64,000 nucleotides of DNA from Microvirga brassicacearum (GTDB taxonomy: Bacteria > Pseudomonadota > Alphaproteobacteria > Rhizobiales > Beijerinckiaceae). The position numbers and the translations under genes were made by a program. Shown here in pieces: positions 1 to 64,000 of this stretch (position 1 is its first letter; each line of letters begins with the position of its first letter). The notes beneath the pieces were generated by a model. The model had not been told where the DNA came from. It did not search any database and saw nothing but the letters and a program-made list of their open reading frames with translations. The stretch spans positions 1 to 64,000 of the forward strand of contig NZ_VCMV01000007.1 in the NCBI RefSeq assembly GCF_008757455.1. Direction: 5' to 3'.

Positions 1-25
1 TCGACGAACTGATCCGGATCAAGCG

Positions 26-310
26 TTAGAACTCGTCGGAGCTGTCTCTGCATCGATAGCCGATGAAGCATTGGGGATTGTTCGAGCTCGGGACCCATGC
101 CGGCTCGGGGAATTGATCGACGAGGCATTCACCAGCACCTTTGACGAATCGAGCATAGGTGTTGGGTCCCGTATCCAGGACAACCGCGCCTTCCTTCAGA
201 ACAAGCTGCCGGTTGGCCGAGCAAGGCCGTTGGGACGTAGGCGGTCCGACCTGGGCCGTCGCCGCTGTGGCGATTGCGGCAAGGGCAAGAGCTGGCAATA
301 ACCTTATCAT
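26..310 (-). CDS. small secreted Cys-containing protein, unknown function
   Basis: The product has 94 residues. The first 19 or so form a clear Sec signal peptide (MIRLLPALALAAIATAATAQ, cleavage near AQ). The mature part is about 75 residues with four cysteines (RPCS, GECL, PQCF, YRC), enough for two disulfides in the periplasm. A strong ribosome binding site (GGAGGAAG) lies about 6 nt ahead of the ATG, which supports a real gene. It follows the sulfatase gene on the same strand after a 102-nt gap that holds a 13-bp hairpin, so it may be a read-through partner or a separate unit. I do not recognise the family and assign no function. Signal peptide and RBS are seen; export is inferred. Confidence 0.65.
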   Translation of the reverse strand: MIRLLPALALAAIATAATAQVGPPTSQRPCSANRQLVLKEGAVVLDTGPNTYARFVKGAGECLVDQFPEPAWVPSSNNPQCFIGYRCRDSSDEF

Positions 311-358
311 CGCTACTTCCTCCAGTTCTCAAAAGTGCTTGAGCGCGTGTGAGAGTTG

Positions 359-398
359 GATGCACGCGGGCAACCACAACCGATGGCCCGCGTGCATC
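359..398 (-). terminator. 13-bp perfect hairpin after the sulfatase gene
   Basis: GATGCACGCGGGC at 359-371 pairs perfectly with 386-398 around a 14-nt loop. It begins 15 nt after the sulfatase stop codon. No T-tract follows on the minus strand, so it may be a factor-dependent terminator or a 3' stabilising stem rather than a classic intrinsic terminator. Confidence 0.5.
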
Positions 399-412
399 AA
401 TCCTTGACTCAC

Positions 413-2107
413 CTATTTGCCGATTGCCCCCCGGGCGGCCTCGATTTGTTGCTTTACAGCTTCAAGGTTGAAGCTCGCGCCCTTTTGCATCGGCGGGAAT
501 TCGACCGCCGTCATGGCCAGCTTCTCTACCTGCTGCTGAACGAACACAAAGCGCCAGAATTCGTACTTGAACCAGTCAAAGTATTGCTGCGCTCCCTCCT
601 TGGTTCCTGAATTGGGCCAGCCGGTGCGCTCGAAGGGATCGAGGCGCAGATTGGTCAGGAACGGCACATCGACCTGGGTCTTGCTGCCGAGCCAACCACC
701 TGGCTGGTCGATGAAGCGATACTTGTAATCGCCGAACCGGACCGCGCCCAACGTGCTTTCGCCGAAGTAGAAGATCTCCTGGCGATTGGACGGACCCTTG
801 CCGGTGATCAGGTTGGTTTGGTCATAGCCGTCCAGATGGTTCTTGTAGGTCCTGTCGCCGATCTTCTTGCCCTGCTTCAGCTCGGCGGTGATGTTCGGGT
901 TTCCGGCCGCCGTCAGGAGCGTCGGGAACCAGTCGAGCCCGGAGATGAGACCGTTCTCGACCTTGCCAGCCGGCACCTTGCCGGGCCAGCGGATCATGGC
1001 CGGTGCGCGGAAGCCGCCTTCCATCACCGTGCCCTTGCTTTGAGCAAAGGGGGTCTGTCCCCCATCAGGCCAAGTAAAAACCTCGGTGCCGTTGTCGGTG
1101 GTGAACACGACGATCGTGTTGTCGTCCACACCGGCGTCCCGAAGCTTCTTCATCACGAGGCCGATGTCATCGTCGAGCTGCGCCATGCCTGCTTCATGGA
1201 TGGACCAGCCGTTCTGGGAGTTACGCATCGCCTGGTATTTCGGCGAGAGGTGCGTGACGATATGCATCCGTGTGGGGTTGAGCCACAGGAAGAACGGCTT
1301 GTTGTCGGCCTTCGCCTTGTCGATGAACTTAAGAGCATTGTCGCGGATTTCGTCGTCCACGGTTTCCATGCGCTTCGGGCACAATTCACCGGCGTCCTCG
1401 ATCCTTTGCTTGCCGACCTTGCCCCATCGCGGATCCGCGGTGGAATCATCGACATTCGTCGCCCATGAGTGGAGCATGTTGCGCGGGCCGATCTGCGCCC
1501 TCAGCTCCTGCGGGTAGTTCGGATGGCAGGGATCCTCCATCGCATCGAGGTGATAGAGATAACCATAGAATTCGTCGAACCCGTGCACCGTTGGCAAGAA
1601 CTCGTTCTTGTCGCCCAGGTGGTTCTTGCCGAACTGTCCGGTCGCGTAGCCGAGGTCTTTCAGTGCGGTGGCAATCGTCACCGCCTCCGCTGGCAGTCCG
1701 ATGGGCGCACCGGCTTGGCCGACGGTGGTCATACCGGTTCGGATCGGCAGCTCTCCGGTGATGAAGTTGGCGCGACCGGCGGTGCAACTCGCTTCGGCAT
1801 AGTAGTCGGTGAACAGCATGCCCTCCGCAGCCAGCTTGTCGAGATTTGGCGTCCGCCCCGCCATCATGCCACGGTGGTAAGCGCCGATATTCCAGATGCC
1901 GATGTCATCGCCCATGATCACGACGATGTTCGGCCGTGCCGGCGCCTGAGCGGCGGCTGGCGTCAAGGCGGCGGCGGAGATGAGCGCAGTCGCGCCCAAC
2001 AGAGCCGTTCGCGATGCGTTGCACGCGCCGGCGAGCGCGCCCCTGACCCAAGATCCGCCGTCTGCGGAAGCGGTATTTGACCTTCCCGCGCGAAATGCAC
2101 GAAGCAT
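413..2107 (-). CDS. type I sulfatase (arylsulfatase), periplasmic
   Basis: The enzyme has 564 residues and hydrolyses sulfate esters. The N-terminus is long and ends in a hydrophobic, alanine-rich export segment with likely cleavage near residue 54 (AAAQ). Metal-binding and catalytic elements of the alkaline phosphatase/sulfatase fold are visible: MGDDIG near residues 65-70, the maturation motif SCTAGRA with Cys108, GKNHLGD, and the late FTTDNGTE and SKGTVMEGG motifs. Cys108 would be the residue oxidised to formylglycine. The usual motif is C-X-P-X-R; here the third position is Ala. The ATG has a good RBS (GGGAGAAG). Substrate cannot be read from sequence. It lies downstream of an autotransporter gene on the same strand but more than 600 nt away, so it is probably its own unit. 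Confidence 0.92.
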   Translation of the reverse strand: MLRAFRAGRSNTASADGGSWVRGALAGACNASRTALLGATALISAAALTPAAAQAPARPNIVVIMGDDIGIWNIGAYHRGMMAGRTPNLDKLAAEGMLFTDYYAEASCTAGRANFITGELPIRTGMTTVGQAGAPIGLPAEAVTIATALKDLGYATGQFGKNHLGDKNEFLPTVHGFDEFYGYLYHLDAMEDPCHPNYPQELRAQIGPRNMLHSWATNVDDSTADPRWGKVGKQRIEDAGELCPKRMETVDDEIRDNALKFIDKAKADNKPFFLWLNPTRMHIVTHLSPKYQAMRNSQNGWSIHEAGMAQLDDDIGLVMKKLRDAGVDDNTIVVFTTDNGTEVFTWPDGGQTPFAQSKGTVMEGGFRAPAMIRWPGKVPAGKVENGLISGLDWFPTLLTAAGNPNITAELKQGKKIGDRTYKNHLDGYDQTNLITGKGPSNRQEIFYFGESTLGAVRFGDYKYRFIDQPGGWLGSKTQVDVPFLTNLRLDPFERTGWPNSGTKEGAQQYFDWFKYEFWRFVFVQQQVEKLAMTAVEFPPMQKGASFNLEAVKQQIEAARGAIGK

Positions 2108-2381
2108 TAGACTTCTCCCTCTTCGTCTTTCAGGTTTCCAGAATTTCTCGGCTGACGCGGCGAGATCCGACGTGCTTTTGGTGGAAGTGTCAGCCGGCTG
2201 CAGGTGGTGCGCCGCCGGGCGGTAGCGGCAGTATGTAGGTCAGGCGGGCGCGCATAGGTGCGAGCTGCCCTTCAGCACCCGGCGTAGGATGTGCATCTGC
2301 GGTTGGCGCGCATCATAACTTTGGTCCTCGCGAGTATCGCACGGGTTTTCCGGAATGCAGCATGCGATTCCGATCATGCCC

Positions 2382-2397
2382 GGGAACAACTGTTCCC
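2382..2397. promoter_or_regulatory. 16-bp palindrome, possible operator
   Basis: GGGAACA-AC-TGTTCCC has perfect 7-bp arms around a 2-nt centre, about 275 nt upstream of the sulfatase ATG. The shape suits a dimeric regulator. No regulator is identified, and the distance from the gene is large, so this is tentative. Confidence 0.3.
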
Positions 2398-2563
2398 TTG
2401 GGACTTGGGCTTGATCATCGCGGAGTATGGCCTGCGACATGGGCGGTGCTCCCGTTTGGGCAGGCCGGCAGTATCATACAGAATCCGGCGATCCGCTATC
2501 AGGGTTTACCCTCGAATTCCGCAGCACCAGCCACCCGTCGGCCACCGCCGAAATTAAAGTCCG

Positions 2564-2608
2564 CCTCTCGCAGCTTCAGGGTTTCGCGCCCTCTGCCGAA
2601 ACGAGAGG
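2564..2608 (-). terminator. possible terminator stem after the first autotransporter
   Basis: CCTCTCG (2564-2570) is complementary to CGAGAGG (2602-2608), with a smaller AGGG/CCCT stem nested in the loop. It lies about 120 nt past the autotransporter stop. No T-tract is present. Confidence 0.25.
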
Positions 2609-2724
2609 GGCTTCCAGTTGACGCTGAGCGCAGCGATGTCAGCACAGGGTTTGTATCTTCGATCGGAATCCAAACGCCACTATCAATCGGATTTGGAAAT
2701 AGCCGGCCCTGACTGCCGTTCCCG

Positions 2725-5700
2725 TTACCAGGTCATCCGGAAGCCTCCGGTTCCCCCGAGACTGTAGCTGTCGCCGACATGGGCGAGGCTGGTGTTGACC
2801 GACACTTCGCCATAGAGCGCATATTTGTCACCCGACCAGCTGTAGCTGCCGCCGGCGCCGATGCCGGCCCAGAGCCGGTCGTTGGCATTGGCGAAGGTGA
2901 CGCCGGCGACACTCGCCGCGGTGCCGTCGAGGAATTCGTAATAGAGATTGGCAATGCCATAGACCTTCGAGCGACCGGTCTCCCCGGCACTCTCGAAGTC
3001 GGCCGAGAGGCCGAGCCGTCCCTTCAGACTGTCGCCATCGGACGAGGTGACGCGCGCGCCGAAGAAATCGGTGAAGCCGTCGAAGTCCACCGCCGAATAG
3101 GCAAGCTGCGCCTGAGGCGTCATCGACCAGCCCGCGCCGAGGCCGAGACGCTGGCCCGTTTCTCCGCTCAACGCATAACCAGAACCGTCGTTGCCGGATG
3201 CCACGGTACGGCCGATCAGGGTCGAGGCGATGTCGCTGTCAAACCGGATCGCTTGGGCTTGGCCATCGGCATAGAAGCCGTTGTGACCATACCAGGTGAG
3301 CGTTCCGCCAACCCCATAGCCATCGGTGTCGATTTTGCCACCGCCGAAGCGTGAGGTGACATCGGCCGAGACCGTGCCGTACTGGGCTGTGAGGCCCGCC
3401 ACGAGTTTCCCGTTGCCGTTTTCGACCACTACGCTGTCGAGGCCCATCTGCAGCTTCAGCTGATCGGACTCGTAATTCGCTCCACTTGTCGTGCGGGATG
3501 GTTCGAACACCTGGCGCGAACCTTCGATCCGGCCCCACAGGCCCTCGCGCGCCGTCGCGGCGGCGGGAGCCGTGTCTGGTGACCACGCCCGGGTCCCGAC
3601 GCGCTGCTCGAGGGTCGACACGCCATTCAACCCGAGCAGCACCTGCGCATAGGTCTCGAAGAGCGGCACGCCAGGCTGATAAAGCGGACCAAATGATACG
3701 GGCGATGTGGGGCTATCCGGACCCGCCGGAGCGGTGGCCAGCGACGAGCGCAGGTACCAGTCGCCATCGGTTGGCGTGCTGATCCCGTTCTGCTGCAAGG
3801 TATAGCCGTAGGCTCCAGCGACAATCACCTGCTGGCCCTGAAGGGCATAGTCGCCCGAAAGCGTGAACGTGCCGTTCGACGTCCCGCGGACATCGATGAC
3901 CTTGATGCCTTCGACGGTGCGTGCGCCGACACCGCCCAGATTCACGACCTTGAGCCGGGAGGAGCCGGCCGTGTTGCCGGTCACGACGAGGCGGTCGGAA
4001 GGCGATGCGTCACCGCCGATCACCGACTCGATCTCGAGCAGACCGGCATTGCCGGTGTAGTTGCCATTCACGGTCAGCGTGCCGAGTGAGTTGCCCGGCG
4101 CCACAACGCCCGCGTTGCTCGTCGTGCAGACGAAGCCGGTGCCCTGCAAGCGGCCGCCGGCCAGCACATTCATGTCGCCGCACAGGCTGCCATTGACCGA
4201 GAGCGATCCGGATTCCACCGAGGTGACGCCCGTGAAGCCTGAGCTGTCGCCGGTGAGGTTCGTCAGGCCCGACCCGATCTGCCGGATGCTGCCGCTGCCG
4301 GAGATCGAGCCGCCGAACGTGGAGGTGTCCGAGCGGTTGAAGGCGAGGATGCCGTCGTTGGCGACATTGCCGATGATCGAGCCCCTCATGCCGCCATCGC
4401 CGACCTGAAGGGTACCGGCCGAGATCGCCGTATCTCCGGTGTAAGTGCTTGTGCCGGTCAGCGTCTGCGTGCCGCCCGTGATCGCCAACCCGCCGCTTCC
4501 GGAAATGCCGCCCGAGAAGGTATCGTTCGCGGCGGTGATGACGAGCATCTTGGGGCCGAGGGTGGCGCTGCCGCTGCCGGCAAGGCTCTTGATGCTCGAG
4601 CTGGCGGCCGCCACGCCCGAGAGGTCGAAAGTCCCGTCGGCGATCACCCTGGCGGAGCTCGCGATCGAGCCGGCGCCCGACAGGGTGAGCGTGCCGGCCG
4701 AGATGGTCGTCGAGCCGGTATAGCTGTTGTTCCCTGACAGCACCCATCTGCCGGTGCCGGCCTTGACGAGGGAGGTTGGACCGCCGCTGTCGCCCAAGGG
4801 GGCGGCCAGCGTGTTGGCTGCGCTGCTGATGCCGGTCAAGGTCAGGGTGCGAGGACTCGTGCTACCTAAAGCCACCGCGGCCGTGCTCGTGAAATTCAGC
4901 GCGCCGGATCCGGACGCATCGATGCCGCCTCCATTCGTCGCCAGCGTGAACTGGCGGTCCGTGCTTGCACCGGTCCCTGTATATCGCAGCGTGCCCCCAT
5001 CCAGAACCAGATTGGCGGCGGCGCTGGAGGATGCGCCGATGCCGCTTGCAGCACCGCCATTGGCCAGGAGCTGTGTGCTCAGGACACCGCCGGAAATCGT
5101 GGTGCGGCCGGCATAGGTGTTGGCGCCGGACAGGATCTGTGTGCCGGCGCCAAGTTTGGTGAAGGATGAGATCACATTCTGGATTGGCCCGGCGAAGTTT
5201 CCTGAGCCGTTCGCCGCGCCGACTGTCAGATTCGGCCGACCGCCGGCGAGGAATGTAATGACGGCGTTTGACGAACCGTTGAGGCCGTCGATCGTCTGGT
5301 CTCCCGTGTTGACAAATCGCAGTACGCCGTTGCCGAGGATGGTCAGGGTGGCGGTCCTCGGTAGAACGTTGGCTGCATTCGTCTGCAGGATGGAGCCTGC
5401 ACTGATCGTGACGTTGCCCAAAAAATCATTGGTGCTGTTGTCTAAGGTGACCCTGGAGCCCGCGATCGTGATGTTGCCGGTGCCTGTGATCTTTCCAGTA
5501 AATGTCGTCCGGTCTGTGTTTCCGCTGAGGAGCGTGGCATCCCGGTTCAGGGTCATGATCCCCGTGAATATTGTTCCGTTGCTGCCCGGATTGAAGGAGG
5601 TCGAGCCGATCGTGACGGCGCCGGTGCCCGAGCCGCTGACGACGATGTTGTTGGCAATCTTTTGTGCTGAAAAGAAATTTCCGAAATTAGCCAGAAGCGA

Positions 5701-6246
5701 AACGTTCGACGCTCGGGTATTCGCGTCGCCGAGCGTCACGGTCCCACTGCCGAGGGCCTGGTTCCCGCCGAACACCAGCGTACCCTGCGATACCGTCGTG
5801 CCTCCCGTGTAGGTGTTGGTTGCATTGCCGATGGTGAGGGTTCCGGTTCCCGTCTTCACCAGGGTCGAACCGGTGATTACCGAATTGATGGTTGCCGAGA
5901 TCCCGGCATTCGTTGTGATCGTCGGCGTATTCCCGCTCAGGGTCAGCGTGCCGCCGGTGATCCCGTAGCCGTTGGTGTTGAAGGTCGCACCGCCCATAGC
6001 AACCGTACCGTTCACGGTCACGGTGCCCGCGGTCCCTCCAAAGGCGGCGGTGTTTCCGCTCGCCCATGGCACAGCCGTCGAGCCGTTGAACCAATTGACG
6101 GTGGTGTTGTCCCAGGAGCCGGAGCCGCCGGCGCCGGTCGGGCCGAAACTCAGGGTCTGGGCGCCTACGGATGTAAATGTCGTGCCCAACAACAGCATCG
6201 CCGCAAGGACTACTGAGTAGTTATCGCCAGCCCTCGCACGAAACAT
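2725..6246 (-). CDS. type V autotransporter with passenger repeats
   Basis: From the chosen start (MFRARAG) the product has 1173 residues. A signal peptide ends near SVGAQ at about residue 30. A long Gly/Ser/Thr/Asn passenger follows, built from repeats of the passenger-associated-transport-repeat type (for example GNNSYTGSTTISAGTL and GANTYAGRTTISGGVL), which predicts a right-handed beta-helix. The last 280 or so residues are an outer membrane beta-barrel domain starting near EGLWGRIEGSR and ending in an aromatic residue (FRMTW). The barrel should secrete the passenger to the cell surface; its target is unknown. An in-frame start 25 codons upstream exists, but it would bury the signal peptide, and a GAGAG RBS-like element precedes the chosen ATG. 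A second autotransporter lies 5 kb away. Confidence 0.9.
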   Translation of the reverse strand: MFRARAGDNYSVVLAAMLLLGTTFTSVGAQTLSFGPTGAGGSGSWDNTTVNWFNGSTAVPWASGNTAAFGGTAGTVTVNGTVAMGGATFNTNGYGITGGTLTLSGNTPTITTNAGISATINSVITGSTLVKTGTGTLTIGNATNTYTGGTTVSQGTLVFGGNQALGSGTVTLGDANTRASNVSLLANFGNFFSAQKIANNIVVSGSGTGAVTIGSTSFNPGSNGTIFTGIMTLNRDATLLSGNTDRTTFTGKITGTGNITIAGSRVTLDNSTNDFLGNVTISAGSILQTNAANVLPRTATLTILGNGVLRFVNTGDQTIDGLNGSSNAVITFLAGGRPNLTVGAANGSGNFAGPIQNVISSFTKLGAGTQILSGANTYAGRTTISGGVLSTQLLANGGAASGIGASSSAAANLVLDGGTLRYTGTGASTDRQFTLATNGGGIDASGSGALNFTSTAAVALGSTSPRTLTLTGISSAANTLAAPLGDSGGPTSLVKAGTGRWVLSGNNSYTGSTTISAGTLTLSGAGSIASSARVIADGTFDLSGVAAASSSIKSLAGSGSATLGPKMLVITAANDTFSGGISGSGGLAITGGTQTLTGTSTYTGDTAISAGTLQVGDGGMRGSIIGNVANDGILAFNRSDTSTFGGSISGSGSIRQIGSGLTNLTGDSSGFTGVTSVESGSLSVNGSLCGDMNVLAGGRLQGTGFVCTTSNAGVVAPGNSLGTLTVNGNYTGNAGLLEIESVIGGDASPSDRLVVTGNTAGSSRLKVVNLGGVGARTVEGIKVIDVRGTSNGTFTLSGDYALQGQQVIVAGAYGYTLQQNGISTPTDGDWYLRSSLATAPAGPDSPTSPVSFGPLYQPGVPLFETYAQVLLGLNGVSTLEQRVGTRAWSPDTAPAAATAREGLWGRIEGSRQVFEPSRTTSGANYESDQLKLQMGLDSVVVENGNGKLVAGLTAQYGTVSADVTSRFGGGKIDTDGYGVGGTLTWYGHNGFYADGQAQAIRFDSDIASTLIGRTVASGNDGSGYALSGETGQRLGLGAGWSMTPQAQLAYSAVDFDGFTDFFGARVTSSDGDSLKGRLGLSADFESAGETGRSKVYGIANLYYEFLDGTAASVAGVTFANANDRLWAGIGAGGSYSWSGDKYALYGEVSVNTSLAHVGDSYSLGGTGGFRMTW

Positions 6247-6478
6247 ACAAATTCTCTCAACTTCAGCGTGCCGATTCTGCGAATATGAAACGTACCACTT
6301 AGGAGGGCAATCTATTCCCACACCGAGCAGCGTCCGGAGTTTGCGCTGACCGCACCTGCGACGCGGCTGCTCGGTTCGAGAAAATAGCAGTCACTGTCGA
6401 ACGCGGGTGGGAAGCGAACAATCGTCAGCCGAATGAGAGCGCTATGCCGCGGGCACAATTCGGAGGTGTATGCAACTC

Positions 6479-6503
6479 GATGGCTGCCAACGTGGCAGCC
6501 ATC
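6479..6503 (-). terminator. 11-bp hairpin after the DUF1254 gene
   Basis: GATGGCTGCCA pairs perfectly with TGGCAGCCATC around a 3-nt ACG loop, about 75 nt past the stop of the DUF1254 gene. It is likely the operon's 3' end structure, though no T-run follows. Confidence 0.5.
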
Positions 6504-6527
6504 TCTCAGCGAAATCTATCAGCCTGC

Positions 6528-6548
6528 TCCGGGGTCGGAAGCCCCGGA
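6528..6548 (-). terminator. 7-bp GC hairpin just after the DUF1254 gene
   Basis: TCCGGGG and CCCCGGA pair around a 7-nt loop, 30 nt past the stop codon. With the stem at 6479-6503 it makes a tandem 3' structure. Confidence 0.4.
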
Positions 6549-6578
6549 TAAGTCCGACAACGGTTCCGTTAGCGTTTC

Positions 6579-8099
6579 CTATCTGACGAGTTCGAACTCG
6601 CCCGGTTTCCAGGTCTTGTCGAACCATGGCTCCAGCGGGCCATAGAGGCGAAGGAGAACGTTCCAGCCCTTGCCAGGAACCGTCTGGACCCAGTTGGTCT
6701 CATGGCCTTTCGGTGCTGTCGGGCCGAACCAGACATCGACCGAGGAGTCTGCGTTGATCACAATGTCTTTCTTGTCGCTGCCGATGCTGGGGAATTGCTG
6801 GTCCGTCTGCAACATTGAACGCGTCTGATTGTCATATGCAACGAACGACCAGAACTCCTTTGCCGGAATGTTTGGTGGCAAGTGCACCTTATAAGTCTTG
6901 CTGCCATCGAACGGCTTGCCGTCCTTGTCGGTCGTGGCACCGGCATATTGCGAACCGATGCCGACGCGCTTTATCGCCATGGCCGGCGTGACGCCCGTCG
7001 CATAGTAATGGAACAGGACACGGGCATCCAGATAGCGAACGCCGGGCTGCAGAAGAAACTCGTAGCTACCGCCGACAAAGCCGGTGAACCAAGCACTGTC
7101 CGGATAATAATAGGCGTCCTTCATACGGGTCTTGAAGGTGATGGTGCGCGCTGTCGCATTGCCGACGGCCACGGCTTCGGTGAGGATCTTCTTCATCCGC
7201 TCGTCGGGCGCGAAGGGTTTGCCTTTAACAATGCCGATGGCGGCGAGCTGTCCTAGCACTTCCGGGTGATAGGCCTCGTTCGGCTCGTATTGGACGATGT
7301 TGTTCACTTCCTCGTAGAAGTGAAAATTATTGGCATGGATGGTGTTGAACTCCTTGCCCGAGACGTTGATGATCTTCATCGGCGACGGATTGCCGGCTTC
7401 CGAAAGGCGATAGACCTTGGCGAATTTCTTGGTGTTTTCGACAGCAGTCGCGGTGCTGCCATTTTCGAGGAAGCCGCGCCAGAAGAAGAGGTTTCCGTAC
7501 GTCGAGGTTCGAAACACGAAATAGCCTTCAGGTATTTCGCCTTCATAGCCCGGTGGCAAAAGCAGGTACTTCCCGCCCTTGCCCTTGTCCGGGCCGGCAT
7601 TGCCAACGTCGCCGACATATTCGAACCAGTGATTGTCGATCATGCCCAGAATGTTGGGTGGCGTCTCGATGACCAGCGGGCCAGCCTTGGTGTCCAGCCA
7701 CATCAGATTGTAGATGCTTTCGGTGTTGCCTGTGAGGAACAGCGAACGCGAGTCCATGAGTTTTTCGAAGATCAGGATGGTCTGATTGTTGTCGGCGCCC
7801 TGGCTGGCCAATCCAACCCGCAGCGCTTCAACGGATGCACCGGGCATGGCATTGAGAAAAGCATCGACGCCGCGCATGAAATCGAGATTGTCGTAGATCT
7901 TCGCCGACGTGGCGTCGTCGGGGAAGCCATCGAAAAAGTTCAGTTTGCCGAGCCTGGTGTCTAGACTCTCCGGCGTGGTGATCGAATCCGGTATGGGCGT
8001 CGTCATTTTCATCTTTGGCGCCGTATCGGCGGAAGCGGTGCCCAAGCCCATCAGCACCACCGCGGCGGTGGCGCAAATCAGTCTCGTCGTGCGTATCAT
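6579..8099 (-). CDS. DUF1254/DUF1214 periplasmic protein (second of pair)
   Basis: The product has 506 residues. A Sec signal peptide (MIRTTRLICATAAVVLMGLG, cleavage near ASA at about 24) leads to a DUF1254 region and then a C-terminal DUF1214 region with typical text such as KEFWSFVAYDNQTRSM and a final LLRLYGPLEPWFDKTW. Biochemical function is not established for this family; members are exported beta-rich proteins common in soil proteobacteria. It lies 68 nt downstream of a paralogous gene on the same strand, so the two probably share a transcript. Two hairpins follow its stop. No catalytic motif is evident to me. Confidence 0.85.
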   Translation of the reverse strand: MIRTTRLICATAAVVLMGLGTASADTAPKMKMTTPIPDSITTPESLDTRLGKLNFFDGFPDDATSAKIYDNLDFMRGVDAFLNAMPGASVEALRVGLASQGADNNQTILIFEKLMDSRSLFLTGNTESIYNLMWLDTKAGPLVIETPPNILGMIDNHWFEYVGDVGNAGPDKGKGGKYLLLPPGYEGEIPEGYFVFRTSTYGNLFFWRGFLENGSTATAVENTKKFAKVYRLSEAGNPSPMKIINVSGKEFNTIHANNFHFYEEVNNIVQYEPNEAYHPEVLGQLAAIGIVKGKPFAPDERMKKILTEAVAVGNATARTITFKTRMKDAYYYPDSAWFTGFVGGSYEFLLQPGVRYLDARVLFHYYATGVTPAMAIKRVGIGSQYAGATTDKDGKPFDGSKTYKVHLPPNIPAKEFWSFVAYDNQTRSMLQTDQQFPSIGSDKKDIVINADSSVDVWFGPTAPKGHETNWVQTVPGKGWNVLLRLYGPLEPWFDKTWKPGEFELVR

Positions 8100-8167
8100 T
8101 GTTCACTCCTCATCGACATCCGACGCCACGCGTCAGCCTGGTCGAGGTATTCATGATCGGGGAATAA

Positions 8168-9610
8168 TTATTGCGCCACATTGATACCGGGCGGCTGCCA
8201 CGTCCCTTCGCCAGCCGGCAGGATCGAAGGCGCTTCGCTCTTCGGCCAGTACAGGCGCATCACGAGATAGATTGTGTCGTTGGGCGCCGGCAGCCAGTTT
8301 GCTTCCTTGTCCGCGCCGGGGCTGTCTTTCTGGATATAGAGAGTGAGCGAACCATCTTCGTTTTTCTTCATACCCGGCAGCATCGGCGAGTTGATGAGGT
8401 AGCGGTTGATCGGATTTTTGACCAGGAGTTGGCTCTTGCCGTCATACATCGTCACGGACCAGAACGCATTCACTGGCGGCAACTGGCCGGCTGCGAAGGT
8501 GATGGTGTACTTGTGCTTGCTGCCGTCGAGCGGCGCACCGGCGGCGTCCGTTCTGGTGAAGGGGTACATGGCCTCGGCTGCATCGTTGCCATAGATGCCA
8601 GCCTTGGCGGCCCCGGCCCGCATCAACCAATCGCCGTTGTAGAAGGCTTCGTCGCCAAGAAGCGAGCTGACGTTCCAGCCGTTGATGGGTTTGTTTCCGC
8701 CGGCCAGCCATTTCTCGATTTTGTCGTCACCCTGCTTCATGCCTATCAGAATTTCGGCTTTGTGTTCGAGCGAGAGGTCCTTGAAGTCAAAGGTCTTGCC
8801 GGGACCGATGCCAATCTTCGCAAGTTTCGCGCGAACAGCCTTGTCCCTTGGTGTCTCAGGGACGAATTGCAGGGCGGCGTCGAGATACTGGAAGAAGTTG
8901 TCCTTGATCCCGGCAGTGGTGGCGGGAACGAAGTTGATCGTCGGCGCAGCTGGCGGGGCGGGTTGTTTGAGGAAGGTGGAAAGCGGCTGCGCCTTGTAGG
9001 CGGCCTGAATTTTCTCGACGTTTGGCATGTCGTCGGGGTTAAAGAGTTGAGTGCGGAAAAGTGCGAGCGTGAACGGCGTCGTCGATTGGAAGACCTTCTT
9101 GATCCCGGTGGGCGCTTCACCTTTCCAGTCGGGGCCGACCACCAAATAGTCGCCCGGCTCGGCCTGCGTAGCGCGCGTGCCGATGTAGCCGAAATTGTAG
9201 GTGTTGCCGTCGATTAACTGGACCGCGTAGTAGCGGTCCTTTTCGACCGGAGGCACCGAGATGACCATCGGCTCAGCCCGCAAATCTAGCCAGATGAACG
9301 AGTAAGGGGTGTCGCTGTTCGGCGTGATGATTGCCGTGTCCGCTGGGGTGGCGACATGGTGCATGTTATTGATTTCGTTGAAGGGCGCCTTAAACTGCCC
9401 CGAGTTCCTGTCAACGGCGAACTCTTGCATCACCGCATAATTCATCACGAGCGGTAAGCCGTAGATGAAGCCCTCTTCGGCGATGTCCTTGGCCTCCAAC
9501 AGGTTGGGCCATTCGGTTTTGTTCTGCGCAATTGCCGGGGTGGACTTCGCCGTCGCGACGGCGAGCGCGGTTATCGCCGCAGAGCGAAGCAGATCGCGTT
9601 TCGTCAGCAT
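8168..9610 (-). CDS. DUF1254/DUF1214 periplasmic protein (first of pair)
   Basis: From the chosen ATG the product has 480 residues. The N-terminus MLTKRDLLRSAAITALAVAT reads as an export signal with a degenerate Tat-like KR motif, cleaving near AIAQ. DUF1254 follows (FIYGLPLVMNYAVMQEF, ITPNSDTPYSFIWLDLR) and DUF1214 ends the protein (NAFWSVTMYDGKSQLLV, LVMRLYWPKSEAPSI). A TTG start 12 codons upstream is possible but would displace the signal peptide, and a GAAGAAAG element sits about 9 nt before the chosen ATG. It diverges from an AraC-type regulator gene, which is the natural candidate for its control. Substrate and activity are unknown. Confidence 0.85.
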   Translation of the reverse strand: MLTKRDLLRSAAITALAVATAKSTPAIAQNKTEWPNLLEAKDIAEEGFIYGLPLVMNYAVMQEFAVDRNSGQFKAPFNEINNMHHVATPADTAIITPNSDTPYSFIWLDLRAEPMVISVPPVEKDRYYAVQLIDGNTYNFGYIGTRATQAEPGDYLVVGPDWKGEAPTGIKKVFQSTTPFTLALFRTQLFNPDDMPNVEKIQAAYKAQPLSTFLKQPAPPAAPTINFVPATTAGIKDNFFQYLDAALQFVPETPRDKAVRAKLAKIGIGPGKTFDFKDLSLEHKAEILIGMKQGDDKIEKWLAGGNKPINGWNVSSLLGDEAFYNGDWLMRAGAAKAGIYGNDAAEAMYPFTRTDAAGAPLDGSKHKYTITFAAGQLPPVNAFWSVTMYDGKSQLLVKNPINRYLINSPMLPGMKKNEDGSLTLYIQKDSPGADKEANWLPAPNDTIYLVMRLYWPKSEAPSILPAGEGTWQPPGINVAQ

Positions 9611-9953
9611 CGGAGCACTTTCTTCAGGTTCGCGAGTTGTGGTCAAAGCGCGTGCGGGTAGCAGGAAAACGTTAGGCGCCCTGTGCGGTGGTTGGCAATG
9701 CGAAGACGGTCAATCCAGACCCGCCTGGATGTCCGCCTTTGGCCATTCTGCGACCTCCAGCGACGTCCGCTATTGCGCTGTTAGCGCTGACGAGCGGACA
9801 TCCGGCGTTTCCGACTCTATTAAAGCCATGCCGACGACGGCCGTAAACCGGTTTCCCCGTTCCCGAGACACTTATATTGTGCCACAAAGCAGCAATCGGA
9901 CTTCGAGACCACTCATTTTGCGCCAACCCTGCGCATTCCGGAACGTCCCGCAC
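9611..9953. promoter_or_regulatory. divergent control region, DUF1254 pair / AraC regulator
   Basis: This 343-nt non-coding spacer between divergent starts must carry both promoters. A plus-strand frame runs through it in phase with the regulator but also overlaps the DUF1254 coding sequence, so I take it as non-coding. It holds an inverted repeat at 9727-9803. Confidence 0.45.
9727..9803. repeat. widely spaced 10-bp inverted repeat
   Basis: GGATGTCCGC (9727-9736) and GCGGACATCC (9794-9803) are exact inverted copies 57 nt apart. A partial copy (GACGTCCGC) lies between them. It could be looped regulator sites for the AraC protein or a copy of a dispersed intergenic repeat. Confidence 0.4.
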
Positions 9954-11045
9954 ATGGCTGAGATTCCGGTTATTTCCAACCAGATACTGCACGGCCTGCC
10001 AGCTTTCCTGCGCCACGAAATCGGGGAAAGGGCGCTCATGCAGGCCAACCGGGCCGCGGGCTTCGATCTCGAACTCATCGAGGACCGGAATTGCTTCATC
10101 CCGCACGCGGCGGTCATTGGTTTCGTGGCTGCCGCGGCCAGAGCGGCGGGCGAGCCGAACCTCGGCGTCCTGCTGGCCCCGATGATGAACGTCGCCAACT
10201 ATGGCAGTTTCGGACGCTATGTCCTTGGAGCCGACACCCTCGGCCGATCCATCGAGCGCAGCATTACGGCCCTTTGTTACCACAGCACCGACGATAGGAT
10301 GTCGGTTGCGATCGTCGGCGGCGAGGTACGATACAGCTACCGTTTTGCTCTGGCCGGCCGCACCGGCTACGATATTGTCGCCTGCGCCGCGGCCGGCGTC
10401 CTGCTGAGCGTCTTCAGAGCTTACTTGCCGATTGACTGGCGTCCTCTGCGTGTTGAACTTGATACAGATAAGCCGCGCCAGACCGAGCTCTTTGACGACG
10501 TGTTCCAGTGTCCGGTCCTTTTCAACGCTCCCGCGGTGACAATCGTCATGGAGCGCCGTCATTTATCTGCGGCTCCGAGACGCGTATCACGGCCGATTGT
10601 CACCATTGAGGATGTGGCGCGAGACCGGCGGGGCGGCGCTCCACGAGATTTGCTTGGCGTCGTGTTGGAGCAGATCCGCGCCCAGGTTCTCACCGGCAGT
10701 GTATCCATCGATGGTGCTGCGCAATCGATGGATATCAGCGTCCGAACCCTGCAACGTGAGCTAAATCGGGCTGGCACCGATTTTCGCAGCTTGGCGAACG
10801 CGGCAAGGATTCAGCGAGCTACCGAGCTGCTCCGGCATGATAGCGGTTCGATCACCCGAGTTTCGGCAGAATTGGGATATTCATCTCCGGCCAATTTCGC
10901 GCGTGCCTTTCGAAAGGGGACCGGTCGCGGACCAAGCGAGTTTCGCTTGCGAGGGGACTCTCCGATTTCCATTACCGATGACCACCAAAGTGTCGGACAG
11001 GACGCACTTGTCCTTGCGCCCCTCGTCGCGCCGCCTGAGCGATAG
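9954..11045 (+). CDS. AraC-family transcriptional regulator
   Basis: The product has 363 residues from the ATG of MAEIPVISNQILHGL. The N-terminal 200 or so residues match the arabinose-binding-like ligand domain found in AraC proteins that sense exported or hydrophobic small molecules. The C-terminus is a double helix-turn-helix AraC domain: MDISVRTLQRELNRAG, then VSAELGYSSPANFARAFRKG and a final GPSEFR. The frame stays open upstream to 9465, but that part overlaps the oppositely oriented DUF1254 gene and lacks sequence character, so the internal ATG is chosen. It is divergent from the DUF1254 pair and probably controls it. Confidence 0.85.
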   Translation: MAEIPVISNQILHGLPAFLRHEIGERALMQANRAAGFDLELIEDRNCFIPHAAVIGFVAAAARAAGEPNLGVLLAPMMNVANYGSFGRYVLGADTLGRSIERSITALCYHSTDDRMSVAIVGGEVRYSYRFALAGRTGYDIVACAAAGVLLSVFRAYLPIDWRPLRVELDTDKPRQTELFDDVFQCPVLFNAPAVTIVMERRHLSAAPRRVSRPIVTIEDVARDRRGGAPRDLLGVVLEQIRAQVLTGSVSIDGAAQSMDISVRTLQRELNRAGTDFRSLANAARIQRATELLRHDSGSITRVSAELGYSSPANFARAFRKGTGRGPSEFRLRGDSPISITDDHQSVGQDALVLAPLVAPPER

Positions 11046-11114
11046 GACAAGTCATTGCGCTTCGTAGGATATGGTGAAGACCCATCCGGTTTGGCGCGAA
11101 TGCCAGCGGAGCCC

Positions 11115-14100
11115 TTAGAAGCGCCAGGTGAGATTGCCGTTGAGGGTATGATCCTGCCCGCGCTGGCCGATCTGACCGTTATAGGCGATGCCGAGCGTGA
11201 CGTCCTGGGTCGCCTGCCAATCGAGACCGGCTTGCGCGATCAGAGCGTCCCGGTCGACCGGAATCCCCCACACCGTTAAAGGCACCGCGCCGCCGTCGAA
11301 AGCGACGAGCGAGGAGGGGGCGATGTCGCCGTATGCGTGACGCCAGCCGAACGTGCCGTGCAAGGTGAGTGCCGCTGTCTCGCCGAGCGTCGTTTCGACC
11401 TTGATCCCGACCGTCGTGGAGCCGAGCTCGCGCGCCGGGCCGTAGCCGGCGAGCGCGGCAATGCCGCCGTTCTCGCGGAAATCGTCCGTGCGAACCTGGA
11501 TGATCGAGGCACCGACGAACGGCTCGAAACGCACACCGGCGGTGGGAATGGCATAACCGATCTCGCCGAAGACCTGCGCCGTTGAGCCGTCATAGGACGC
11601 GGTGGCCTGATCAGAGAAGGCAGGGAAGATCACCGACCGCTTCGTGTCGGTGTCCCGGCCCGCATAGGCGGCGCCGAGCCGAACGCCGAGTGCCCCCCAT
11701 TGCGCCGATCCATAGATCGCGCCGAACACGGTTTCGGTCGTGCCGGAGGAGTTTCGGGCGTCGATATCGAACGTGGTGCGAGTGAAGCCGCTGGCAACGC
11801 CAAGGCGGTAGGCGGGACTCACCGCCATGTCCGCACCGAGAACGAAACCGCCCGTGGAGCGATCGATCGAGGCTGCGTTGCCGTCGAAACGGGTCCGCCC
11901 CCACGATCCGAGACCTTCGCCCCACAATGCAAAACGACGGGGATCGAAGCCCTGCACAGTGATGGGCACCGGTTCGTCGACTCTCCCCGGCCGATCGGCC
12001 GCGTAGGCGGCAGGCAGCGTGGATGAGCCGGACTGCGATGCGCGGTCGAGGCGCTGCAGCAATCGATCGCCGATGAGGGTCGCGTCCTGATACGCGACCG
12101 TGACGGCGGACGCGTGAACCTCGCCCGACAGCGCGTCGAACGCTTGCCGAGCTGCGCCGGTGCTGGCACCGAGGACCGTATCGTACAAGCGGTTGCCGGA
12201 GCCGAGCGCTTCGACGGCGGCGGCAGTATCGAATTGGTTCCTCGAGACCGCTACGGAGGTGAACGGAACCGGTTTCGGCGGAATGACCTTGCGCTTCAGG
12301 GTCAGCGTCACGCCGTCGCCGTCATAGGAAAGCGTCGGCGTCAGAAACGCGAAATTTGTATTGGCGACCGCGAAAGTGCCGTTCACGCCGCTCGCTGCGG
12401 TCAGGATCGTGTAGTCCGTCTTGTCGCTGTACGAACCTTGATCGGCCGGGACGAAAACCTTGCCGCCCGAGAGCGTCGCGACGCCGGTAGCGGAGATGCG
12501 ATCCGATTGCCCGTGGGCGTTGACTTCGACTCGATAAGTGGAGCCGGAGGAGAACCCCACGTTGCCGGCGACATTGAGCGTGCCGATCGAGTTGCCGGGG
12601 GATACCGTTCCGCCTGATTGGGCGAGGATGCTGCCGACAATGCCCGTGCCGGACAATGTGCCGGCGCTGGTGACGATCACAGCCGATTGCGCCAACGACC
12701 CGTTCACCGCAAGGTTTCCCGCCTGCACTTGCGTTGAGCCCGAGAGAGCGTGCGTGCCGCGCAAATCGAGTTTGCCCGCACCCCGTTTCACAAGCGTTCC
12801 CGTCCCATTGATGGCGGTATCAAACGCCGCACCGGTCGGCTGGTCGATGATCAGGCGTGCGTCGTTTCTGATCGTGCCGCGGCCGAGGCTCGCGGCGTTG
12901 CCGACAAGCGTGCCGCCTGTGATCGTCGTTCCGCCGGTCGATGTATTCGCGCCGGTGAATGTGAGAGTGCCGGATCCTTCCTTGGTGACGGTTCCGGATC
13001 CACTCAAAGGGGCTGCAAATGTCACACCATCATTGTGATTGAAGGCAAGGACACCCGCGTTGACGACCGACCCGGCGGACACCGTGCCGCCCACATTGCC
13101 GATGCCGACACGAACGGTGCCCTGTTCGCCGATGGTGAAAGTTCCAGCCGACACCCGTCCGCCGTCTCGAACCGTGAGCAGGCCGGGCGTGGCGAAGCCG
13201 CTGATCGTGTCGCCTACGATGAGATTGCCGCCGACACTCCATTCCGACCCGGCGTCCCGCACTGTCGCGGATCCGGTGCCCAACACGACGGACGACAAAG
13301 CCGCGTCGGTTCGCGTCACCACGCGCCCGCCATTGGAAATGTTCAATGTTGCGTCGCCTGCGAGCGCGGAGATGTCGGTCACATCGGCGTTCACCAGGGA
13401 CCCGCTTCCCGTAACGTTGATCTCGCCGCCGATCGAGCCAAGGATGTTCGTGTTGACGCGGCCGCCGCCCAGAATGTTGATGTTGCCGCCCTCGACGGCC
13501 ACCACGTCCGCGGTCAATGCGCCCGATGGGCCCGAAACATTCAGGTTGCCGTCGAGCACCGCTGCCGTTCCGGCGGCCGTGAACGATCCCCTGATGTCGA
13601 GGAGCGAGCAGCAAACGGTAAGATCGCCGCCGATGATGCTGTTGCCCGTCAGCGTCAACTCCGTGGCGTTGCCGTCGACTTCCAGCGAGCCGGCGCCGCT
13701 GAACGAACCGGAGAAGGTCGTGGCGATCTCGTTGAGGCCGGTGGTGAAAATGGCCCCCGAGCCGATCACCACATTGCCCGCGCCCGCAAGCGAGCCCGTA
13801 AGCTGATCGCCTGTGACCTCGAGCGTCGCGCCGCTTTGCACCGTGATGTCGGACACCGTCGACAGGGTATTGGCCGCTCCTGCGCTCAACGTGCCCTGCG
13901 ACACGACAGTCGCGCCGCTATAGCTGTTCGCGCCGGTGAGCGTCAGCGTGCCGGTGCCGGACTTGGTCAGGCCGCCGCTGCCATAGATGGTGCCTGCGAT
14001 GCTCGTTGGCGCTGCGATATTGAAGAGTGTGTCGGCAGCCAGATTCAGGCTCAGGGAAGCATCGAAATTGACAAAGCTGAGCGGCGCGACGATGACGGCA

Positions 14101-14414
14101 CCGCCGGTCAGCTCGATCGTCCCGTTGATCAGGGTGTGGGTGCGGTTGAGGTTCGATTCGAAGTTCAGGCCGTTCACCGACTGGGGTCCGTCGACATCGA
14201 CGACGCGGGCACCTGGCGCGGAAGGGAAGACCGCGACGTCCAGACCGGTCGGCAATCCGGCGTTCCAGTTTGCAGCATTGCTCCACAGGCCGCCAGTCGG
14301 GCCCAGCCATCGAATGTCGAGCGCGCGTACGCTGCCCGGCGCGCACAGCGATGCGGCGGCGAAGGCGGTCGTACCGAGAAGCAGCTTTCGGAGCGAGCTC
14401 GAATTCAAGGGCAT
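11115..14414 (-). CDS. type V autotransporter, passenger-repeat type
   Basis: The product has 1099 residues from MPLNSSSLRKLLLGTTAF. The start is chosen because GGAA lies 6 nt upstream and a signal peptide (to about residue 30, SVRA) follows at once; a second ATG lies two codons earlier. The passenger has transport repeats (TGANSYSGATVVSQGTL, FTGANTSTGGTTITGG) and several beta-helix-like stretches. The C-terminal 280 or so residues form the autotransporter barrel, beginning near RRFALWGEGLGSWGRTRFDG and ending LTWRF. This is the classical one-protein secretion layout for surface adhesins and enzymes. It is convergent with the AraC gene. It shares architecture, but little obvious passenger sequence, with the autotransporter at 2725-6246. 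Confidence 0.9.
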   Translation of the reverse strand: MPLNSSSLRKLLLGTTAFAAASLCAPGSVRALDIRWLGPTGGLWSNAANWNAGLPTGLDVAVFPSAPGARVVDVDGPQSVNGLNFESNLNRTHTLINGTIELTGGAVIVAPLSFVNFDASLSLNLAADTLFNIAAPTSIAGTIYGSGGLTKSGTGTLTLTGANSYSGATVVSQGTLSAGAANTLSTVSDITVQSGATLEVTGDQLTGSLAGAGNVVIGSGAIFTTGLNEIATTFSGSFSGAGSLEVDGNATELTLTGNSIIGGDLTVCCSLLDIRGSFTAAGTAAVLDGNLNVSGPSGALTADVVAVEGGNINILGGGRVNTNILGSIGGEINVTGSGSLVNADVTDISALAGDATLNISNGGRVVTRTDAALSSVVLGTGSATVRDAGSEWSVGGNLIVGDTISGFATPGLLTVRDGGRVSAGTFTIGEQGTVRVGIGNVGGTVSAGSVVNAGVLAFNHNDGVTFAAPLSGSGTVTKEGSGTLTFTGANTSTGGTTITGGTLVGNAASLGRGTIRNDARLIIDQPTGAAFDTAINGTGTLVKRGAGKLDLRGTHALSGSTQVQAGNLAVNGSLAQSAVIVTSAGTLSGTGIVGSILAQSGGTVSPGNSIGTLNVAGNVGFSSGSTYRVEVNAHGQSDRISATGVATLSGGKVFVPADQGSYSDKTDYTILTAASGVNGTFAVANTNFAFLTPTLSYDGDGVTLTLKRKVIPPKPVPFTSVAVSRNQFDTAAAVEALGSGNRLYDTVLGASTGAARQAFDALSGEVHASAVTVAYQDATLIGDRLLQRLDRASQSGSSTLPAAYAADRPGRVDEPVPITVQGFDPRRFALWGEGLGSWGRTRFDGNAASIDRSTGGFVLGADMAVSPAYRLGVASGFTRTTFDIDARNSSGTTETVFGAIYGSAQWGALGVRLGAAYAGRDTDTKRSVIFPAFSDQATASYDGSTAQVFGEIGYAIPTAGVRFEPFVGASIIQVRTDDFRENGGIAALAGYGPARELGSTTVGIKVETTLGETAALTLHGTFGWRHAYGDIAPSSLVAFDGGAVPLTVWGIPVDRDALIAQAGLDWQATQDVTLGIAYNGQIGQRGQDHTLNGNLTWRF

Positions 14415-14772
14415 AAGCATTTCCGCGGCGACATAAAGTTTCGCGCCGAAGACTAAGAGGAAATGCCTACATGACAACCGTTTTCCGTTGAGGAAACTCG
14501 TTTTATCGGACGTTGTTACCCTTGGGCAACGGCGGCGAGGACGAAGCTCGGTGTCCGTGAATACTCGAAAATCAGCATTGCCTCTATCTCGGGCCTTGCA
14601 TGAAGTATCCTGCCTGAAAGGGGGCGATTCCGGGCGAGACCCTTGTGACCGCACCGGCACTCGACCATGATCTTCCGAGAGACAGTGCACGCCGGCGTTG
14701 CCGGTGGGACGCAAAACAGGGCTGCTGTCGCAACAAGCGGCAGCTGTAAATTGTTCAGGGGACGAGCGGATC
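14415..14772. promoter_or_regulatory. 358-nt divergent intergenic region
   Basis: This lies between the autotransporter start and a small secreted protein gene. I see no gene and no strong palindrome. It must contain the two divergent promoters. Confidence 0.35.
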
Positions 14773-15078
14773 ATGAACCTAACGATTTTTGCCGCGGGTG
14801 CGATCCTGGCATTCGTCGCGCCGGCGGGGGCTCAGGAGAGTGAGCCGTCGACGTGGCGCGACCCCGACACCAGATGCGTCTATCTCAAGGTCAACGACAC
14901 CTTGAGTCTTCGGTATCGCCGCGATGGCTCGCCGGATTGCGCGAGCGTGCCTCAAGTCTCGGTTGGCACAACGATCACCCGCGATGACTTCCGCGAGCTC
15001 TCTCGCGCCATCGAGAGTTTGCGACGGGATGTCGGCGCGGTGCGTCGTGAGATTGATCGGTTGCAGCCCACGCGCTGA
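14773..15078 (+). CDS. small secreted protein with C-terminal helix, unknown
   Basis: The product has 101 residues from MNLTIFAAGAILAFVAP, a signal peptide cleaving near AGAQ (about residue 21). The mature protein has two cysteines (TRCVYL, PDCASV) that could form one disulfide. Its last 30 residues (DDFRELSRAIESLRRDVGAV and on) form an amphipathic, heptad-like helix suited to oligomerisation. An upstream in-frame start would add 25 residues with no export logic. I recognise no family. It is divergent from the autotransporter and 55 nt ahead of the next gene. Confidence 0.6.
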   Translation: MNLTIFAAGAILAFVAPAGAQESEPSTWRDPDTRCVYLKVNDTLSLRYRRDGSPDCASVPQVSVGTTITRDDFRELSRAIESLRRDVGAVRREIDRLQPTR

Positions 15079-15133
15079 TGTATTGTGATCCCTGGAGAAC
15101 GCGTAACCGCGAATTCTCGCTCTGAGGTGATTT

Positions 15134-15901
15134 ATGTCGAAGCAAATATCCCATGCCACCGCGTTCAGGTCGTTTCATATTCCTGGTCGCCCGCTCGTTC
15201 TTTTCAATGTCTGGGACGCAGGTAGCGCAAAGGCGGTCGCAGCCAGTGGCGCAAAGGCCCTGGCAACTGGAAGTTGGTCTGTTGCCGCCGCGAACGGATT
15301 TGGCGACGGCGAGCAGGTGCCCCTCGATTTCTGCATCGCTAACCTGCAGCGGATCGCGGGCGCAATCGATCTTCCTCTCACGGTCGATCTGGAGCGCGGC
15401 TACGGCGCCGATCCCAAGGCGGTCGGCGCGACGGTCGCGCGTGCTTTGCGGGCCGGAGCGATCGGCTGCAACATCGAAGACAGCCTTGCGGAGAACGGAG
15501 CCTTGCGCGACGTCTCCGATCAGGCAGCGCGGATCAGAGAGGCCAGGATCGCAGCCGATGACATGGGCATTCCGGCATTCGTGAATGCGCGTACGGACGT
15601 GTTCTTTCAAACGGGTCGGGATCAGCATGATGAGAGCATGGTGACAGCGGCTCTCGAACGGGGGCGCGCCTACGCCGATGCCGGCGCGGACGGCTTGTTC
15701 GTACCGGGGCTGGCCGACGAAAGGCTTATCGGCGTTCTGGTCGAACGATCGCCGCTGCCGGTCAACATCATGGCGGGCGACGCAACACCAAATGCGGCGA
15801 AACTCGCGGAGTTGGGCGTCGCTCGCGTCAGCCATGGACCCGGTCCGTACCTCCTGGTCATGCGTGCGCTGGAAAATGCAGCAAGAGCGGCCTTGCTGTG
15901 A
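15134..15901 (+). CDS. isocitrate lyase / PEP mutase superfamily enzyme
   Basis: The product has 255 residues and belongs to the PrpB-like (beta/alpha)8 superfamily that makes or breaks C-C or P-C bonds next to a 2-oxo acid. Visible motifs are VDLERGYG near residue 86, NIEDS near 114, VNARTDVFF near 154 and DGLFVPGL. It lacks the KKCGH motif of true isocitrate lyase, so it is not the glyoxylate shunt enzyme. Substrate could be a methylisocitrate-like, oxaloacetate or phosphonate compound. GAGGTGA lies 5 nt ahead of the ATG. No partner gene of a known pathway adjoins it. Confidence 0.85.
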   Translation: MSKQISHATAFRSFHIPGRPLVLFNVWDAGSAKAVAASGAKALATGSWSVAAANGFGDGEQVPLDFCIANLQRIAGAIDLPLTVDLERGYGADPKAVGATVARALRAGAIGCNIEDSLAENGALRDVSDQAARIREARIAADDMGIPAFVNARTDVFFQTGRDQHDESMVTAALERGRAYADAGADGLFVPGLADERLIGVLVERSPLPVNIMAGDATPNAAKLAELGVARVSHGPGPYLLVMRALENAARAALL

Positions 15902-16025
15902 AGTGCATTGCGGGAATCCGCCGTGATCTCTTCTGAATTCGGCGGCAAGAACCGGATCGCGATCAGCTTTCCGAGCTGAGATGTAGAACCCGAGCATCAT
16001 ATCGGCTCAGAAAAAGGGTTCAAAA

Positions 16026-16796
16026 GTGTCCACATTGATTAACAAGGTCGCAATCGTAACCGGTGCCAGTTCTGGTATCGGTTACGCAACCGCCAAGCTG
16101 TTTGCGCGCGAGGGTGCAAGCGTCGTCGTGACCGCCCGCCGAGCCGCCGAACTGGACGCTCTGGTAGCAGAAATTCAGCGCTCCGGGGGAAACGCGGTCG
16201 CCGTCGTTGGCGACGTGAGAGATGAGTCTCTCGCGCAAGCTTTGGTCGAGACGGCCGTCAGTCGTTTCGGGGGGCTGGACATTGCTTTCAACAATGCCGG
16301 CGCCGTGGGCCAGATGGGCCCAATTTCGGAGGTCTCGCTCAGCGACTGGCGCGATGCGCTCGACACCAATCTCACGAGCGGGTTTCTCGGAGCGAAGTAT
16401 CAAGTCCCGGCAATGCTCAAACGAGGCGGCGGTTCGATCGTCTTCACCTCCACGTTCGTGGGCCACACCGTTGGAATGCCCGGGATGGCTGCATACGCCG
16501 CGAGCAAGGCCGGCTTGATCGGCTTGACCCAGGTGCTTGCCGCCGAGTTCGGTGCAAAAGGCATCAGGGTGAACACGATCCTGCCCGGTGGCACCGATAC
16601 GCCCGCGAGCGTGACCAACGCTCCGGGTGCCGCCCCGGAACTGCTCGCTTTCGTGGAAGGACTGCACGCCCTCAAACGGCTTGCGGCGCCGGAGGAAATC
16701 GCCAAATCGGTGCTCTTCCTCGCATCCGACGCATCGAGCTTCGTCACCGGGACCGCCTTCCTGGCCGATGGTGGGGTATCCATCACAAGGACGTAA
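16026..16796 (+). CDS. SDR-family NAD(P)-dependent oxidoreductase
   Basis: The product has 256 residues and is a classical short-chain dehydrogenase. The nucleotide-binding motif TGASSGIG spans residues 12-19, NNAG 89-92, and the catalytic set is Asn115, Ser142, Tyr157 and Lys161 (YAASK). The end LADGGVSITRT is typical of the family. It starts at GTG, preceded by AAAGGG. It probably reduces or oxidises a ketone/alcohol; the substrate is not evident. It could serve the sugar locus 2 kb downstream, but a cyclase gene and a strand change intervene. A 10-bp hairpin follows 20 nt after the stop. Confidence 0.88.
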   Translation: MSTLINKVAIVTGASSGIGYATAKLFAREGASVVVTARRAAELDALVAEIQRSGGNAVAVVGDVRDESLAQALVETAVSRFGGLDIAFNNAGAVGQMGPISEVSLSDWRDALDTNLTSGFLGAKYQVPAMLKRGGGSIVFTSTFVGHTVGMPGMAAYAASKAGLIGLTQVLAAEFGAKGIRVNTILPGGTDTPASVTNAPGAAPELLAFVEGLHALKRLAAPEEIAKSVLFLASDASSFVTGTAFLADGGVSITRT

Positions 16797-16815
16797 GGGC
16801 GGTCCGTCGAACAGC

Positions 16816-16838
16816 AGGCGGCGCCATAGGCGCCGTCT
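16816..16838 (+). terminator. hairpin after the SDR gene
   Basis: A 10-bp stem (one G-U pair) with a 3-nt ATA loop, core GGCGGCGCC/GGCGCCG, starts 20 nt past the SDR stop. Only a weak T-rich tail follows. Confidence 0.4.
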
Positions 16839-16957
16839 CGTTCCTCGCCCGCATAGGGGATCCGCGCTCGCTGGCCTCACCTCATCCCGTCAAGTGTCGA
16901 CAAACAGCCCTTCGGAATATAATCGTTTTGAAGGCTGACAGGGGTGGCGGGCTTTCG

Positions 16958-18217
16958 ATGGAGCGCAATCGTCTGATCGCACTGTTGCGCCGGTTCTTTG
17001 GAACGGGGCACGGTGGCCCAGCTCTCGACGAAAACGAGGTCCGGGTCGCGCAGTCGGTTGCGCTAGTTCGTCAGATGCCGATGATCATCATCGGCAACGG
17101 TATTGGCTCGACCATTGGATACCTCTTCCTCGGCGCGTCGAAGGTTTCTCACGATCTGACCCCTCTCGGTCTCGGCATCTGGCTCCTCCTTCTGCCCATG
17201 CTGATCAGTTGGTTTAGGCTTCGCGGGCGCGCGGTACCGCAGAGGGTATCGAAGCGGCGCATCCGCCGCATCACGGTCTATTCAGGTGTTCTCGGCACGG
17301 CATGGGCTGCGTTGGAGCTCTGGTACCTGCCAACGGTTCCGTTTTCCGTGGCGGCGTTCCTGATGGCGAGCTGCGGGTTCCTGGCCGTCAGCGCCGTGAC
17401 CACAATCTTCGTGATGCCTTGGGCCTGCATCGCCTACGCCACCCCGATGATGGGGGCGGCGATTTACATTTCCGCTCGCTCAGAAGATCCGGTCGCCGGC
17501 CCCTTCATCGGTCTTCTGCTGCTCATGTCCTTTGGGATCTTCTGGTTCCTCGCCGTCAATTGGCGCAACTTTCTGACGATGTTGGAACTTTCGGCGGAGA
17601 AGAGCCGCCTGCTGGTTCAGCTGGCGAGCGACCTTCAGATGCAGAAGGAACTCGTCGAAGCCAAGGACGAGGCGACCGCGGCTTTGCGAAAGGCCAACCT
17701 CGCGCTCAAAGCGCTCGCTCAGACCGATCTATTGACCAACCTGCCGAACCGCCGAGGCTTCGAGCAGACGCTCCGAAGGGAGTGGCTGCGGATGCAAGCC
17801 ACGGGCTACACGCTGTCGCTCCTGATGGTCGATGCCGATCACTTCAAGGCGATCAACGATCGACATGGCCACAAAAAGGGCGACGAGTGTCTGCGCATCA
17901 TCGCCGCGGCACTCGAGGCCAGCGTGCGTGCGGGTGACACGGTATCACGCTACGGCGGAGAAGAGTTCGCTGTCATTCTTCCGGGCTTGGCCGGTTCCGA
18001 TGCCTTCAAAGTGGCAGAGCGTATGCGCTCAACGGTGGAAAGCTCGGGCGCGGGGTTCGGGCTAACCATCAGCATCGGCATCGCCACATGTCACACGAGC
18101 AATGCCCTCACGACCTCCGAACTGATGGAGCAGGCCGACGACGCGTTGTTCCGCGCAAAGCAGGGCGGTCGCAACCAGCTTGTTTTGGCCGCGGCGAGTG
18201 TCGAGGGGAAGCGATAA
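16958..18217 (+). CDS. membrane-bound diguanylate cyclase (GGDEF)
   Basis: The product has 419 residues from MERNRLIALLRR. Residues of about 45-215 hold five or six hydrophobic segments. A linker helix (KSRLLVQLASDLQMQKELVE) leads to a GGDEF domain that starts at TDLLTNLPNRRGFEQTL. The active-site loop is SRYGGEEF, and the inhibitory I-site RxxD is present five residues upstream (RAGD), so the enzyme should make c-di-GMP and be product-inhibited. A TTG start 10 codons upstream is possible; the ATG is preferred. No phosphodiesterase (EAL) domain is present. It is convergent with the fucU-like gene. Confidence 0.92.
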   Translation: MERNRLIALLRRFFGTGHGGPALDENEVRVAQSVALVRQMPMIIIGNGIGSTIGYLFLGASKVSHDLTPLGLGIWLLLLPMLISWFRLRGRAVPQRVSKRRIRRITVYSGVLGTAWAALELWYLPTVPFSVAAFLMASCGFLAVSAVTTIFVMPWACIAYATPMMGAAIYISARSEDPVAGPFIGLLLLMSFGIFWFLAVNWRNFLTMLELSAEKSRLLVQLASDLQMQKELVEAKDEATAALRKANLALKALAQTDLLTNLPNRRGFEQTLRREWLRMQATGYTLSLLMVDADHFKAINDRHGHKKGDECLRIIAAALEASVRAGDTVSRYGGEEFAVILPGLAGSDAFKVAERMRSTVESSGAGFGLTISIGIATCHTSNALTTSELMEQADDALFRAKQGGRNQLVLAAASVEGKR

Positions 18218-18248
18218 ATCTTTCGGCCCGGTCATTGATCGCGCGCGG

Positions 18249-18680
18249 CTATTCCGGCGGCAGGACGCCCGTCTTGAGGATGAGATTTCCATAGAGGCGC
18301 CGCTCGCCGGTCGCGACGATGAAAGCCGCGCTCCGCGCACGCTCGTAGAAAGCGAAGCGATCAAGCCCGACGACCGGGAATGGACCTGCGAGTCTCTGCA
18401 CCAGATCAGCAAAGACTTCGCAGATGGGCGGCACCGTTGCCGGATCGTCGACGCTCGCCATCCGGAAGGCCGCTGCGTCCGCGAACGTGTCGAGCGGAAG
18501 ATGGGTCAGGATCGCGTCGACGGCCGAGACCGCATCGACACCGTCAAGCCGCACGACACGCGGCCCCAGGCTGTGAGCCGGGAAATTGGCGTCGGCGACA
18601 ACCAACTCGTCGCCATGGCCAAGGCTTCGAAGGGCGTGCAGCAGGTCAGGACCCAGAAGCGGATGAATGCCACGCAACAT
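18249..18680 (-). CDS. fucU: FucU/RbsD-family sugar mutarotase
   Basis: The product has 143 residues and interconverts anomers of a free sugar, as FucU does for L-fucose. The N-terminal MLRGIHPLLGPDLLHAL and GHGDELVVADANFP are hallmarks of the family, and the end DRFAFYERARSAAFIVATGE and LYGNLILKTG is FucU-like rather than RbsD-like. It is the last gene of a minus-strand operon, 10 nt after an aldo/keto reductase. Its presence indicates the operon handles a free reducing sugar, with L-fucose the best guess. Confidence 0.85.
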   Translation of the reverse strand: MLRGIHPLLGPDLLHALRSLGHGDELVVADANFPAHSLGPRVVRLDGVDAVSAVDAILTHLPLDTFADAAAFRMASVDDPATVPPICEVFADLVQRLAGPFPVVGLDRFAFYERARSAAFIVATGERRLYGNLILKTGVLPPE

Positions 18681-18690
18681 GCTGGTCTCC

Positions 18691-19680
18691 TTACAAGTTG
18701 AGGGCCGCAGCCTCGAATGAACGCCAGGCATCCTCCGGAACCGGGGTCTCCAGAAGTTCGAGGTTGCGGCTCAGGCTGGAAGCCTTGGCGGTGCCAATGA
18801 GCACGGTCGCGACAGCTGGATGTTGAAGCGGAAACTGCAGGGCCGCGGCAGCGAGCGGAACGCCAGCCCGCGTTGCCGTCTCCTCAAGCTGCGCGACGCG
18901 GCGCAGAATGTCGTCGTCGGCGGGGCCGTAATCGAAATGAGCGCCGGCAACCGGCCCGGTGGCAAGGATGCCGGAATTGAACACACCTCCAATCACCAGC
19001 GATGTCCCGGCCTTCTCGCAGAGCGGAAGAAGTTCGCGGCTGGCAGAACGGTCAAGCAAGGTGTATCGGCCGGCGAGGAGAATGCAGTCGAGGGGTGCCC
19101 GCGCCATCACGTCGAGGCAGACCTGGACCTCGTTGACGCCGAGGCCGTAGGCCGAAATGGAGCCCTCGCGCTTCAACTGCTCGAGCGCCTTCAAGCCACT
19201 ATCCATCAGGTCGCGGAGGTGCCCGTCATTGGCCACCTGGCCGTGGGTGTAGGCTCCGATATCGTGCACGAAAAGGATGTCGATGCGGTTCAGGCCGAGG
19301 CGTGCCAGACTGAATTCCACAGAACGCATGATCCCGTCGTAGCTGTAGTCGTAATCGACCGCGAAGGGCAGGGGTTCGACGTAGCTGTAGTCGGGAACCT
19401 GATCTTCCGGGACAGCTCTCAGGAGCCTTCCGACCTTGGTCGAGAGCACATAGGAGTCACGGGGATGGTCGCGCAGGAAGTCGCCCATCCGCCGCTCGGA
19501 CAAACCGAAGCCGTAGAAGGGGGCGGTGTCGAAGTATCGGATGCCGGCGTCCCAGGCGGCCCTGAAAGTCTCCTCCGCGTTCAGGCGCGGCACGGCTCGA
19601 TACAGCCCGCCGATGGCCGCGCCGCCGAGGCTGATTTCCGTCACCTGCAGTGAGGTCCTGCCGATCTGCCGCCGCTTCAT
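18691..19680 (-). CDS. aldo/keto reductase, sugar 1-dehydrogenase type
   Basis: The product has 329 residues and is a (beta/alpha)8 NAD(P)-dependent enzyme. The tetrad is visible as Asp51 and Tyr56 (YFDTAPFYGFGLSE), Lys82 (STKVG) and His139 (LFVHDIG). It resembles D-threo-aldose/L-fucose 1-dehydrogenases, which oxidise the anomeric carbon to a lactone. A lactonase-type amidohydrolase directly upstream and a mutarotase directly downstream fit that reaction. The start MKRRQIGRTSLQ is the conserved family N-terminus; 40 extra in-frame codons upstream overlap the neighbouring gene and are rejected. Confidence 0.88.
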   Translation of the reverse strand: MKRRQIGRTSLQVTEISLGGAAIGGLYRAVPRLNAEETFRAAWDAGIRYFDTAPFYGFGLSERRMGDFLRDHPRDSYVLSTKVGRLLRAVPEDQVPDYSYVEPLPFAVDYDYSYDGIMRSVEFSLARLGLNRIDILFVHDIGAYTHGQVANDGHLRDLMDSGLKALEQLKREGSISAYGLGVNEVQVCLDVMARAPLDCILLAGRYTLLDRSASRELLPLCEKAGTSLVIGGVFNSGILATGPVAGAHFDYGPADDDILRRVAQLEETATRAGVPLAAAALQFPLQHPAVATVLIGTAKASSLSRNLELLETPVPEDAWRSFEAAALNL

Positions 19681-19708
19681 GCTGGTGCTTCCCAATCTGC
19701 CCGAAAGT

Positions 19709-20542
19709 TTACAATCGATAGAAGCGGCTGGCGACATCGCCGAAGACCGCGCTTTGCTCGCTGCGTGAAAGCCTGGCGAGATGCCCGCGTGCGAGTTCAA
19801 TCCATGTTGCGTAGGGGGCAGCCAGTTCGACGACCGGCCAGTCGGAGCCCCACATCAGGCGCTCGGCGCCGAAGATTTCGAGCAGATGATCGATGAACGG
19901 CGCCAGATCTTCGGCACTGGCCCGGCGGCCGGCCTCCGTCAGCAGCCCTGACAGCTTGCACCGGACCTGAGGACGTTCGGCAACCGCCGCGATGAGATCG
20001 GCCCAGGCCGCAAAGCCTTCGCGGCCCGCAGCGATGGCGGGCTTGGCGCCGTGGTCGATCACGACCGGTAGGTCGGGATAACGATCGACGAACGCGCGAA
20101 GGGCCTGGAGGTGATGCGGACGCACGAGCGCGTCGAAGGTCAGGCCGAGGCGTTGAACCGCCGCCAACGCCGGCGCCAGCGCGGGCCGCAACATCCAGTC
20201 CGCGTCAGGTATCGCCTGGATCATCGGGCGAATGCCGACGAACTTGTCGCGCGCAGCAAACCGCTCCAGGTCGGCGATGGCAGCTTGGGTTTCGAGATCG
20301 ACCCAGCCGACGACGCCGGCAATGAATTCATGGGCATCGGCAATGTCGAGAAGATGCTGCGTCTCCGCAACATCCGGCGCGACCTGAACCAGAATGCTCC
20401 GGCTGACGCCGGCTGCTTCGAGCTCCGCCTTCAAATCGGCGGGGCCGATATCTCGGTAAATCGGTGCGAGGTCCGGCGTCGGCCAATCGAACCACGGGTC
20501 ACTGAGGGACCAGAAATGCTGATGCGAGTCGACGACCGTCAT
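19709..20542 (-). CDS. amidohydrolase-family sugar lactonase (fuconolactonase-like)
   Basis: The product has 277 residues of the amidohydrolase 2 family. It starts MTVVDSHQHFWSL with the HxH metal motif, has VIDHGAKPAI in the middle, and ends with LMWGSDWPVVE, whose Asp is the catalytic residue. L-fuconolactonase and L-rhamnono-lactonase belong here and open the lactone formed by the sugar dehydrogenase. It lies 6 nt after dctM and 28 nt before the aldo/keto reductase gene, so it is in the same operon. The exact sugar is inferred from neighbours only. Confidence 0.87.
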   Translation of the reverse strand: MTVVDSHQHFWSLSDPWFDWPTPDLAPIYRDIGPADLKAELEAAGVSRSILVQVAPDVAETQHLLDIADAHEFIAGVVGWVDLETQAAIADLERFAARDKFVGIRPMIQAIPDADWMLRPALAPALAAVQRLGLTFDALVRPHHLQALRAFVDRYPDLPVVIDHGAKPAIAAGREGFAAWADLIAAVAERPQVRCKLSGLLTEAGRRASAEDLAPFIDHLLEIFGAERLMWGSDWPVVELAAPYATWIELARGHLARLSRSEQSAVFGDVASRFYRL

Positions 20543-20548
20543 TTCGCT

Positions 20549-21844
20549 CTAGCCACCATATCCGAACTGCCGCGGCAGCCAGAGAACGATGTCGGGGACG
20601 AGGATCATCAGGAGAAGCGCCGCGATGAGGATTGCGATGAAGGACCAGATCTCGCGGATGATGTCCCGCAGCGGAATCCCGGTCAGGCCGCTCATGACGA
20701 AGAGCAGCACCCCATAGGGCGGCGTGATGAGCCCGATCATGATGTTGACGACGATCACGACGCCGAAATGAACCAGGTCGATGCCAAGTTCGCGCGCGGC
20801 CGGAAGGAACAGCGGCACCAGAACGAGCAGCATGGTCGTGGCATCGAAGAGGCAGCCGAGAATGAGAAACAGCAGGTTGACCAGCAGCAGGAACATGAGC
20901 GGCGACACCTCCGCTCCCTGCAGCAGCAGCGCCACCTGCTCCGGCAGCCGTTCCGACGCCACCACATAGTTGAAGACCATCGCGGCTGCGATCAACAGGG
21001 CAACGACGCTCGTGGCGCGCGCCGATTCCACAAACACCTTGAAACCTTCCTTCCAGGAGAGCTCGCGGTAAAGCAAAACGGCAAGCATCAGCGCGTAGGC
21101 TGCTGCGATCGCCGCTGCTTCCGTCGGCGTCGTCGCGCCGCCATAGATGCAGTACAGCAGGATCACGGGCATCAGCAGCGCAGGCACCGCCCGCACGCTC
21201 GTGCGCGGAAGTTCGCGCAGTGGAATTCCCTCGCCCCTCGGGAAATTGCGCTTGCGGGCAACGAAGCCGACGAGCCCCATCTGCGCCAGGCCCATGATGA
21301 GACCGGGGATCACGCCGGCGAGAAACAGGTATCCGACCGACGTGTCCGAGACCACCGCATAGATGACCATCGGGATCGACGGGGGGATGATCGGACCGAT
21401 CGTGGCGGACGAGGCTGCCACCGAGGCGGCGAAGCCCGGTGGAATGCGCCCTTGCTTGATCATCATCTGCGTGACGAGCTTGCCGGGGCCGGCGGCATCC
21501 GCGATGGCGGATCCAGACATTCCCGAGAAGATGATGCTGACGAGAATATCGACCTGCGCCAAGCCGCCGCGAAAGCGGCCGACCAGCGCCTGGCAGAACT
21601 CGAAGAGTCTGTCCGAGACGCCGCTGGCATTCATGATGTTGGCGGCGAGGATGAAGAGCGGGACAGCCAGCAGTACGAACGAATCGTAGAGACCGTTGAG
21701 GATCTGCTCGCTGAAGAGGCCGAGGTCGCGTCCGGTGACGAACAGATAGCCGATCGAGGCGACGAACATCGCAAAGGCGACCGGCATTCCCAGAAGGGCA
21801 AGGCCGAAGAATGCGACGAGCGTCAGGATGAACACGGTACTCAT
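20549..21844 (-). CDS. dctM: TRAP transporter large permease DctM
   Basis: The product has 431 residues and about 12 membrane segments. It is the TRAP large subunit that couples Na+ entry to solute import. Typical stretches are FSGMSGSAIADAAGPG near residue 105 and GPIIPPSIPMVIYAVVSDTS near 150, and the end FVMSGLTGIPLRDIIREI. Its ATG overlaps the dctQ stop by one base (TGATG), so translation is coupled. The cargo is probably the sugar or sugar acid processed by the adjoining enzymes. Confidence 0.95.
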   Translation of the reverse strand: MSTVFILTLVAFFGLALLGMPVAFAMFVASIGYLFVTGRDLGLFSEQILNGLYDSFVLLAVPLFILAANIMNASGVSDRLFEFCQALVGRFRGGLAQVDILVSIIFSGMSGSAIADAAGPGKLVTQMMIKQGRIPPGFAASVAASSATIGPIIPPSIPMVIYAVVSDTSVGYLFLAGVIPGLIMGLAQMGLVGFVARKRNFPRGEGIPLRELPRTSVRAVPALLMPVILLYCIYGGATTPTEAAAIAAAYALMLAVLLYRELSWKEGFKVFVESARATSVVALLIAAAMVFNYVVASERLPEQVALLLQGAEVSPLMFLLLVNLLFLILGCLFDATTMLLVLVPLFLPAARELGIDLVHFGVVIVVNIMIGLITPPYGVLLFVMSGLTGIPLRDIIREIWSFIAILIAALLLMILVPDIVLWLPRQFGYGG

Positions 21845-22344
21845 CAGTCGATGTCCTGGCGAGCGCTAAGCTCTTCGTTCCATGATGGGCCCATGAGCCG
21901 CTTGATCCGGATGACCGCGTCGACGATGACGGCCACCAGAAACACCGCGAAGATCGAATAGAGAAGGTCGAAGCGAATTCGAAGCACCGGGCTCTTTTCG
22001 ATTTTCATGAACATGACGTAGTCGATCGTCCCGGGCAGACCGACGACGAATGCGATGGCGATGATGCCGCTGAGGACAATCGCGAGGCGGCGGCGAGCGC
22101 CCGGCGGAAGGGCCTCGAAGGCCATGTCGAAGGTAATGTGATCGCGCTCCCTCAAGAGAAACGCAGCGCACCAGAACACGATCCAGATATAGAGGATCAG
22201 CACCAGTTCCTGCGTCCAGCTAATGGGATTGTTCAGGATGTAACGGGCGAAAACCTGGACCAGGAAGGCTGCGAACATTGCGGCGAAAAGCGCCGCCGCG
22301 ATGATTTCGGCGAACTGGCGGAACCGGGCGCGGAAGGATTGCAT
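21844..22344 (-). CDS. dctQ: TRAP transporter small permease DctQ
   Basis: The product has 166 residues with four hydrophobic segments, as expected for DctQ, including the signature region SWTQELVLILYIWIVFWCAA and REREHI-type loop (LLRERDHITFDMAF). An ATG at 22344 is preferred to a TTG two codons earlier. It is separated from dctP by 174 nt that carry a hairpin, a common arrangement that lowers permease output relative to binding protein. Confidence 0.93.
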   Translation of the reverse strand: MQSFRARFRQFAEIIAAALFAAMFAAFLVQVFARYILNNPISWTQELVLILYIWIVFWCAAFLLRERDHITFDMAFEALPPGARRRLAIVLSGIIAIAFVVGLPGTIDYVMFMKIEKSPVLRIRFDLLYSIFAVFLVAVIVDAVIRIKRLMGPSWNEELSARQDID

Positions 22345-22462
22345 GGGCAAACTTTCAGTGGGCTCGCGCCGTGGCCACAGGCGCAGAACAACTTCATCAA
22401 GAACCGGGCAGCAGACCTCACCGATGGTCCACCATCACCGTCCTCTGCTCGACCGGTAGGGA

Positions 22463-22479
22463 CGGCCTCGTGGAGGCCG
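22463..22479 (-). terminator. hairpin between dctP and dctQ
   Basis: A 7-bp perfect stem (CGGCCTC/GAGGCCG) with a 3-nt loop lies 40 nt after the dctP stop. It is probably an attenuating or 3'-end-protecting stem that raises binding protein over permease. Confidence 0.45.
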
Positions 22480-22518
22480 GCCCGATGCCCGATCGCCGAA
22501 CCAAAGAATTGAACGCTT

Positions 22519-23523
22519 CTACTTCGTCGCGTTGATGCGATCGACCATGCCCTTCGGCCATGTCTTCGACCATTCCGAGTCCAGATATGCCTTCTGCACG
22601 TGGGTGCGGAACGCGTCGAGATCGGGCTTGTAGACTTTGAGTCCCTGCGACTTGAAGAAGGCCTGCAACTCGCCCTCTTCCTTGATTCTGTTGTCGTTGT
22701 TGAACTTGACCGCGGCCTTCGCGGCGTTCATTACGGCGGTCTTCTGCTTGTCGTCGAGCTTGTTCCAGCTCGATCCGGCAAGGGCGAGGAAGATCGAATC
22801 CACGAGGTGATCCGTCATCACGATCTGCTTCGTGACCTCGTAGAATTTCGTCGCGCGGACCGTCGGAAGCGGGTTGTCCTGGCCGTCGATCGCGCCGGTC
22901 TGGAGAGCCGTATAGATTTCGCCGAAAGCGAGCGGCAGCGGGTTTGCGCCCAGCGCTTTGCCGAGGAACAACCAGGTGTCGGAGCCCGGCATGCGCAGCT
23001 TGACGCCGGCCAGATCGGCCGGTGTCTTGATTTCCTTGTCGGTGCGCAAGTTGACCTCGCGCGTTCCGAGATAGCCGACGCTGAGAATCTTGATTCCCAT
23101 CTTGTCTTCGACAAGCTTGTACATCTCGCGACCGATCTCACCGTCGAAAACCTTCGCCTGATGCTCGGGGTCGCGGATGAGGTAGCCGGCGGTGAAGATC
23201 GACCATTCCGGCACCTGCTTGGCGATGTCGAACGCCGAGATCATCGCCATCTCGAGGTTGCCGCGCTGCATGGCGGCCGGTTCCGTGCCTTGCTTGAACA
23301 GCGTTCCGTTGAGGTGGATCTCGACGTCGAATTGTCCGGGAGCGCTTTTCTCGAGTTCCTGCTTGAAGACCGGCAGCATCTTGGCGTGCCAGTCGGAATC
23401 GACCGCAGGCGTTGAAATCCTGAGCTTGATCGGGTCGGCGGCCAAGGCCGGCACCATCCCTGCAACGAGGCCGATGGCGGCGACAGCACCCATCAGGGCG
23501 CGGCGTGAAACTGATATCGACAT
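22519..23523 (-). CDS. dctP: TRAP transporter substrate-binding protein DctP
   Basis: The product has 334 residues from MSISVSRRALMGAVAAIGLV, an export signal cleaving near ALAA (about 28). Family landmarks include the conserved VNLRTDKEIKTPADLAGVKLR and PLAFGEIYTALQTGAIDGQDNPLP regions; the Arg in LRMPGS is the likely carboxylate ligand, which favours an acidic solute such as a sugar acid. GGAGGA lies 6 nt ahead of the ATG. The frame extends 150 codons upstream through the promoter region; that extension overlaps the divergent aldolase gene and is rejected. It heads the minus-strand operon dctP-dctQ-dctM-lactonase-reductase-fucU. Confidence 0.94.
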   Translation of the reverse strand: MSISVSRRALMGAVAAIGLVAGMVPALAADPIKLRISTPAVDSDWHAKMLPVFKQELEKSAPGQFDVEIHLNGTLFKQGTEPAAMQRGNLEMAMISAFDIAKQVPEWSIFTAGYLIRDPEHQAKVFDGEIGREMYKLVEDKMGIKILSVGYLGTREVNLRTDKEIKTPADLAGVKLRMPGSDTWLFLGKALGANPLPLAFGEIYTALQTGAIDGQDNPLPTVRATKFYEVTKQIVMTDHLVDSIFLALAGSSWNKLDDKQKTAVMNAAKAAVKFNNDNRIKEEGELQAFFKSQGLKVYKPDLDAFRTHVQKAYLDSEWSKTWPKGMVDRINATK

Positions 23524-23635
23524 GACGTCTCCTCCGGACTTTTCATTGAGCTTCCGGGTGAACAAGCCCGGTTCTCTGCGTCTCGTCTGCATAGTGCCCA
23601 GCGTTTGGGCCGCTTGTAAATATCTAAATACGAGG

Positions 23636-23645
23636 TAACATGTTA
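23636..23645. promoter_or_regulatory. palindrome TAACATGTTA, candidate GntR operator
   Basis: This perfect 10-bp palindrome lies in an AT-rich patch of the divergent dctP/aldolase spacer, 64 nt before the aldolase GTG and 112 nt before the dctP ATG. FCD-type GntR proteins bind short AT-rich palindromes, and a GntR gene is two genes away. Binding is inferred. Confidence 0.4.
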
Positions 23646-23709
23646 ATCCTACACAACGCGCTCGGTCGCTCTCCGGCGGAGCCCTGATCTTTACTAGAGG
23701 AATCTTGCG

Positions 23710-24603
23710 GTGACCGAATCTTCTAAGCCTTTTGGCCTCTCCGCGGCGATGACCACGCCGTTTCGGGAGGATGGCGCGATCGATCTCCCGCGGCTGGTCG
23801 ATCATGCCCGCTGGTGCCTTCAGCAGGGTTGCGCCAGCGTTACGGCCTTCGGCACCACAGGCGAGGGCGCATCGGTTGGAACTTCCGGTCGCGAGCAGGT
23901 CCTGGGCGCCCTCGCCGGCGGCGGAATCGCTCCGCGCAACGTGGTGTATTGCGTTGCCGCCACATCGCTTCACGAGGCGTTGGCCCAGGGGCGCATGGCC
24001 TATGACTTCGGAGCCCGCGCGCTTCTTTTGCCGCCGCCGTTCTATTTCAAGGGTGTGAGCGACGAAGGTTTGTTCGCCTGGTTCAGCCAGCTTCTCGGCA
24101 AACTCGGCAAAGCGGCGCGCGACGTCATCCTCTACAACATCCCGTCGGTCACGCAGGTGGCACTGTCGGTTGAACTGATCGGCCGGATCAAGAACAGCTT
24201 TCCGGGCGTCATTACCGGCGTGAAGGATTCATCCGGAGACTGGGATTACACGCAACGCCTTCTTGCCGCCCACAAGGATCTGGCGATCCTGATCGGCGAC
24301 GAGCGTTATCTGGCTGAGGGCGTGGCCCTCGGCGGGCAGGGAGCCATTTCAGGTCTGGCCAATGTCTGTCCGCAGGTCTTGCTTTCCCTGGTGCAGAACG
24401 CCCGCCCCGACGCTCGCATCAATGCGCTAGTGGATGAGGTTCTGCGCTACCCGGTGACCCCGGCCGTGAAGGCGCTGGTGGCGCATCGCACCGGCGATGC
24501 CGAATGGCGTCACGTCCGGGCGCCGCTTGTTGCCCTTCCGACCGGAACCGCCGCCAGCTTGAGCGCCGCATACGACACGCTTTTCGCGTTGAAAGCGGCC
24601 TGA
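23710..24603 (+). CDS. DHDPS-family aldolase (2-keto-3-deoxy sugar acid type)
   Basis: The product has 297 residues and is a class I Schiff-base aldolase or dehydratase of the DapA/NanA superfamily. Lys172 (GVKDSSGD) is the Schiff-base lysine, Tyr142 (YNIP) the catalytic tyrosine, and FGTTGEG (48-54) the carboxylate-binding loop. In this context cleavage of a 2-keto-3-deoxy sugar acid such as 2-keto-3-deoxy-L-fuconate is more likely than lysine synthesis. It starts at GTG, with AGAGGAA about 9 nt before. It sits 2 nt ahead of the GntR gene and diverges from the transporter operon. Confidence 0.9.
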   Translation: MTESSKPFGLSAAMTTPFREDGAIDLPRLVDHARWCLQQGCASVTAFGTTGEGASVGTSGREQVLGALAGGGIAPRNVVYCVAATSLHEALAQGRMAYDFGARALLLPPPFYFKGVSDEGLFAWFSQLLGKLGKAARDVILYNIPSVTQVALSVELIGRIKNSFPGVITGVKDSSGDWDYTQRLLAAHKDLAILIGDERYLAEGVALGGQGAISGLANVCPQVLLSLVQNARPDARINALVDEVLRYPVTPAVKALVAHRTGDAEWRHVRAPLVALPTGTAASLSAAYDTLFALKAA

Positions 24604-24605
24604 AC

Positions 24606-25286
24606 ATGGACAAGACGAACCAGACGCGTGATGGCGGAACTCTGCGGGAAAGAGCCTACGAGAGTTTCACCCATCACCTTCTGGCGCGCGACATCAGACC
24701 GGGACAGTTCATCTCACAACGAGAGCTCGTCGAACTGACCGGGCTGCCGCTTGGCGCGATCCGCGAACTCATCCCGCGCCTTGAGGCCGAGGGCCTCATC
24801 AAAACCGTTCCGCAACGCGGCATGCTGGTCGCGCATGTGGATGTCAGTCTCATCAAGGACGCGTTTCAGTTTCGTCTTTTTCTGGAGCGGGAGGCGATGG
24901 CGATTTTCGCCGTCGAGGCGAGCGACGCGACACTCGCCCGTCTCCGGCAGGACCACGAACAGGTGATCGCCGATTGCCTTGCCCGGAATGGCGAAATCAG
25001 CCCCGAGCTCGTCGCGCGTGCGCAGAACATCGACTGGAATTTGCACTGGACGATCATCGCGTCGCTGACCAACGACATCATCGCCGATGCCTACCGGGTC
25101 AATTCCATCAAGGTGAGGTTGATCAGGCAGGAGCAGACCCTGCTCTCGGAGCCGCTCGTCATTCCGGTGATGCAGGAGCATCTGACTGTGATCGCCGCGA
25201 TGGAGACGAGAGATCCAACGCAGGCCGTGGAGGCGATCAGCGCGCATATCCTCAGCGCAAGGAACCGCGCGCTCGGCGTGAGATAG
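24606..25286 (+). CDS. GntR-family (FCD) transcriptional regulator
   Basis: The product has 226 residues from MDKTNQTRDGGTLRERAYE. An N-terminal winged helix (FISQRELVELTGLPLGAIRE, then LEAEGLIKTVPQRGMLVAHV) is followed by an all-helical FCD effector domain with the metal/ligand His residues in NWDLH-like WNLHW and EHLTVIAAM. Such proteins usually repress sugar-acid genes and release DNA on binding a pathway acid. It is co-transcribed with the aldolase and probably governs both it and the divergent TRAP operon through 23636-23645. Confidence 0.9.
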   Translation: MDKTNQTRDGGTLRERAYESFTHHLLARDIRPGQFISQRELVELTGLPLGAIRELIPRLEAEGLIKTVPQRGMLVAHVDVSLIKDAFQFRLFLEREAMAIFAVEASDATLARLRQDHEQVIADCLARNGEISPELVARAQNIDWNLHWTIIASLTNDIIADAYRVNSIKVRLIRQEQTLLSEPLVIPVMQEHLTVIAAMETRDPTQAVEAISAHILSARNRALGVR

Positions 25287-25298
25287 ACGAAAGACACG

Positions 25299-25333
25299 CC
25301 ATGACGGGCCGGCTTTTCACCGGCCCGTCATGG
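25299..25333. terminator. bidirectional terminator, 14-bp perfect stem
   Basis: CCATGACGGGCCGG pairs perfectly with 25320-25333 around a 7-nt loop between the convergent gntR and aminotransferase genes. The stem lies 12 nt after gntR and 7 nt after the aminotransferase stop. T-tracts are lacking. Confidence 0.75.
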
Positions 25334-25340
25334 ACAAGAA

Positions 25341-26732
25341 TCAGAGTTCCGCGCTCACCGCTTCAACCGCACCCTTGGCGGCGGCAACGACCGTGTCGGC
25401 TTCCTGCCGCGTGAGGCAGAGCGGCGGGGCAAAGCCCAGAATATCGCCCTGCGGCATGGCGCGGCCGATCACGCCGCGCTCCAGCATGGCCGCCGCGATG
25501 CGCGGACCCACCTTTTCCGACGCGTCGAAGAAGACCCGGTCGTCACGATCGCGCACGAACTCGATGGCAGCCATCAGGCCTTCGCCGCGAACCTCGCCGA
25601 CGAACCGATTGGAGCCGACGGCATCGTTCAAGGCTTTCTTGAAATAGGCCCCGACCTCGCCGGCATTGGCGACAAGGTCGAGATCGTCCACCACTTCGAG
25701 ATTGGCGACGCCCGCCGCTGCGCAGAGCGGATGGGACGAGTAGGTCCAGCCATGGCCAATGGGACCGAATGTATCGGAACCCTGCTCCAGGATGCGCCAG
25801 AGCTTTTCCGACACGATGACGCCGGAAAGCGGCGCATAGGCGGAGGTCAGGCCCTTGGCGATGGTGATGAGATCCGGCTTCATGCCGTAATGATCGGAGC
25901 CGAACATGGTGCCGAGGCGGCCGAATCCTGTGATCACCTCATCGGCAATCAGCAGGATGTCGTGTTTCGCCAGCACCGCCTGGATCTTTTCCCAATAGCC
26001 CTGCGGCGGCGGCACGATGCCGCCCGTGCCGAGCACCGGTTCGCCGATGAAGGCTGCTATGGTCTCCGGACCCTCGGCTTGAATCATCTCCTCGAGCTTG
26101 TCGGCGCAATATTGCGAGAATTGTTCCTCGCTCATGCTGCGATCGGGCCGCCGGAAATAATAGGGCGCTTCCGTGTGCAGGATCGGGGGGCGCGGAAGGT
26201 CGAACAGGTTGTGGAACGCCGCCAGTCCGGTGAGGCTGCCGCTCATCAGGCCGGAACCGTGATAACCGCGCCAGCGCGAGATGATTTTCTTCTTCTCGGG
26301 CCGTCCCAGAACGTTGTTGATATACCAGACGAGCTTGAGGTTCGTCTCGTTGGCGTCCGAACCGGACAGGCCGAAGAACACCCGGCTCATGCCCTTCGGG
26401 GCGCGGTCGATGATCATCTTCGCGAGGCGGATGGACGGCTCGGAACCGTGGCCCACATAGGCATGATAATAGGGCAGGGCCGCCGCCTGCGCCGCGATGG
26501 CATCGGTAATCTTGGTGCGGCCGTAGCCGACATTCACGCAATAGAGCCCGGCGAACGCGTCGAGGCTGCGCTTGCCTTGCCGGTCGACGATGTACACGCC
26601 CTCCGCCCCGGTGATGATGCGGTTCGGCGTCTCGCCGCGCGCATGCTGCGCCATGTGGGTGGAGGGGTGGAAGAAGTGATCCCGGTCCCAGGCATTGAGT
26701 TCGTTGTCGGGATTGTTCGTTTCGTTCAGCAT
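25341..26732 (-). CDS. doeD: class III aminotransferase, ectoine cluster (Atf/DoeD-like)
   Basis: The product has 463 residues and is a PLP-dependent omega-aminotransferase of the beta-alanine/putrescine-pyruvate type. The PLP lysine lies in TIAKGLTSAY, with LLIADEVITGFGRLG before it and the GLSGSDANETNLKL cofactor loop earlier. In ectoine clusters the equivalent enzyme transaminates L-2,4-diaminobutyrate to aspartate semialdehyde. It follows the aldehyde dehydrogenase gene by 13 nt and ends the operon at a strong terminator. The DoeD role rests on context; a broader omega-amino acid role remains possible. Confidence 0.85.
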   Translation of the reverse strand: MLNETNNPDNELNAWDRDHFFHPSTHMAQHARGETPNRIITGAEGVYIVDRQGKRSLDAFAGLYCVNVGYGRTKITDAIAAQAAALPYYHAYVGHGSEPSIRLAKMIIDRAPKGMSRVFFGLSGSDANETNLKLVWYINNVLGRPEKKKIISRWRGYHGSGLMSGSLTGLAAFHNLFDLPRPPILHTEAPYYFRRPDRSMSEEQFSQYCADKLEEMIQAEGPETIAAFIGEPVLGTGGIVPPPQGYWEKIQAVLAKHDILLIADEVITGFGRLGTMFGSDHYGMKPDLITIAKGLTSAYAPLSGVIVSEKLWRILEQGSDTFGPIGHGWTYSSHPLCAAAGVANLEVVDDLDLVANAGEVGAYFKKALNDAVGSNRFVGEVRGEGLMAAIEFVRDRDDRVFFDASEKVGPRIAAAMLERGVIGRAMPQGDILGFAPPLCLTRQEADTVVAAAKGAVEAVSAEL

Positions 26733-26745
26733 GGCTGGCTCCGGA

Positions 26746-28263
26746 TTAGGTGATGTCGACGCAAAGGTATTTCAGGTCTGTAAAGGCTTCGAGGCCGTGG
26801 CGCGATCCTTCGCGTCCGACGCCGGATTGTTTCATGCCGCCAAAGGGGACCGGCGCGCCGGTGATCTTCACGCGGTTGACCGCCACCATGCCGTATTCGA
26901 GGAGGCGGCCGAGGCGCAGGGCGCGCGCCCCGTTTTCGGTGACCACATAGGCGACGAGGCCGTATTCCGTGGCATTCGCCCGCATCACCACTTCATCCTC
27001 CGTATCGAAGGGCGTGACGGCGGCGACGGGCGCGAAAGTCTCTTCGCTCATGATCAAGGCGCTATCGGGCACGTCGGAAAGAAGCGTCGGCGTCACGAAC
27101 AGGGGTCCGGCGGGTTGTGCCGCGCCCACAATCCGCCGCGCGCCACGCGCGACGGCGTCGTCGATCTGCGCGTTCGCCTTGATCACCGCATTGGCGTGCA
27201 TCAGCGGCCCGATCTCGGTGTCGGCCTCCAGTCCCGGGCCCATTTTCAGCCCTGCAATTCGCTTGCCGAATGCCTCGCAGAATGCCGGGTAGATGGAACG
27301 CTGGACGTAAATGCGGTTTGCCGCGAGGCAATCCTGCCCGGATGTGGCGAACTTCGCCGCCATCGCGATCTCAACGGCCTTTTCCAGGTTGGCATCGTCG
27401 AACACCAGAAGCGGCGCATGGCCGCCCAATTCCATCACGAGGCGTTTCATGGTGGGAGCGCAACGGGCCGCGATCTTGCGACCGATCTCGGTCGAGCCCG
27501 TAAAGCTCACCACCCGCACGCGCTCGTCGTCGCAGAAGCGGTTGGCGATCGGTTCGGCGTCGCCGGTGACGATGTTGAACACGCCGGCGGGCAGTCCAGC
27601 CCGTTCCGCGAGCTCAGCGAGTGCGAGGGCGGAGAGAGGAGTATAGGAAGAGGGATGCGCCACCACCGTGCAGCCGGCAGCGAGCGCCGCGGCCGCTTTG
27701 CGGGTGAGCATGGCGGCCGGGAAGTTCCAGGGGGTCAGCAATACGGCGACACCCAATGCCTCCCGACGCACAAGCATTTCCGCACCGGGCAGGTGGCTCG
27801 TCACGCTCTCCACGTTCAGGCGCTTAGCTTCCTCGGCGTACCATTCCACGAATGATGCGGCGTAGCTGATTTCGCCGAGCGATTCCGAAAGTGGCTTGCC
27901 CTGTTCCAGCGTCATGATGAGGGCAAGATCTTCGCGAGCGTCGAGAATGAGATCGTACCAAGCGCGCAATCGGGCGCTGCGTTCCTGCGGCAGCAGAGTT
28001 TTCCAAGCGGGCAATGCCCGTGCCGCCGCATCCACCGCTTGGGTCGCCTCGTCTGCGCCGAGACGAGACACGCGGGCAATGGTGAGGCTGGAGGCAGGGT
28101 CACGCACCTCGAAGCGCGCATCGTGCGGCGCTCCGGTCCAACGACCGTCGATATAGGCCATCTCCCGCAGCAGGCGTCCGTCGCGAAGCCGGCTCAGCGC
28201 CGGATGCGCATTTGCCTTCACGGGCACCGAAGCGGCGTCGACAGTGTGTGTGATCGCGTTCAT
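26746..28263 (-). CDS. doeC: aldehyde dehydrogenase, ectoine cluster (Ssd/DoeC-like)
   Basis: The product has 505 residues of the succinate-semialdehyde dehydrogenase branch. Landmarks are VSFTGSTEIGRKIA, the catalytic Glu in MELGGHAPLLVFDD and the catalytic Cys in SGQDCLAANR. In ectoine catabolism this enzyme (DoeC/Ssd) oxidises aspartate semialdehyde to aspartate. AAGGAGAG precedes the ATG. It lies 132 nt after ehuA, and that gap has direct and inverted TCTCGGTT repeats, so this gene and the aminotransferase may have their own promoter. Generic SSA dehydrogenase activity cannot be excluded. Confidence 0.86.
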   Translation of the reverse strand: MNAITHTVDAASVPVKANAHPALSRLRDGRLLREMAYIDGRWTGAPHDARFEVRDPASSLTIARVSRLGADEATQAVDAAARALPAWKTLLPQERSARLRAWYDLILDAREDLALIMTLEQGKPLSESLGEISYAASFVEWYAEEAKRLNVESVTSHLPGAEMLVRREALGVAVLLTPWNFPAAMLTRKAAAALAAGCTVVAHPSSYTPLSALALAELAERAGLPAGVFNIVTGDAEPIANRFCDDERVRVVSFTGSTEIGRKIAARCAPTMKRLVMELGGHAPLLVFDDANLEKAVEIAMAAKFATSGQDCLAANRIYVQRSIYPAFCEAFGKRIAGLKMGPGLEADTEIGPLMHANAVIKANAQIDDAVARGARRIVGAAQPAGPLFVTPTLLSDVPDSALIMSEETFAPVAAVTPFDTEDEVVMRANATEYGLVAYVVTENGARALRLGRLLEYGMVAVNRVKITGAPVPFGGMKQSGVGREGSRHGLEAFTDLKYLCVDIT

Positions 28264-28320
28264 GCGACGCTCTCCTTGCGGTTGACACGGCTCAGACTAG
28301 CGTTCCGGACGGCGAGAGGA

Positions 28321-28380
28321 TCTCGGTTCTTCGGCCGAGGCCAGAGAGAGTCTCGGTTTGGTGGGCTGTGATCCGAGACT
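28321..28380. promoter_or_regulatory. repeated TCTCGGTT boxes upstream of the dehydrogenase gene
   Basis: TCTCGGTT occurs at 28321-28328 and again at 28351-28358, exactly 30 bp apart (about three helical turns). An inverted copy with one mismatch lies at 28371-28378; with the second box it forms the 8-bp stem AGTCTCGG/CCGAGACT. The pattern suits a MocR-type or Lrp-type regulator. Confidence 0.45.
28332..28344. repeat. intergenic 13-mer, copy 1
   Basis: CGGCCGAGGCCAG is identical to copies at 35780-35792 and 55231-55243, all outside genes. It contains the palindrome GGCC-GA-GGCC. Confidence 0.4.
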
Positions 28381-28395
28381 TCTCCCGTCCGTCGT

Positions 28396-29163
28396 TCAAT
28401 CGTTCAGAATCGAGCTCAGGAACTCGCGGGTGCGCGGCTGCTCGGGATTGCCGAAGAATCGGTCCGGGTCGCCCTGTTCGACGATCCGTCCCTTGTCGAA
28501 GAAACAGACGCGGTCGGACACTTCGCGCGCGAAACGCATCTCGTGGGTGACCAGCAGCATTGTGAGGTCATGCTCGCTCGCGAGAGCGCGGATGACGCCC
28601 AGAACCTCTCCCACCAATTGCGGATCGAGCGCGGAGGTGGGCTCGTCGAACAGGAGAACGCGCGGGCGCATGGCAAGCGCACGGGCGATCGCGACGCGCT
28701 GCTGCTGGCCGCCGGAGAGCTGGCTCGGATAATGATCCTTCTTGTCGAGAAGGCCGACCATGCGCAGAAGATCGATGGCGCGGCTCTCCACCTCGGCGCG
28801 CTTCATTTTCAAGACCGCCACCGGCGCCTCCACGATATTGCGCAGGACGGTCATGTGCGGAAAGAGGTTGAAGCTCTGAAACACCATGCCGACATTGCAG
28901 CGGATCTTGTGCAGGTGCTTTTCGCTGGCCTTGAACGCACCGCGCCCATTGGGCTCGTGATAGCTGATCCCGGCAAGCTCCAAATGCCCTTCCTGGAAAG
29001 GCTCCAGCGTCATCAGGATGCGCAGCACCGTGGATTTTCCGGAGCCCGAAGGGCCGATCAGCGTCACTTTCTCGCCGGGCCGGACATCAAAATTGAAATC
29101 GTCCAGCACCGTCAAGGCGCCGAACCGTTTCGTGACGTTCTGGAAACGGATGATGGATGTCAT
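28396..29163 (-). CDS. ehuA: ectoine ABC transporter ATP-binding protein EhuA
   Basis: The product has 255 residues and is a polar-amino-acid type ABC ATPase. Walker A is GPSGSGKST (about residue 38), the signature is [15 protein letters not shown], and Walker B is [14 protein letters not shown], followed by the D-loop and the switch His in LLVTHEMRFA. It powers uptake of ectoine/hydroxyectoine with EhuB, C and D. Its ATG overlaps the ehuD stop by 4 nt (ATGA). The Ehu name rests on operon context, since the ATPase alone looks like many amino acid importers. Confidence 0.9.
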   Translation of the reverse strand: MTSIIRFQNVTKRFGALTVLDDFNFDVRPGEKVTLIGPSGSGKSTVLRILMTLEPFQEGHLELAGISYHEPNGRGAFKASEKHLHKIRCNVGMVFQSFNLFPHMTVLRNIVEAPVAVLKMKRAEVESRAIDLLRMVGLLDKKDHYPSQLSGGQQQRVAIARALAMRPRVLLFDEPTSALDPQLVGEVLGVIRALASEHDLTMLLVTHEMRFAREVSDRVCFFDKGRIVEQGDPDRFFGNPEQPRTREFLSSILND

Positions 29164-29852
29164 CGCAGGGGGATTCCGCTTTTAGGCAGAGCCTTCTCCA
29201 CCGTGTGGATGATGGCCGAGCAGATGAGGGTCATGGGCAGGAAAATCAGTCCGACCATGGAGAGCGGCACCAGGTAGTCGAAGGTGCGCTCGCCGATCAT
29301 GTTGGCAAGGCCGAGCATGTCGAGGACCGTCACCACCGACAGGACCGGAGTCTCCTTCAGCATGGAGACGAGGTAATTCCCCAGCGCCGGGACGATGCGC
29401 GGGATCATTTGCGGGATGACGACGTCGCGATAGGTCAGCAGCTTGCTCATGTTGAGCGCCGTCGCAGCCTCCCACTGGCCGCGTTGTACCGCGTCGATTC
29501 CGCCCCGGTACACCTCCGACGTGTAGGCGGAGTATTGCAGGCCGAGGGCAAGCGCGCCGGTCATGAAGGCTGGTAGGACGATGCCGAAATCCGGCAGCAC
29601 ATAGTAAAGGAAAAAGAGCTGGACCAGCAACGGCGTGTCGCGCACGAACTCGGTGAAGCACGCGACGCTCCATGAGATCGCCTTGATGCGGCTGCGGCGC
29701 ATCAGCGCCAGAACGAGGCCGAGGACAAGCGCAATGGCGAAGCCGACCGCAGCGGCCTTCAGGGTGACCATCAGGCCGATGCCGAGAATGGGCAGGATCG
29801 AGATCGCAAAGGTGAGGGGCGTGGTGGTGTCCCAGACATAACCGTACATCAT
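29160..29852 (-). CDS. ehuD: ectoine ABC transporter permease EhuD
   Basis: The product has 230 residues and about five membrane segments of the HisMQ type. The EAA loop region (QWEAATALNMSKLLTYRDVV) contacts the ATPase. The start MMYGYVWDTTTPLTFAISIL is chosen because AGGAG lies 9 nt ahead and its ATG overlaps the ehuC stop by 4 nt. A much longer open frame upstream is only the shadow of ehuC. It should pair with EhuC as a heterodimeric channel. Confidence 0.9.
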   Translation of the reverse strand: MMYGYVWDTTTPLTFAISILPILGIGLMVTLKAAAVGFAIALVLGLVLALMRRSRIKAISWSVACFTEFVRDTPLLVQLFFLYYVLPDFGIVLPAFMTGALALGLQYSAYTSEVYRGGIDAVQRGQWEAATALNMSKLLTYRDVVIPQMIPRIVPALGNYLVSMLKETPVLSVVTVLDMLGLANMIGERTFDYLVPLSMVGLIFLPMTLICSAIIHTVEKALPKSGIPLR

Positions 29853-30514
29853 GAATGGGCACTCCTGGGGAAGGCGGGCCCGCGCCGCAGCTTCATCTCG
29901 ACGAAGCGGAGGACGAACATCAGGAACAGCGCGATGATGAAATAGCCGAGCAGCGTCATCGTGTAGATCGTGGCGCTGTCGAGGGTAATGTTGCGCAGCG
30001 ATTGCGCCTGGAACGTCAGGTCGGCAATGGAGATCAATGAGACCAGCGCCGTGTCCTTCAAATTCTGCACCGCGAGGTTGCCGAAGGGCGGCATCATCTC
30101 GATGATCGCCTGCGGCATTGAGATGTGCCACAGGGTGTAGGTGCGGCTGAAATTGAGCGCCCGTGCCGCCTCGTGCTGCGCGAGCGGCACCGCCACCAGG
30201 GCGCCGCGCACGACTTCGGCGCCGAAGGCCCCGGTGAGGAGGGCCAGCGTCACGATTCCGGTCGTGACCGGATCGAAGGAGATGCCGATCAGCGGTAGCG
30301 CATAATAGAACCAGAACAGCTGGACCAGCAGCGGCGTGCCGCGAAACAGCGCCACATAGGCAAAGGCGATTCCCGACAGAATGCGATTGCTCGAGATGCG
30401 CGCGATGCCGGCCGCGAATGCGAGGATTGCGCCGATCGCGATGGACGCGAGCGAGATCGTCACCGTGACTTGCGCGCCCTTGAGCAATGGCGCGAGATAT
30501 TGCGTCCACGTCAT
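29849..30514 (-). CDS. ehuC: ectoine ABC transporter permease EhuC
   Basis: The product has 221 residues, an inner membrane permease of the HisMQ family. It has the typical start (TVTISLASIAIGAILAFAAG), RGTPLLVQLFWFYYALP, and the EAA loop LAQHEAARALNFSRTYTLWH. It is the first permease after ehuB, separated by 78 nt with a strong hairpin. GAGGAG lies about 9 nt before the ATG. Its stop overlaps ehuD. Confidence 0.9.
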   Translation of the reverse strand: MTWTQYLAPLLKGAQVTVTISLASIAIGAILAFAAGIARISSNRILSGIAFAYVALFRGTPLLVQLFWFYYALPLIGISFDPVTTGIVTLALLTGAFGAEVVRGALVAVPLAQHEAARALNFSRTYTLWHISMPQAIIEMMPPFGNLAVQNLKDTALVSLISIADLTFQAQSLRNITLDSATIYTMTLLGYFIIALFLMFVLRFVEMKLRRGPAFPRSAHS

Positions 30515-30540
30515 CGTCGTTGTCTCCTCACGCGCGTTCC

Positions 30541-30571
30541 GTCCGGCCGGGATCGATCATCCCCGCCGGAC
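30541..30571 (-). terminator. hairpin between ehuB and ehuC
   Basis: GTCCGGC/GCCGGAC arms continue inward to a 12-bp stem with one mismatch and a 5-nt loop. It starts 22 nt past the ehuB stop and probably limits read-through or protects the ehuB mRNA. Confidence 0.55.
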
Positions 30572-30592
30572 AGTTCAAAACGGTGCGACGGG

Positions 30593-31444
30593 TTACTTGC
30601 CCTCGCACAGATCCGCGACGTTCTTCGCCTCGGCGGCCTTGATGCTCTCCGCGCTCAGGCCGTAGGACGTGAGGATCTTCTTGTAGTCGTCGGTCTTGCG
30701 GAACTCGACGAGCGCCTTGTTGAAAGCGGCATAGAGATCCTTGTCCTCGGGACGGAACGCGAAGCCGCCGTAATTGCGCACGGGTTTCCCCTTGACGATC
30801 GGATCGGTGAAGGGCCTCACCTGCTCCACGTCCTTGCCGCCCTCGGCGAGCTTGGACACGGTCAGCTCGGTCGCCGCATAGGCGTCCGCACGGCTCTGCA
30901 CGGTCGAGAGTGCATCGGCATTGGCCTGGATGATGACAATCTGGTCATCCTTGACCCCGACGGCGCGCAGGAAGTCGATGTTGTTCGCACCCGACACGAC
31001 CGCAACCTTCAAGGACGGGTCCTTCGCGATATCGGCATATGTGGTGAGCTTCTTCGGGTTGCCCTTCTTGACCAGCAGGCCTTCACCATAGCTCGAATTC
31101 GGCTCGGTGAACGTCACCTGCTTGCAGCGCTCGGGCGAGATGTTTTGTTCCGCAGCCGCGAACGCGAAACGGCGGGCCTTCAAGCCGGGAATGAGGGTGC
31201 CGAACGGCGTCACCGTCCAGTTGACCTCGTTGATGCCCATGCGCTTCAGCACGGCGATCGCGACGTCAGGGCCGATGCCGGCGGCGGAGCCGTCTTCCTT
31301 CATATAGCCGTAGGGAACCTCGTTGGCGGTGGCGCCCTGGATGTAGCCGGCTTTCTTCACCTCATCCATCGTGAGCGCTTGAGCGCCCCCGAGGCCGGCT
31401 GCGAGAGCGAGAGCGGCAACGCCGTATCGAATGGTCTTGTGCAT
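30593..31444 (-). CDS. ehuB: ectoine/hydroxyectoine-binding protein EhuB
   Basis: The product has 283 residues, a periplasmic family-3 solute-binding protein. The signal peptide MHKTIRYGVAALALAAGLGG cleaves near AQA. The mature part has NEVPYGYMKEDGSAAGIGPD, the hinge text RRFAFAAAEQNISPERCKQV and FTEPNSSYGEGLLVKKGNP, which resembles EhuB more than lysine/arginine-binding proteins. It captures ectoine and delivers it to EhuCD. It lies 81 nt after doeB, so binding protein and catabolic genes share one strand and probably one transcript. Confidence 0.9.
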   Translation of the reverse strand: MHKTIRYGVAALALAAGLGGAQALTMDEVKKAGYIQGATANEVPYGYMKEDGSAAGIGPDVAIAVLKRMGINEVNWTVTPFGTLIPGLKARRFAFAAAEQNISPERCKQVTFTEPNSSYGEGLLVKKGNPKKLTTYADIAKDPSLKVAVVSGANNIDFLRAVGVKDDQIVIIQANADALSTVQSRADAYAATELTVSKLAEGGKDVEQVRPFTDPIVKGKPVRNYGGFAFRPEDKDLYAAFNKALVEFRKTDDYKKILTSYGLSAESIKAAEAKNVADLCEGK

Positions 31445-31525
31445 GTAGTCTTCTCCTCTGGTGTTTTGGGAATCCGCGTGCCGGTTGATCCGGCTTGCAG
31501 CGACATCGCTGGCGGGGTTTTGGGT

Positions 31526-32545
31526 TCAGATCGTGTCCTCCACCGTGGCGACGACCGCGAGGCAGTCGCCCGTCTTGACGAGACCGGGGAAGTGTCGGGC
31601 TGCAAGGACGCCATCGAGTGCCGCCCGATGTTCTGTCGGGGTTTGCCCGGTGCGTCCGAGAGGGTGGATGCGGGCGATCACGTCGCCGGCGCGCACGCGG
31701 TCGCCGAGATCGATGCAGGGTTCGACGAGCCCGTCATCCTCTGCAAAACCGAAGCAATCGCCCGACGGCATATCGAGCCAGCGCGTGGGCCCGGTTTCCG
31801 GCGCGCCGGCGACGATGCCGGCATGTTTCAGAAGATTCATGGTTCCGCGCTTGGCGATACCCACGGTCTTGGCAGTCGAGGTGCCGCCACCCGAGAGCTC
31901 GGTGGTGACGAAAACCTTGCCCAGATCCTCCGCGGCGGTGTCGTACATGCCGACCGCATCGATCTCGATCATCTTCATCGAATAAGGCGCCGAGAAAGCC
32001 GCCACCGCATCGAAGCAGCGCTTCTCCTGCGCCTTGTCGGGCAGTTCATGCGCGGCCGCATAGGGCAGAAAGTCGAGGGTGCGTCCGCCCGAGTGGAAGT
32101 CGAGCACCAAATCCGCCAGCGGCAGCAGCGTGCGCTGGAAGTAATCGGCGATCTTTTCCGTCACCGTACCGTCGGGGCGCCCCGGAAAACTGCGGTTGAG
32201 ATTGCCGCGATCGATGGGCGACGTCCGGGTGCCGGCGCGGAACGCCGGATAATTCATGGCCGGCACGATGATGACGCGGCCCTGCACCTGATCGGCTCGC
32301 AACGTGCGCGCCAGATCGAACAGCGCCACCGGGCCTTCATATTCGTCGCCATGGTTGCCGCCGGTGAGCAGCGCGGTCGGCCCATTCCCGCGCTTGATGA
32401 CGGCAATCGGGATCATCACCGAACCCCATGCCGAATCGTCCCGGCTATAGGGCAGACGCAGGAATCCATGCTGCACCCCGTCCGCCTCGAAATCGACGCT
32501 GGCGGTGATGGGGGAGGGGCGCTGAACGGGTGTCATGAGGTTCAT
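31526..32545 (-). CDS. doeB: N-acetyl-diaminobutyrate deacetylase DoeB (EutE)
   Basis: The product has 339 residues of the succinylglutamate desuccinylase/aspartoacylase zinc peptidase family. The metal site shows as GGNHGDEYEG (His and Glu) and DFHSGG (His). In ectoine degradation DoeB removes acetate from N-alpha-acetyl-L-2,4-diaminobutyrate. Its start overlaps the doeA stop by 4 nt (ATGA), so the two are translationally coupled. The frame is open far upstream, but that part overlaps doeA and is rejected. The family assignment is firm, and the substrate is supported by the doeA neighbour. Confidence 0.93.
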   Translation of the reverse strand: MNLMTPVQRPSPITASVDFEADGVQHGFLRLPYSRDDSAWGSVMIPIAVIKRGNGPTALLTGGNHGDEYEGPVALFDLARTLRADQVQGRVIIVPAMNYPAFRAGTRTSPIDRGNLNRSFPGRPDGTVTEKIADYFQRTLLPLADLVLDFHSGGRTLDFLPYAAAHELPDKAQEKRCFDAVAAFSAPYSMKMIEIDAVGMYDTAAEDLGKVFVTTELSGGGTSTAKTVGIAKRGTMNLLKHAGIVAGAPETGPTRWLDMPSGDCFGFAEDDGLVEPCIDLGDRVRAGDVIARIHPLGRTGQTPTEHRAALDGVLAARHFPGLVKTGDCLAVVATVEDTI

Positions 32546-33723
32546 GGTTTCACGAAGAGCTGGCGCGGAACGTTCGACAGGCACTCGACGCCCTTGTCGG
32601 TGATGACGATGCTCTCGGTGATCTCGAGACCCATATTCTCGAGCCAAAGCCCCGTCATGAAATGGAACGTCATGCCCGGCTGGAGCTCGGTCTTGTCGCC
32701 GGGACGCAGGCTCATGGTGCGCTCGCCCCAATCCGGCGGATAGCTGAGGCCGATGGGATAGCCGGTGCGGTTGTCCTTGACGATGCCGTAGCGCTTGAGG
32801 ACGGTGAAGAACGCGTTGGCGATGTCCTCGCAGGCATTGCCGGGTTTCGCTGCCGCAAGTCCTTCCTCCATGCCTTCGAGCACGGCTTTCTCGGCATCGA
32901 GAAAGGCTTGTGTCGGCTTGCCGAGAAAGACGGTGCGCGACAGCGGGCAGTGATAGCGCTTGTAGCAGCCGGCGATCTCGAAGAAAGTGCCTTCGCCGCT
33001 GCGCATGGGACGATCGTCCCAGGTCAGGTGCGGCGCGGACGCTTCCTCGCCCGAAGGCAGGAGCGGCACGATGGCGGCGTAATCGCCACCATAGCCGTCG
33101 ACGCCGCGCAGGCCCGCATCGTAGATCTCGGCCACGAGATCGCATTTGCGCATGCCGGGTTCGACCTTTTCGACGATGCGCCGGTGCATCGCCTCGACAA
33201 TGCGGCCGGCCTTCTTCATGTAGCCGATCTCGGTCGCGCTCTTGACGGCGCGCTGCCAGTTCACCAGCGACAACGCGTCCTTGAATTTGGCATTCGGCAG
33301 GTTCTTGGTCAGCGACATGTAGGCGGCGGCGGAGAAATAGTAATTGTCCATCTCGACAGCGATGGTGCCCTTGTCCCAGCCGCGTTCCGCGATGATGCCG
33401 GACAGGAAATCCATCGGGTGGCGCTCAGTAGATTGAACGTAATGGTCGGGATAGCCGATAATGTTGTGGTGGGCGAGATAGGCGGTGCGCTTCGCGCCGT
33501 TGGCGTCCTGCCCGCGGCCGTACCAGATCGGGTCCCCATGAGGAGGCACCAGCACGCATTGATGGACGTAGAACGACCAGCCGTCATAGCCCGTGAGCCA
33601 GTGCATGTTGGACGGATCGGTGACGATCAGGAGATCGGTCCCGGACTTGTCCATGGCCTTGCGGGTCTTCGCAAGGCGCTCGGCATATTCGGCTCTGGTA
33701 AAATTGAGGTTGGGCGCGCTCAC
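32542..33723 (-). CDS. doeA: ectoine hydrolase DoeA (EutD)
   Basis: The product has 393 residues from a GTG start (SAPNLNFTRAEYAERLAKTR). It has a creatinase-like N-terminal domain (DLLIVTDPSNMHWLTGYDGW) and a pita-bread M24 C-terminal domain with FFEIAGCYKRYHCPLSRTVF and GLSYPPDWGERTMSL, the text seen in ectoine hydrolases. DoeA hydrolyses the ectoine ring to N-acetyl-diaminobutyrate. GGAGG lies 7 nt before GTG, and GTGA overlaps the eutC stop by 4 nt. Several canonical M24 metal ligands are changed, as is usual in this subfamily. Confidence 0.93.
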   Translation of the reverse strand: MSAPNLNFTRAEYAERLAKTRKAMDKSGTDLLIVTDPSNMHWLTGYDGWSFYVHQCVLVPPHGDPIWYGRGQDANGAKRTAYLAHHNIIGYPDHYVQSTERHPMDFLSGIIAERGWDKGTIAVEMDNYYFSAAAYMSLTKNLPNAKFKDALSLVNWQRAVKSATEIGYMKKAGRIVEAMHRRIVEKVEPGMRKCDLVAEIYDAGLRGVDGYGGDYAAIVPLLPSGEEASAPHLTWDDRPMRSGEGTFFEIAGCYKRYHCPLSRTVFLGKPTQAFLDAEKAVLEGMEEGLAAAKPGNACEDIANAFFTVLKRYGIVKDNRTGYPIGLSYPPDWGERTMSLRPGDKTELQPGMTFHFMTGLWLENMGLEITESIVITDKGVECLSNVPRQLFVKP

Positions 33724-34733
33724 GGGGTTCCTCCGGCTGATTCTTGCGTGTCGATGGCTCTGCCCGCGCCGGCATTGGCGGCGCGGGCGTGAGCAAGGGT
33801 GGCGATGGCGGTATCCTGCACGCCGGTTCCGGTGAGGTCGCACAGGGTGATGGTGTCGGGGCTTTCCCGTCCCGGCGCTTGTCCGGCGATCACCTGTCCC
33901 AGTTCGGCGAACGACCGATCGGGTGCGATCAGGCCGGCGCGGATCGCGTGGTGGAGTTCGCCGAGACGCCGCGTCTGCGCCAGGCTGTCGGCGAAGTAGG
34001 AAACGCGCGCGAGGACGGCAGGCTCGATCTCGTTCTTGTGCTCGGAATCCGAGCCCATGGCCGTGATGTGCTGGCCCGGGCGCAGCCATTCGGCTTTCAA
34101 GATCGGCTGCTCGGCCGGGGTCGTGGTGACGATGATTTGCGCGCCGTCGCAGGCGGCCTCGGGCGTGGACGCGGCCTCGACCGTGATGCGAAGCGAATGC
34201 GCCATCTCTCGCGCCGCCGCCTCGGCCTTCGCAGGCTCGCGCGCCCAGATCCGCGCACGGGTGATCGGCCGCACCAGTGTGAGTGCTTCAAGCTGCAGCC
34301 GTGCCTGGATGCCGGCGCCAAGGATCGCGGCGGTGTGTGCGTCGGGCCTTGCCAGGTGCTTCGCCGCGACGGCGCCCGCGGCAGCCGTGCGCACATCGGT
34401 GAGATAGCCGTTATCGAGCAGCAAGGCCTCCACGAGGCCGGTCCTGGTGCTGAGCAGGATCATCAGACCGTTGAGGCTCGGCAGGCCCAGCTTGGGGTTA
34501 TCGAAGAAACCGGGGCTGACCTTGATGGCAAAACCATCGAGGCCGGGCACATAGGCGGTCTTCACATCCACCTCGCCGCGATGCTCAGCAATGTCGAGCC
34601 GCAGGATCGGCGGCATCACCACGGCCTTGGTGGCGAGAGCCGCAAACGCGTTCTCCACACAGGCGACCACGCTCGCATCGAGCCGCACGACATTGCGAAG
34701 ATCGGGTTCGGTGAGCACGAGCATCCGGGCCAT
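33720..34733 (-). CDS. eutC: ectoine utilization protein EutC (ornithine cyclodeaminase family)
   Basis: The product has 337 residues of the ornithine cyclodeaminase/mu-crystallin family, a Rossmann-fold NAD(H) enzyme. Visible are VKTAYVPGLDGFAIKVSPGF, the nucleotide-binding AAILGAGIQARLQLEAL, TTTPAEQPILKAEWL and ITAMGSDSEHKNEIEP. In ectoine gene clusters EutA, EutB and EutC are linked to converting 5-hydroxyectoine to ectoine. Its ATG overlaps the eutB stop by one base. The precise reaction is not settled by sequence. Confidence 0.9.
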   Translation of the reverse strand: MARMLVLTEPDLRNVVRLDASVVACVENAFAALATKAVVMPPILRLDIAEHRGEVDVKTAYVPGLDGFAIKVSPGFFDNPKLGLPSLNGLMILLSTRTGLVEALLLDNGYLTDVRTAAAGAVAAKHLARPDAHTAAILGAGIQARLQLEALTLVRPITRARIWAREPAKAEAAAREMAHSLRITVEAASTPEAACDGAQIIVTTTPAEQPILKAEWLRPGQHITAMGSDSEHKNEIEPAVLARVSYFADSLAQTRRLGELHHAIRAGLIAPDRSFAELGQVIAGQAPGRESPDTITLCDLTGTGVQDTAIATLAHARAANAGAGRAIDTQESAGGTP

Positions 34734-35737
34734 CAGCCGCGCCCTCCGGCGGATATCGCTCTATCCGGAGTTCCATCGACGATCCGACGATGCTGTGCTT
34801 CATCGATGTTGCGGCCCGAAACCACGATGACGGTGGGCCCGCGCGTCTCGACCTTGTTCGCCAGAAGCGCCGCGATGCCGACCGCTCCTGCGCCTTCAAC
34901 CGTTTCGTCCTCCACCGAGAAAGCATGGCGGATTCCGTGCGCGATCTCCTCCTCCGACAAAAGCACCACGCCATCGAGCAGGTCGCGGCACATGGCAAAG
35001 GTGTATTGGTTGGCCAACCCGATGCCGCCGCCAAGCGAATCGGCCAGCGTTTCCAGTTCTTCGACGAGAACGGGTTTTCCCGCGCGCAGGCTTTCGTCCA
35101 TCGCCGCGCCGCGCGCCATGGAGACGCCGATCACGCGGGCTCCGGGAAGTTTGCTCTTGATCGCTGCGGCGACGCCGGATGCGAGCCCGCCGCCGGAAAG
35201 CGGAACGAGAATGAGTTCAGCATCGGGGCGATCCTCGGCGATTTCCAGACCGAGCGTCCCCTGTCCGGCGATGATGGCCGCATGATCGAATGGCGGAACG
35301 GCGATGAGGCCTTCCTCACGCACCAGACGCTCGACTTCATCCTGCGCATCGTCCTGCGAGCGCCCGACAATGCGCACCTCCGCGCCGAGAGCGCGCACGG
35401 CCTCAACCTTGTTGGCGGGAACGAGAGCCGACATGCAGATAACCGCCCGCACACCTTCGACCTTGGCAGCGTGGGCGAGGGCGCGGCCATGATTGCCGGT
35501 GGATGCGGTGACAAGGCCGTGCCGACGCGCTTCGCTATCCAGCGACAGAACGGCGTTGGTCGCGCCGCGCAGCTTGAAGCTGCCGGTTGTTTGGTGGTTT
35601 TCCAGCTTGAGAAAAACCGGAGTGCCGCAGCGCGTGGACAGGCTGGCGGAAGGAATGAGAGGCGTGCGCTGAATGCTGCTGGCGATGCGCTCTTGGGCCT
35701 GCCGGATATCGTCGAGCCCGATTGCAGCCCTCATCAC
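34733..35737 (-). CDS. eutB: ectoine utilization protein EutB (threonine dehydratase-like)
   Basis: The product has 334 residues, a fold-type II PLP enzyme. The PLP lysine is in TTGSFKLRGATNAVL, the phosphate-binding loop in PLSGGGLASGVAAAI, and ASTGNHGRALAHAA is the asparagine loop. It resembles threonine/serine dehydratases; in this cluster it is probably the hydroxyectoine-specific EutB. It is the first catabolic gene after enuR, across a 205-nt gap with a palindromic operator candidate. No eutA precedes it. Confidence 0.9.
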   Translation of the reverse strand: MMRAAIGLDDIRQAQERIASSIQRTPLIPSASLSTRCGTPVFLKLENHQTTGSFKLRGATNAVLSLDSEARRHGLVTASTGNHGRALAHAAKVEGVRAVICMSALVPANKVEAVRALGAEVRIVGRSQDDAQDEVERLVREEGLIAVPPFDHAAIIAGQGTLGLEIAEDRPDAELILVPLSGGGLASGVAAAIKSKLPGARVIGVSMARGAAMDESLRAGKPVLVEELETLADSLGGGIGLANQYTFAMCRDLLDGVVLLSEEEIAHGIRHAFSVEDETVEGAGAVGIAALLANKVETRGPTVIVVSGRNIDEAQHRRIVDGTPDRAISAGGRG

Positions 35738-35779
35738 AGGGAGCCTGCCGAGCGAACCGCATCAAGGATGTTCCGGCTC

Positions 35780-35792
35780 CGGCCGAGGCCAG
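35780..35792. repeat. intergenic 13-mer, copy 2
   Basis: CGGCCGAGGCCAG lies 43 nt upstream of the eutB start, identical to the copy upstream of the dehydrogenase gene (28332) and to one upstream of tolC (55231). Confidence 0.4.
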
Positions 35793-35897
35793 CGCCCAAC
35801 GCGTCTGCGTGAGCCGCATTGGGAGAAATCGTTCCTGCTGGCCTGGAATGCATCGGTCACCTCGCTCAGGACAAAGCGATCGTGTAATGCACCAAAA

Positions 35898-35925
35898 TTC
35901 ATGTCAATAATTATATTGTCATGAA
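35898..35925. promoter_or_regulatory. 28-bp imperfect palindrome ahead of eutB
   Basis: TTCATG-T-CAAT (35898-35908) and ATTG-T-CATGAA (35915-35925) are mirror arms; 11 of 14 base pairs match. It lies in AT-rich DNA within an otherwise GC-rich spacer, 161 nt upstream of eutB and 18 nt after the enuR stop. It is the best candidate operator for EnuR or the Lrp-type regulator. Confidence 0.5.
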
Positions 35926-35942
35926 ACAATCCGCAACTCGGC

Positions 35943-37403
35943 TCAGGCGATCGAACTCACGTCAAAGACCGGTGGCAATTGCTCGAAGGTTCGCCGCACG
36001 ATCTGCAGCGCATCACTCAGAGCCGCATGCGAGAGCCGGCCTCCCAGGCAGATGCGAATGCCGCCCTCGCAGCTTCCGCCAGCCATGAAGGGATCGGAGG
36101 GCGTGACGGCGATCCGGCTTTGCGCGAGCGCCCGCACGAGGCCATCTTCGGTCCAGCGCGGCGGCACTTTCAGCCATGCGCACAGGGAGAGCGGGTGGGT
36201 CTGGGCGATGTGATCGCTCAAGCTCTCAGTCACGATCGCTTGACGCGCCCGCGCTTCCCGGCGCTGCACGTCGATCAGGTTGCGAGCGGTGCCGTCCTCG
36301 ACCCAGCGTGTGGCAATCTCGGCCGGAAGGTTGGTGGCGCTCCAGGTCGTCACACGCATGATGCTGGCGACGCGGATGCCGTATTGCGGTGGCACGACCA
36401 GATAGCCGACTCGCAGGCCGGTCATGACGGATTTGGTGAAGCTCGTGACGAAGAAGCCGAGATCGGGCAGGAGTTCGGTGATCGATGGAAGCGCCGCATC
36501 CAGCAACGGCTTGTAGACTTCATCCTCCACCACGAACACACCGTAACGGCGCGCCACGTCGGCGATGGCTCGCCGCCTTTCGGCGCCCATCACGTGGCTC
36601 GTCGGGTTGCCCAGCGTAGGCACGAGCACCAGCGCCGTCACGCCGCCGCCCGCGCAGGCATCCGCGAAGGCCTCCACCAACACGCCTTCGCGATCGGTCG
36701 GCAGCCCGCGCAGGCTGAATCCCAGCACGTTCGCGAGGCCGATGATGCCGTGATCCGTCAGGCTCTCAGTCAGAACGATGTCGCCGGGCTGGACGACGGC
36801 GGCGACCGCCAGAAACAGGCCATGGGCCGCCCCGTTGGTGATGAGGATGCGATCCTTCTCGGCATCGACGCCCAGACCCTTGAGCCAGCCCTGTGCGGCC
36901 GCGCGATGCCGATCGAGGCCGGCGATCGGCCGGCATGGGCGCATGAAAGTGCTGTTGTCGAGTTCTGCGAGATCCGCCATGACGGCGCGGGATGCGCGTT
37001 CGTGCGCCTCGGTATAGACGGCCCGGACGATGGACAGATCCATCGCCTCGCCTGGGTTCCGGTCGAGCATGAAACGGTCGGCCTTCTCGGTGACGCGGCT
37101 GCGCACGAAAGTGCCGCGGCCAACCTCGCCACGCAGGTAGCCCCGCCGTTCCGCCTCCTTGTAGCTCAGGCTGACGGTCTGCACGGACACGCCCATGCGG
37201 CGCGCAAGGTCCCGATGGGTCGGCATCTGCGCCAGGGCCGGCAGGATGGCTGCGTCGATGTCCGCGATGATCCGCTCCGCCAATAGCTTGTGTTTGGTCG
37301 CTCCCCGGCGCTTGGCGAGCGTCGGGCGCCACGTGGCAAGATCCGATGCGTCTTGGACGGGGCTCGGGGCGAGGTCATTCGGGGGAGAAACTTGTTCACG
37401 CAT
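35943..37403 (-). CDS. enuR: MocR/GabR-type regulator EnuR of ectoine catabolism
   Basis: The product has 486 residues. An N-terminal GntR winged helix (MPTHRDLARRMGVSVQTVSL, then GEVGRGTFVRSRV) is fused to a class I aminotransferase-like domain with the PLP lysine in TSFTKSVMTGLRVGYL. EnuR proteins repress ectoine import and breakdown genes until PLP-bound lysine captures a diaminobutyrate derivative made by DoeA. The position at the head of the ectoine operon supports this. It is divergent from an AsnC/Lrp gene across about 60 nt. Confidence 0.9.
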   Translation of the reverse strand: MREQVSPPNDLAPSPVQDASDLATWRPTLAKRRGATKHKLLAERIIADIDAAILPALAQMPTHRDLARRMGVSVQTVSLSYKEAERRGYLRGEVGRGTFVRSRVTEKADRFMLDRNPGEAMDLSIVRAVYTEAHERASRAVMADLAELDNSTFMRPCRPIAGLDRHRAAAQGWLKGLGVDAEKDRILITNGAAHGLFLAVAAVVQPGDIVLTESLTDHGIIGLANVLGFSLRGLPTDREGVLVEAFADACAGGGVTALVLVPTLGNPTSHVMGAERRRAIADVARRYGVFVVEDEVYKPLLDAALPSITELLPDLGFFVTSFTKSVMTGLRVGYLVVPPQYGIRVASIMRVTTWSATNLPAEIATRWVEDGTARNLIDVQRREARARQAIVTESLSDHIAQTHPLSLCAWLKVPPRWTEDGLVRALAQSRIAVTPSDPFMAGGSCEGGIRICLGGRLSHAALSDALQIVRRTFEQLPPVFDVSSIA

Positions 37404-37465
37404 GGGATTGTCTCGAAGGAATGTCCTGAGATATTCATTACATTGGAATGGGGTGCTGGATAGCC

Positions 37466-37930
37466 ATGAAGCTCGATAAAATCGATTTGAAAATTCTAGC
37501 AGCTCTCCAGATCGACGGTCGGATGACCAAGCTGAGACTTGCGGAGGCCGTCAATCTGTCCCCGACCGCCTGCTGGGAACGTCTGAGCCGGCTGGAGAAA
37601 AGCGGTGTCATCACCGGCTATACCGCGCGCATCAACCCGGAGAAGTTTGGGCGGCGCACGACGGTTCTCGTCGAGATCATGCTCAAGAGCCACCAGCAGG
37701 CGGATTTTCAGCGCTTCGAGACCGCCATCATGAAGGAGCCCAGCATCATTTCGTGCGACGCGACCGGCGGCGGGGTCGATTATATTCTCAAAGTCGCCGC
37801 CGATGATATCGACGCCTATCAGCGGCTGATCGACCGGCTCCTGACGCAGGAACTCGGGATCGATCGGTATTTCACCTACATCGTCACGAAGAGCGTGAAG
37901 GCCAGCGACCTTACGGCGCCGTCCCTGTAG
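37466..37930 (+). CDS. Lrp/AsnC-family regulator (AsnC/DoeX-like)
   Basis: The product has 154 residues from [20 protein letters not shown], the standard Lrp N-terminus; an ATG six codons earlier is the alternative. The helix-turn-helix ([20 protein letters not shown]) is followed by an RAM ligand domain ([20 protein letters not shown]). Ectoine degradation clusters often carry such a gene (asnC/doeX) beside enuR. It is divergent from enuR and likely tunes the cluster in response to an amino acid. Confidence 0.87.
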
Positions 37931-38102
37931 CGTTGGTCCACTTCCTGTCGCGGACGCTGCCAGTCAGGACGGTCGCGCATCTGCCCTTAGGTCAGATCAG
38001 GATAGTCCGAATCCCCTAACCGACTTTTTACCTGTCGCGCCCGATGGTGCCCTGAAGCGTCGGCCCTTGGGCTGTCGCGCACCCTTGGAGCCTATCGAGA
38101 TC

Positions 38103-40679
38103 ATGCGACCGAACCACCAGCCAGCGCCTTGCCCGCAGACCAGCCCGGATTCGCGTCCGACCGAGCCGAAGCTGCCCTATGCTGGCGGTCCGTCCGCGGG
38201 CGGCATTCAGGAAGCAGCGGCCCGCGCGTGGAAAACGCCCTGGTCGGAAGCGGGACTTCCCGAGCCGGGCTGGTGGAAGGCATTCGCGGTCGACAAAAAC
38301 GTCAGATCGACCCGAACACCGCGTCGGGTCGCGCCTGATCAGGCCACGATCGCCGCCAAGGCATCGGCCATCGTGGAGGCTGTCACCAAGACATTGGAGC
38401 CCCGGCCGATCCGCGAAGAAGCAGCGCTCCTTGCGGAAAGAGCCGAGGAAAATGCGGTGCGGAGCCGCATCGCGGATTTGCACAGCGCCTTCCGGCCCGA
38501 AGCTTCAAGGCAGGGCGAAGAGGGGGCTGACACGGCGGGCGACGGTCAACGTCTGGACGCACGGATCAAAGCCCTGCAGGACGCCGCCCGCGTGGATCGC
38601 GAGCCGCCGATCGAGAACGAGCCGCTCCTGACCCGGTCGCGCGGTGGTGCTGTGCGCCGGCAAGTCGTCACGACGGTCGACCAAGGCGAGGTAGCTGAGG
38701 CGACCGCCTCTTTCGGCTGGATGGAGCACACCTACGCGGTCAAAATCCTCTCGTTGAACGGGTCGTATGACTTCTCGGTGAGTCCCGCGGCCGAAAGTTT
38801 CGAGATGGCCAGCACCGCTGAAGCGGGCGCGGCTCATAGCACCATGAATGCGGAATATGTTTCCGGGTCGGCGCTGCCCCCAGTGCTTGTCGATGAGACG
38901 GCCCCGCAAAGTGAAAGCACGTTTGTCGAAGCTCCCGCGAATTCTCCCGAAGTCGATGCCGACTTTCTGTGGCTCTACGACAACCGGACGCCTGCCCGCG
39001 CGGTGAGCCCCGCACCCGAGCCGGAGACCGACGAACCCGTCATCCGCGTCCCGGAAATTACCATGAGAGAGGTTGTGGTTCGCGCGGAAGTCCCGGTTGT
39101 GCGGCCGTCGACGCAACTCGTCCCCTTCGTGCGCCACGAGACGACAGGCGAGGGGGTTTACGAGTTGCCGGACCTCGCCTACCTCGCAGAGGCCCCGAAA
39201 ACCGAAGGCCCGGTTCTGACCGAAGATATCCTCGAGGAATCCGCTGGCCATCTGGAAAAGGTCATTCGCGATTTCGGCGTCAAGGGCGAGATCATTCATG
39301 TCCGTCCGGGGCCGGTCGTGACTCTCTACGAATTCGAGCCCGCGCCTGGAACCAAATCGGCGCGTGTCGTCGCGCTCGCCGACGATATCGCCCGCTCGAT
39401 GAGTGCCGTCTCGGCGCGCGTCGCGGTCATTCCGGGCCGCAACGCCATCGGCATCGAGTTGCCGAACGAGACGCGCGACACGGTGTATCTGCGCGAGCAG
39501 CTGGAAAGCGACGATTTCAAAGCCTCGCGGCAGAAACTCCCGCTGTGCCTCGGCAAGACCATCGGCGGCGAACCGGTGATCGCCGACCTCGCCCGCATGC
39601 CGCACCTGCTTGTCGCCGGCACCACCGGCTCGGGCAAGTCGGTCGCCATCAATACCATGATCCTGTCGCTGCTTTACCGTTTCACGCCGGAGCAGTGCCG
39701 CCTGATCATGGTCGATCCCAAGATGCTCGAATTGTCGGTCTATGACGGCATTCCGCATCTGCTGACGCCCGTCGTTACCGACCCCAAGAAGGCGATCATC
39801 GCACTGCGCTGGGCGGTGCGCGAGATGGAGGATCGCTACAAGAAGATGTCGAAGCTCGGCGTGCGCAACATCGACGGCTTCAACGTGCGCGTGTCCGAAG
39901 CGAAGGCCAAGGGCGAAGTCATCACCCGCACGGTCCAGACCGGGTTCGAGAAGGAGACCGGCCAGGCGGTGTACGAGGACGAGATCATGGATCTCGAGCC
40001 GCTGCCTTACATCGTCGTGATCGTCGACGAGATGGCCGACCTGATGATGGTCGCCGGCAAGGAGATCGAGGGCGCGATCCAGCGTCTGGCGCAGATGGCG
40101 CGCGCGGCCGGCATCCACGTGGTGCTGGCGACCCAGCGCCCGTCGGTCGACGTGATCACCGGCACCATCAAGGCGAATTTCCCAACCCGGATCTCGTTCC
40201 AGGTCACCTCCAAGATCGACAGCCGCACCATCCTCGGCGAGATGGGCGCCGAACAGCTTTTGGGCCAGGGCGACATGCTCTACATGGCGGGCGGCGGCCG
40301 CATCACCCGCGTGCACGGCCCGTTCTGCTCCGACGAGGAGGTCGAGAAGGTGGTGGCGCATTTGAAGCGGCAGGCCAAACCGGTTTATGTCGAGGCAGTC
40401 ACGGCGGATGACGAGGAAGAACTCGACGCCGAAGAGAGCCCGGTTTTCGACGAAGGTGATTTCGGACTTGGCGCCGGCGATCTCTACGATCAGGCCGTGG
40501 CGGTCGTTCTCCGGCACAAGAAGGCCTCGACCTCCTACATCCAGCGCCGCCTGCAGATCGGCTATAACCGCGCCGCGTCGATCATGGAGCGCATGGAAAA
40601 GGAGGGCGTCGTCGGCCCAGCCAACCATGCCGGCAAACGGGAGATCCTGATCGAGCTGGACAGCCGGGCGTTCGATTGA
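38103..40679 (+). CDS. ftsK: FtsK/SpoIIIE-type DNA translocase without membrane domain
   Basis: The product has 858 residues. Residues 1 to about 370 are Pro/Ala/Glu-rich, low in complexity and hydrophilic, with no membrane spans. The motor starts near 380 ([20 protein letters not shown]): Walker A GTTGSGKS at 506-513, Walker [13 protein letters not shown] near 640, then [17 protein letters not shown]-terminal gamma winged helix ([20 protein letters not shown]) would read KOPS DNA motifs. The motor should pump chromosomal DNA, as FtsK does at division with XerCD. Lack of the four N-terminal spans is unusual for a sole FtsK, so a second, membrane-bound copy elsewhere is likely. A TTG start 12 codons upstream is possible. 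Confidence 0.9.
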
Positions 40680-40709
40680 GGCGACGGCGCCGGATCAGCT
40701 GCCCCGTCG

Positions 40710-40743
40710 CTGATGCGGAGGAGCGATCGCTCCTCCGCATCAG
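40710..40743. terminator. 34-bp perfect palindrome between ftsK and the HPF gene
   Basis: CTGATGCGGAGGAGCGA is followed at once by its exact reverse complement. It sits between two convergent stops, 31 nt after ftsK and 15 nt after the HPF-like gene. As RNA it forms a long stem on either strand, so a bidirectional terminator is likely. No T-tract is present. Confidence 0.65.
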
Positions 40744-40757
40744 TTGCGAAGGACAGC

Positions 40758-41123
40758 TCAGGGGCGCGCATCCGCGAACGGAATCGTCGTCCTGCTCGGG
40801 CGTCGAGCACGGTTGTCCCTGACCGCGCGCTTCTTGCGGCGCAGCTGCTTTGCCGCCTTTTCGATCGCCACGTTGAAAGCCTGGTAGCAATCCGTGCCGA
40901 GGCCGCCTGCTGAAATCATCTTGAAGGAGCCGATCTGCAAGTTCACGGCGCAGCGAAACAGCGGTCCCTCACGGCTGAAATACACGGGCGCCGCCACCAG
41001 TTCGCCGAAGTATTTTTCCGTGATGCGAAGAACGCTCTCGCGGACATGCTGCGGCAGCGCCTGACCGAGATCGACATTCGCGCTTTTGACCGTGATGACG
41101 TTGTCCAAACCGTCGAATTCCAT
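40758..41123 (-). CDS. HPF/RaiA-like ribosome-associated protein
   Basis: The product has 121 residues from MEFDGLDNVITVKSANVDLG. The beta-alpha-beta pattern and the text CAVNLQIGSFKMISAGGLGT plus DCYQAFNVAIEKAAKQLRRK match the ribosome hibernation/30S interface factor fold, with a basic tail (RRKKRAVRDNRARR). It probably binds the small ribosomal subunit during stress or stationary phase. The start is chosen for GGAGG 5-6 nt ahead; an ATG four codons earlier is the alternative. It lacks the C-terminal dimerisation domain of long HPF. Confidence 0.75.
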   Translation of the reverse strand: MEFDGLDNVITVKSANVDLGQALPQHVRESVLRITEKYFGELVAAPVYFSREGPLFRCAVNLQIGSFKMISAGGLGTDCYQAFNVAIEKAAKQLRRKKRAVRDNRARRPSRTTIPFADARP

Positions 41124-41292
41124 CAAGACCTCCATGAGTTCGATGACGAGCCGTGGTCCGATCGAGAAAAAATCCTGGTCGCGCGATCGGAACCAATCTC
41201 ATCCAAAAGATAAGGCTGCGGCCGAGCTTTTTCATCATCCTGCGCCGAATGGTCCCGTGCCGGCGTTCGTGGGCGCGCGAAACGACCGCACG

Positions 41293-41317
41293 GGAACTGG
41301 CGCGCGGTCTTGTCGTT
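41293..41317 (+). promoter_or_regulatory. EcfG-type general stress promoter
   Basis: GGAAC (41293-41297), a 16-nt spacer and CGTT (41314-41317) match the alphaproteobacterial EcfG consensus exactly, 27 nt ahead of the cysteine hydrolase ATG on the same strand. One such match per 64 kb is expected by chance, but its position and orientation favour function. Confidence 0.5.
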
Positions 41318-41343
41318 CAGACGAAGACACACGATGGCTCCCG

Positions 41344-41949
41344 ATGGCTGAATCCTTGCAACGACCGCTGGGTCCAAACGCGCTGCATTTGTGCCTGGAT
41401 ATGCAGCGGCTGTTTTCTCCCGATGGACCTTGGCCGACACCCTGGATGGAGCGCGTACTGCCGACGGTTGCGGCGGTCGCCGAACATGCGCCGGCCAGGA
41501 CCATCTTCACGCGGTTCATTCCGCCAAGGCGCGCCGAAGACATGCCGGGCACCTGGCGGCGCTATTATCAGAAATGGGCGGTGGCGACACAGGAGCACCT
41601 CGACCCGCGCCTGCTCGAACTCATGCCCGCGCTCCAGCGGCTGGTTCCTCCCGCGAGTGTCTTCGACAAGCCGGTCTATTCGGCATTTGCCGGGCATCGG
41701 CTATCGGACGAGTTGAAGAACCGGCAGATCGACACGCTCATCGTGACGGGATCGGAAACCGACGTCTGCGTCCTCGCCACCGTCCTGGGTGCCGTCGATC
41801 ACGGCTATCGCGTCGTGCTCGTATCCGACGGTCTCTGCAGTTCCTCCGACGAGGGACACGACACGTTGCTGTCGCTTTACCGTAAGCGTTTCAGCGAGCA
41901 GATCGAGACGGTCGAAAGCGACGAACTTCTCGAGAGTTGGAGGCTGTGA
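41344..41949 (+). CDS. cysteine hydrolase (isochorismatase-like)
   Basis: The product has 201 residues from MAESLQRPLGPNALHLCLDM. The catalytic Asp is in CLDMQRLF and the nucleophile Cys in TGSETDVCVLATVLGAVDHG, with the cis-peptide region before it; the Lys in RRYYQKWAVAT is a candidate third residue. Family members hydrolyse amides or vinyl ethers, including nicotinamide and N-carbamoyl compounds; no substrate can be named. The frame is open 86 codons upstream but overlaps the divergent HPF gene. An EcfG-type promoter lies just upstream, which suggests stress induction. Confidence 0.83.
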   Translation: MAESLQRPLGPNALHLCLDMQRLFSPDGPWPTPWMERVLPTVAAVAEHAPARTIFTRFIPPRRAEDMPGTWRRYYQKWAVATQEHLDPRLLELMPALQRLVPPASVFDKPVYSAFAGHRLSDELKNRQIDTLIVTGSETDVCVLATVLGAVDHGYRVVLVSDGLCSSSDEGHDTLLSLYRKRFSEQIETVESDELLESWRL

Positions 41950-42214
41950 ATGGTGACGCTTGCGGCCGTAGGATGCGAGCCGGACTGCCGGCGTGACCGT
42001 TGCCGTTTGGTCACATCGCGCGAAACACCACAAATTCGGAAAGCCCCGGGCCACGATAGCGCGCGACGGCGCTGGGCTTTTATGCTAAAGTTGGGAACAC
42101 GCAGGTAGTCAGGTCCCCTTCCTGATTACCCCGGAATTTTCCGAGAAATTATTCACACAATGCTACGTTTGTCGCGTGGATAAGTGTTCGTTGTAGTGCG
42201 TGATGGGAGTCGAG

Positions 42215-42670
42215 ATGTCCGAGGAAGAAGTCGAGTGCGTTGCCGAGGAACTCGCCAAAGTTGGCGGAGTGGCATGGTATCCGGGTCGCGAGCCCAACGC
42301 GATCCTACGGGTGGTAAGCGACCGATATCGCGACAGGGCGCGCGTTGCGATTGCGGCGCTCGAACGGCTGAGAGCCAGTCGTCAGCAAAGCGGCACGATA
42401 GAGCTTCAGTCCGGTGAAGATCCGGATTTTGCCGGAATCGTCCCCATGCGGACGGCCGAGGAAATCCAGGTCGGCAGCATCGTGATCTACCGTCCGCCGG
42501 GCGACCTCAGGGCTATTGCCTGCCGCGTCACCAAGCGTGAAGGGACCGCCGTATACCTCGTTCCGTGCGAACGCGCCGATATCGGCTGGGTCGAGATCAA
42601 TGGAATCGTTCCCTCGGCTGGGCATGGCGAGCGGGTCGAGGGAGAAAAAGCCAATAGCGAGCAAGGCTGA
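42215..42670 (+). CDS. hypothetical protein with AraIAIAxLxRLR-type N-terminal module
   Basis: The product has 151 residues from MSEEEVECVAEELAKVGG. GGGAG lies 5 nt before the ATG. Residues 1-50 are an acidic, helical module ending ARVAIAALERLR. Residues of about 75-135 look like a small beta-barrel (EIQVGSIVIYRPPGDLRAIA, AVYLVPCERADIGWVEING), of unknown role. No signal peptide is present. The first module recurs in the 64-residue protein just downstream. I do not recognise the family. Confidence 0.6.
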   Translation: MSEEEVECVAEELAKVGGVAWYPGREPNAILRVVSDRYRDRARVAIAALERLRASRQQSGTIELQSGEDPDFAGIVPMRTAEEIQVGSIVIYRPPGDLRAIACRVTKREGTAVYLVPCERADIGWVEINGIVPSAGHGERVEGEKANSEQG

Positions 42671-42777
42671 AGCGTGGGGATTGCGCCCTAGGGGCATGGC
42701 GACTACCCCATTGTATTCCTTGCGCAGTCAGGCTGTTCGAACCGAACCTTCCAGCATCTGCAAATGGGGAGCTTCGG

Positions 42778-42972
42778 ATGATCAGCGATGACGAGATCGA
42801 ACACGTTGCGCGCGCGATCTACGGAACCGAGCACGATTCACGAGGGTGGGACCAGGAGCCTGGATTGTCGAAAGACCGGTTCCTGACGGAAGCGCGGATC
42901 GCCATCGCGACGCTCGACCGTCTCCGCAGGATCAAGAGCGTCACGCCCGAATCCAGGCGGTTGGTCGGTTGA
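42778..42972 (+). CDS. small hypothetical protein, paralogous module
   Basis: The product has 64 residues, MISDDEIEHVARAIYGTEHD onward, ending ARIAIATLDRLRRIKS and a short tail. It matches the N-terminal 50 residues of the protein 107 nt upstream in pattern: acidic start, EIE-VA, a Trp-containing middle and AR-AIA-L-RLR. GGGGAGC lies about 9 nt ahead of the ATG. Cytosolic and of unknown function. Such modules are frequent in Hyphomicrobiales, including near phage genes, but no phage gene is seen here. Confidence 0.5.
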   Translation: MISDDEIEHVARAIYGTEHDSRGWDQEPGLSKDRFLTEARIAIATLDRLRRIKSVTPESRRLVG

Positions 42973-43213
42973 CGCCATAATCTCGCGTCCGGCCCCGCCC
43001 AGCACTCGGCCACTTTCCCCGGGATCAAGCCTTCTGACGCCGAAGCCTCACCGGCTCGGCGGACCTCTCCCTCACCGCAAGCCAACACGTCTCCCGCAGC
43101 CGGGGGGGCGGGCATTTGACTTCCCAACGGCTTTGGGTGACATGACCCCCCTTCAGGGGCGCTTGCCTCGGCGTTTTTTCAACCAACCGATTGTGTCGCT
43201 GCCGGAGCTATTT

Positions 43214-44923
43214 ATGGACGGTCACGTCGCGCAGCCGCGCATGTCCTGGCGCCATTTCTACGTGGCGCGGCTGGCCAATGCCATCGAGCGCAGCCATTTC
43301 CGGCTCTGCCTCGTGCTCGTGCTTCTTTCCCTCGTCTGCTTCCTGCCGGGTTTTACATCCCTGCACCCCATGGATCGGGACGAGCCGCGCTATGCGCAGG
43401 CCTCGAAGCAGATGCTCGAAGCGGGCGATTTCGTCGATATCCGGTTCCAGGATGAAGCCCGGCACAAGAAGCCGATCGGCATCTATTGGCTCCAGAGCGC
43501 CAGCGTCGCGATCGGCGAGGCTCTTGGCGTGCCCGAGGCGCGCACGACGATCGCGCTCTACCGCGTCCCTTCGCTTCTCGGGGCGGTTGCAACTGTCCTT
43601 CTAACTTATTGGGCTGCCTTGGCTTTCCTGGGGCGGCGTGGCGCGTTTCTGGCGGCCGCCTTCATGGCGACCTCGATCATCCTGATGGTCGAGGCCCGGC
43701 TTGCAAAGACCGACGCCGCCCTGGCGGCCTGCGCGGTCGCCACCATGGGCGGGCTGGCCCGCGCCTATCTCAGTCGCGGGGCGGGCATATTGCCCCGGCG
43801 AACGCTGGCGTTCTTCTGGCTCGGCCTTGCCGCCGGCATCCTGATCAAGGGCCCGCTGATCCCGATGTTCGTGGGGCTTGCGGCGGCCGTGCTGTGGTGG
43901 CGCGAACGGTCGGCGCGTTGGCTGCTGACCCTGCGGCCGATCCCCGGCGCAGTCTTCACGCTTCTGGTCGTCCTGCCCTGGTTTGTCGCCATCGCGATCA
44001 CGAGCGGCGGCGCCTTCTTCTCGGCTTCCGTCGGTCACGACATGCTCGGCAAGGTCGGGACGGCGCAGACCTATCACTGGGCCCCGCCCGGCTATTATCT
44101 GCTGGCGTTCTTCGCCACCTTCTGGCCCGGCGCCATTCTGGCCGCCATTGCGGTTCCGTTCGTGTGGAAACACCGTCGCGACGAGCCGGTCACCTTCGCG
44201 CTCGCCTGGATCGTCCCCGCATGGCTGATTTTCGAACTGGTGCCGACCAAGTTGCCGCACTACGTCATGCCGCTCTATCCGGCCATCGCCATCGTCACCG
44301 TGATGGCGATCTCGCGGCACTTCGTCGGGCCGCAGCGTCCGCTGGCGAGGCTCGCCACGATCCTGATCCCGTTCATCCCGGTGGGACTGACCATCGGCCT
44401 CGCGGTCGCCGCCTGGACACTGGACCAGACCATGCCGTACCGCGCGCTGCCGGTCCTCGCCCTGTCGTCGGTCGCGGCCCTGTATGCCTGGTGGCTGTTC
44501 GTGCGAGAGCAGGTGCTCAAAAGCATCTGGGCGAGTTTCCTCTCTGCGGCTTTACTCTCCATCGGCGTCTTCGGCCTCGGCCAGCTCGATCTGCGCTCGC
44601 TGAAGCTGTCGCCGCGTCTGGCCGAGGTCGCGCACAATCTTAGCTGCCATAAACGCCTAGTCGCCACGCTCGGGTACCGGGAACCGAGCCTCGTCTTCCT
44701 CATCGGGACCAATCTCGAAATGCTGGAGACCGGCGCAGAGGCTTCCGACTTCCTGCAGGGAGGCGGTTGCCGGCTTGTTTTTGTCGAATCGCGCTTCGAG
44801 GATGACTTCCGGGCCGCCAACGAACGCCTCGGCCGAAAGCCGGCGCTCTCGACCCGCGTCTCGGGTTTCAATATCAACAGCGGGCGTCGGCTCGATATCG
44901 GAGCCTATGCGGCCGGCCTTTAA
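43214..44923 (+). CDS. ArnT-family (GT83) lipid-linked glycosyltransferase
   Basis: The product has 569 residues and about 11-12 membrane spans. The first periplasmic loop has the DRDEPRYAQASKQMLEAGDF motif, whose acidic residues are catalytic in ArnT/PMT enzymes, and DEARHKKPIGIYWLQSAS follows. It should transfer a sugar from undecaprenyl phosphate to lipid A or another envelope acceptor. GGAG lies 7 nt before the chosen ATG; an in-frame start 27 codons upstream lacks an RBS. It heads a three-gene run with a GT2 enzyme and a LAB_N protein. Confidence 0.88.
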   Translation: MDGHVAQPRMSWRHFYVARLANAIERSHFRLCLVLVLLSLVCFLPGFTSLHPMDRDEPRYAQASKQMLEAGDFVDIRFQDEARHKKPIGIYWLQSASVAIGEALGVPEARTTIALYRVPSLLGAVATVLLTYWAALAFLGRRGAFLAAAFMATSIILMVEARLAKTDAALAACAVATMGGLARAYLSRGAGILPRRTLAFFWLGLAAGILIKGPLIPMFVGLAAAVLWWRERSARWLLTLRPIPGAVFTLLVVLPWFVAIAITSGGAFFSASVGHDMLGKVGTAQTYHWAPPGYYLLAFFATFWPGAILAAIAVPFVWKHRRDEPVTFALAWIVPAWLIFELVPTKLPHYVMPLYPAIAIVTVMAISRHFVGPQRPLARLATILIPFIPVGLTIGLAVAAWTLDQTMPYRALPVLALSSVAALYAWWLFVREQVLKSIWASFLSAALLSIGVFGLGQLDLRSLKLSPRLAEVAHNLSCHKRLVATLGYREPSLVFLIGTNLEMLETGAEASDFLQGGGCRLVFVESRFEDDFRAANERLGRKPALSTRVSGFNINSGRRLDIGAYAAGL

Positions 44924-44968
44924 AGGCAGGCCGGCCCATCAAGAGGTGGCCGCAGGGGCCGTTGACCT

Positions 44969-45703
44969 ATGATCGAACAGAATGCGGCAACCCGCGTGAG
45001 CGTCGTTGTTCCCGTCAAGAACGAAGCCCCCAACGTTCTCCCCCTGATCGAGGAGATCGAGCGCAGCTGCGCGACGTTGACGCCTTTCGAGGTGATCTAT
45101 GTCGATGACGGCTCGACCGATTCGACCGTAGCGGAGCTTGAACGCGCGCGCTTGACCAGGCCCTGGCTTCGCATCATTCGCCACAAGGCCAGTTGCGGCC
45201 AGAGCGCGGGGGTTCGCACGGGGGTGCTTGCGGCGCGCGCCGCCGTGATCGCGACGCTCGACGGCGACGGACAGAACGATCCGGCTTTCATTCCGAAACT
45301 TGTCGGCGCCCTCGACGATCCGAAGATGGCGCTCGCCGCCGGCCAGCGTGTCGGCCGCAAGGACGGCGCCTACAAGAAATGGCAGTCGCGCATTGCCAAC
45401 GGCGTTCGCGGCTGGGTTCTGAAGGATGCGACCCGCGACACCGGCTGCGGGCTTAAAGCCTTCCGCCGCGACGTGTATCTGGCCCTGCCGTATTTCGATG
45501 GGCTGCACCGCTTCATGCCGGCGCTGGTGAAACGCGAAGGCTTTCATATCGCTCATGTGCAAGTGGTCGATCGTCCCCGCCATGCGGGCCGGTCAAATTA
45601 CGGCCTTTTTGATCGCCTTTGGGTCGGTATTCTCGATCTTGCGGGCGTGTGGTGGCTGATCCGTCGCCGCCGTCGCGTGCCGATCGTTCAGGAGATCCTC
45701 TGA
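44969..45703 (+). CDS. GT2 polyprenyl-phosphate glycosyltransferase
   Basis: The product has 244 residues of GT-A fold. It starts VSVVVPVKNEAPNVLPLIEE, has the DDGSTDST nucleotide-sugar site near residue 45, then ATLDGDGQND as the DxD-like metal site, and KAFRRDVYLALPYFDGLHRF. It belongs with dolichol-phosphate mannose synthase and ArnC-like enzymes that load a sugar on undecaprenyl phosphate. It is downstream of the ArnT-like transferase, the expected donor-acceptor pair, and overlaps the next gene by one base. Confidence 0.9.
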   Translation: MIEQNAATRVSVVVPVKNEAPNVLPLIEEIERSCATLTPFEVIYVDDGSTDSTVAELERARLTRPWLRIIRHKASCGQSAGVRTGVLAARAAVIATLDGDGQNDPAFIPKLVGALDDPKMALAAGQRVGRKDGAYKKWQSRIANGVRGWVLKDATRDTGCGLKAFRRDVYLALPYFDGLHRFMPALVKREGFHIAHVQVVDRPRHAGRSNYGLFDRLWVGILDLAGVWWLIRRRRRVPIVQEIL

Positions 45704-46074
45704 TGCTGATGCGACTGTCGCACGATATCGGCCTGTTTTTTTATGATGTGGTCGTGGCGCGCTTCGACCTCTGGGCCGCATTCGGCGTTGTGGCGCAGTT
45801 GGTCTTCGGGGCGCGTTTCTTGGTGCAATGGCTCGCCAGCGAGAAGGCGGAAAAGAGCGTCATCCCGGTCGGCTTCTGGTTCCTGTCGATCACCGGCGGG
45901 CTGATGACGTTGGTCTACGGTTTTGCCCGACGGGATCTTGTCATCATCCTGGGCCAGGCCTTTTCGGTCTTCATCTACGTCCGCAATCTGATGCTCATCG
46001 CCAAGGATGCCAAACGGCGCAAGGCAAAGGCGGCGGCGGAAGCGGCGGTCGGAGCGGAGGGCGCGGCAGGATAG
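45703..46074 (+). CDS. lipid A biosynthesis N-terminal (LAB_N) domain membrane protein
   Basis: The product has 123 residues and three membrane helices, with LVFGARFLVQWLASEKAEKS and FWFLSITGGLMTLVYGFARR typical of LAB_N. The family often accompanies GT2/ArnT genes and may act in lipid-linked sugar handling; its mechanism is unknown. The C-terminal tail is Ala/Lys-rich. The start overlaps the GT2 stop (TGATG), with AGGAG ahead. It is convergent with metC. Confidence 0.88.
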   Translation: MLMRLSHDIGLFFYDVVVARFDLWAAFGVVAQLVFGARFLVQWLASEKAEKSVIPVGFWFLSITGGLMTLVYGFARRDLVIILGQAFSVFIYVRNLMLIAKDAKRRKAKAAAEAAVGAEGAAG

Positions 46075-46096
46075 GGAACGTCCCGCCGCGGCCTGT

Positions 46097-47293
46097 TCAG
46101 GCGGCTCGTGAATCCGCGTCCCGCAAACGAGCGAAGCCCTGATCGAGATCGCGCTTGAGATCGTCCAGATCCTCGAGCCCGATATGAAAGCGCAGGCCAT
46201 GACCGCCCGGCGCCCATTCGGTCGCGGTGCGGTAATCCGCACAGTCGAACGGCACCACAAGGCTCTCGAACCCGCCCCACGAGAATCCCATGCCGAACAG
46301 CGCGAGATCGTCGAGCATGGCGGCCAGCGCCTTGTCGGAACAGGGCTTCAACACCACCGAGAAAAGCCCCGACGAGCCTTTGAAATCGCGCTTCCAGATC
46401 GCGTGGCCGGGATGCGTCTCGAGGGCGGGGTGGAGAACGTCCGCCACTTCCGGGCGCGTGCCGAGCCATTTCGCCATGTCGAGGGCCTGTTTTTCATGCT
46501 CGCGAAGCCGCAACGCCATCGTCCGCAGACCGCGCAGGCCGAGAAAAACGTCCTCCGGACCGGGACACATGGCAAACGCGTCGTAGGTCTTTCGTAGGGT
46601 CTTGAAGCAGCGCTCGTTCGCCGAAACCAGCCCGAGAAGGAAGTCGGAGCCGCCGCTGAGGTACTTGGTGCCGGCCTCGATCGCCACGTCCACCCCACGT
46701 TCGTGCGGCGGGAAGAAGAGAGGCGTTGCCCAGGTATTGTCCATGACGACGACGGCGCCGTGGCGGTGCGCGACCTCGGCGATAGCCGGAATATCCTGCA
46801 TCTCGAACGACTGGGATCCGGGTGCTTCCGTAAAGACAACGGCGGTGTTCGGCCTCAGCAGGCCGGCAATATCGGCGCCGATAAGCGGGTCGTAATAGGT
46901 GGTTTCCACACCAAATTTTTTCAGCACCCCATCGCAGAAGATTCGCGTCGGGCGGTAGACCGAATCCGTCATCAGGAGATGGTCGCCCGCCTTGAGAAAG
47001 GCCATCAGCGCGAGCGTTACCGCAGCGAGACCCGAGGGCGCCAGAACGGTGCCGGCGGCGCCGGAAATTTGCGTCCAGGCAGTCTCCAGAGCCTCCGTCG
47101 TCGGCGTGCCGTGGGTGCCATAAGTGAAGCGCGCCCGGCGGTTCAGCAGGTCGTCGGTGGTCGGAAAGAGAACGGTCGAGCCGCGGTAGATCGGCGTGTT
47201 CACGAAACCGTGCTGCTCGTGCGGGTTGCGTCCGGCATGGACCAACTGGGTGCGTTCACCGAGGTTTTCGAGCTTGGGGGGGAGCTTTGACAT
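46097..47293 (-). CDS. metC: cystathionine beta-lyase MetC
   Basis: The product has 398 residues of the Cys/Met metabolism PLP family. The PLP lysine lies in EAGTKYLSGGSDFLLGLVSA; YGTHGTPTTEALE and VFTEAPGSQSFEMQD are family text. It splits cystathionine to homocysteine, ammonia and pyruvate in methionine synthesis. It is divergent from aapJ, an arrangement conserved in Hyphomicrobiales, which strengthens the assignment over other members of the family. Confidence 0.92.
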   Translation of the reverse strand: MSKLPPKLENLGERTQLVHAGRNPHEQHGFVNTPIYRGSTVLFPTTDDLLNRRARFTYGTHGTPTTEALETAWTQISGAAGTVLAPSGLAAVTLALMAFLKAGDHLLMTDSVYRPTRIFCDGVLKKFGVETTYYDPLIGADIAGLLRPNTAVVFTEAPGSQSFEMQDIPAIAEVAHRHGAVVVMDNTWATPLFFPPHERGVDVAIEAGTKYLSGGSDFLLGLVSANERCFKTLRKTYDAFAMCPGPEDVFLGLRGLRTMALRLREHEKQALDMAKWLGTRPEVADVLHPALETHPGHAIWKRDFKGSSGLFSVVLKPCSDKALAAMLDDLALFGMGFSWGGFESLVVPFDCADYRTATEWAPGGHGLRFHIGLEDLDDLKRDLDQGFARLRDADSRAA

Positions 47294-47384
47294 CGCCTGC
47301 TGTAATTTCGAGAGCGGGAGATCTGATGTGAGACAGGGGGTAGGGTGCCGTCAAGTCACCTCGCGGACGTGTTCCCATCAACAC

Positions 47385-47413
47385 TTGACCAGTCATCGAT
47401 GATAGAATGTGAT
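47385..47413 (+). promoter_or_regulatory. possible sigma70 promoter of aapJ
   Basis: TTGACC, a 17-nt spacer and TGTGAT lie 109 nt before the aapJ ATG. The -35 is good and the -10 weak (4 of 6), so confidence is low. Confidence 0.25.
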
Positions 47414-47521
47414 GGTTTCGGATGCCGCTCTGTTGAGCGGCGGACAACCGTCAAACAGGGAACCGGGCTCGGTGCTGGCGACAATCGTCGCGCCCAGCCG
47501 TCTAGTGGAGAGCATGACAAC

Positions 47522-48541
47522 ATGAAAAAGGCCATCGTATCGATCGCCTTCGGCCTTACGGCCAGCCTGCTTGCAACGGGCGCCTCGGCGCAGGCGACGC
47601 TGAACAGCGTGAAGCAAAAGGGGTATCTGACCTGCGGATCGAACACCGGCCTCGCCGGCTTCGGTGTCCCGGATGCGCAAGGCACCTGGACCGGCCTCGA
47701 CGTCGAATATTGCCGCGCCATCTCGGCCGCCATCTTCGACGATCCGACCAAGGTCCGCTTCATCCCCCTCGCGGCGAAGGATCGCTTTACGGCGCTCCAG
47801 TCGGGAGAGGTCGACGTCCTGGTTCGCAACTCCACCGCCACCATGTCGCGCGACACCCAGCTCGGGCTGGACTTCCCGGCCATCAACTATTTCGACGGCC
47901 AGGGCTTCATGGTCCGCAAGAAGCTCGGCGTTTCGTCCGCCAAGGAGCTGAACGGAGCCTCGATCTGCACCCAGCAGGGCACCACCACCGAGTTGAACCT
48001 CGCGGATTATTTCCGCGCCAACAACATGAAGTATGAAGTCGTGGCATTCGCGACCTCGGACGAAACGTTCAAGGCGTATGATTCCGGTCGCTGCGACGCC
48101 TTCACGACGGACGCCTCGGGCCTGTATTCCGAGCGTCTGCGCGCGTCGGCGCCGGACGACCATATCGTGCTGCCGGAGATCATCTCGAAGGAGCCGCTTG
48201 GCCCGGCAACGCGTCACGGCGACGACCAATGGACCGACATCGTGCGCTGGACGCACAACGCGATGCTGAACGCCGAAGAACTCGGTGTCGCCAAGGCGAA
48301 TGTCGACCAGATGAAGACCTCCGACAATCCGGAGATCAAGCGTCTGCTGGGTTCCGAAGGCAAGTACGGCGAGGCCATCGGCCTGACCAACGACTGGGCG
48401 TATCGGATCATCAAGCACGTGGGCAATTACGGCGAGAGCTTCGAGCGCAACGTCGGCGAGGGCTCCAAGCTGAAGATCAAGCGCGGTCAGAACGCGTTGT
48501 GGACCAAGAACGGCCTGCAATACGGCATCCCGATCCGCTAA
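47522..48541 (+). CDS. aapJ: general L-amino acid binding protein AapJ
   Basis: The product has 339 residues, a periplasmic family-3 binding protein. The signal peptide MKKAIVSIAFGLTASLLATG cleaves near ASAQA. The mature part includes GYLTCGSNTGLAGFGVPDAQ, LDVEYCRAISAAIFDD and the C-terminal WTKNGLQYGIPIR characteristic of AapJ. It binds many L-amino acids for the AapQMP importer. A terminator-like hairpin follows its stop, likely giving binding protein in excess. The frame is open 59 codons upstream with no start signal. Confidence 0.95.
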   Translation: MKKAIVSIAFGLTASLLATGASAQATLNSVKQKGYLTCGSNTGLAGFGVPDAQGTWTGLDVEYCRAISAAIFDDPTKVRFIPLAAKDRFTALQSGEVDVLVRNSTATMSRDTQLGLDFPAINYFDGQGFMVRKKLGVSSAKELNGASICTQQGTTTELNLADYFRANNMKYEVVAFATSDETFKAYDSGRCDAFTTDASGLYSERLRASAPDDHIVLPEIISKEPLGPATRHGDDQWTDIVRWTHNAMLNAEELGVAKANVDQMKTSDNPEIKRLLGSEGKYGEAIGLTNDWAYRIIKHVGNYGESFERNVGEGSKLKIKRGQNALWTKNGLQYGIPIR

Positions 48542-48554
48542 GCGGCAAGGGAGC

Positions 48555-48585
48555 GGGCGTCCGGAGCGATCCGGGCGCCCTTTTT
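48555..48585 (+). terminator. intrinsic-terminator-like hairpin between aapJ and aapQ
   Basis: GGGCGTCCGGA, a GCGA tetraloop and TCCGGGCGCCC (one G-U pair) are followed by TTTTT. It starts 14 nt after the aapJ stop and should end most transcripts there while allowing some read-through. Confidence 0.8.
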
Positions 48586-48670
48586 GAAAAGACCCGCCAG
48601 TGATGGCAGTCCGCGTCGCGTAAAATTGCGTATGTCGGGCCAACAACAACAAGACGTGAGGGGTTGACCA

Positions 48671-49873
48671 GTGCAGACAATCGTCAGCCAGACATCGCCG
48701 CCCAAGAAATCGGTTCTCTACGACCCGAAGGTTCGCGGCGCCTTCTATCAGGTCCTGCTCGTCCTCACCGTCGGCTACCTATTCTACATGGCGGCCTCCA
48801 ACGCTGTCGAGAATCTCCAGCGCGCAAAGATCGCCTCGGGCTTCGGCTTCCTCAACAACACCGCCGGGTTCGACGTCAGCCAGACGCTGATCACCTTCAG
48901 CGCCGCCGGCTCCACCTATGGCGACGCCTTCATCGTCGGCCTGCTCAATACGCTGGTCGTGTCGGCCATCGGCATCGTGCTCGCGACCATCCTCGGATTT
49001 ACTGTCGGCATCGCGCGGTTGTCCAAGAACTGGATGGTCGCCAAGGTCTCGATGGTCTACGTCGAGGTGCTGCGCAACATACCGCTGCTGCTGCAATTGC
49101 TGTTCTGGTACATCGCGGTCCTCGGCCCATTGCCGCAGCCGCGCGACTCGATCGGCTTCGGCGCCGGCGTTTTCCTGAATTCACGCGGTCTCTTCATGCC
49201 GCGTCCGCTTTACGCGAGCGACGCCTGGGTCATCGGCACGGCGCTCATCCTCGGGATCGTCGGAACGATCGTCTTCCGCCGCTGGGCAAGGAAGCAGCAG
49301 GAGCAGACAGGTCAGCAATATCCCGTCGGAATCATCACGCTCGCACTCGTGGTCGGCCTGCCGTTCGTGTCATGGCTGGTTCTCGCCCTCGTCGGGACAA
49401 ATCCGATCAGCTTCGACATGCCGCAAAAGGGCACCTTCAATCTTCGCGGCGGCATGCAGATCCTGCCCGAATTCGTGGCCCTGCTCGTCGGTCTCGTGAC
49501 CTACACGGCAGCGTTCATTGCCGAGGTGGTGCGCGCCGGCATTCTCGCCGTCTCGAAGGGGCAAACGGAGGCTGCCGGCTCGCTCGGATTGAGGCCGGGA
49601 CAGACGCTTCGGCTGGTGGTCGTCCCGCAGGCCATGCGCGTCATCATCCCGCCGCTGACGAGCCAGTATCTGAACCTGACGAAGAACTCGTCGCTGGCCG
49701 TCGCCATCGGCTATCCGGACCTGGTGCAGGTCTTCATGGGCACCGTGCTCAATCAGACCGGCCAGGCCATCGAAGTCGTGGTCATCACCATGGGCGTCTA
49801 CCTCACGATCAGCCTCGTGACGTCCTTCGTGATGAATATCTACAACCGCCGCGTCGCGATCGTTGAACGGTAG
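48671..49873 (+). CDS. aapQ: general L-amino acid ABC permease AapQ
   Basis: The product has 400 residues and about eight membrane spans, longer than most HisMQ permeases, as is typical for AapQ. The N-terminal YDPKVRGAFYQVLLVLTVGY, the VEVLRNIPLLLQLLFWYIAV region and the EAA loop KGQTEAAGSLGLRPGQTLRL are visible. It starts at GTG with GAGGGG ahead. It forms the channel with AapM. Its stop is 8 nt before the aapM ATG. Confidence 0.95.
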   Translation: MQTIVSQTSPPKKSVLYDPKVRGAFYQVLLVLTVGYLFYMAASNAVENLQRAKIASGFGFLNNTAGFDVSQTLITFSAAGSTYGDAFIVGLLNTLVVSAIGIVLATILGFTVGIARLSKNWMVAKVSMVYVEVLRNIPLLLQLLFWYIAVLGPLPQPRDSIGFGAGVFLNSRGLFMPRPLYASDAWVIGTALILGIVGTIVFRRWARKQQEQTGQQYPVGIITLALVVGLPFVSWLVLALVGTNPISFDMPQKGTFNLRGGMQILPEFVALLVGLVTYTAAFIAEVVRAGILAVSKGQTEAAGSLGLRPGQTLRLVVVPQAMRVIIPPLTSQYLNLTKNSSLAVAIGYPDLVQVFMGTVLNQTGQAIEVVVITMGVYLTISLVTSFVMNIYNRRVAIVER

Positions 49874-49881
49874 GAAACGTC

Positions 49882-51201
49882 ATGAGCACCGCCATCGACA
49901 CCTCCCGCTTCGTTCAACACAACCAGATCGAAGCGCTGCCTCCGCCCAATCTCGCCCGCGGCCCCATCGCGTGGGTGAGAGAGAACCTGTTCTCCAGCCC
50001 GCTCAACGGACTGCTGACGATCTTCGTGTTCTATCTGCTCTACGTGATCGTCCCGCCGATCATCGACTTTCTCTTCATCAATGCGGTCTGGACGGGCACG
50101 GACCGCGATGCGTGTCGCGCCGAGACGGCCGGCCACCGGATCGGAGCGTGCTGGGCCTTCGTGATCGATAAAATCAACTATTTCACCTACGGCTCCTACA
50201 CGATTTCCGAGCGCTGGCGCGTCAACATCTTCTTCCTGATGCTGGCGGTGGGCGTCACCTGGCTGCTGTGGCTGCGGGCGCCGCGGCGCGATCTTGGCGC
50301 GTTGTATTTCTTCTGGCTGTTCCCGACCTTCTCCTACGTCCTGCTGACCGGCGGGAACATGGATCTGGGGGGAGGTTTCTGGGTCGGGTTCGTGGTCGTC
50401 AGCGCCCTGTTCATCGGCGCCTTTGCGGCCATGGCTTATCTGCTCAAGGTGTCGGTCAAATCGGGCGCGGCCATCGGCGCCGGCATCATCGCGGTCATCG
50501 GCATCACGCTTGCGCTGATGGATTTCGATTTCGGTCTCGACCACGTTCCGACCTCGCTCTGGGGCGGCGTTCTCGTGACGCTGCTGGTGGCGACGGTGGG
50601 AATCGTGTTCTCGCTGCCGTTCGGCATTCTTCTCGCGCTCGGGCGGCGGTCGAAACTGCCCATCGTGCAGCTCGCCTCCGTGATCTTCATCGAGTTCGTC
50701 CGCGGCGTTCCCCTCATCACCGTGCTGATCATGGCCAACACCATGCTGCCGCTGTTCCTGCCGGCGGAAATGACGGTCGACCGGTTGGCGCGTCCGCTCA
50801 TCGGCGTTGCCTTCTTTGCATCGGCCTACATGGCCGAGGTGGTGCGCGGCGGGCTGCAGGCGATGCCGAAGGGGCAATATGAAGGCGCCATGTCGCTCGG
50901 GCTGAACTATCCGCAGATGATGGTCTTCATCATCCTGCCGCAGGCCCTTCGCATCGTCATTCCTGGCATCGTCAACACCTTCATCGGGCTGTTCAAGGAC
51001 ACCTCGCTGGTCTCGATCGTCGGCATCTTCGACCTGATCAGGACCATCGAGGCCTCTCGCATCGATCCGAACTGGGCGGCCCCGACCATCAGCTACACGG
51101 GCTATGCCTTCGCGGCCTTCTTCTACTTCGTCTTCTGCTTCGGCATGTCGCGCTATTCCCTTGGGGTCGAGCGACGGTTGGCGGCAGGGCAAAACAGGTG
51201 A
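49882..51201 (+). CDS. aapM: general L-amino acid ABC permease AapM
   Basis: The product has 439 residues and multiple membrane spans. It has an extra N-terminal periplasmic region with Cys residues ([20 protein letters not shown]), the [20 protein letters not shown] stretch and the EAA loop [26 protein letters not shown] lies before the ATG. It pairs with AapQ. The stop overlaps a GTG upstream of aapP, and the ATG of aapP lies 5 nt beyond. Confidence 0.95.
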
Positions 51202-51206
51202 GTTCC

Positions 51207-51986
51207 ATGGCAACGACATTGACTTCGCGACAAGCCGCCATCGACCCGACGGCCCAGCCGGCGATCGAACTGGTCGACGTGCATAAATGGTACGGTGAGT
51301 TCCACGTGCTGCGGGATATCAATCTCAGCGTCCAGCGCGGCGAACGCATCGTGGTCTGCGGCCCCTCGGGCTCGGGCAAATCGACGATGATCCGCTGCAT
51401 CAATCGTCTGGAAGAGCACCAGAAGGGACGCATCATCGTCGACGGGACCGAGCTGACCAACGATCTCAAGCGCATCGACGAGGTGCGGCGCGAAGTCGGC
51501 ATGGTGTTCCAGCACTTCAACCTGTTCCCGCATCTCACCATCCTCGAGAACTGCACGCTCGCCCCGATTTGGGTGAAGAAGATGCCGAAGCGCGAGGCCG
51601 AAGAGGTCGCGATGAAATACCTGACCCGGGTCAAGATCCCGGAGCAGGCGAACAAGTTCCCGGGCCAGCTCTCCGGGGGCCAGCAGCAGCGCGTGGCAAT
51701 CGCACGCTCGCTCTGCATGAGCCCCAAGATCATGCTGTTCGACGAGCCGACCTCGGCGCTCGATCCGGAGATGGTCAAGGAGGTGCTCGACACCATGGTG
51801 AGCCTTGCCGACGAGGGCATGACGATGATCTGCGTGACGCACGAGATGGGCTTCGCGCGCCAGGTCGCCGACCGGGTGATCTTCATGGATTACGGGCAGA
51901 TCGTCGAGATGAACACACCCGACGCGTTCTTCAAGAATCCACAGCACGAACGCACAAGACTGTTCCTCTCGCAGATCCTGCATTGA
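51207..51986 (+). CDS. aapP: general L-amino acid ABC ATPase AapP
   Basis: The product has 259 residues. Walker A is GPSGSGKST, the signature [15 protein letters not shown] and Walker [15 protein letters not shown], followed by [20 protein letters not shown]. It energises AapQM. The ATG at 51207 has AGGTGAG ahead; a GTG three codons earlier overlaps the aapM stop. It ends the operon at a clear intrinsic terminator. Confidence 0.95.
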
Positions 51987-52003
51987 TCCGCGACCAGACA
52001 GAC

Positions 52004-52033
52004 AAAAGCCCCGGCATTACCGGGGCTTTTTTT
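52004..52033. terminator. intrinsic terminator after aapP
   Basis: AAAAGCCCCGG, a 5-nt loop and CCGGGGCTTTT followed by more T residues. It lies 17 nt past the aapP stop and also faces the convergent sseA gene, where a T4 run follows on the other strand. Confidence 0.9.
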
Positions 52034-52064
52034 ATTGAAGCGTGCTTCGAAGCGCGGTTGCGCT

Positions 52065-52919
52065 TTACGCCTTCTTCGACGGTCCGGTCGCAACCGGCAG
52101 ATCCTCCCGCGATCCCCAATCGGCCCAGGACCCGTCATAGAGGGCTTTCGCCGGATGCCCCGCCGTCTCCAGCGCGAGCGACAGGATTGCGGCCGATACG
52201 CCGGAACCGCAACTCGTGATCACCGGGCGGTTCACATCGACTCCTGCGTCCTTCAGTGCTTGTTCGATCGCGGCTTTGTCCTTCAGCTTTCCGTTCTCGA
52301 TGATCGTCGGGAAGGGAAGATTGATGCTGCCCGGCATGTGGCCGGCGCGGACGCCGGGGCGCGGTTCGGGCGCCTCGCCACGAAAACGATCGGCCGGCCG
52401 CGCGTCCAGCACCTGGGCCGATGCGTTGGTAAGCGCGTCACGCACCTGCGCGGCATCCGCCACCACGGCGGGGTCGAATGTCGGGGTGAATACCTTGGGC
52501 GCAAGCGGCCGGCCGGGGCCGCTCTCGACGGGCCGGCCTTCCGCTTTCCAGGCGGGAAAACCGCCTTCGAGAATCCGCACGTCCTTCGCGCCGAAAACGC
52601 GGAAGGTCCAGCGCACGCGCGGCGCCGAAAACAGCCCGGCGCCGTCATACACGATGACGATGGTGTCGTCCCCGATGCCCATGGCGCCGACGCGTTTGGC
52701 AAATTCTTCCGGAGTGGGCAGCATGTGCGGCAGGGACGACGAGGCATCGCGCACGCTGTCGATATCGAAGCGCACGGCGCCGGGGATGTGACCCGCGAGA
52801 TACTCGGCCTCAGGGTCGCGATTCTGCGTCGGCAGATACCAGGATCCATCGACGATCACCACGTTCGGATCGTCCAGATGTTCCTGCAGGCGTTCGGGTG
52901 TCACGAAGGTCTGGGGCAT
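52065..52919 (-). CDS. sseA: 3-mercaptopyruvate/thiosulfate sulfurtransferase
   Basis: The product has 284 residues and two rhodanese domains. The active-site loop is TSCGSGVSAAI near residue 235; CGSGV-type loops are typical of mercaptopyruvate sulfurtransferases, against CRxGx in thiosulfate enzymes. The start MPQTFVTPERL has GGAGGAAA ahead. It makes persulfide sulfur from cysteine-derived mercaptopyruvate. It is convergent with aapP. Confidence 0.9.
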   Translation of the reverse strand: MPQTFVTPERLQEHLDDPNVVIVDGSWYLPTQNRDPEAEYLAGHIPGAVRFDIDSVRDASSSLPHMLPTPEEFAKRVGAMGIGDDTIVIVYDGAGLFSAPRVRWTFRVFGAKDVRILEGGFPAWKAEGRPVESGPGRPLAPKVFTPTFDPAVVADAAQVRDALTNASAQVLDARPADRFRGEAPEPRPGVRAGHMPGSINLPFPTIIENGKLKDKAAIEQALKDAGVDVNRPVITSCGSGVSAAILSLALETAGHPAKALYDGSWADWGSREDLPVATGPSKKA

Positions 52920-53006
52920 GAAAATATTTCCTCCCGGCTGGATCACGATGGTCTCGAGCACGATACCACCGGTCCCACATTGTCCGGCATCATGCACCAA
53001 GCGCGA

Positions 53007-53729
53007 TCAATCGACGAGCGACATGCGAACCCGGCGGTTCTGCTTGCCCTTCTTCTCGATATCCGTCACCGCGACGGTACCGATTTCGCTGGTGCGGCGC
53101 ACATGGGTTCCGCCGCAGGGCTGCAGGTCGATTCCCTCAATGGCAACGAGACGGACCCTGCCGGAACCGCGCGGAGGCTTGACCGACATGGTCTTCACAA
53201 GGCCCGGATTGGCATCGAGTTCCGCATCGGTGATCCAGCTCTCGGTCACGGCTGCGTCGCGGGCGATCAGTGCATTGAGCTTGTCGGTCAGATCGGCCTT
53301 GTCGAGACCGCCATCGGGAATATCGAAATCGAGCCGTCCGTCGCCATCCGCGATGGCGCCGCCCGTGACCGGGTAGGGCAGCACGACGCTCAGGAGATGG
53401 AGTGCGGTGTGGACACGCATGCGCTTGAAACGGCGTTCCCAATCGAGTTGCAGCGAAACGGATTCGCCGGGCGTGAATCGTGCCGCCTGATCCGCGCCGA
53501 CAAGATGCGCCACCTGGGACCGATCCGCCGCGTAGACGGTGTTCGTCACGGCGATATCCTCACCGTCCGTCCGCCGGATCACTCCGAGGTCGCCAGGCTG
53601 ACCGCCGCCCTGCGCGTAGCAGATCGTGCGATCGAGGATGATGCCGCCTTCGGGGGTGACGGCGACCACGATGGCGTCGCAGTTCTGCAGATAGGCATCG
53701 TCGCGAAACAGAAGGGTGGTTGCAGTCAT
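53007..53729 (-). CDS. alanyl-tRNA editing protein (AlaX type)
   Basis: The product has 240 residues, related to the editing half of AlaRS. Metal ligands are seen as HTALH (MRVHTALHLLSVV) and CGGTH (LQPCGGTHVRRTSE). It hydrolyses Ser- or Gly-tRNA-Ala as a free-standing proofreader. The N-terminal RDDAYLQNCDAIVVAVTPEG and CYAQGGGQPGD are family text. The start at MTATTLLFRD has AGGA ahead; 40 upstream in-frame codons look non-coding. Confidence 0.9.
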   Translation of the reverse strand: MTATTLLFRDDAYLQNCDAIVVAVTPEGGIILDRTICYAQGGGQPGDLGVIRRTDGEDIAVTNTVYAADRSQVAHLVGADQAARFTPGESVSLQLDWERRFKRMRVHTALHLLSVVLPYPVTGGAIADGDGRLDFDIPDGGLDKADLTDKLNALIARDAAVTESWITDAELDANPGLVKTMSVKPPRGSGRVRLVAIEGIDLQPCGGTHVRRTSEIGTVAVTDIEKKGKQNRRVRMSLVD

Positions 53730-54041
53730 GGTGGTCCTGCTCTCGAACATCAAAACGTGGGTCATGGAAGGACGGCGTGGAAGCTGATGCCAACAGCGCC
53801 GCGGGGTCAAGCGCTCGGTCGCGAGGGTTGAGGTCTCCCACCGCGACAATGCGCCCGGCGGAATTCAGTCTCGGCTGCGAATCGCGAGATCACATTCCGC
53901 GGGCGAAAATGGCGTGAGGACCGCGCAGCCGCATGTGTTTCCCGGTCCCGCAAGGCGAGCGTGCGACCCGGCGGGAATCGCGTTTCTCGCGCGGAATCGC
54001 CGATGGGGCGCCGATTTGGGATCACGATGTGGTGAGAGAAT
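53730..54041. other. 312-nt region with no convincing gene
   Basis: This lies between the AlaX-type gene and tRNA-Asn. Short frames exist, without RBS or domain. It presumably holds the AlaX promoter and the 3' trailer of the tRNA. Confidence 0.4.
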
Positions 54042-54116
54042 TGGCTCCGGCGGTAGGATTCGAACCTACGACCAACGGATTAACAGTCCGCTGCGCTACC
54101 GCTGCGCCACGCCGGA
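54042..54116 (-). tRNA. tRNA-Asn (GTT)
   Basis: It folds as a complete cloverleaf on the minus strand: acceptor TCCGGCG/CGCCGGA, anticodon loop CTGTTAA with anticodon GTT, and T loop TTCGAAT. The 3' CCA is encoded. It is divergent from tRNA-Cys 204 nt away. Confidence 0.97.
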
Positions 54117-54320
54117 ATATCGCCATGCCAACGGTAGGAACCCGCTGGCGGACCTCCGCTTAAGCTTTTCCCAAGCGGGTCAGGCTGTCGGCGTCAGGTG
54201 GGAGCCATATAACACGGGTTTCGCCGGTTGCAAGTCCTGTATTTCAGGCCGCGGGGCTGTTGCTCTTTCAATCAATGCTCTGCTATGGAGCAGCCGTCGC
54301 GGTTGCGGCGCTGCCCGGAT

Positions 54321-54394
54321 GGCCTCGTGGCGGAGTGGTTACGCAGAGGACTGCAAATCCTTGCACCCCGGTTCGATTCCGGGCGAGGCCTCCA
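54321..54394 (+). tRNA. tRNA-Cys (GCA)
   Basis: It is a complete cloverleaf: acceptor GGCCTCG/CGAGGCC, anticodon loop CTGCAAA with anticodon GCA, T stem CCCGG/CCGGG. CCA is encoded. It sits 21 nt ahead of pcm. Confidence 0.97.
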
Positions 54395-54415
54395 TCTCTT
54401 TTTCTGAGGCATTCC

Positions 54416-55078
54416 ATGGTCGATTTCACGCAGGCGCGCCGCACGATGGTGGACAGCCAGCTGCGCACTTTCGATGTGAATGACATCCCGCTCCTTGACG
54501 CCATGGACCATGTCCCGAGAGAGAATTTCGTTCTCCCCGGCCGCGAGCAACTGGCCTACAGCGATCAGGAGCTTCCCGTCAGCGACGGCGCCGACCGGCG
54601 CTTCATGCTTGCGCCCATGGTGCTTGCACGGATGGTCCAGGCGCTCGAAGTCAATCCCGGCGACAAGGTGCTCGATTTGGCGTGCGGGCGGGGATATTCG
54701 TCGGCGATCCTCTCCGAACTGGGTGCCCGCGTCACGGCGCTGGAATCCGAGCAGGGTCTTGCCGCCGCCGCCAGGAAGGCGCTTGCCGCCGCCGGCTGCG
54801 AGGACGTGGCCGTCGAGAGCGGGCATCTTGCCGAGGGATTTGCGCCGGCCGCCCCTTATGATGCCGTCCTGGTGAACGGGGCGATCGAGGTGAAGCCCGA
54901 AGCTCTGCTGCGACAGCTCAAGGATGGCGGCCGTCTCGTCTGCGTGATGGGCGGGGGCCGGTCGGGTCGTGCGACATTGTACGTTCGTTCCGGGGATGCC
55001 TGGGGCGAACGCAGCCTTTTCGACGCCGCGGCGCCTGTCCTGGCCGGGTTCAAAGCCAAGCCTGGCTTCGTTTTTTAA
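54416..55078 (+). CDS. pcm: protein-L-isoaspartate O-methyltransferase family
   Basis: The product has 220 residues from MVDFTQARRTMVDSQLRTFD. The SAM-binding motif is KVLDLACGRGYSSAILSELG near residue 80, with ALESE after it. It resembles PCMT enzymes that repair isoaspartate, though this short alphaproteobacterial form next to tolC may act on something else. GAGG lies 6-7 nt before the ATG. The pcm-tolC adjacency is common in Hyphomicrobiales. Confidence 0.88.
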   Translation: MVDFTQARRTMVDSQLRTFDVNDIPLLDAMDHVPRENFVLPGREQLAYSDQELPVSDGADRRFMLAPMVLARMVQALEVNPGDKVLDLACGRGYSSAILSELGARVTALESEQGLAAAARKALAAAGCEDVAVESGHLAEGFAPAAPYDAVLVNGAIEVKPEALLRQLKDGGRLVCVMGGGRSGRATLYVRSGDAWGERSLFDAAAPVLAGFKAKPGFVF

Positions 55079-55230
55079 GGTCTCGTTAACCTTCGGAAGA
55101 GTGTCGCTTATTTGCGCCACTCGCTGACAAAATGGTCGGAACGAGGACGATCGGATTGCCGACTCATCCAGCTTGGGTATTGTTTCGTCCTGTATCGTGT
55201 TGGTTTAATGCATTGATAGAAACGGTCGAG

Positions 55231-55243
55231 CGGCCGAGGCCAG
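55231..55243. repeat. intergenic 13-mer, copy 3
   Basis: CGGCCGAGGCCAG lies 17 nt upstream of the tolC start, identical to copies in the ectoine locus. Confidence 0.4.
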
Positions 55244-55260
55244 CTCGAACCAACAGGTAG

Positions 55261-56661
55261 GTGGGCGTGAACGACACTCGATTTGGCAAAACTGGCCAGG
55301 CTTTCTTCGGGGCGATGACATCGGTCTTCGTGCTGGCATTTGCCGGTGGCGTGTCCGCCGAGACGCTTGAGAGCGCCTTGGCGCGCGCCTATGGCAACAA
55401 CCCAGACCTGAATGCGCAGCGTGCCAGCGTGCGCGCCACGGACGAGAACGTCGCTCAGGCCAAATCGGGCTATCGCCCGCAGGTCAACGCATCCGCCGAT
55501 GCGGGCCGGACCTATACCGAATTCTCACGGCCTGGTGGCGGATCCACGATCGAGCGGCTTTACCCGCGCGGCGTGGGTCTGCAGATCGACCAGAATCTCT
55601 TCAACGGCTTCCGTACGCAGAACTCGGTCGAGCAAGCCGAGAGTTCGGTTCTCGGCGCTCGCCAGACCCTGACGAACAACGAACAGAACACCCTGTTCGA
55701 TTCGGCTGCCGCCTATATGAACGTACTGCGCGACACCGCAATTCTGGATCTCCAGCGCAACAACGTGGAAGTCATCGACGAACAGCTGCGCCAGACCAAT
55801 GACCGCTTCAATGTTGGCGAGGTCACGCGCACCGACGTGGCGCAGGCGCAATCCCGTCTCGCGGCCTCGCGCTCGCAGGCGAGCCTCGCCGAGGCCAATC
55901 TGCGCACCAGCGTGGCGCAATATCGCCAGGTGATCGGTGTCGAGCCGCGCCAGCTCGCGCCCGGCCGTCCGCTCGACAAGCTCGTGCCGCGCAACGTGGA
56001 CGTCGCGCTCAAGACCGCGCTCAATGAACATCCGGCCATCAAAGCCTCGATGCATGGTGTCGATTCGGCCGAGCTTCAGGTCAAGATCGAAGCAGGCGCT
56101 CTTGCGCCGCAGCTCGGCGTTCGCGGCACCGTCGCCAAGCGCTATGACAGCCAGATCGAGGGCGACAACATCCTCTCCGGTTCGGTGGTCGCGCAGCTGA
56201 CCGTGCCGATCTATGACGGCGGCGTCGCCTATGCGTCGACCCGGCAGGCCAAGGAACTGGTCGGCCAGCGCCGCATGGAAGCCGATTCGATCCGTGATCA
56301 GGTCCGAGCCGCCGTGATCTCCTCCTTCGGGCAGCTCGAGGCAGCGCGTGCCCAGATCATCGCCGCGCAAGCGCAGGTCGATGCGTCCGAGACGGCGCTC
56401 AACGGCGTGCGCGAAGAAGCGCGGGTCGGCCAGCGCACCACGCTCGACGTGTTGAACGCGCAGCAGGAACTCCTGAACGCCCGCGTCAATCTCATCACCG
56501 CCCAGCGTGACCGGGTGGTGGCGTCCTACGCGGTGGTTCAGGCCATGGGCCGCTTGAATTCGCGCGCGCTCGGCCTCGCCGTCAATCACTACAGCCCCCG
56601 CGTCCATTATGAACAGGTCAAGGACCTGTGGGGCGGCCTGTCGACGCCGGATGGGCGCTGA
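55261..56661 (+). CDS. tolC: TolC-family outer membrane efflux protein
   Basis: The product has 466 residues from a GTG start (a second GTG lies two codons later). The signal peptide ends near GVSAE (about 35). Two outer membrane efflux repeats follow, with ETLESALARAYGNNPDLNAQ and, in the second half, RVGQRTTLDVLNAQQELLNA, which are TolC hallmarks. It forms the trimeric exit duct for type I secretion and RND/MFS pumps. No pump genes adjoin it. Confidence 0.94.
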   Translation: MGVNDTRFGKTGQAFFGAMTSVFVLAFAGGVSAETLESALARAYGNNPDLNAQRASVRATDENVAQAKSGYRPQVNASADAGRTYTEFSRPGGGSTIERLYPRGVGLQIDQNLFNGFRTQNSVEQAESSVLGARQTLTNNEQNTLFDSAAAYMNVLRDTAILDLQRNNVEVIDEQLRQTNDRFNVGEVTRTDVAQAQSRLAASRSQASLAEANLRTSVAQYRQVIGVEPRQLAPGRPLDKLVPRNVDVALKTALNEHPAIKASMHGVDSAELQVKIEAGALAPQLGVRGTVAKRYDSQIEGDNILSGSVVAQLTVPIYDGGVAYASTRQAKELVGQRRMEADSIRDQVRAAVISSFGQLEAARAQIIAAQAQVDASETALNGVREEARVGQRTTLDVLNAQQELLNARVNLITAQRDRVVASYAVVQAMGRLNSRALGLAVNHYSPRVHYEQVKDLWGGLSTPDGR

Positions 56662-56783
56662 TTATATGCCTGGGTGGCGATTAACCTCGCTACCCGGCTG
56701 CGCTTGCTTCTCTTCCCTTGCGTGAAATACTGACATCACTCGACAAGAGTTTGATTCTCTAACCCGATTGATCGGTTGGACGC

Positions 56784-57356
56784 ATGAGTTCCGCGAATTC
56801 CAAGATTCAAGAACCCTCCATGGAGGAGATCCTCGCCTCGATTCGCCGCATCATTGCGGACGATCAGGAGGTGTTGAGCGGTGCGGCGCGGGAACGCGAC
56901 GAACCGTCGAGCCTGAGGAATGTGCTGGATCTCACGGAGCGGCAGACCGCGCAGTTGCTGGGTCGGCCTTTCGACGAATCCGGATCCAATTCCGAGGTGG
57001 AGCAGGGCGGGCATTCCGGCGATCATTCGATCAACGATCTGCAACTCGACAGTTATTTCGACGAACAGTCGGACGACGCGGTCGACACCGCAACCTCATC
57101 GCGGGCAGGCGAGGCTGCCTTTTCCGATTCGCGCCCCGCCGAGACCCTGCTGTCGAGCGCCGCAAATGCCTCGGTGTCGGATGCCTTCACGCGGCTCGGC
57201 TCGACCATCATGCCGACGCAGCCGCAGACCCTCGAAGACCTGATGAAAGATTTGCTGCGCCCGATTTTAAAATCCTGGCTCGATGAAAATCTTCCCAGTC
57301 TGGTCGAACGCCTCGTGCAAGCCGAGATCGAGCGGATTTCGCGCGGCCAACGCTAG
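56784..57356 (+). CDS. popZ: DUF2497 / PopZ polar organizing protein
   Basis: The product has 190 residues. The N-terminal EPSMEEILASIRRIIADDQE and C-terminal TLEDLMKDLLRPILKSWLDE plus NLPSLVERLVQAEIERISRG are the conserved PopZ ends, separated by an acidic low-complexity linker (residues of about 60-130). PopZ forms polar condensates that anchor the chromosome origin and cell-cycle proteins. The position between tolC and valS is conserved in Hyphomicrobiales. Confidence 0.93.
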   Translation: MSSANSKIQEPSMEEILASIRRIIADDQEVLSGAARERDEPSSLRNVLDLTERQTAQLLGRPFDESGSNSEVEQGGHSGDHSINDLQLDSYFDEQSDDAVDTATSSRAGEAAFSDSRPAETLLSSAANASVSDAFTRLGSTIMPTQPQTLEDLMKDLLRPILKSWLDENLPSLVERLVQAEIERISRGQR

Positions 57357-57693
57357 AGGTTGCCTCGGCGGCGGTATTATCCGCTCGTCGCGAGATCGTG
57401 CGGCAAACAAGCCGGATGAGCTTGAGGGAAGCTGAGCACGGCTCATTGCGTTTGCGTCCGACGCTGGATGACCCCCTCGCGATCCGGCGCACCATTTCCG
57501 TTGCCTGAGTTGACTTCACCCGTCGCGTCCGGTTTGTAACCGTGACGTCGCGAGGCGAGATCATGTCGCCGGAAAGTTCAACGGCTTTTCGGGCAAGACG
57601 GTCTTCAACTCGCTGATAACAGATAGTTTTTTGCCATCGGGTGCCTGTCCGATGGGAACGCGCCCTGGCGCAGCAACTTGGCCGGTACTCACT
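57357..57693. promoter_or_regulatory. 337-nt leader region of valS
   Basis: No gene is seen. A TTGACT (57510-57515) with a weak downstream -10-like TTTGTA could be the valS promoter, and a small TGAGC/GCTCA stem lies at 57433-57445. The frame upstream of valS is open for 21 codons but lacks an RBS. Confidence 0.35.
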
Positions 57694-60402
57694 ATGATGG
57701 ACAAGACGTTCGATCCTGCCGCCGTCGAGGCGCGTATTTCCTCCCGCTGGGATGAAGCCGAGGCGTTCAAGGCGGGGCGCGAAGATCGCCGGGACGCTGC
57801 TCCCTACACGATCGTGATTCCGCCGCCGAACGTCACCGGCTCGCTCCATATGGGGCACGCGCTGAACAACACGATCCAGGACATCCTGTGCCGCTTCGAG
57901 CGCATGCGCGGCCGCGACGTGCTGTGGCAGCCGGGCATGGACCACGCGGGCATCGCCACGCAGATGGTGGTCGAGCGCCAGCTGATGGAACGCCAGATCC
58001 ACCGCCGCGAGCTTGGCCGTGAGGAGTTCGTGAAGCGGATCTGGGAGTGGAAGGACGAATCCGGCGGGCGCATCAAAGCGCAGTTGCAGCGGCTCGGCGC
58101 CTCCTGCGACTGGTCGCGCGAGCGCTTCACGATGGACGAGGGTTTGTCGGCCGCCGTCCTCAAGGTTTTCGTCGATCTCCACAAGCAGGGCCTGATCTAC
58201 AAGGACAAGCGCCTCGTCAACTGGGACCCGAAATTCCAGACCGCGATCTCCGATCTCGAGGTGCAGCAGGTCGAGGTGAAGGGCAGCCTCTGGCACATCC
58301 GCTATGCGATCGACGGCCAGCCTGAGCGCTTCATCACGGTGGCGACCACTCGGCCGGAAACGATGCTCGGCGACGTCGCCGTGGCGGTCCATCCCGACGA
58401 CGAACGCTACCGCGACCTCGTCGGCAAATTCGCCATCCTGCCGCTGGTCGGGCGCCGCATTCCCATCGTGGCGGACGAATATTCGGATCCTGAGAAGGGC
58501 ACCGGTGCGGTCAAGATCACGCCGGCGCACGACTTCAACGATTTCGAGGTCGCCAGGCGCCACAAGCTGGCATCCATCAACATCCTGGGCACGGAAGCGC
58601 AGCTGACGCTTGCGGACAACGAAGACTTCCTGCGCGATCTGCCGGAATCCGCCACGCTGCAAGCCGTGATGGCGCTCGACGGCCTCGACCGCGCGGAAGC
58701 GCGCAAGCGCATCGTCGCGATGCTGGAGGAAACCGGCGACCTGGTGGAGATTGAAGCGCACACCCACACGGTGCCGCATGGCGATCGCTCCGGCGTGGTG
58801 ATCGAGCCTTATCTCACCGACCAATGGTATGTGGATGTGAAGCCGCTGGCAGAGCGGGCGCTTGGCGCCGTGCGTGCCGGCAAGACCAGGTTCGTGCCGG
58901 AAAACTGGGAGAAGACATATTTCCAGTGGCTGGAGAACATCGAGCCATGGTGCGTCTCGCGCCAGCTCTGGTGGGGCCACCAGATTCCTGCCTGGTATGA
59001 CGAGGAGGGCAACCACTTCGTTGCCATGACCGAGACCGAAGCGCAGGCGCAGGCGCGCGCCAGGCACGGCCGCGACGTGGTCCTCGTGCGCGACGAAGAC
59101 GTCCTCGATACCTGGTTCTCGTCCGCCCTGTGGCCGTTCTCGACCCTCGGTTGGCCCGACGAGACGCCCGAGGTGAAGCGCTATTATCCGACGAACACCC
59201 TCGTCACCGGCTTCGACATCATCTTCTTCTGGGTCGCCCGCATGATGATGATGGGCTTGCACTTCATGGACGAGGTGCCGTTCGACACGGTCTATATCCA
59301 CGCCCTCGTTCGCGACGAGAAGGGCGCCAAGATGTCGAAGTCGAAAGGCAACGTCATCGATCCGCTCGACGTGATCGAACAATATGGCGCGGATGCGTTG
59401 CGCATGACGCTCGCCGCCATGGCGGCGCAGGGGCGCGACATCAAGCTCAGCGTTCAGCGCGTGGAAGGCTATCGCAACTTCGCGACCAAGATCTGGAACG
59501 CCGCGCGCTTTGCCGAAATGAACGGCTGCAGGCGCGTCGACGGATTCGATCCGAAATCCGTCACGGAGACGCTCAACAAATGGGCCCTCAGCGAAACGGC
59601 GAAAGCCGTCAATGAGGTCACGGCCGGGATCGAGGCGTACAAGTTCAACGAGGCCGCCCTTGCCGCCTATCGCTTCGTCTGGAACGTGTTCTGCGACTGG
59701 ACGCTCGAATTGGCAAAGCCCGTGCTGCAGGGGCCGGATTCCGACGCCAAGGTCGAGACGCAAGCGACCATCGCGTACATCTTCGACGAGATCAGCAAGC
59801 TGCTGCACCCGTTCATGCCGTTCATCACCGAAGAATTGTGGGCGATCAAGGGCGAGGAGGGCCCCAGGCGCGAGACGATTCTGGCGCTTGCGGGCTGGTC
59901 CAATCTCGACGCGTTGATCGACCCCGCAGCCGAGGCCGAGATCGGCTGGGTGGTGGATCTTGTCAACGAGGTCCGCTCGGCCCGCTCCGAGACGAACGTT
60001 CCGGCAGGCGCGCAGATTCCGCTCGTCCTGGTGACGCCCTCAAGCGACGTGAAAGCCCGCGCCGCGCGGTGGGATGACACGCTGAAGCGCCTCGCGCGCC
60101 TCTCCGGCATCACCATCGTTGAGAAGGCGCCGAAAAGCTCCATCCAGTTGCTGATCCGCGGCGAAATCGCAGCGCTGCCGCTCGAAGGCGTGATCGATCT
60201 GGTCGCGGAGCGGGCGCGGCTCACCAAGGAAATCCAGAAGGTCGATTCCGACGTTTCGAAGATCGACGCGAAGCTCGGCAACGCGGATTTCCTCAAGCGC
60301 GCGCCCGAAGAGGTCGTCGACGAGCAGCGCGAACGCCGCGAGGAATCGCTAGGGCGCAAGGCCAAAATGGAAGACGCATTGCGGCGGTTGTCGGACGGTT
60401 GA
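57694..60402 (+). CDS. valS: valyl-tRNA synthetase
   Basis: The product has 902 residues. The class I HIGH motif is GSLHMGHALNN near residue 50, and KMSKS appears as GAKMSKSKGNVIDPLD near 545. The CP1 editing domain lies between (TTRPETMLGDVAVAVHPDD), then the anticodon-binding domain and a C-terminal coiled-coil arm (ARLTKEIQKVDSDVSKIDAK) typical of ValRS. Two adjacent ATGs start it. It is convergent with mntH over a shared hairpin. Confidence 0.97.
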   Translation: MMDKTFDPAAVEARISSRWDEAEAFKAGREDRRDAAPYTIVIPPPNVTGSLHMGHALNNTIQDILCRFERMRGRDVLWQPGMDHAGIATQMVVERQLMERQIHRRELGREEFVKRIWEWKDESGGRIKAQLQRLGASCDWSRERFTMDEGLSAAVLKVFVDLHKQGLIYKDKRLVNWDPKFQTAISDLEVQQVEVKGSLWHIRYAIDGQPERFITVATTRPETMLGDVAVAVHPDDERYRDLVGKFAILPLVGRRIPIVADEYSDPEKGTGAVKITPAHDFNDFEVARRHKLASINILGTEAQLTLADNEDFLRDLPESATLQAVMALDGLDRAEARKRIVAMLEETGDLVEIEAHTHTVPHGDRSGVVIEPYLTDQWYVDVKPLAERALGAVRAGKTRFVPENWEKTYFQWLENIEPWCVSRQLWWGHQIPAWYDEEGNHFVAMTETEAQAQARARHGRDVVLVRDEDVLDTWFSSALWPFSTLGWPDETPEVKRYYPTNTLVTGFDIIFFWVARMMMMGLHFMDEVPFDTVYIHALVRDEKGAKMSKSKGNVIDPLDVIEQYGADALRMTLAAMAAQGRDIKLSVQRVEGYRNFATKIWNAARFAEMNGCRRVDGFDPKSVTETLNKWALSETAKAVNEVTAGIEAYKFNEAALAAYRFVWNVFCDWTLELAKPVLQGPDSDAKVETQATIAYIFDEISKLLHPFMPFITEELWAIKGEEGPRRETILALAGWSNLDALIDPAAEAEIGWVVDLVNEVRSARSETNVPAGAQIPLVLVTPSSDVKARAARWDDTLKRLARLSGITIVEKAPKSSIQLLIRGEIAALPLEGVIDLVAERARLTKEIQKVDSDVSKIDAKLGNADFLKRAPEEVVDEQRERREESLGRKAKMEDALRRLSDG

Positions 60403-60411
60403 TGCGCGACG

Positions 60412-60436
60412 GCCGTGGGCGTTGATCGTCCACGGC
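60412..60436. terminator. shared terminator hairpin, valS / mntH
   Basis: A 10-bp stem (one G-U) GCCGTGGGCG/CGTCCACGGC with a 5-nt loop fills the 44-nt gap between convergent stops. No T-tract. Confidence 0.6.
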
Positions 60437-60446
60437 ACCGCCTGGG

Positions 60447-61793
60447 TCAGCCGAGAGCGAAGTCGAGCAACAGCTTGATGTTGAGTGTGACGATGATCAT
60501 GGCGATGATGCCGGCGATGATCGACAGCCACAGGGGAGCAACCAAGGGACCCATCTTGGCCTTCGAGCGTGTGAACATCACGAGAGGCACCACGGCGAAG
60601 GGCAGTTGCAGGCTGAGCACCACCTGACTGAGAATCAGAAGCTTCGTGGTGCCGGATTCGCCGTAAAGGATCGTTACGCCCGCCGCCGGAACGATGGCGA
60701 TGCCGCGGGTGACGAGGCGGCGCAGCCATGGTGGCAGCCTGAAATTGATGAACCCCTCCATGACGATCTGCCCTGCCATCGTGGCGGTGACCGTCGAGTT
60801 CAATCCGCAGCACAGGAGCGCGATGCCGAAAAGGGTCGGCGCGATGGCGGCGCCGAGCAACGGTTGCAGCAAGGTGTGGGCTTCGCCGATATCGGCAATG
60901 TCCGTTCGCCCTGTTTCGTGGAATGCGGCTGCCGCGAGGATGAGAAGCGAGGCGTTGATGGTGAGGGCGAACATCAGCGCGAGAGTGGAATCCAGCGTCG
61001 CAAAACGCAGGGCTTCGCGACGTTCGGGCAAGGTCTCGCCATAGGCGCGGGTCTGCACGATGCCCGAATGCAGGTAGAGATTATGCGGCATCACCGTCGC
61101 GCCGAGGATGCCGAGCGCGAGATAGAGCATATCCGGATTGGTCACGATCTCGGTCGTCGGTGCAAAGCCGCGCACCACATCGCCCCATTGCGGATCCGCA
61201 AGCGCGATCTGAATGCCGAAACACATTGCGATGACGCCGAGCAACGCGATCACGAAGGCCTCGACCCAGCGGAAGCCGATATTCTGCAGATAGAGGATCA
61301 GGAACACGTCGAGTGCCGTGATCATGACGCCGATTTCGAGCGGCAGGCCGAAGAGCAGATTGAGGCCGATGGCGGTGCCGATGACTTCGGCGAGGTCGGT
61401 CGCGCAGATGGCGAGTTCGGCCAGCGCCCACAACACCCAGGCCACCGGCGCCGGATAAGCGTCGCGGCAGGCCTGGGCGAGATCCCGCCCGCTGCCCACC
61501 GCGAGCCGCGCGCACAGCGCCTGCAGGACAATCGCCATGATGTTGGAGATCAGCGCCACCGACAGAAGCGCGTAGCCATATTTCGAGCCGCCCGCGAGGG
61601 AGGTCGCCCAGTTGCCGGGGTCCATATAGCCGACCGCGACGAGATACCCGGGCCCGAAGAAAGCCGCCATCCGCCGCCATTTCGACCCCGACCTGACCGC
61701 GATGGAGCGGCTTACCTCCGGCAGGGACGGCCCGAAACGGGCCTTGCGCCAGCCGGCATCGGGCGAGGGTGAGGAGGGGGCACGGGTGTCCAT
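60447..61793 (-). CDS. mntH: Nramp-family Mn(II)/H+ transporter MntH
   Basis: The product has 448 residues and 11 membrane helices. The metal site residues lie in [20 protein letters not shown] (DPGN) and [17 protein letters not shown] (MPH). It imports Mn(II) and possibly Fe(II). No clear RBS precedes the ATG. An imperfect TTGC/GCAA inverted repeat just upstream could be a manganese regulator site. It is divergent from a biotin carboxylase gene. Confidence 0.93.
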
Positions 61794-61807
61794 GGGGATT
61801 TCTGCAG

Positions 61808-61824
61808 TTGCGAACGAGTTGCAA
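61808..61824. promoter_or_regulatory. weak inverted repeat upstream of mntH
   Basis: TTGC-G-A and T-T-GCAA arms (5 of 8 pairs) lie 15 nt before the mntH ATG. Alphaproteobacterial mntH genes are often controlled by Mur or MntR at TGCAA-type palindromes, so this is a weak candidate. Confidence 0.2.
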
Positions 61825-61938
61825 AAAGGCTAGCGGCTCATTGCGCCGCCCGCAAGGAGTTTCTCGGGGGATCGCAGCGAGGAGCGCGGCCGTGGTGTCT
61901 AGCGCGCCGGAGCGTGCGCCGCCCGCTTGAGGGACATG

Positions 61939-61996
61939 CGACTTCGTGGAAGTCGGTTCCAAAAAACCTTCGCGCGTGACAACGCGCCAAGGTTTT
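61939..61996 (+). promoter_or_regulatory. double hairpin in the leader of the carboxylase gene
   Basis: The first stem is CGACTTC/GAAGTCG with a GTG loop (61939-61955). The second spans 61963-61996: AAAACCTT-C-GCGCG against CGCGC-C-AAGGTTTT, 13 of 14 pairs, with a TGACAA loop. They end 53 nt before the ATG. Confidence 0.5.
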
Positions 61997-62049
61997 GCTC
62001 TAGCTGAGAGACAACCGGCATCCGCGCGCGGCAGCCTGAGGGAGAGCCC

Positions 62050-64000
62050 ATGCTCGAGAGCGTTCTGATCGCGAATCGCGGCGAAATCGCCTGCCGCATC
62101 ATCCGCACGGCCCGGCGCCTCGGCATGCGAACGATCGCAGTCTACTCGGAAGCGGATGCGAACGCGTTGTTTGTGGAGATGGCGGACGAGGCGTATCTGA
62201 TCGGCCCGGCGCCCGCCCGCGACAGCTATCTTCAGATCGACCGGATCATCGCCGCGGCAAAACAATCCGGCGCCGCGTCCATCCATCCCGGCTACGGGTT
62301 TTTGTCCGAGCGGGCGGAGTTCGCCGACGCCTGCGCCAAGACCGGCATCGTGTTCGTGGGACCTCCGGCGTCGGCCATCCGCGCCATGGGCCTGAAGGAT
62401 GCGGCCAAGACCCTGGCGCAGCAGGCGGGCGTGCCGGTCGTTCCCGGCTATCACGGCGCGAAGCAGGAGCCGGATTTCCTGCGCCAGAAGGCCTATGAAA
62501 TCGGCTACCCGGTGCTCATCAAGGCGGTTGCCGGCGGCGGCGGCAAGGGGATGCGGCGCGTCGACAAGGTGACGGATTTCGATGCCGCTCTCGAGAGTGC
62601 GCAGCGCGAGGCCGCGAGCGCGTTCGGCGATCCGCGCGTGCTGGTGGAAAAATACATCCTGTCGCCGCGCCACATCGAAATTCAGGTCTTCGCGGATGCG
62701 CATGGCAATGTGGTGCATCTGTTCGAGCGCGATTGTTCGCTGCAACGGCGGCACCAGAAGGTCATCGAGGAAGCGCCCGCGCCCGGCATGACGCCCGATA
62801 TGCGCGCCGCCATGGGCAAGGCCGCGGTCGAGGCCGCAAGGGCGGTCGGCTATGTGGGTGCGGGGACTGTCGAGTTCATTGCCGATGGCCGCGACGGATT
62901 GCGACCGGACCGGTTCTTTTTCATGGAAATGAACACGCGGCTGCAGGTGGAGCATCCGGTCACCGAGGCGATCACCGGCCTCGATCTCGTCGAGCTGCAG
63001 TTCCGGGCCGCATCAGGCGAGACGCTCCCATTCAAGCAGGAGGATCTCGCGATTGCGGGTCATGCGGTGGAGGCGCGGCTTTACGCCGAGGACCCTGAGC
63101 GGGAATTCCTGCCTTCGACCGGCAAGCTCTGGGCGCTGGAGTTTCCCGAGAGCGACGGGATCAGGATCGACACCGGGGTGCGCCCCGGCGACGAGGTCAC
63201 GCCGTATTACGATCCGATGATCGCCAAGGTGATTGCCCATGGCACGACCCGGGACGAGGCTTTGGCCTTGCTCGCCGATGCGCTCGGCGAAACGATCGTG
63301 GCGGGCCCGAAAACCAACGTGGCATTTCTCAAGAAGCTCTGCGAGGCTGACGACTTCAGGGCAGGGCGGTTCGATACGGATTTTATCGATCGCAATATCG
63401 AGGCGTTGGGCGCGGTGGCGCAGGAACCGGACGCGGAATCAATCCGCCTCGGCGTCTTAAGCCTGCTGGATCGCGATTTCGACGACCGCAATTACCGCGC
63501 CGCCACGAGAGACGGTTCAGTCGAATCGCCATGGAGCGACCACGATGGTTTTCAGCTCAGCGGAGCACGCCGCCAAACATATCCCGTGTCGGTGGATGGG
63601 GAACGAACCGAGGTGTCGCTCGCATGGCCGGGTTCGAGCGCGGCCGGCGAGGTGAACATTGCGGTGGCTCTGGCCGGACGATCCTCAGGCATGCTCGAGG
63701 ATTTTCGAACCCGCGATCCCCGCAAGTTCGTGTCCACGGAAAACGGCGTGATCGTGCTCCATCACGGCCGCCAGACGCGAGTCGCGCTTTTCGATCCCTT
63801 CGCCGTCGATCTCGAACATCTCGACGGCGGCGACTCGGTCAAGGCGCCGATGCACGGCAAGCTGATCGCGGTCTTCGTCAAGCCCGGCGACAGGGTCCAG
63901 AAGGGGCAGCGGCTCGCCGTTGTCGAAGCCATGAAGATGGAGCATGCGCTGGTCGCGCCCGCGGACGGGGAGGTGGCGGAAGTCTCGGCCGAGCCCGGTG
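62050..64000 (+). CDS. acyl-CoA carboxylase alpha subunit (biotin carboxylase + BCCP), partial
   Basis: About 650 residues are visible before the window ends; the stop lies beyond. The biotin carboxylase domain (residues 1-450) has ESVLIANRGEIACRIIRTAR, the Gly-rich ATP-grasp loop KAVAGGGGKGMRR, and FMEMNTRLQVEHPVTE. A linker follows, and the C-terminal biotinyl domain carries EAMKMEH with biotin lysine 629. Length and layout fit methylcrotonyl-CoA or acetyl/propionyl-CoA carboxylase alpha subunits; I cannot decide between them without the beta subunit, which is not in the window. GGGAGAG precedes the ATG. Confidence 0.93.
   Translation, partial: MLESVLIANRGEIACRIIRTARRLGMRTIAVYSEADANALFVEMADEAYLIGPAPARDSYLQIDRIIAAAKQSGAASIHPGYGFLSERAEFADACAKTGIVFVGPPASAIRAMGLKDAAKTLAQQAGVPVVPGYHGAKQEPDFLRQKAYEIGYPVLIKAVAGGGGKGMRRVDKVTDFDAALESAQREAASAFGDPRVLVEKYILSPRHIEIQVFADAHGNVVHLFERDCSLQRRHQKVIEEAPAPGMTPDMRAAMGKAAVEAARAVGYVGAGTVEFIADGRDGLRPDRFFFMEMNTRLQVEHPVTEAITGLDLVELQFRAASGETLPFKQEDLAIAGHAVEARLYAEDPEREFLPSTGKLWALEFPESDGIRIDTGVRPGDEVTPYYDPMIAKVIAHGTTRDEALALLADALGETIVAGPKTNVAFLKKLCEADDFRAGRFDTDFIDRNIEALGAVAQEPDAESIRLGVLSLLDRDFDDRNYRAATRDGSVESPWSDHDGFQLSGARRQTYPVSVDGERTEVSLAWPGSSAAGEVNIAVALAGRSSGMLEDFRTRDPRKFVSTENGVIVLHHGRQTRVALFDPFAVDLEHLDGGDSVKAPMHGKLIAVFVKPGDRVQKGQRLAVVEAMKMEHALVAPADGEVAEVSAEPG

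Follow-up and report, generated by a model that had tools for sequence, protein, structure and literature searches.

Does the short palindrome between enuR and eutB in Microvirga brassicacearum act as the operator of the ectoine catabolic operon, and is the palindrome itself the unit that a regulator would recognize? The window that we analyzed is a 64,000-nucleotide stretch of this genome, and a first-pass annotation made from its letters had proposed that an imperfect palindrome at 35898-35925 is such an operator, bound by EnuR or by an Lrp-type protein encoded nearby. The palindrome was found exactly as claimed: the 28 bases are TTCATGTCAATAATTATATTGTCATGAA and form 11 of 14 possible pairs with their reverse complement; the three mismatches are one T/T pair between the arms and both pairs at the centre. 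Between the dyad and the enuR stop codon are 17 bp (the gene ends at 35943), and eutB lies downstream of the dyad. The AT-rich island said to lie between the end of enuR and eutB was also there, with G+C falling to 46-49% around the dyad as against 55% and 62% in the neighbouring 100-base windows.

The frequency of such dyads was estimated by counting 28-mers in which 11 or more of the 14 pairs match, both in the whole window and in ten dinucleotide-preserving shuffles of it. The window contained 13 and the shuffles 5-10, suggesting that the dyad by itself is not very unusual for 64 kb. When smaller regions were shuffled, such a dyad arose in 43 of 4,000 shuffles of the 211-bp enuR-eutB interval and in 6 of 4,000 shuffles of the 56-bp AT-rich island. 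The reality of the element rests more on its conservation, described below, which is the stronger evidence, than on these palindrome statistics. Elsewhere in the window, a perfect 28-bp palindrome, ATGCGGAGGAGCGATCGCTCCTCCGCAT, was seen at 40713-40740, 34 bp past a long plus-strand ORF that ends at 40679.

The identities of the surrounding genes were established with NCBIfam families at their curated cut-offs, and the scan left out ehuC and ehuD. The MocR-type regulator gene enuR (also ehuR; 35943-37403, minus strand) matched NF052286 EhuR with 602 bits (cut-off 480), eutB (34733-35734, minus strand), the first gene of a presumed operon, matched TIGR02991 with 531 bits (cut-off 413), and eutC (33720-34733, minus strand) matched TIGR02992 with 561 bits (cut-off 472). 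The eutB start codon is the ATG at 35734, and the ORF list begins at a GTG at 35737. DoeA (EutD, ectoine hydrolase), DoeB (EutE), EhuB and EhuA were likewise above their cut-offs, so that all seven names given in the first-pass annotation were borne out. The succinate-semialdehyde dehydrogenase and the Lrp-type protein matched their families below cut-off; for the latter, encoded by an asnC-like gene divergent from enuR (37448-37930, plus strand), the best match was Lrp with 124 bits against a cut-off of 233. EnuR-type and EhuR-type proteins are handled as one clade in PMC8739950. A lysine of EnuR, K324, was invariant in 10 aligned sequences and, by analogy with Lys302 of the Ruegeria pomeroyi protein, would be the lysine that holds PLP. 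The same genome encodes a second EhuR-family protein (G000:C64:21921-23276) that scores 430 bits, below the family cut-off.

We aligned the enuR-eutB intervals of 17 Microvirga loci on the hexamer TTGACA. A 32-bp block, ATTGTTTCATGACAATATAATTATTGACATGA (35899-35930, minus strand), was conserved in all 17, showing that the arms of the palindrome are kept in relatives. Of its positions 25 were invariant, five agreed in 16 of 17 loci and two inner ones were free (9 and 8 of 17), giving the minus-strand consensus 5'-ATTGTTTCATGACAATATAAnnATTGACATGA-3'. None of the 22 positions immediately upstream agreed in more than nine of the 17 loci. The borders drawn around the palindrome were therefore off, since the conserved element spans 35899-35930 and takes in an additional box, ATTGT, towards enuR.

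EnuR orthologues (E at most 1e-150) were present in 17 of 48 Microvirga genomes. When all 48 were searched for the block with up to 3 mismatches, it was found exactly once per genome in 18, namely the 17 with EnuR/EhuR and one more, G031; at this threshold it was found in none of the remaining 30, and the reversed pattern, used as a control, gave zero matches. In G031 (locus L147), eutB and the block are accompanied by no more of enuR than its last 86 residues. When translated in all three frames, the 120 bases before residue 401, which reach to the end of the stored stretch, gave nothing of the EnuR sequence expected there, and we therefore classed this enuR as a remnant; the gene may be broken there, or the assembly may be chimeric. 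A chance dyad in AT-rich DNA, for which the count of 13 against 5-10 could be cited, is hardly credible for an element conserved in 17 of 17 Microvirga loci and co-occurring with enuR, and this conservation led us to reject it.

We then asked which part of the block is constant beyond the genus. The comparison used the best 80 of 416 candidate loci (at least 63% identity) which, being the best of the candidates, are near relatives; 67 of these named loci have eutB adjoining enuR. They include Microvirga, Labrys, Ancylobacter, Bosea, Agrobacterium, Rhizobium and others. The 13 Microvirga strains among the 67 overlap with the 17-locus set, and the window itself, whose nearest named loci are from Microvirga, is outside the 67. 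Three boxes stood out on the minus strand. Box 1, ATTGT (35926-35930), lies outside the palindrome; it was present in 17 of 17 Microvirga loci and, as ATTG followed by A, T or G, in 63 of the 67. Box 2, ACAAT (35915-35919), an inverted half-site, was found in 17 of 17 and 63 of 67 loci. Box 3, ATTGACATGA (35899-35908), includes TTGACA (35902-35907), the predicted -35 hexamer; it was exact in 16 of 17 and 63 of 67, and its ATTGAC was kept in all 67. The boxes start 11 and 22 bp apart and alternate in direction, as ATTGT>, <ACAAT and ATTGA>CATGA. This three-box pattern scored 15 of 15 positions in the window and was reached by 0 of 60 shuffles, the pattern having been derived from these loci.

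The exceptions were few. In Chelatococcus (three loci), box 2 is missing, ATTGTAATGA and ATTGACATGA form direct repeats 22 bp apart, and the dyad falls to 5 of 14 pairs. Box 1 is degenerate in Labrys (three loci). A 1-bp insertion shifts the element in L114, which was scored as a miss, and the element of L088 is complete. Pairing in the dyad was uneven across the 67 loci, with 11 of 14 pairs in seven, 10 in 15, 9 in 38, 8 in three and 4-5 in four. Taken together, these alignments suggest that what is kept across most lineages examined is three ATTG-type boxes, rather than a 28-bp palindrome.

The boxes also connect the site with a known motif. The EutR/EnuR consensus of Suvorova and Rodionov (2016), as quoted in PMC8739950, is ATTGTnnnnnnACAAT, and the window carries an exact match to it, ATTGTTTCATGACAAT, at 35915-35930 on the minus strand. 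Two exact copies of the consensus occur in the 5.2-Mb genome; the 3-kb stretch around the second encodes none of the window's 11 ectoine-cluster proteins. The published palindrome corresponds to boxes 1 and 2 and the 28-bp dyad to boxes 2 and 3 plus the inner flank of each, so that the two are mutually offset and have box 2 in common.

The remaining 13 named loci, a Rhizobium tropici-like group, separate the element from enuR. Within the stretches fetched around their enuR genes, eutB was absent, and the block was found in 0 of 13 even when 9 mismatches of 30 were allowed. Six of these genomes were searched further, and five of them have eutB, away from enuR. Upstream of eutB in all five, we found the block with all 20 scored positions and its three boxes intact. 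The presence of the block before eutB where enuR is elsewhere suggests that the element belongs with the eut promoter. The spacer between boxes 1 and 2 is AATGAA in this group, as compared with TTCATG in Microvirga, and because of this replacement only 6-7 of the 14 dyad pairs are left in the five loci.

These results bear on whether the inverted repeat TTCATGnCAAT alone is the whole operator, occupied by one dimer, with box 1 incidental. The dyad does hold 10-11 of 14 pairs in the 13 named Microvirga loci. The same arrangement is also found upstream of a MocR gene whose product is 38% identical to EnuR (L017), where CATGTCAAT-N6-ATTGTCATG has the half-sites and spacing of the dyad; that gene lies beside an ORF that we named, by eye, a luciferase-like monooxygenase. 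However, all 17 Microvirga loci have an identical box 1, which the dyad leaves out and without which the published consensus would be incomplete. The five eutB loci of the R. tropici-like group, in turn, have lost much of the dyad with all three boxes intact. We therefore regard an operator made of the dyad alone as unlikely. The first-pass proposal can accordingly be divided: its function for the site, as an operator of the ectoine operon, gains from the perfect published consensus found there, whereas the 28-bp outline does not stand as the recognized unit, because its outer arms are lost in the R. tropici-like and Chelatococcus loci and the ATTGACATGA box stays.

The position of an AT-rich palindrome 17 bp behind enuR might also suggest a bidirectional terminator, or a structure at the 3' end of the enuR mRNA, instead of an operator. 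A scan of 35700-36000 for a G+C-rich hairpin followed by a T run found none. Moreover, the distance from the enuR stop codon to TTGACA varies from 30 to 142 bp across Microvirga, and in the R. tropici-like group the block is missing around enuR and present before eutB. A terminator is thus very improbable, and we rejected it for want of a terminator-like hairpin in that scan and because the block precedes eutB where enuR is elsewhere.

If the element belongs with the eut promoter, where might that promoter be? Box 3 contains TTGACA, and the hexamer CACGAT (35879-35884, minus strand) follows 17 bp after it as the predicted -10, a weak consensus match. In the CAC(C/G)AT-like hexamers of the 17 Microvirga loci, the C, A, C and final T are invariant. 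A sigma-70 consensus scan reported no promoter. Because box 3 contains TTGACA with a conserved hexamer 17 bp on, bound EnuR would cover the predicted eutB -35. An alternative -10 inside the block (TATAAT) was rejected, as its last base is free (T in 9 of 17 Microvirga loci) and the DNA upstream of the block is unconserved.

Two further features of the flanking DNA were observed. Downstream, a 39-codon ORF (35734-35853, minus strand) with a GAGG stretch resembling a ribosome site begins 46 nt past the operator block, and its stop codon overlaps the eutB ATG (TGATG). With start codons chosen by hand, 16 of 17 Microvirga leaders contain an ORF of 23-42 codons, in nine lengths, that ends on the eutB start (ATGA or TGATG). 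The peptide is poorly conserved and has no codon-position G+C bias (0.64/0.64/0.62, pooled over 17); the ORF is perhaps a translational-coupling leader. On the other side of enuR, in the enuR-asnC interval (37404-37450), GAGACAAT stands just before the enuR start and is kept in 16 of 17 Microvirga loci. The best three-box match at the enuR start of the window was 11 of 15, a score reached by 3 of 60 shuffles. ATTGT-N6-TCAAT was seen near the enuR start in the three Chelatococcus and three R. tropici-like loci inspected. It is possible that EnuR regulates its own gene through a site at the enuR start.

We also considered whether the divergently encoded Lrp/AsnC-type protein binds the site, alone or with EnuR. 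PMC5924519 reports that AsnC is an activator of the operon in R. pomeroyi and that the regulatory region of Halomonas elongata is bound by DoeX, and 77 of the 80 stretches fetched for the named loci contain an asnC-like gene (27-87% identity). However, L085, L096 and L111, whose fetched stretches contain no asnC-like gene, keep all 20 scored positions, and one Microvirga genome, G008, keeps asnC and ssd without the element. A search of G008 at E 1e-60 gave no EnuR, its 6-kb stretch contained nothing matching eut or ehu genes, and the element was not found in this genome. In that stretch (L189, G008:C51:8000-14000), ssd and an ORF that we named, by eye, aminotransferase-like come straight after asnC, as a deletion of the cluster between asnC and ssd would leave them. 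Since the eut operon is also gone from this stretch, G008 does not discriminate firmly against the Lrp/AsnC-type protein. Nothing in these comparisons speaks for binding by that protein, and a role for it at the site seems quite improbable.

From the conserved block, the co-occurrence with enuR within the genus, the place before eutB, the consensus match and the gene identities, all of which were observed directly, we propose that the palindrome is the inner part of a predicted EnuR (EhuR) operator of the ectoine catabolic operon that overlaps the predicted eutB -35, a reading to which we assign a probability of roughly 0.87. The function assigned in the first-pass annotation is thus probably right, with the outline of the site corrected. 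The most likely role of the site, by analogy with studied systems, would be to keep the eut-ehu genes, presumably a single operon, repressed when ectoine breakdown products are absent. The three half-sites, 11 bp or about one helical turn apart and alternating in direction, with the third holding the TTGACA of the predicted eutB promoter, would be occupied by one EnuR dimer, or two, and RNA polymerase would be excluded. A breakdown product of ectoine (alpha-ADABA or DABA) would then react with the PLP of EnuR and release the repressor from the DNA, so that transcription of eutB and the genes that follow could begin. The inducer and the repressor mode in this scheme come from work on R. pomeroyi and Sinorhizobium meliloti. 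The R. pomeroyi EnuR is described in PMC8739950 as a PLP-containing repressor that is relieved by alpha-ADABA and DABA, and its Kd for a 48-bp promoter fragment is given there as about 2 micromolar.

A more elaborate version of the EnuR operator can be suggested, tentatively and as something we would not expect to hold. The three half-sites amount to two overlapping palindromes (boxes 1-2 and boxes 2-3) and a direct repeat (boxes 1-3), and the extended half-site, the stronger one, appears to flip by lineage: Microvirga has the spacer TTCATG, the R. tropici-like group has AATGAA, and Chelatococcus has a direct ATTGTAATGA and no middle box. Box 1, box 3 and the promoter position would be the constant elements, and EnuR might regrip different pairs according to its PLP or inducer state, as switching of pairs with ligand state has been proposed for PdxR (PMC5320631). 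If this were true, the operator would switch geometry, and not occupancy alone.

How far does the three-box layout extend beyond near relatives? We examined 26 EhuR-family loci from across the class (250 bases behind the gene and 210 around its start; L167, L168 and L170 excluded). Behind the gene, a strong three-box match (13-15 of 15, 0 of 60 shuffles) was seen in the six loci that score highest for the family and in one of the other 20, and L155, L159, L160 and L181 also scored 12-13 of 15 upstream of the gene (0 of 60 shuffles); with more than 70 stretches and only 60 shuffles each, single results of 0 of 60 are weak. Two loci with distant EnuR proteins (L015 and L018, 37-39% identity) share with S. 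meliloti direct repeats of ATTGTCATGA and ATTGACATGA 23 bp apart, and box 2 is absent in all three. For the EnuR-like locus of Klebsiella, no three-box match of at least 11 of 15 was found in either interval. These loci, together with Chelatococcus, which also lacks box 2, show that the three-box layout is not universal. The Klebsiella locus (L186) is on a Klebsiella variicola plasmid, NZ_CP078147.1 (IncFIB), with the EnuR-like gene accompanied by ehuABCD, doeA and doeB, and 27 Klebsiella plasmid records match the EnuR of the window. In four distant proteins, the DNA-reading head is more conserved (28-34 of 66 residues) than the rest (129-135 of 364-373).

Our literature search for Microvirga together with ectoine and eutB found no paper. 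The comparison of loci made here shows what is constant, namely three boxes at 11-bp intervals over the predicted -35, and supplies natural variants with a half-site flipped or missing, through which the contribution of each box can be tested. Which of the predicted EnuR sites of R. pomeroyi matters is left open in section 11 of PMC8739950. Otherwise, this would be an ordinary operator of a catabolic operon.

The closest relation is to the EutR/EnuR operator ATTGTnnnnnnACAAT, with which the site shares sequence, spacing, the genes downstream and the family of the adjoining regulator. It differs in a third conserved half-site, ATTGACATGA, 6 bp further on, whereas the published motif is described, in the part of the literature that we drew on, as a palindrome. 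The uehABC-usp-eutABCDE promoter of R. pomeroyi DSS-3 (PMC8739950) occupies the same place, from the 3' end of enuR to the operon, and there, as judged from its description only, two close sites overlap the promoter -35 and -10, much as the Microvirga boxes would with the predicted eutB promoter; in Microvirga, the right half of a second site (the CAAT side) is absent. Leisingera carries ATTGT-N6-ACAAT-N6-ATTGACATGCAGTACAAT in this same place, which fits the description of the two adjacent R. pomeroyi promoter sites. It was found by eye and then confirmed, the automatic score having missed it because the site begins within the enuR stop codon, on the final base of the latter. The enuR-ehuA region of S. 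meliloti (L184) has the ATTGTCATGA and ATTGACATGA boxes before its ectoine operon in common with our site, but they are direct repeats with no inverted middle box, and ehuA, not eutB, follows enuR. Finally, three-box motifs of the > < > type are listed for the MocR family in 33 regulogs and 85 regulons (Table 2 of PMC5320631), and alternating half-sites at helical-turn spacing are common to these and to the Microvirga site, although EutR is described in the same source as palindromic, not three-box. This kind of operator is thus already known, and the exact three-part layout, with a half-site flipped between lineages, is a modest refinement of it.
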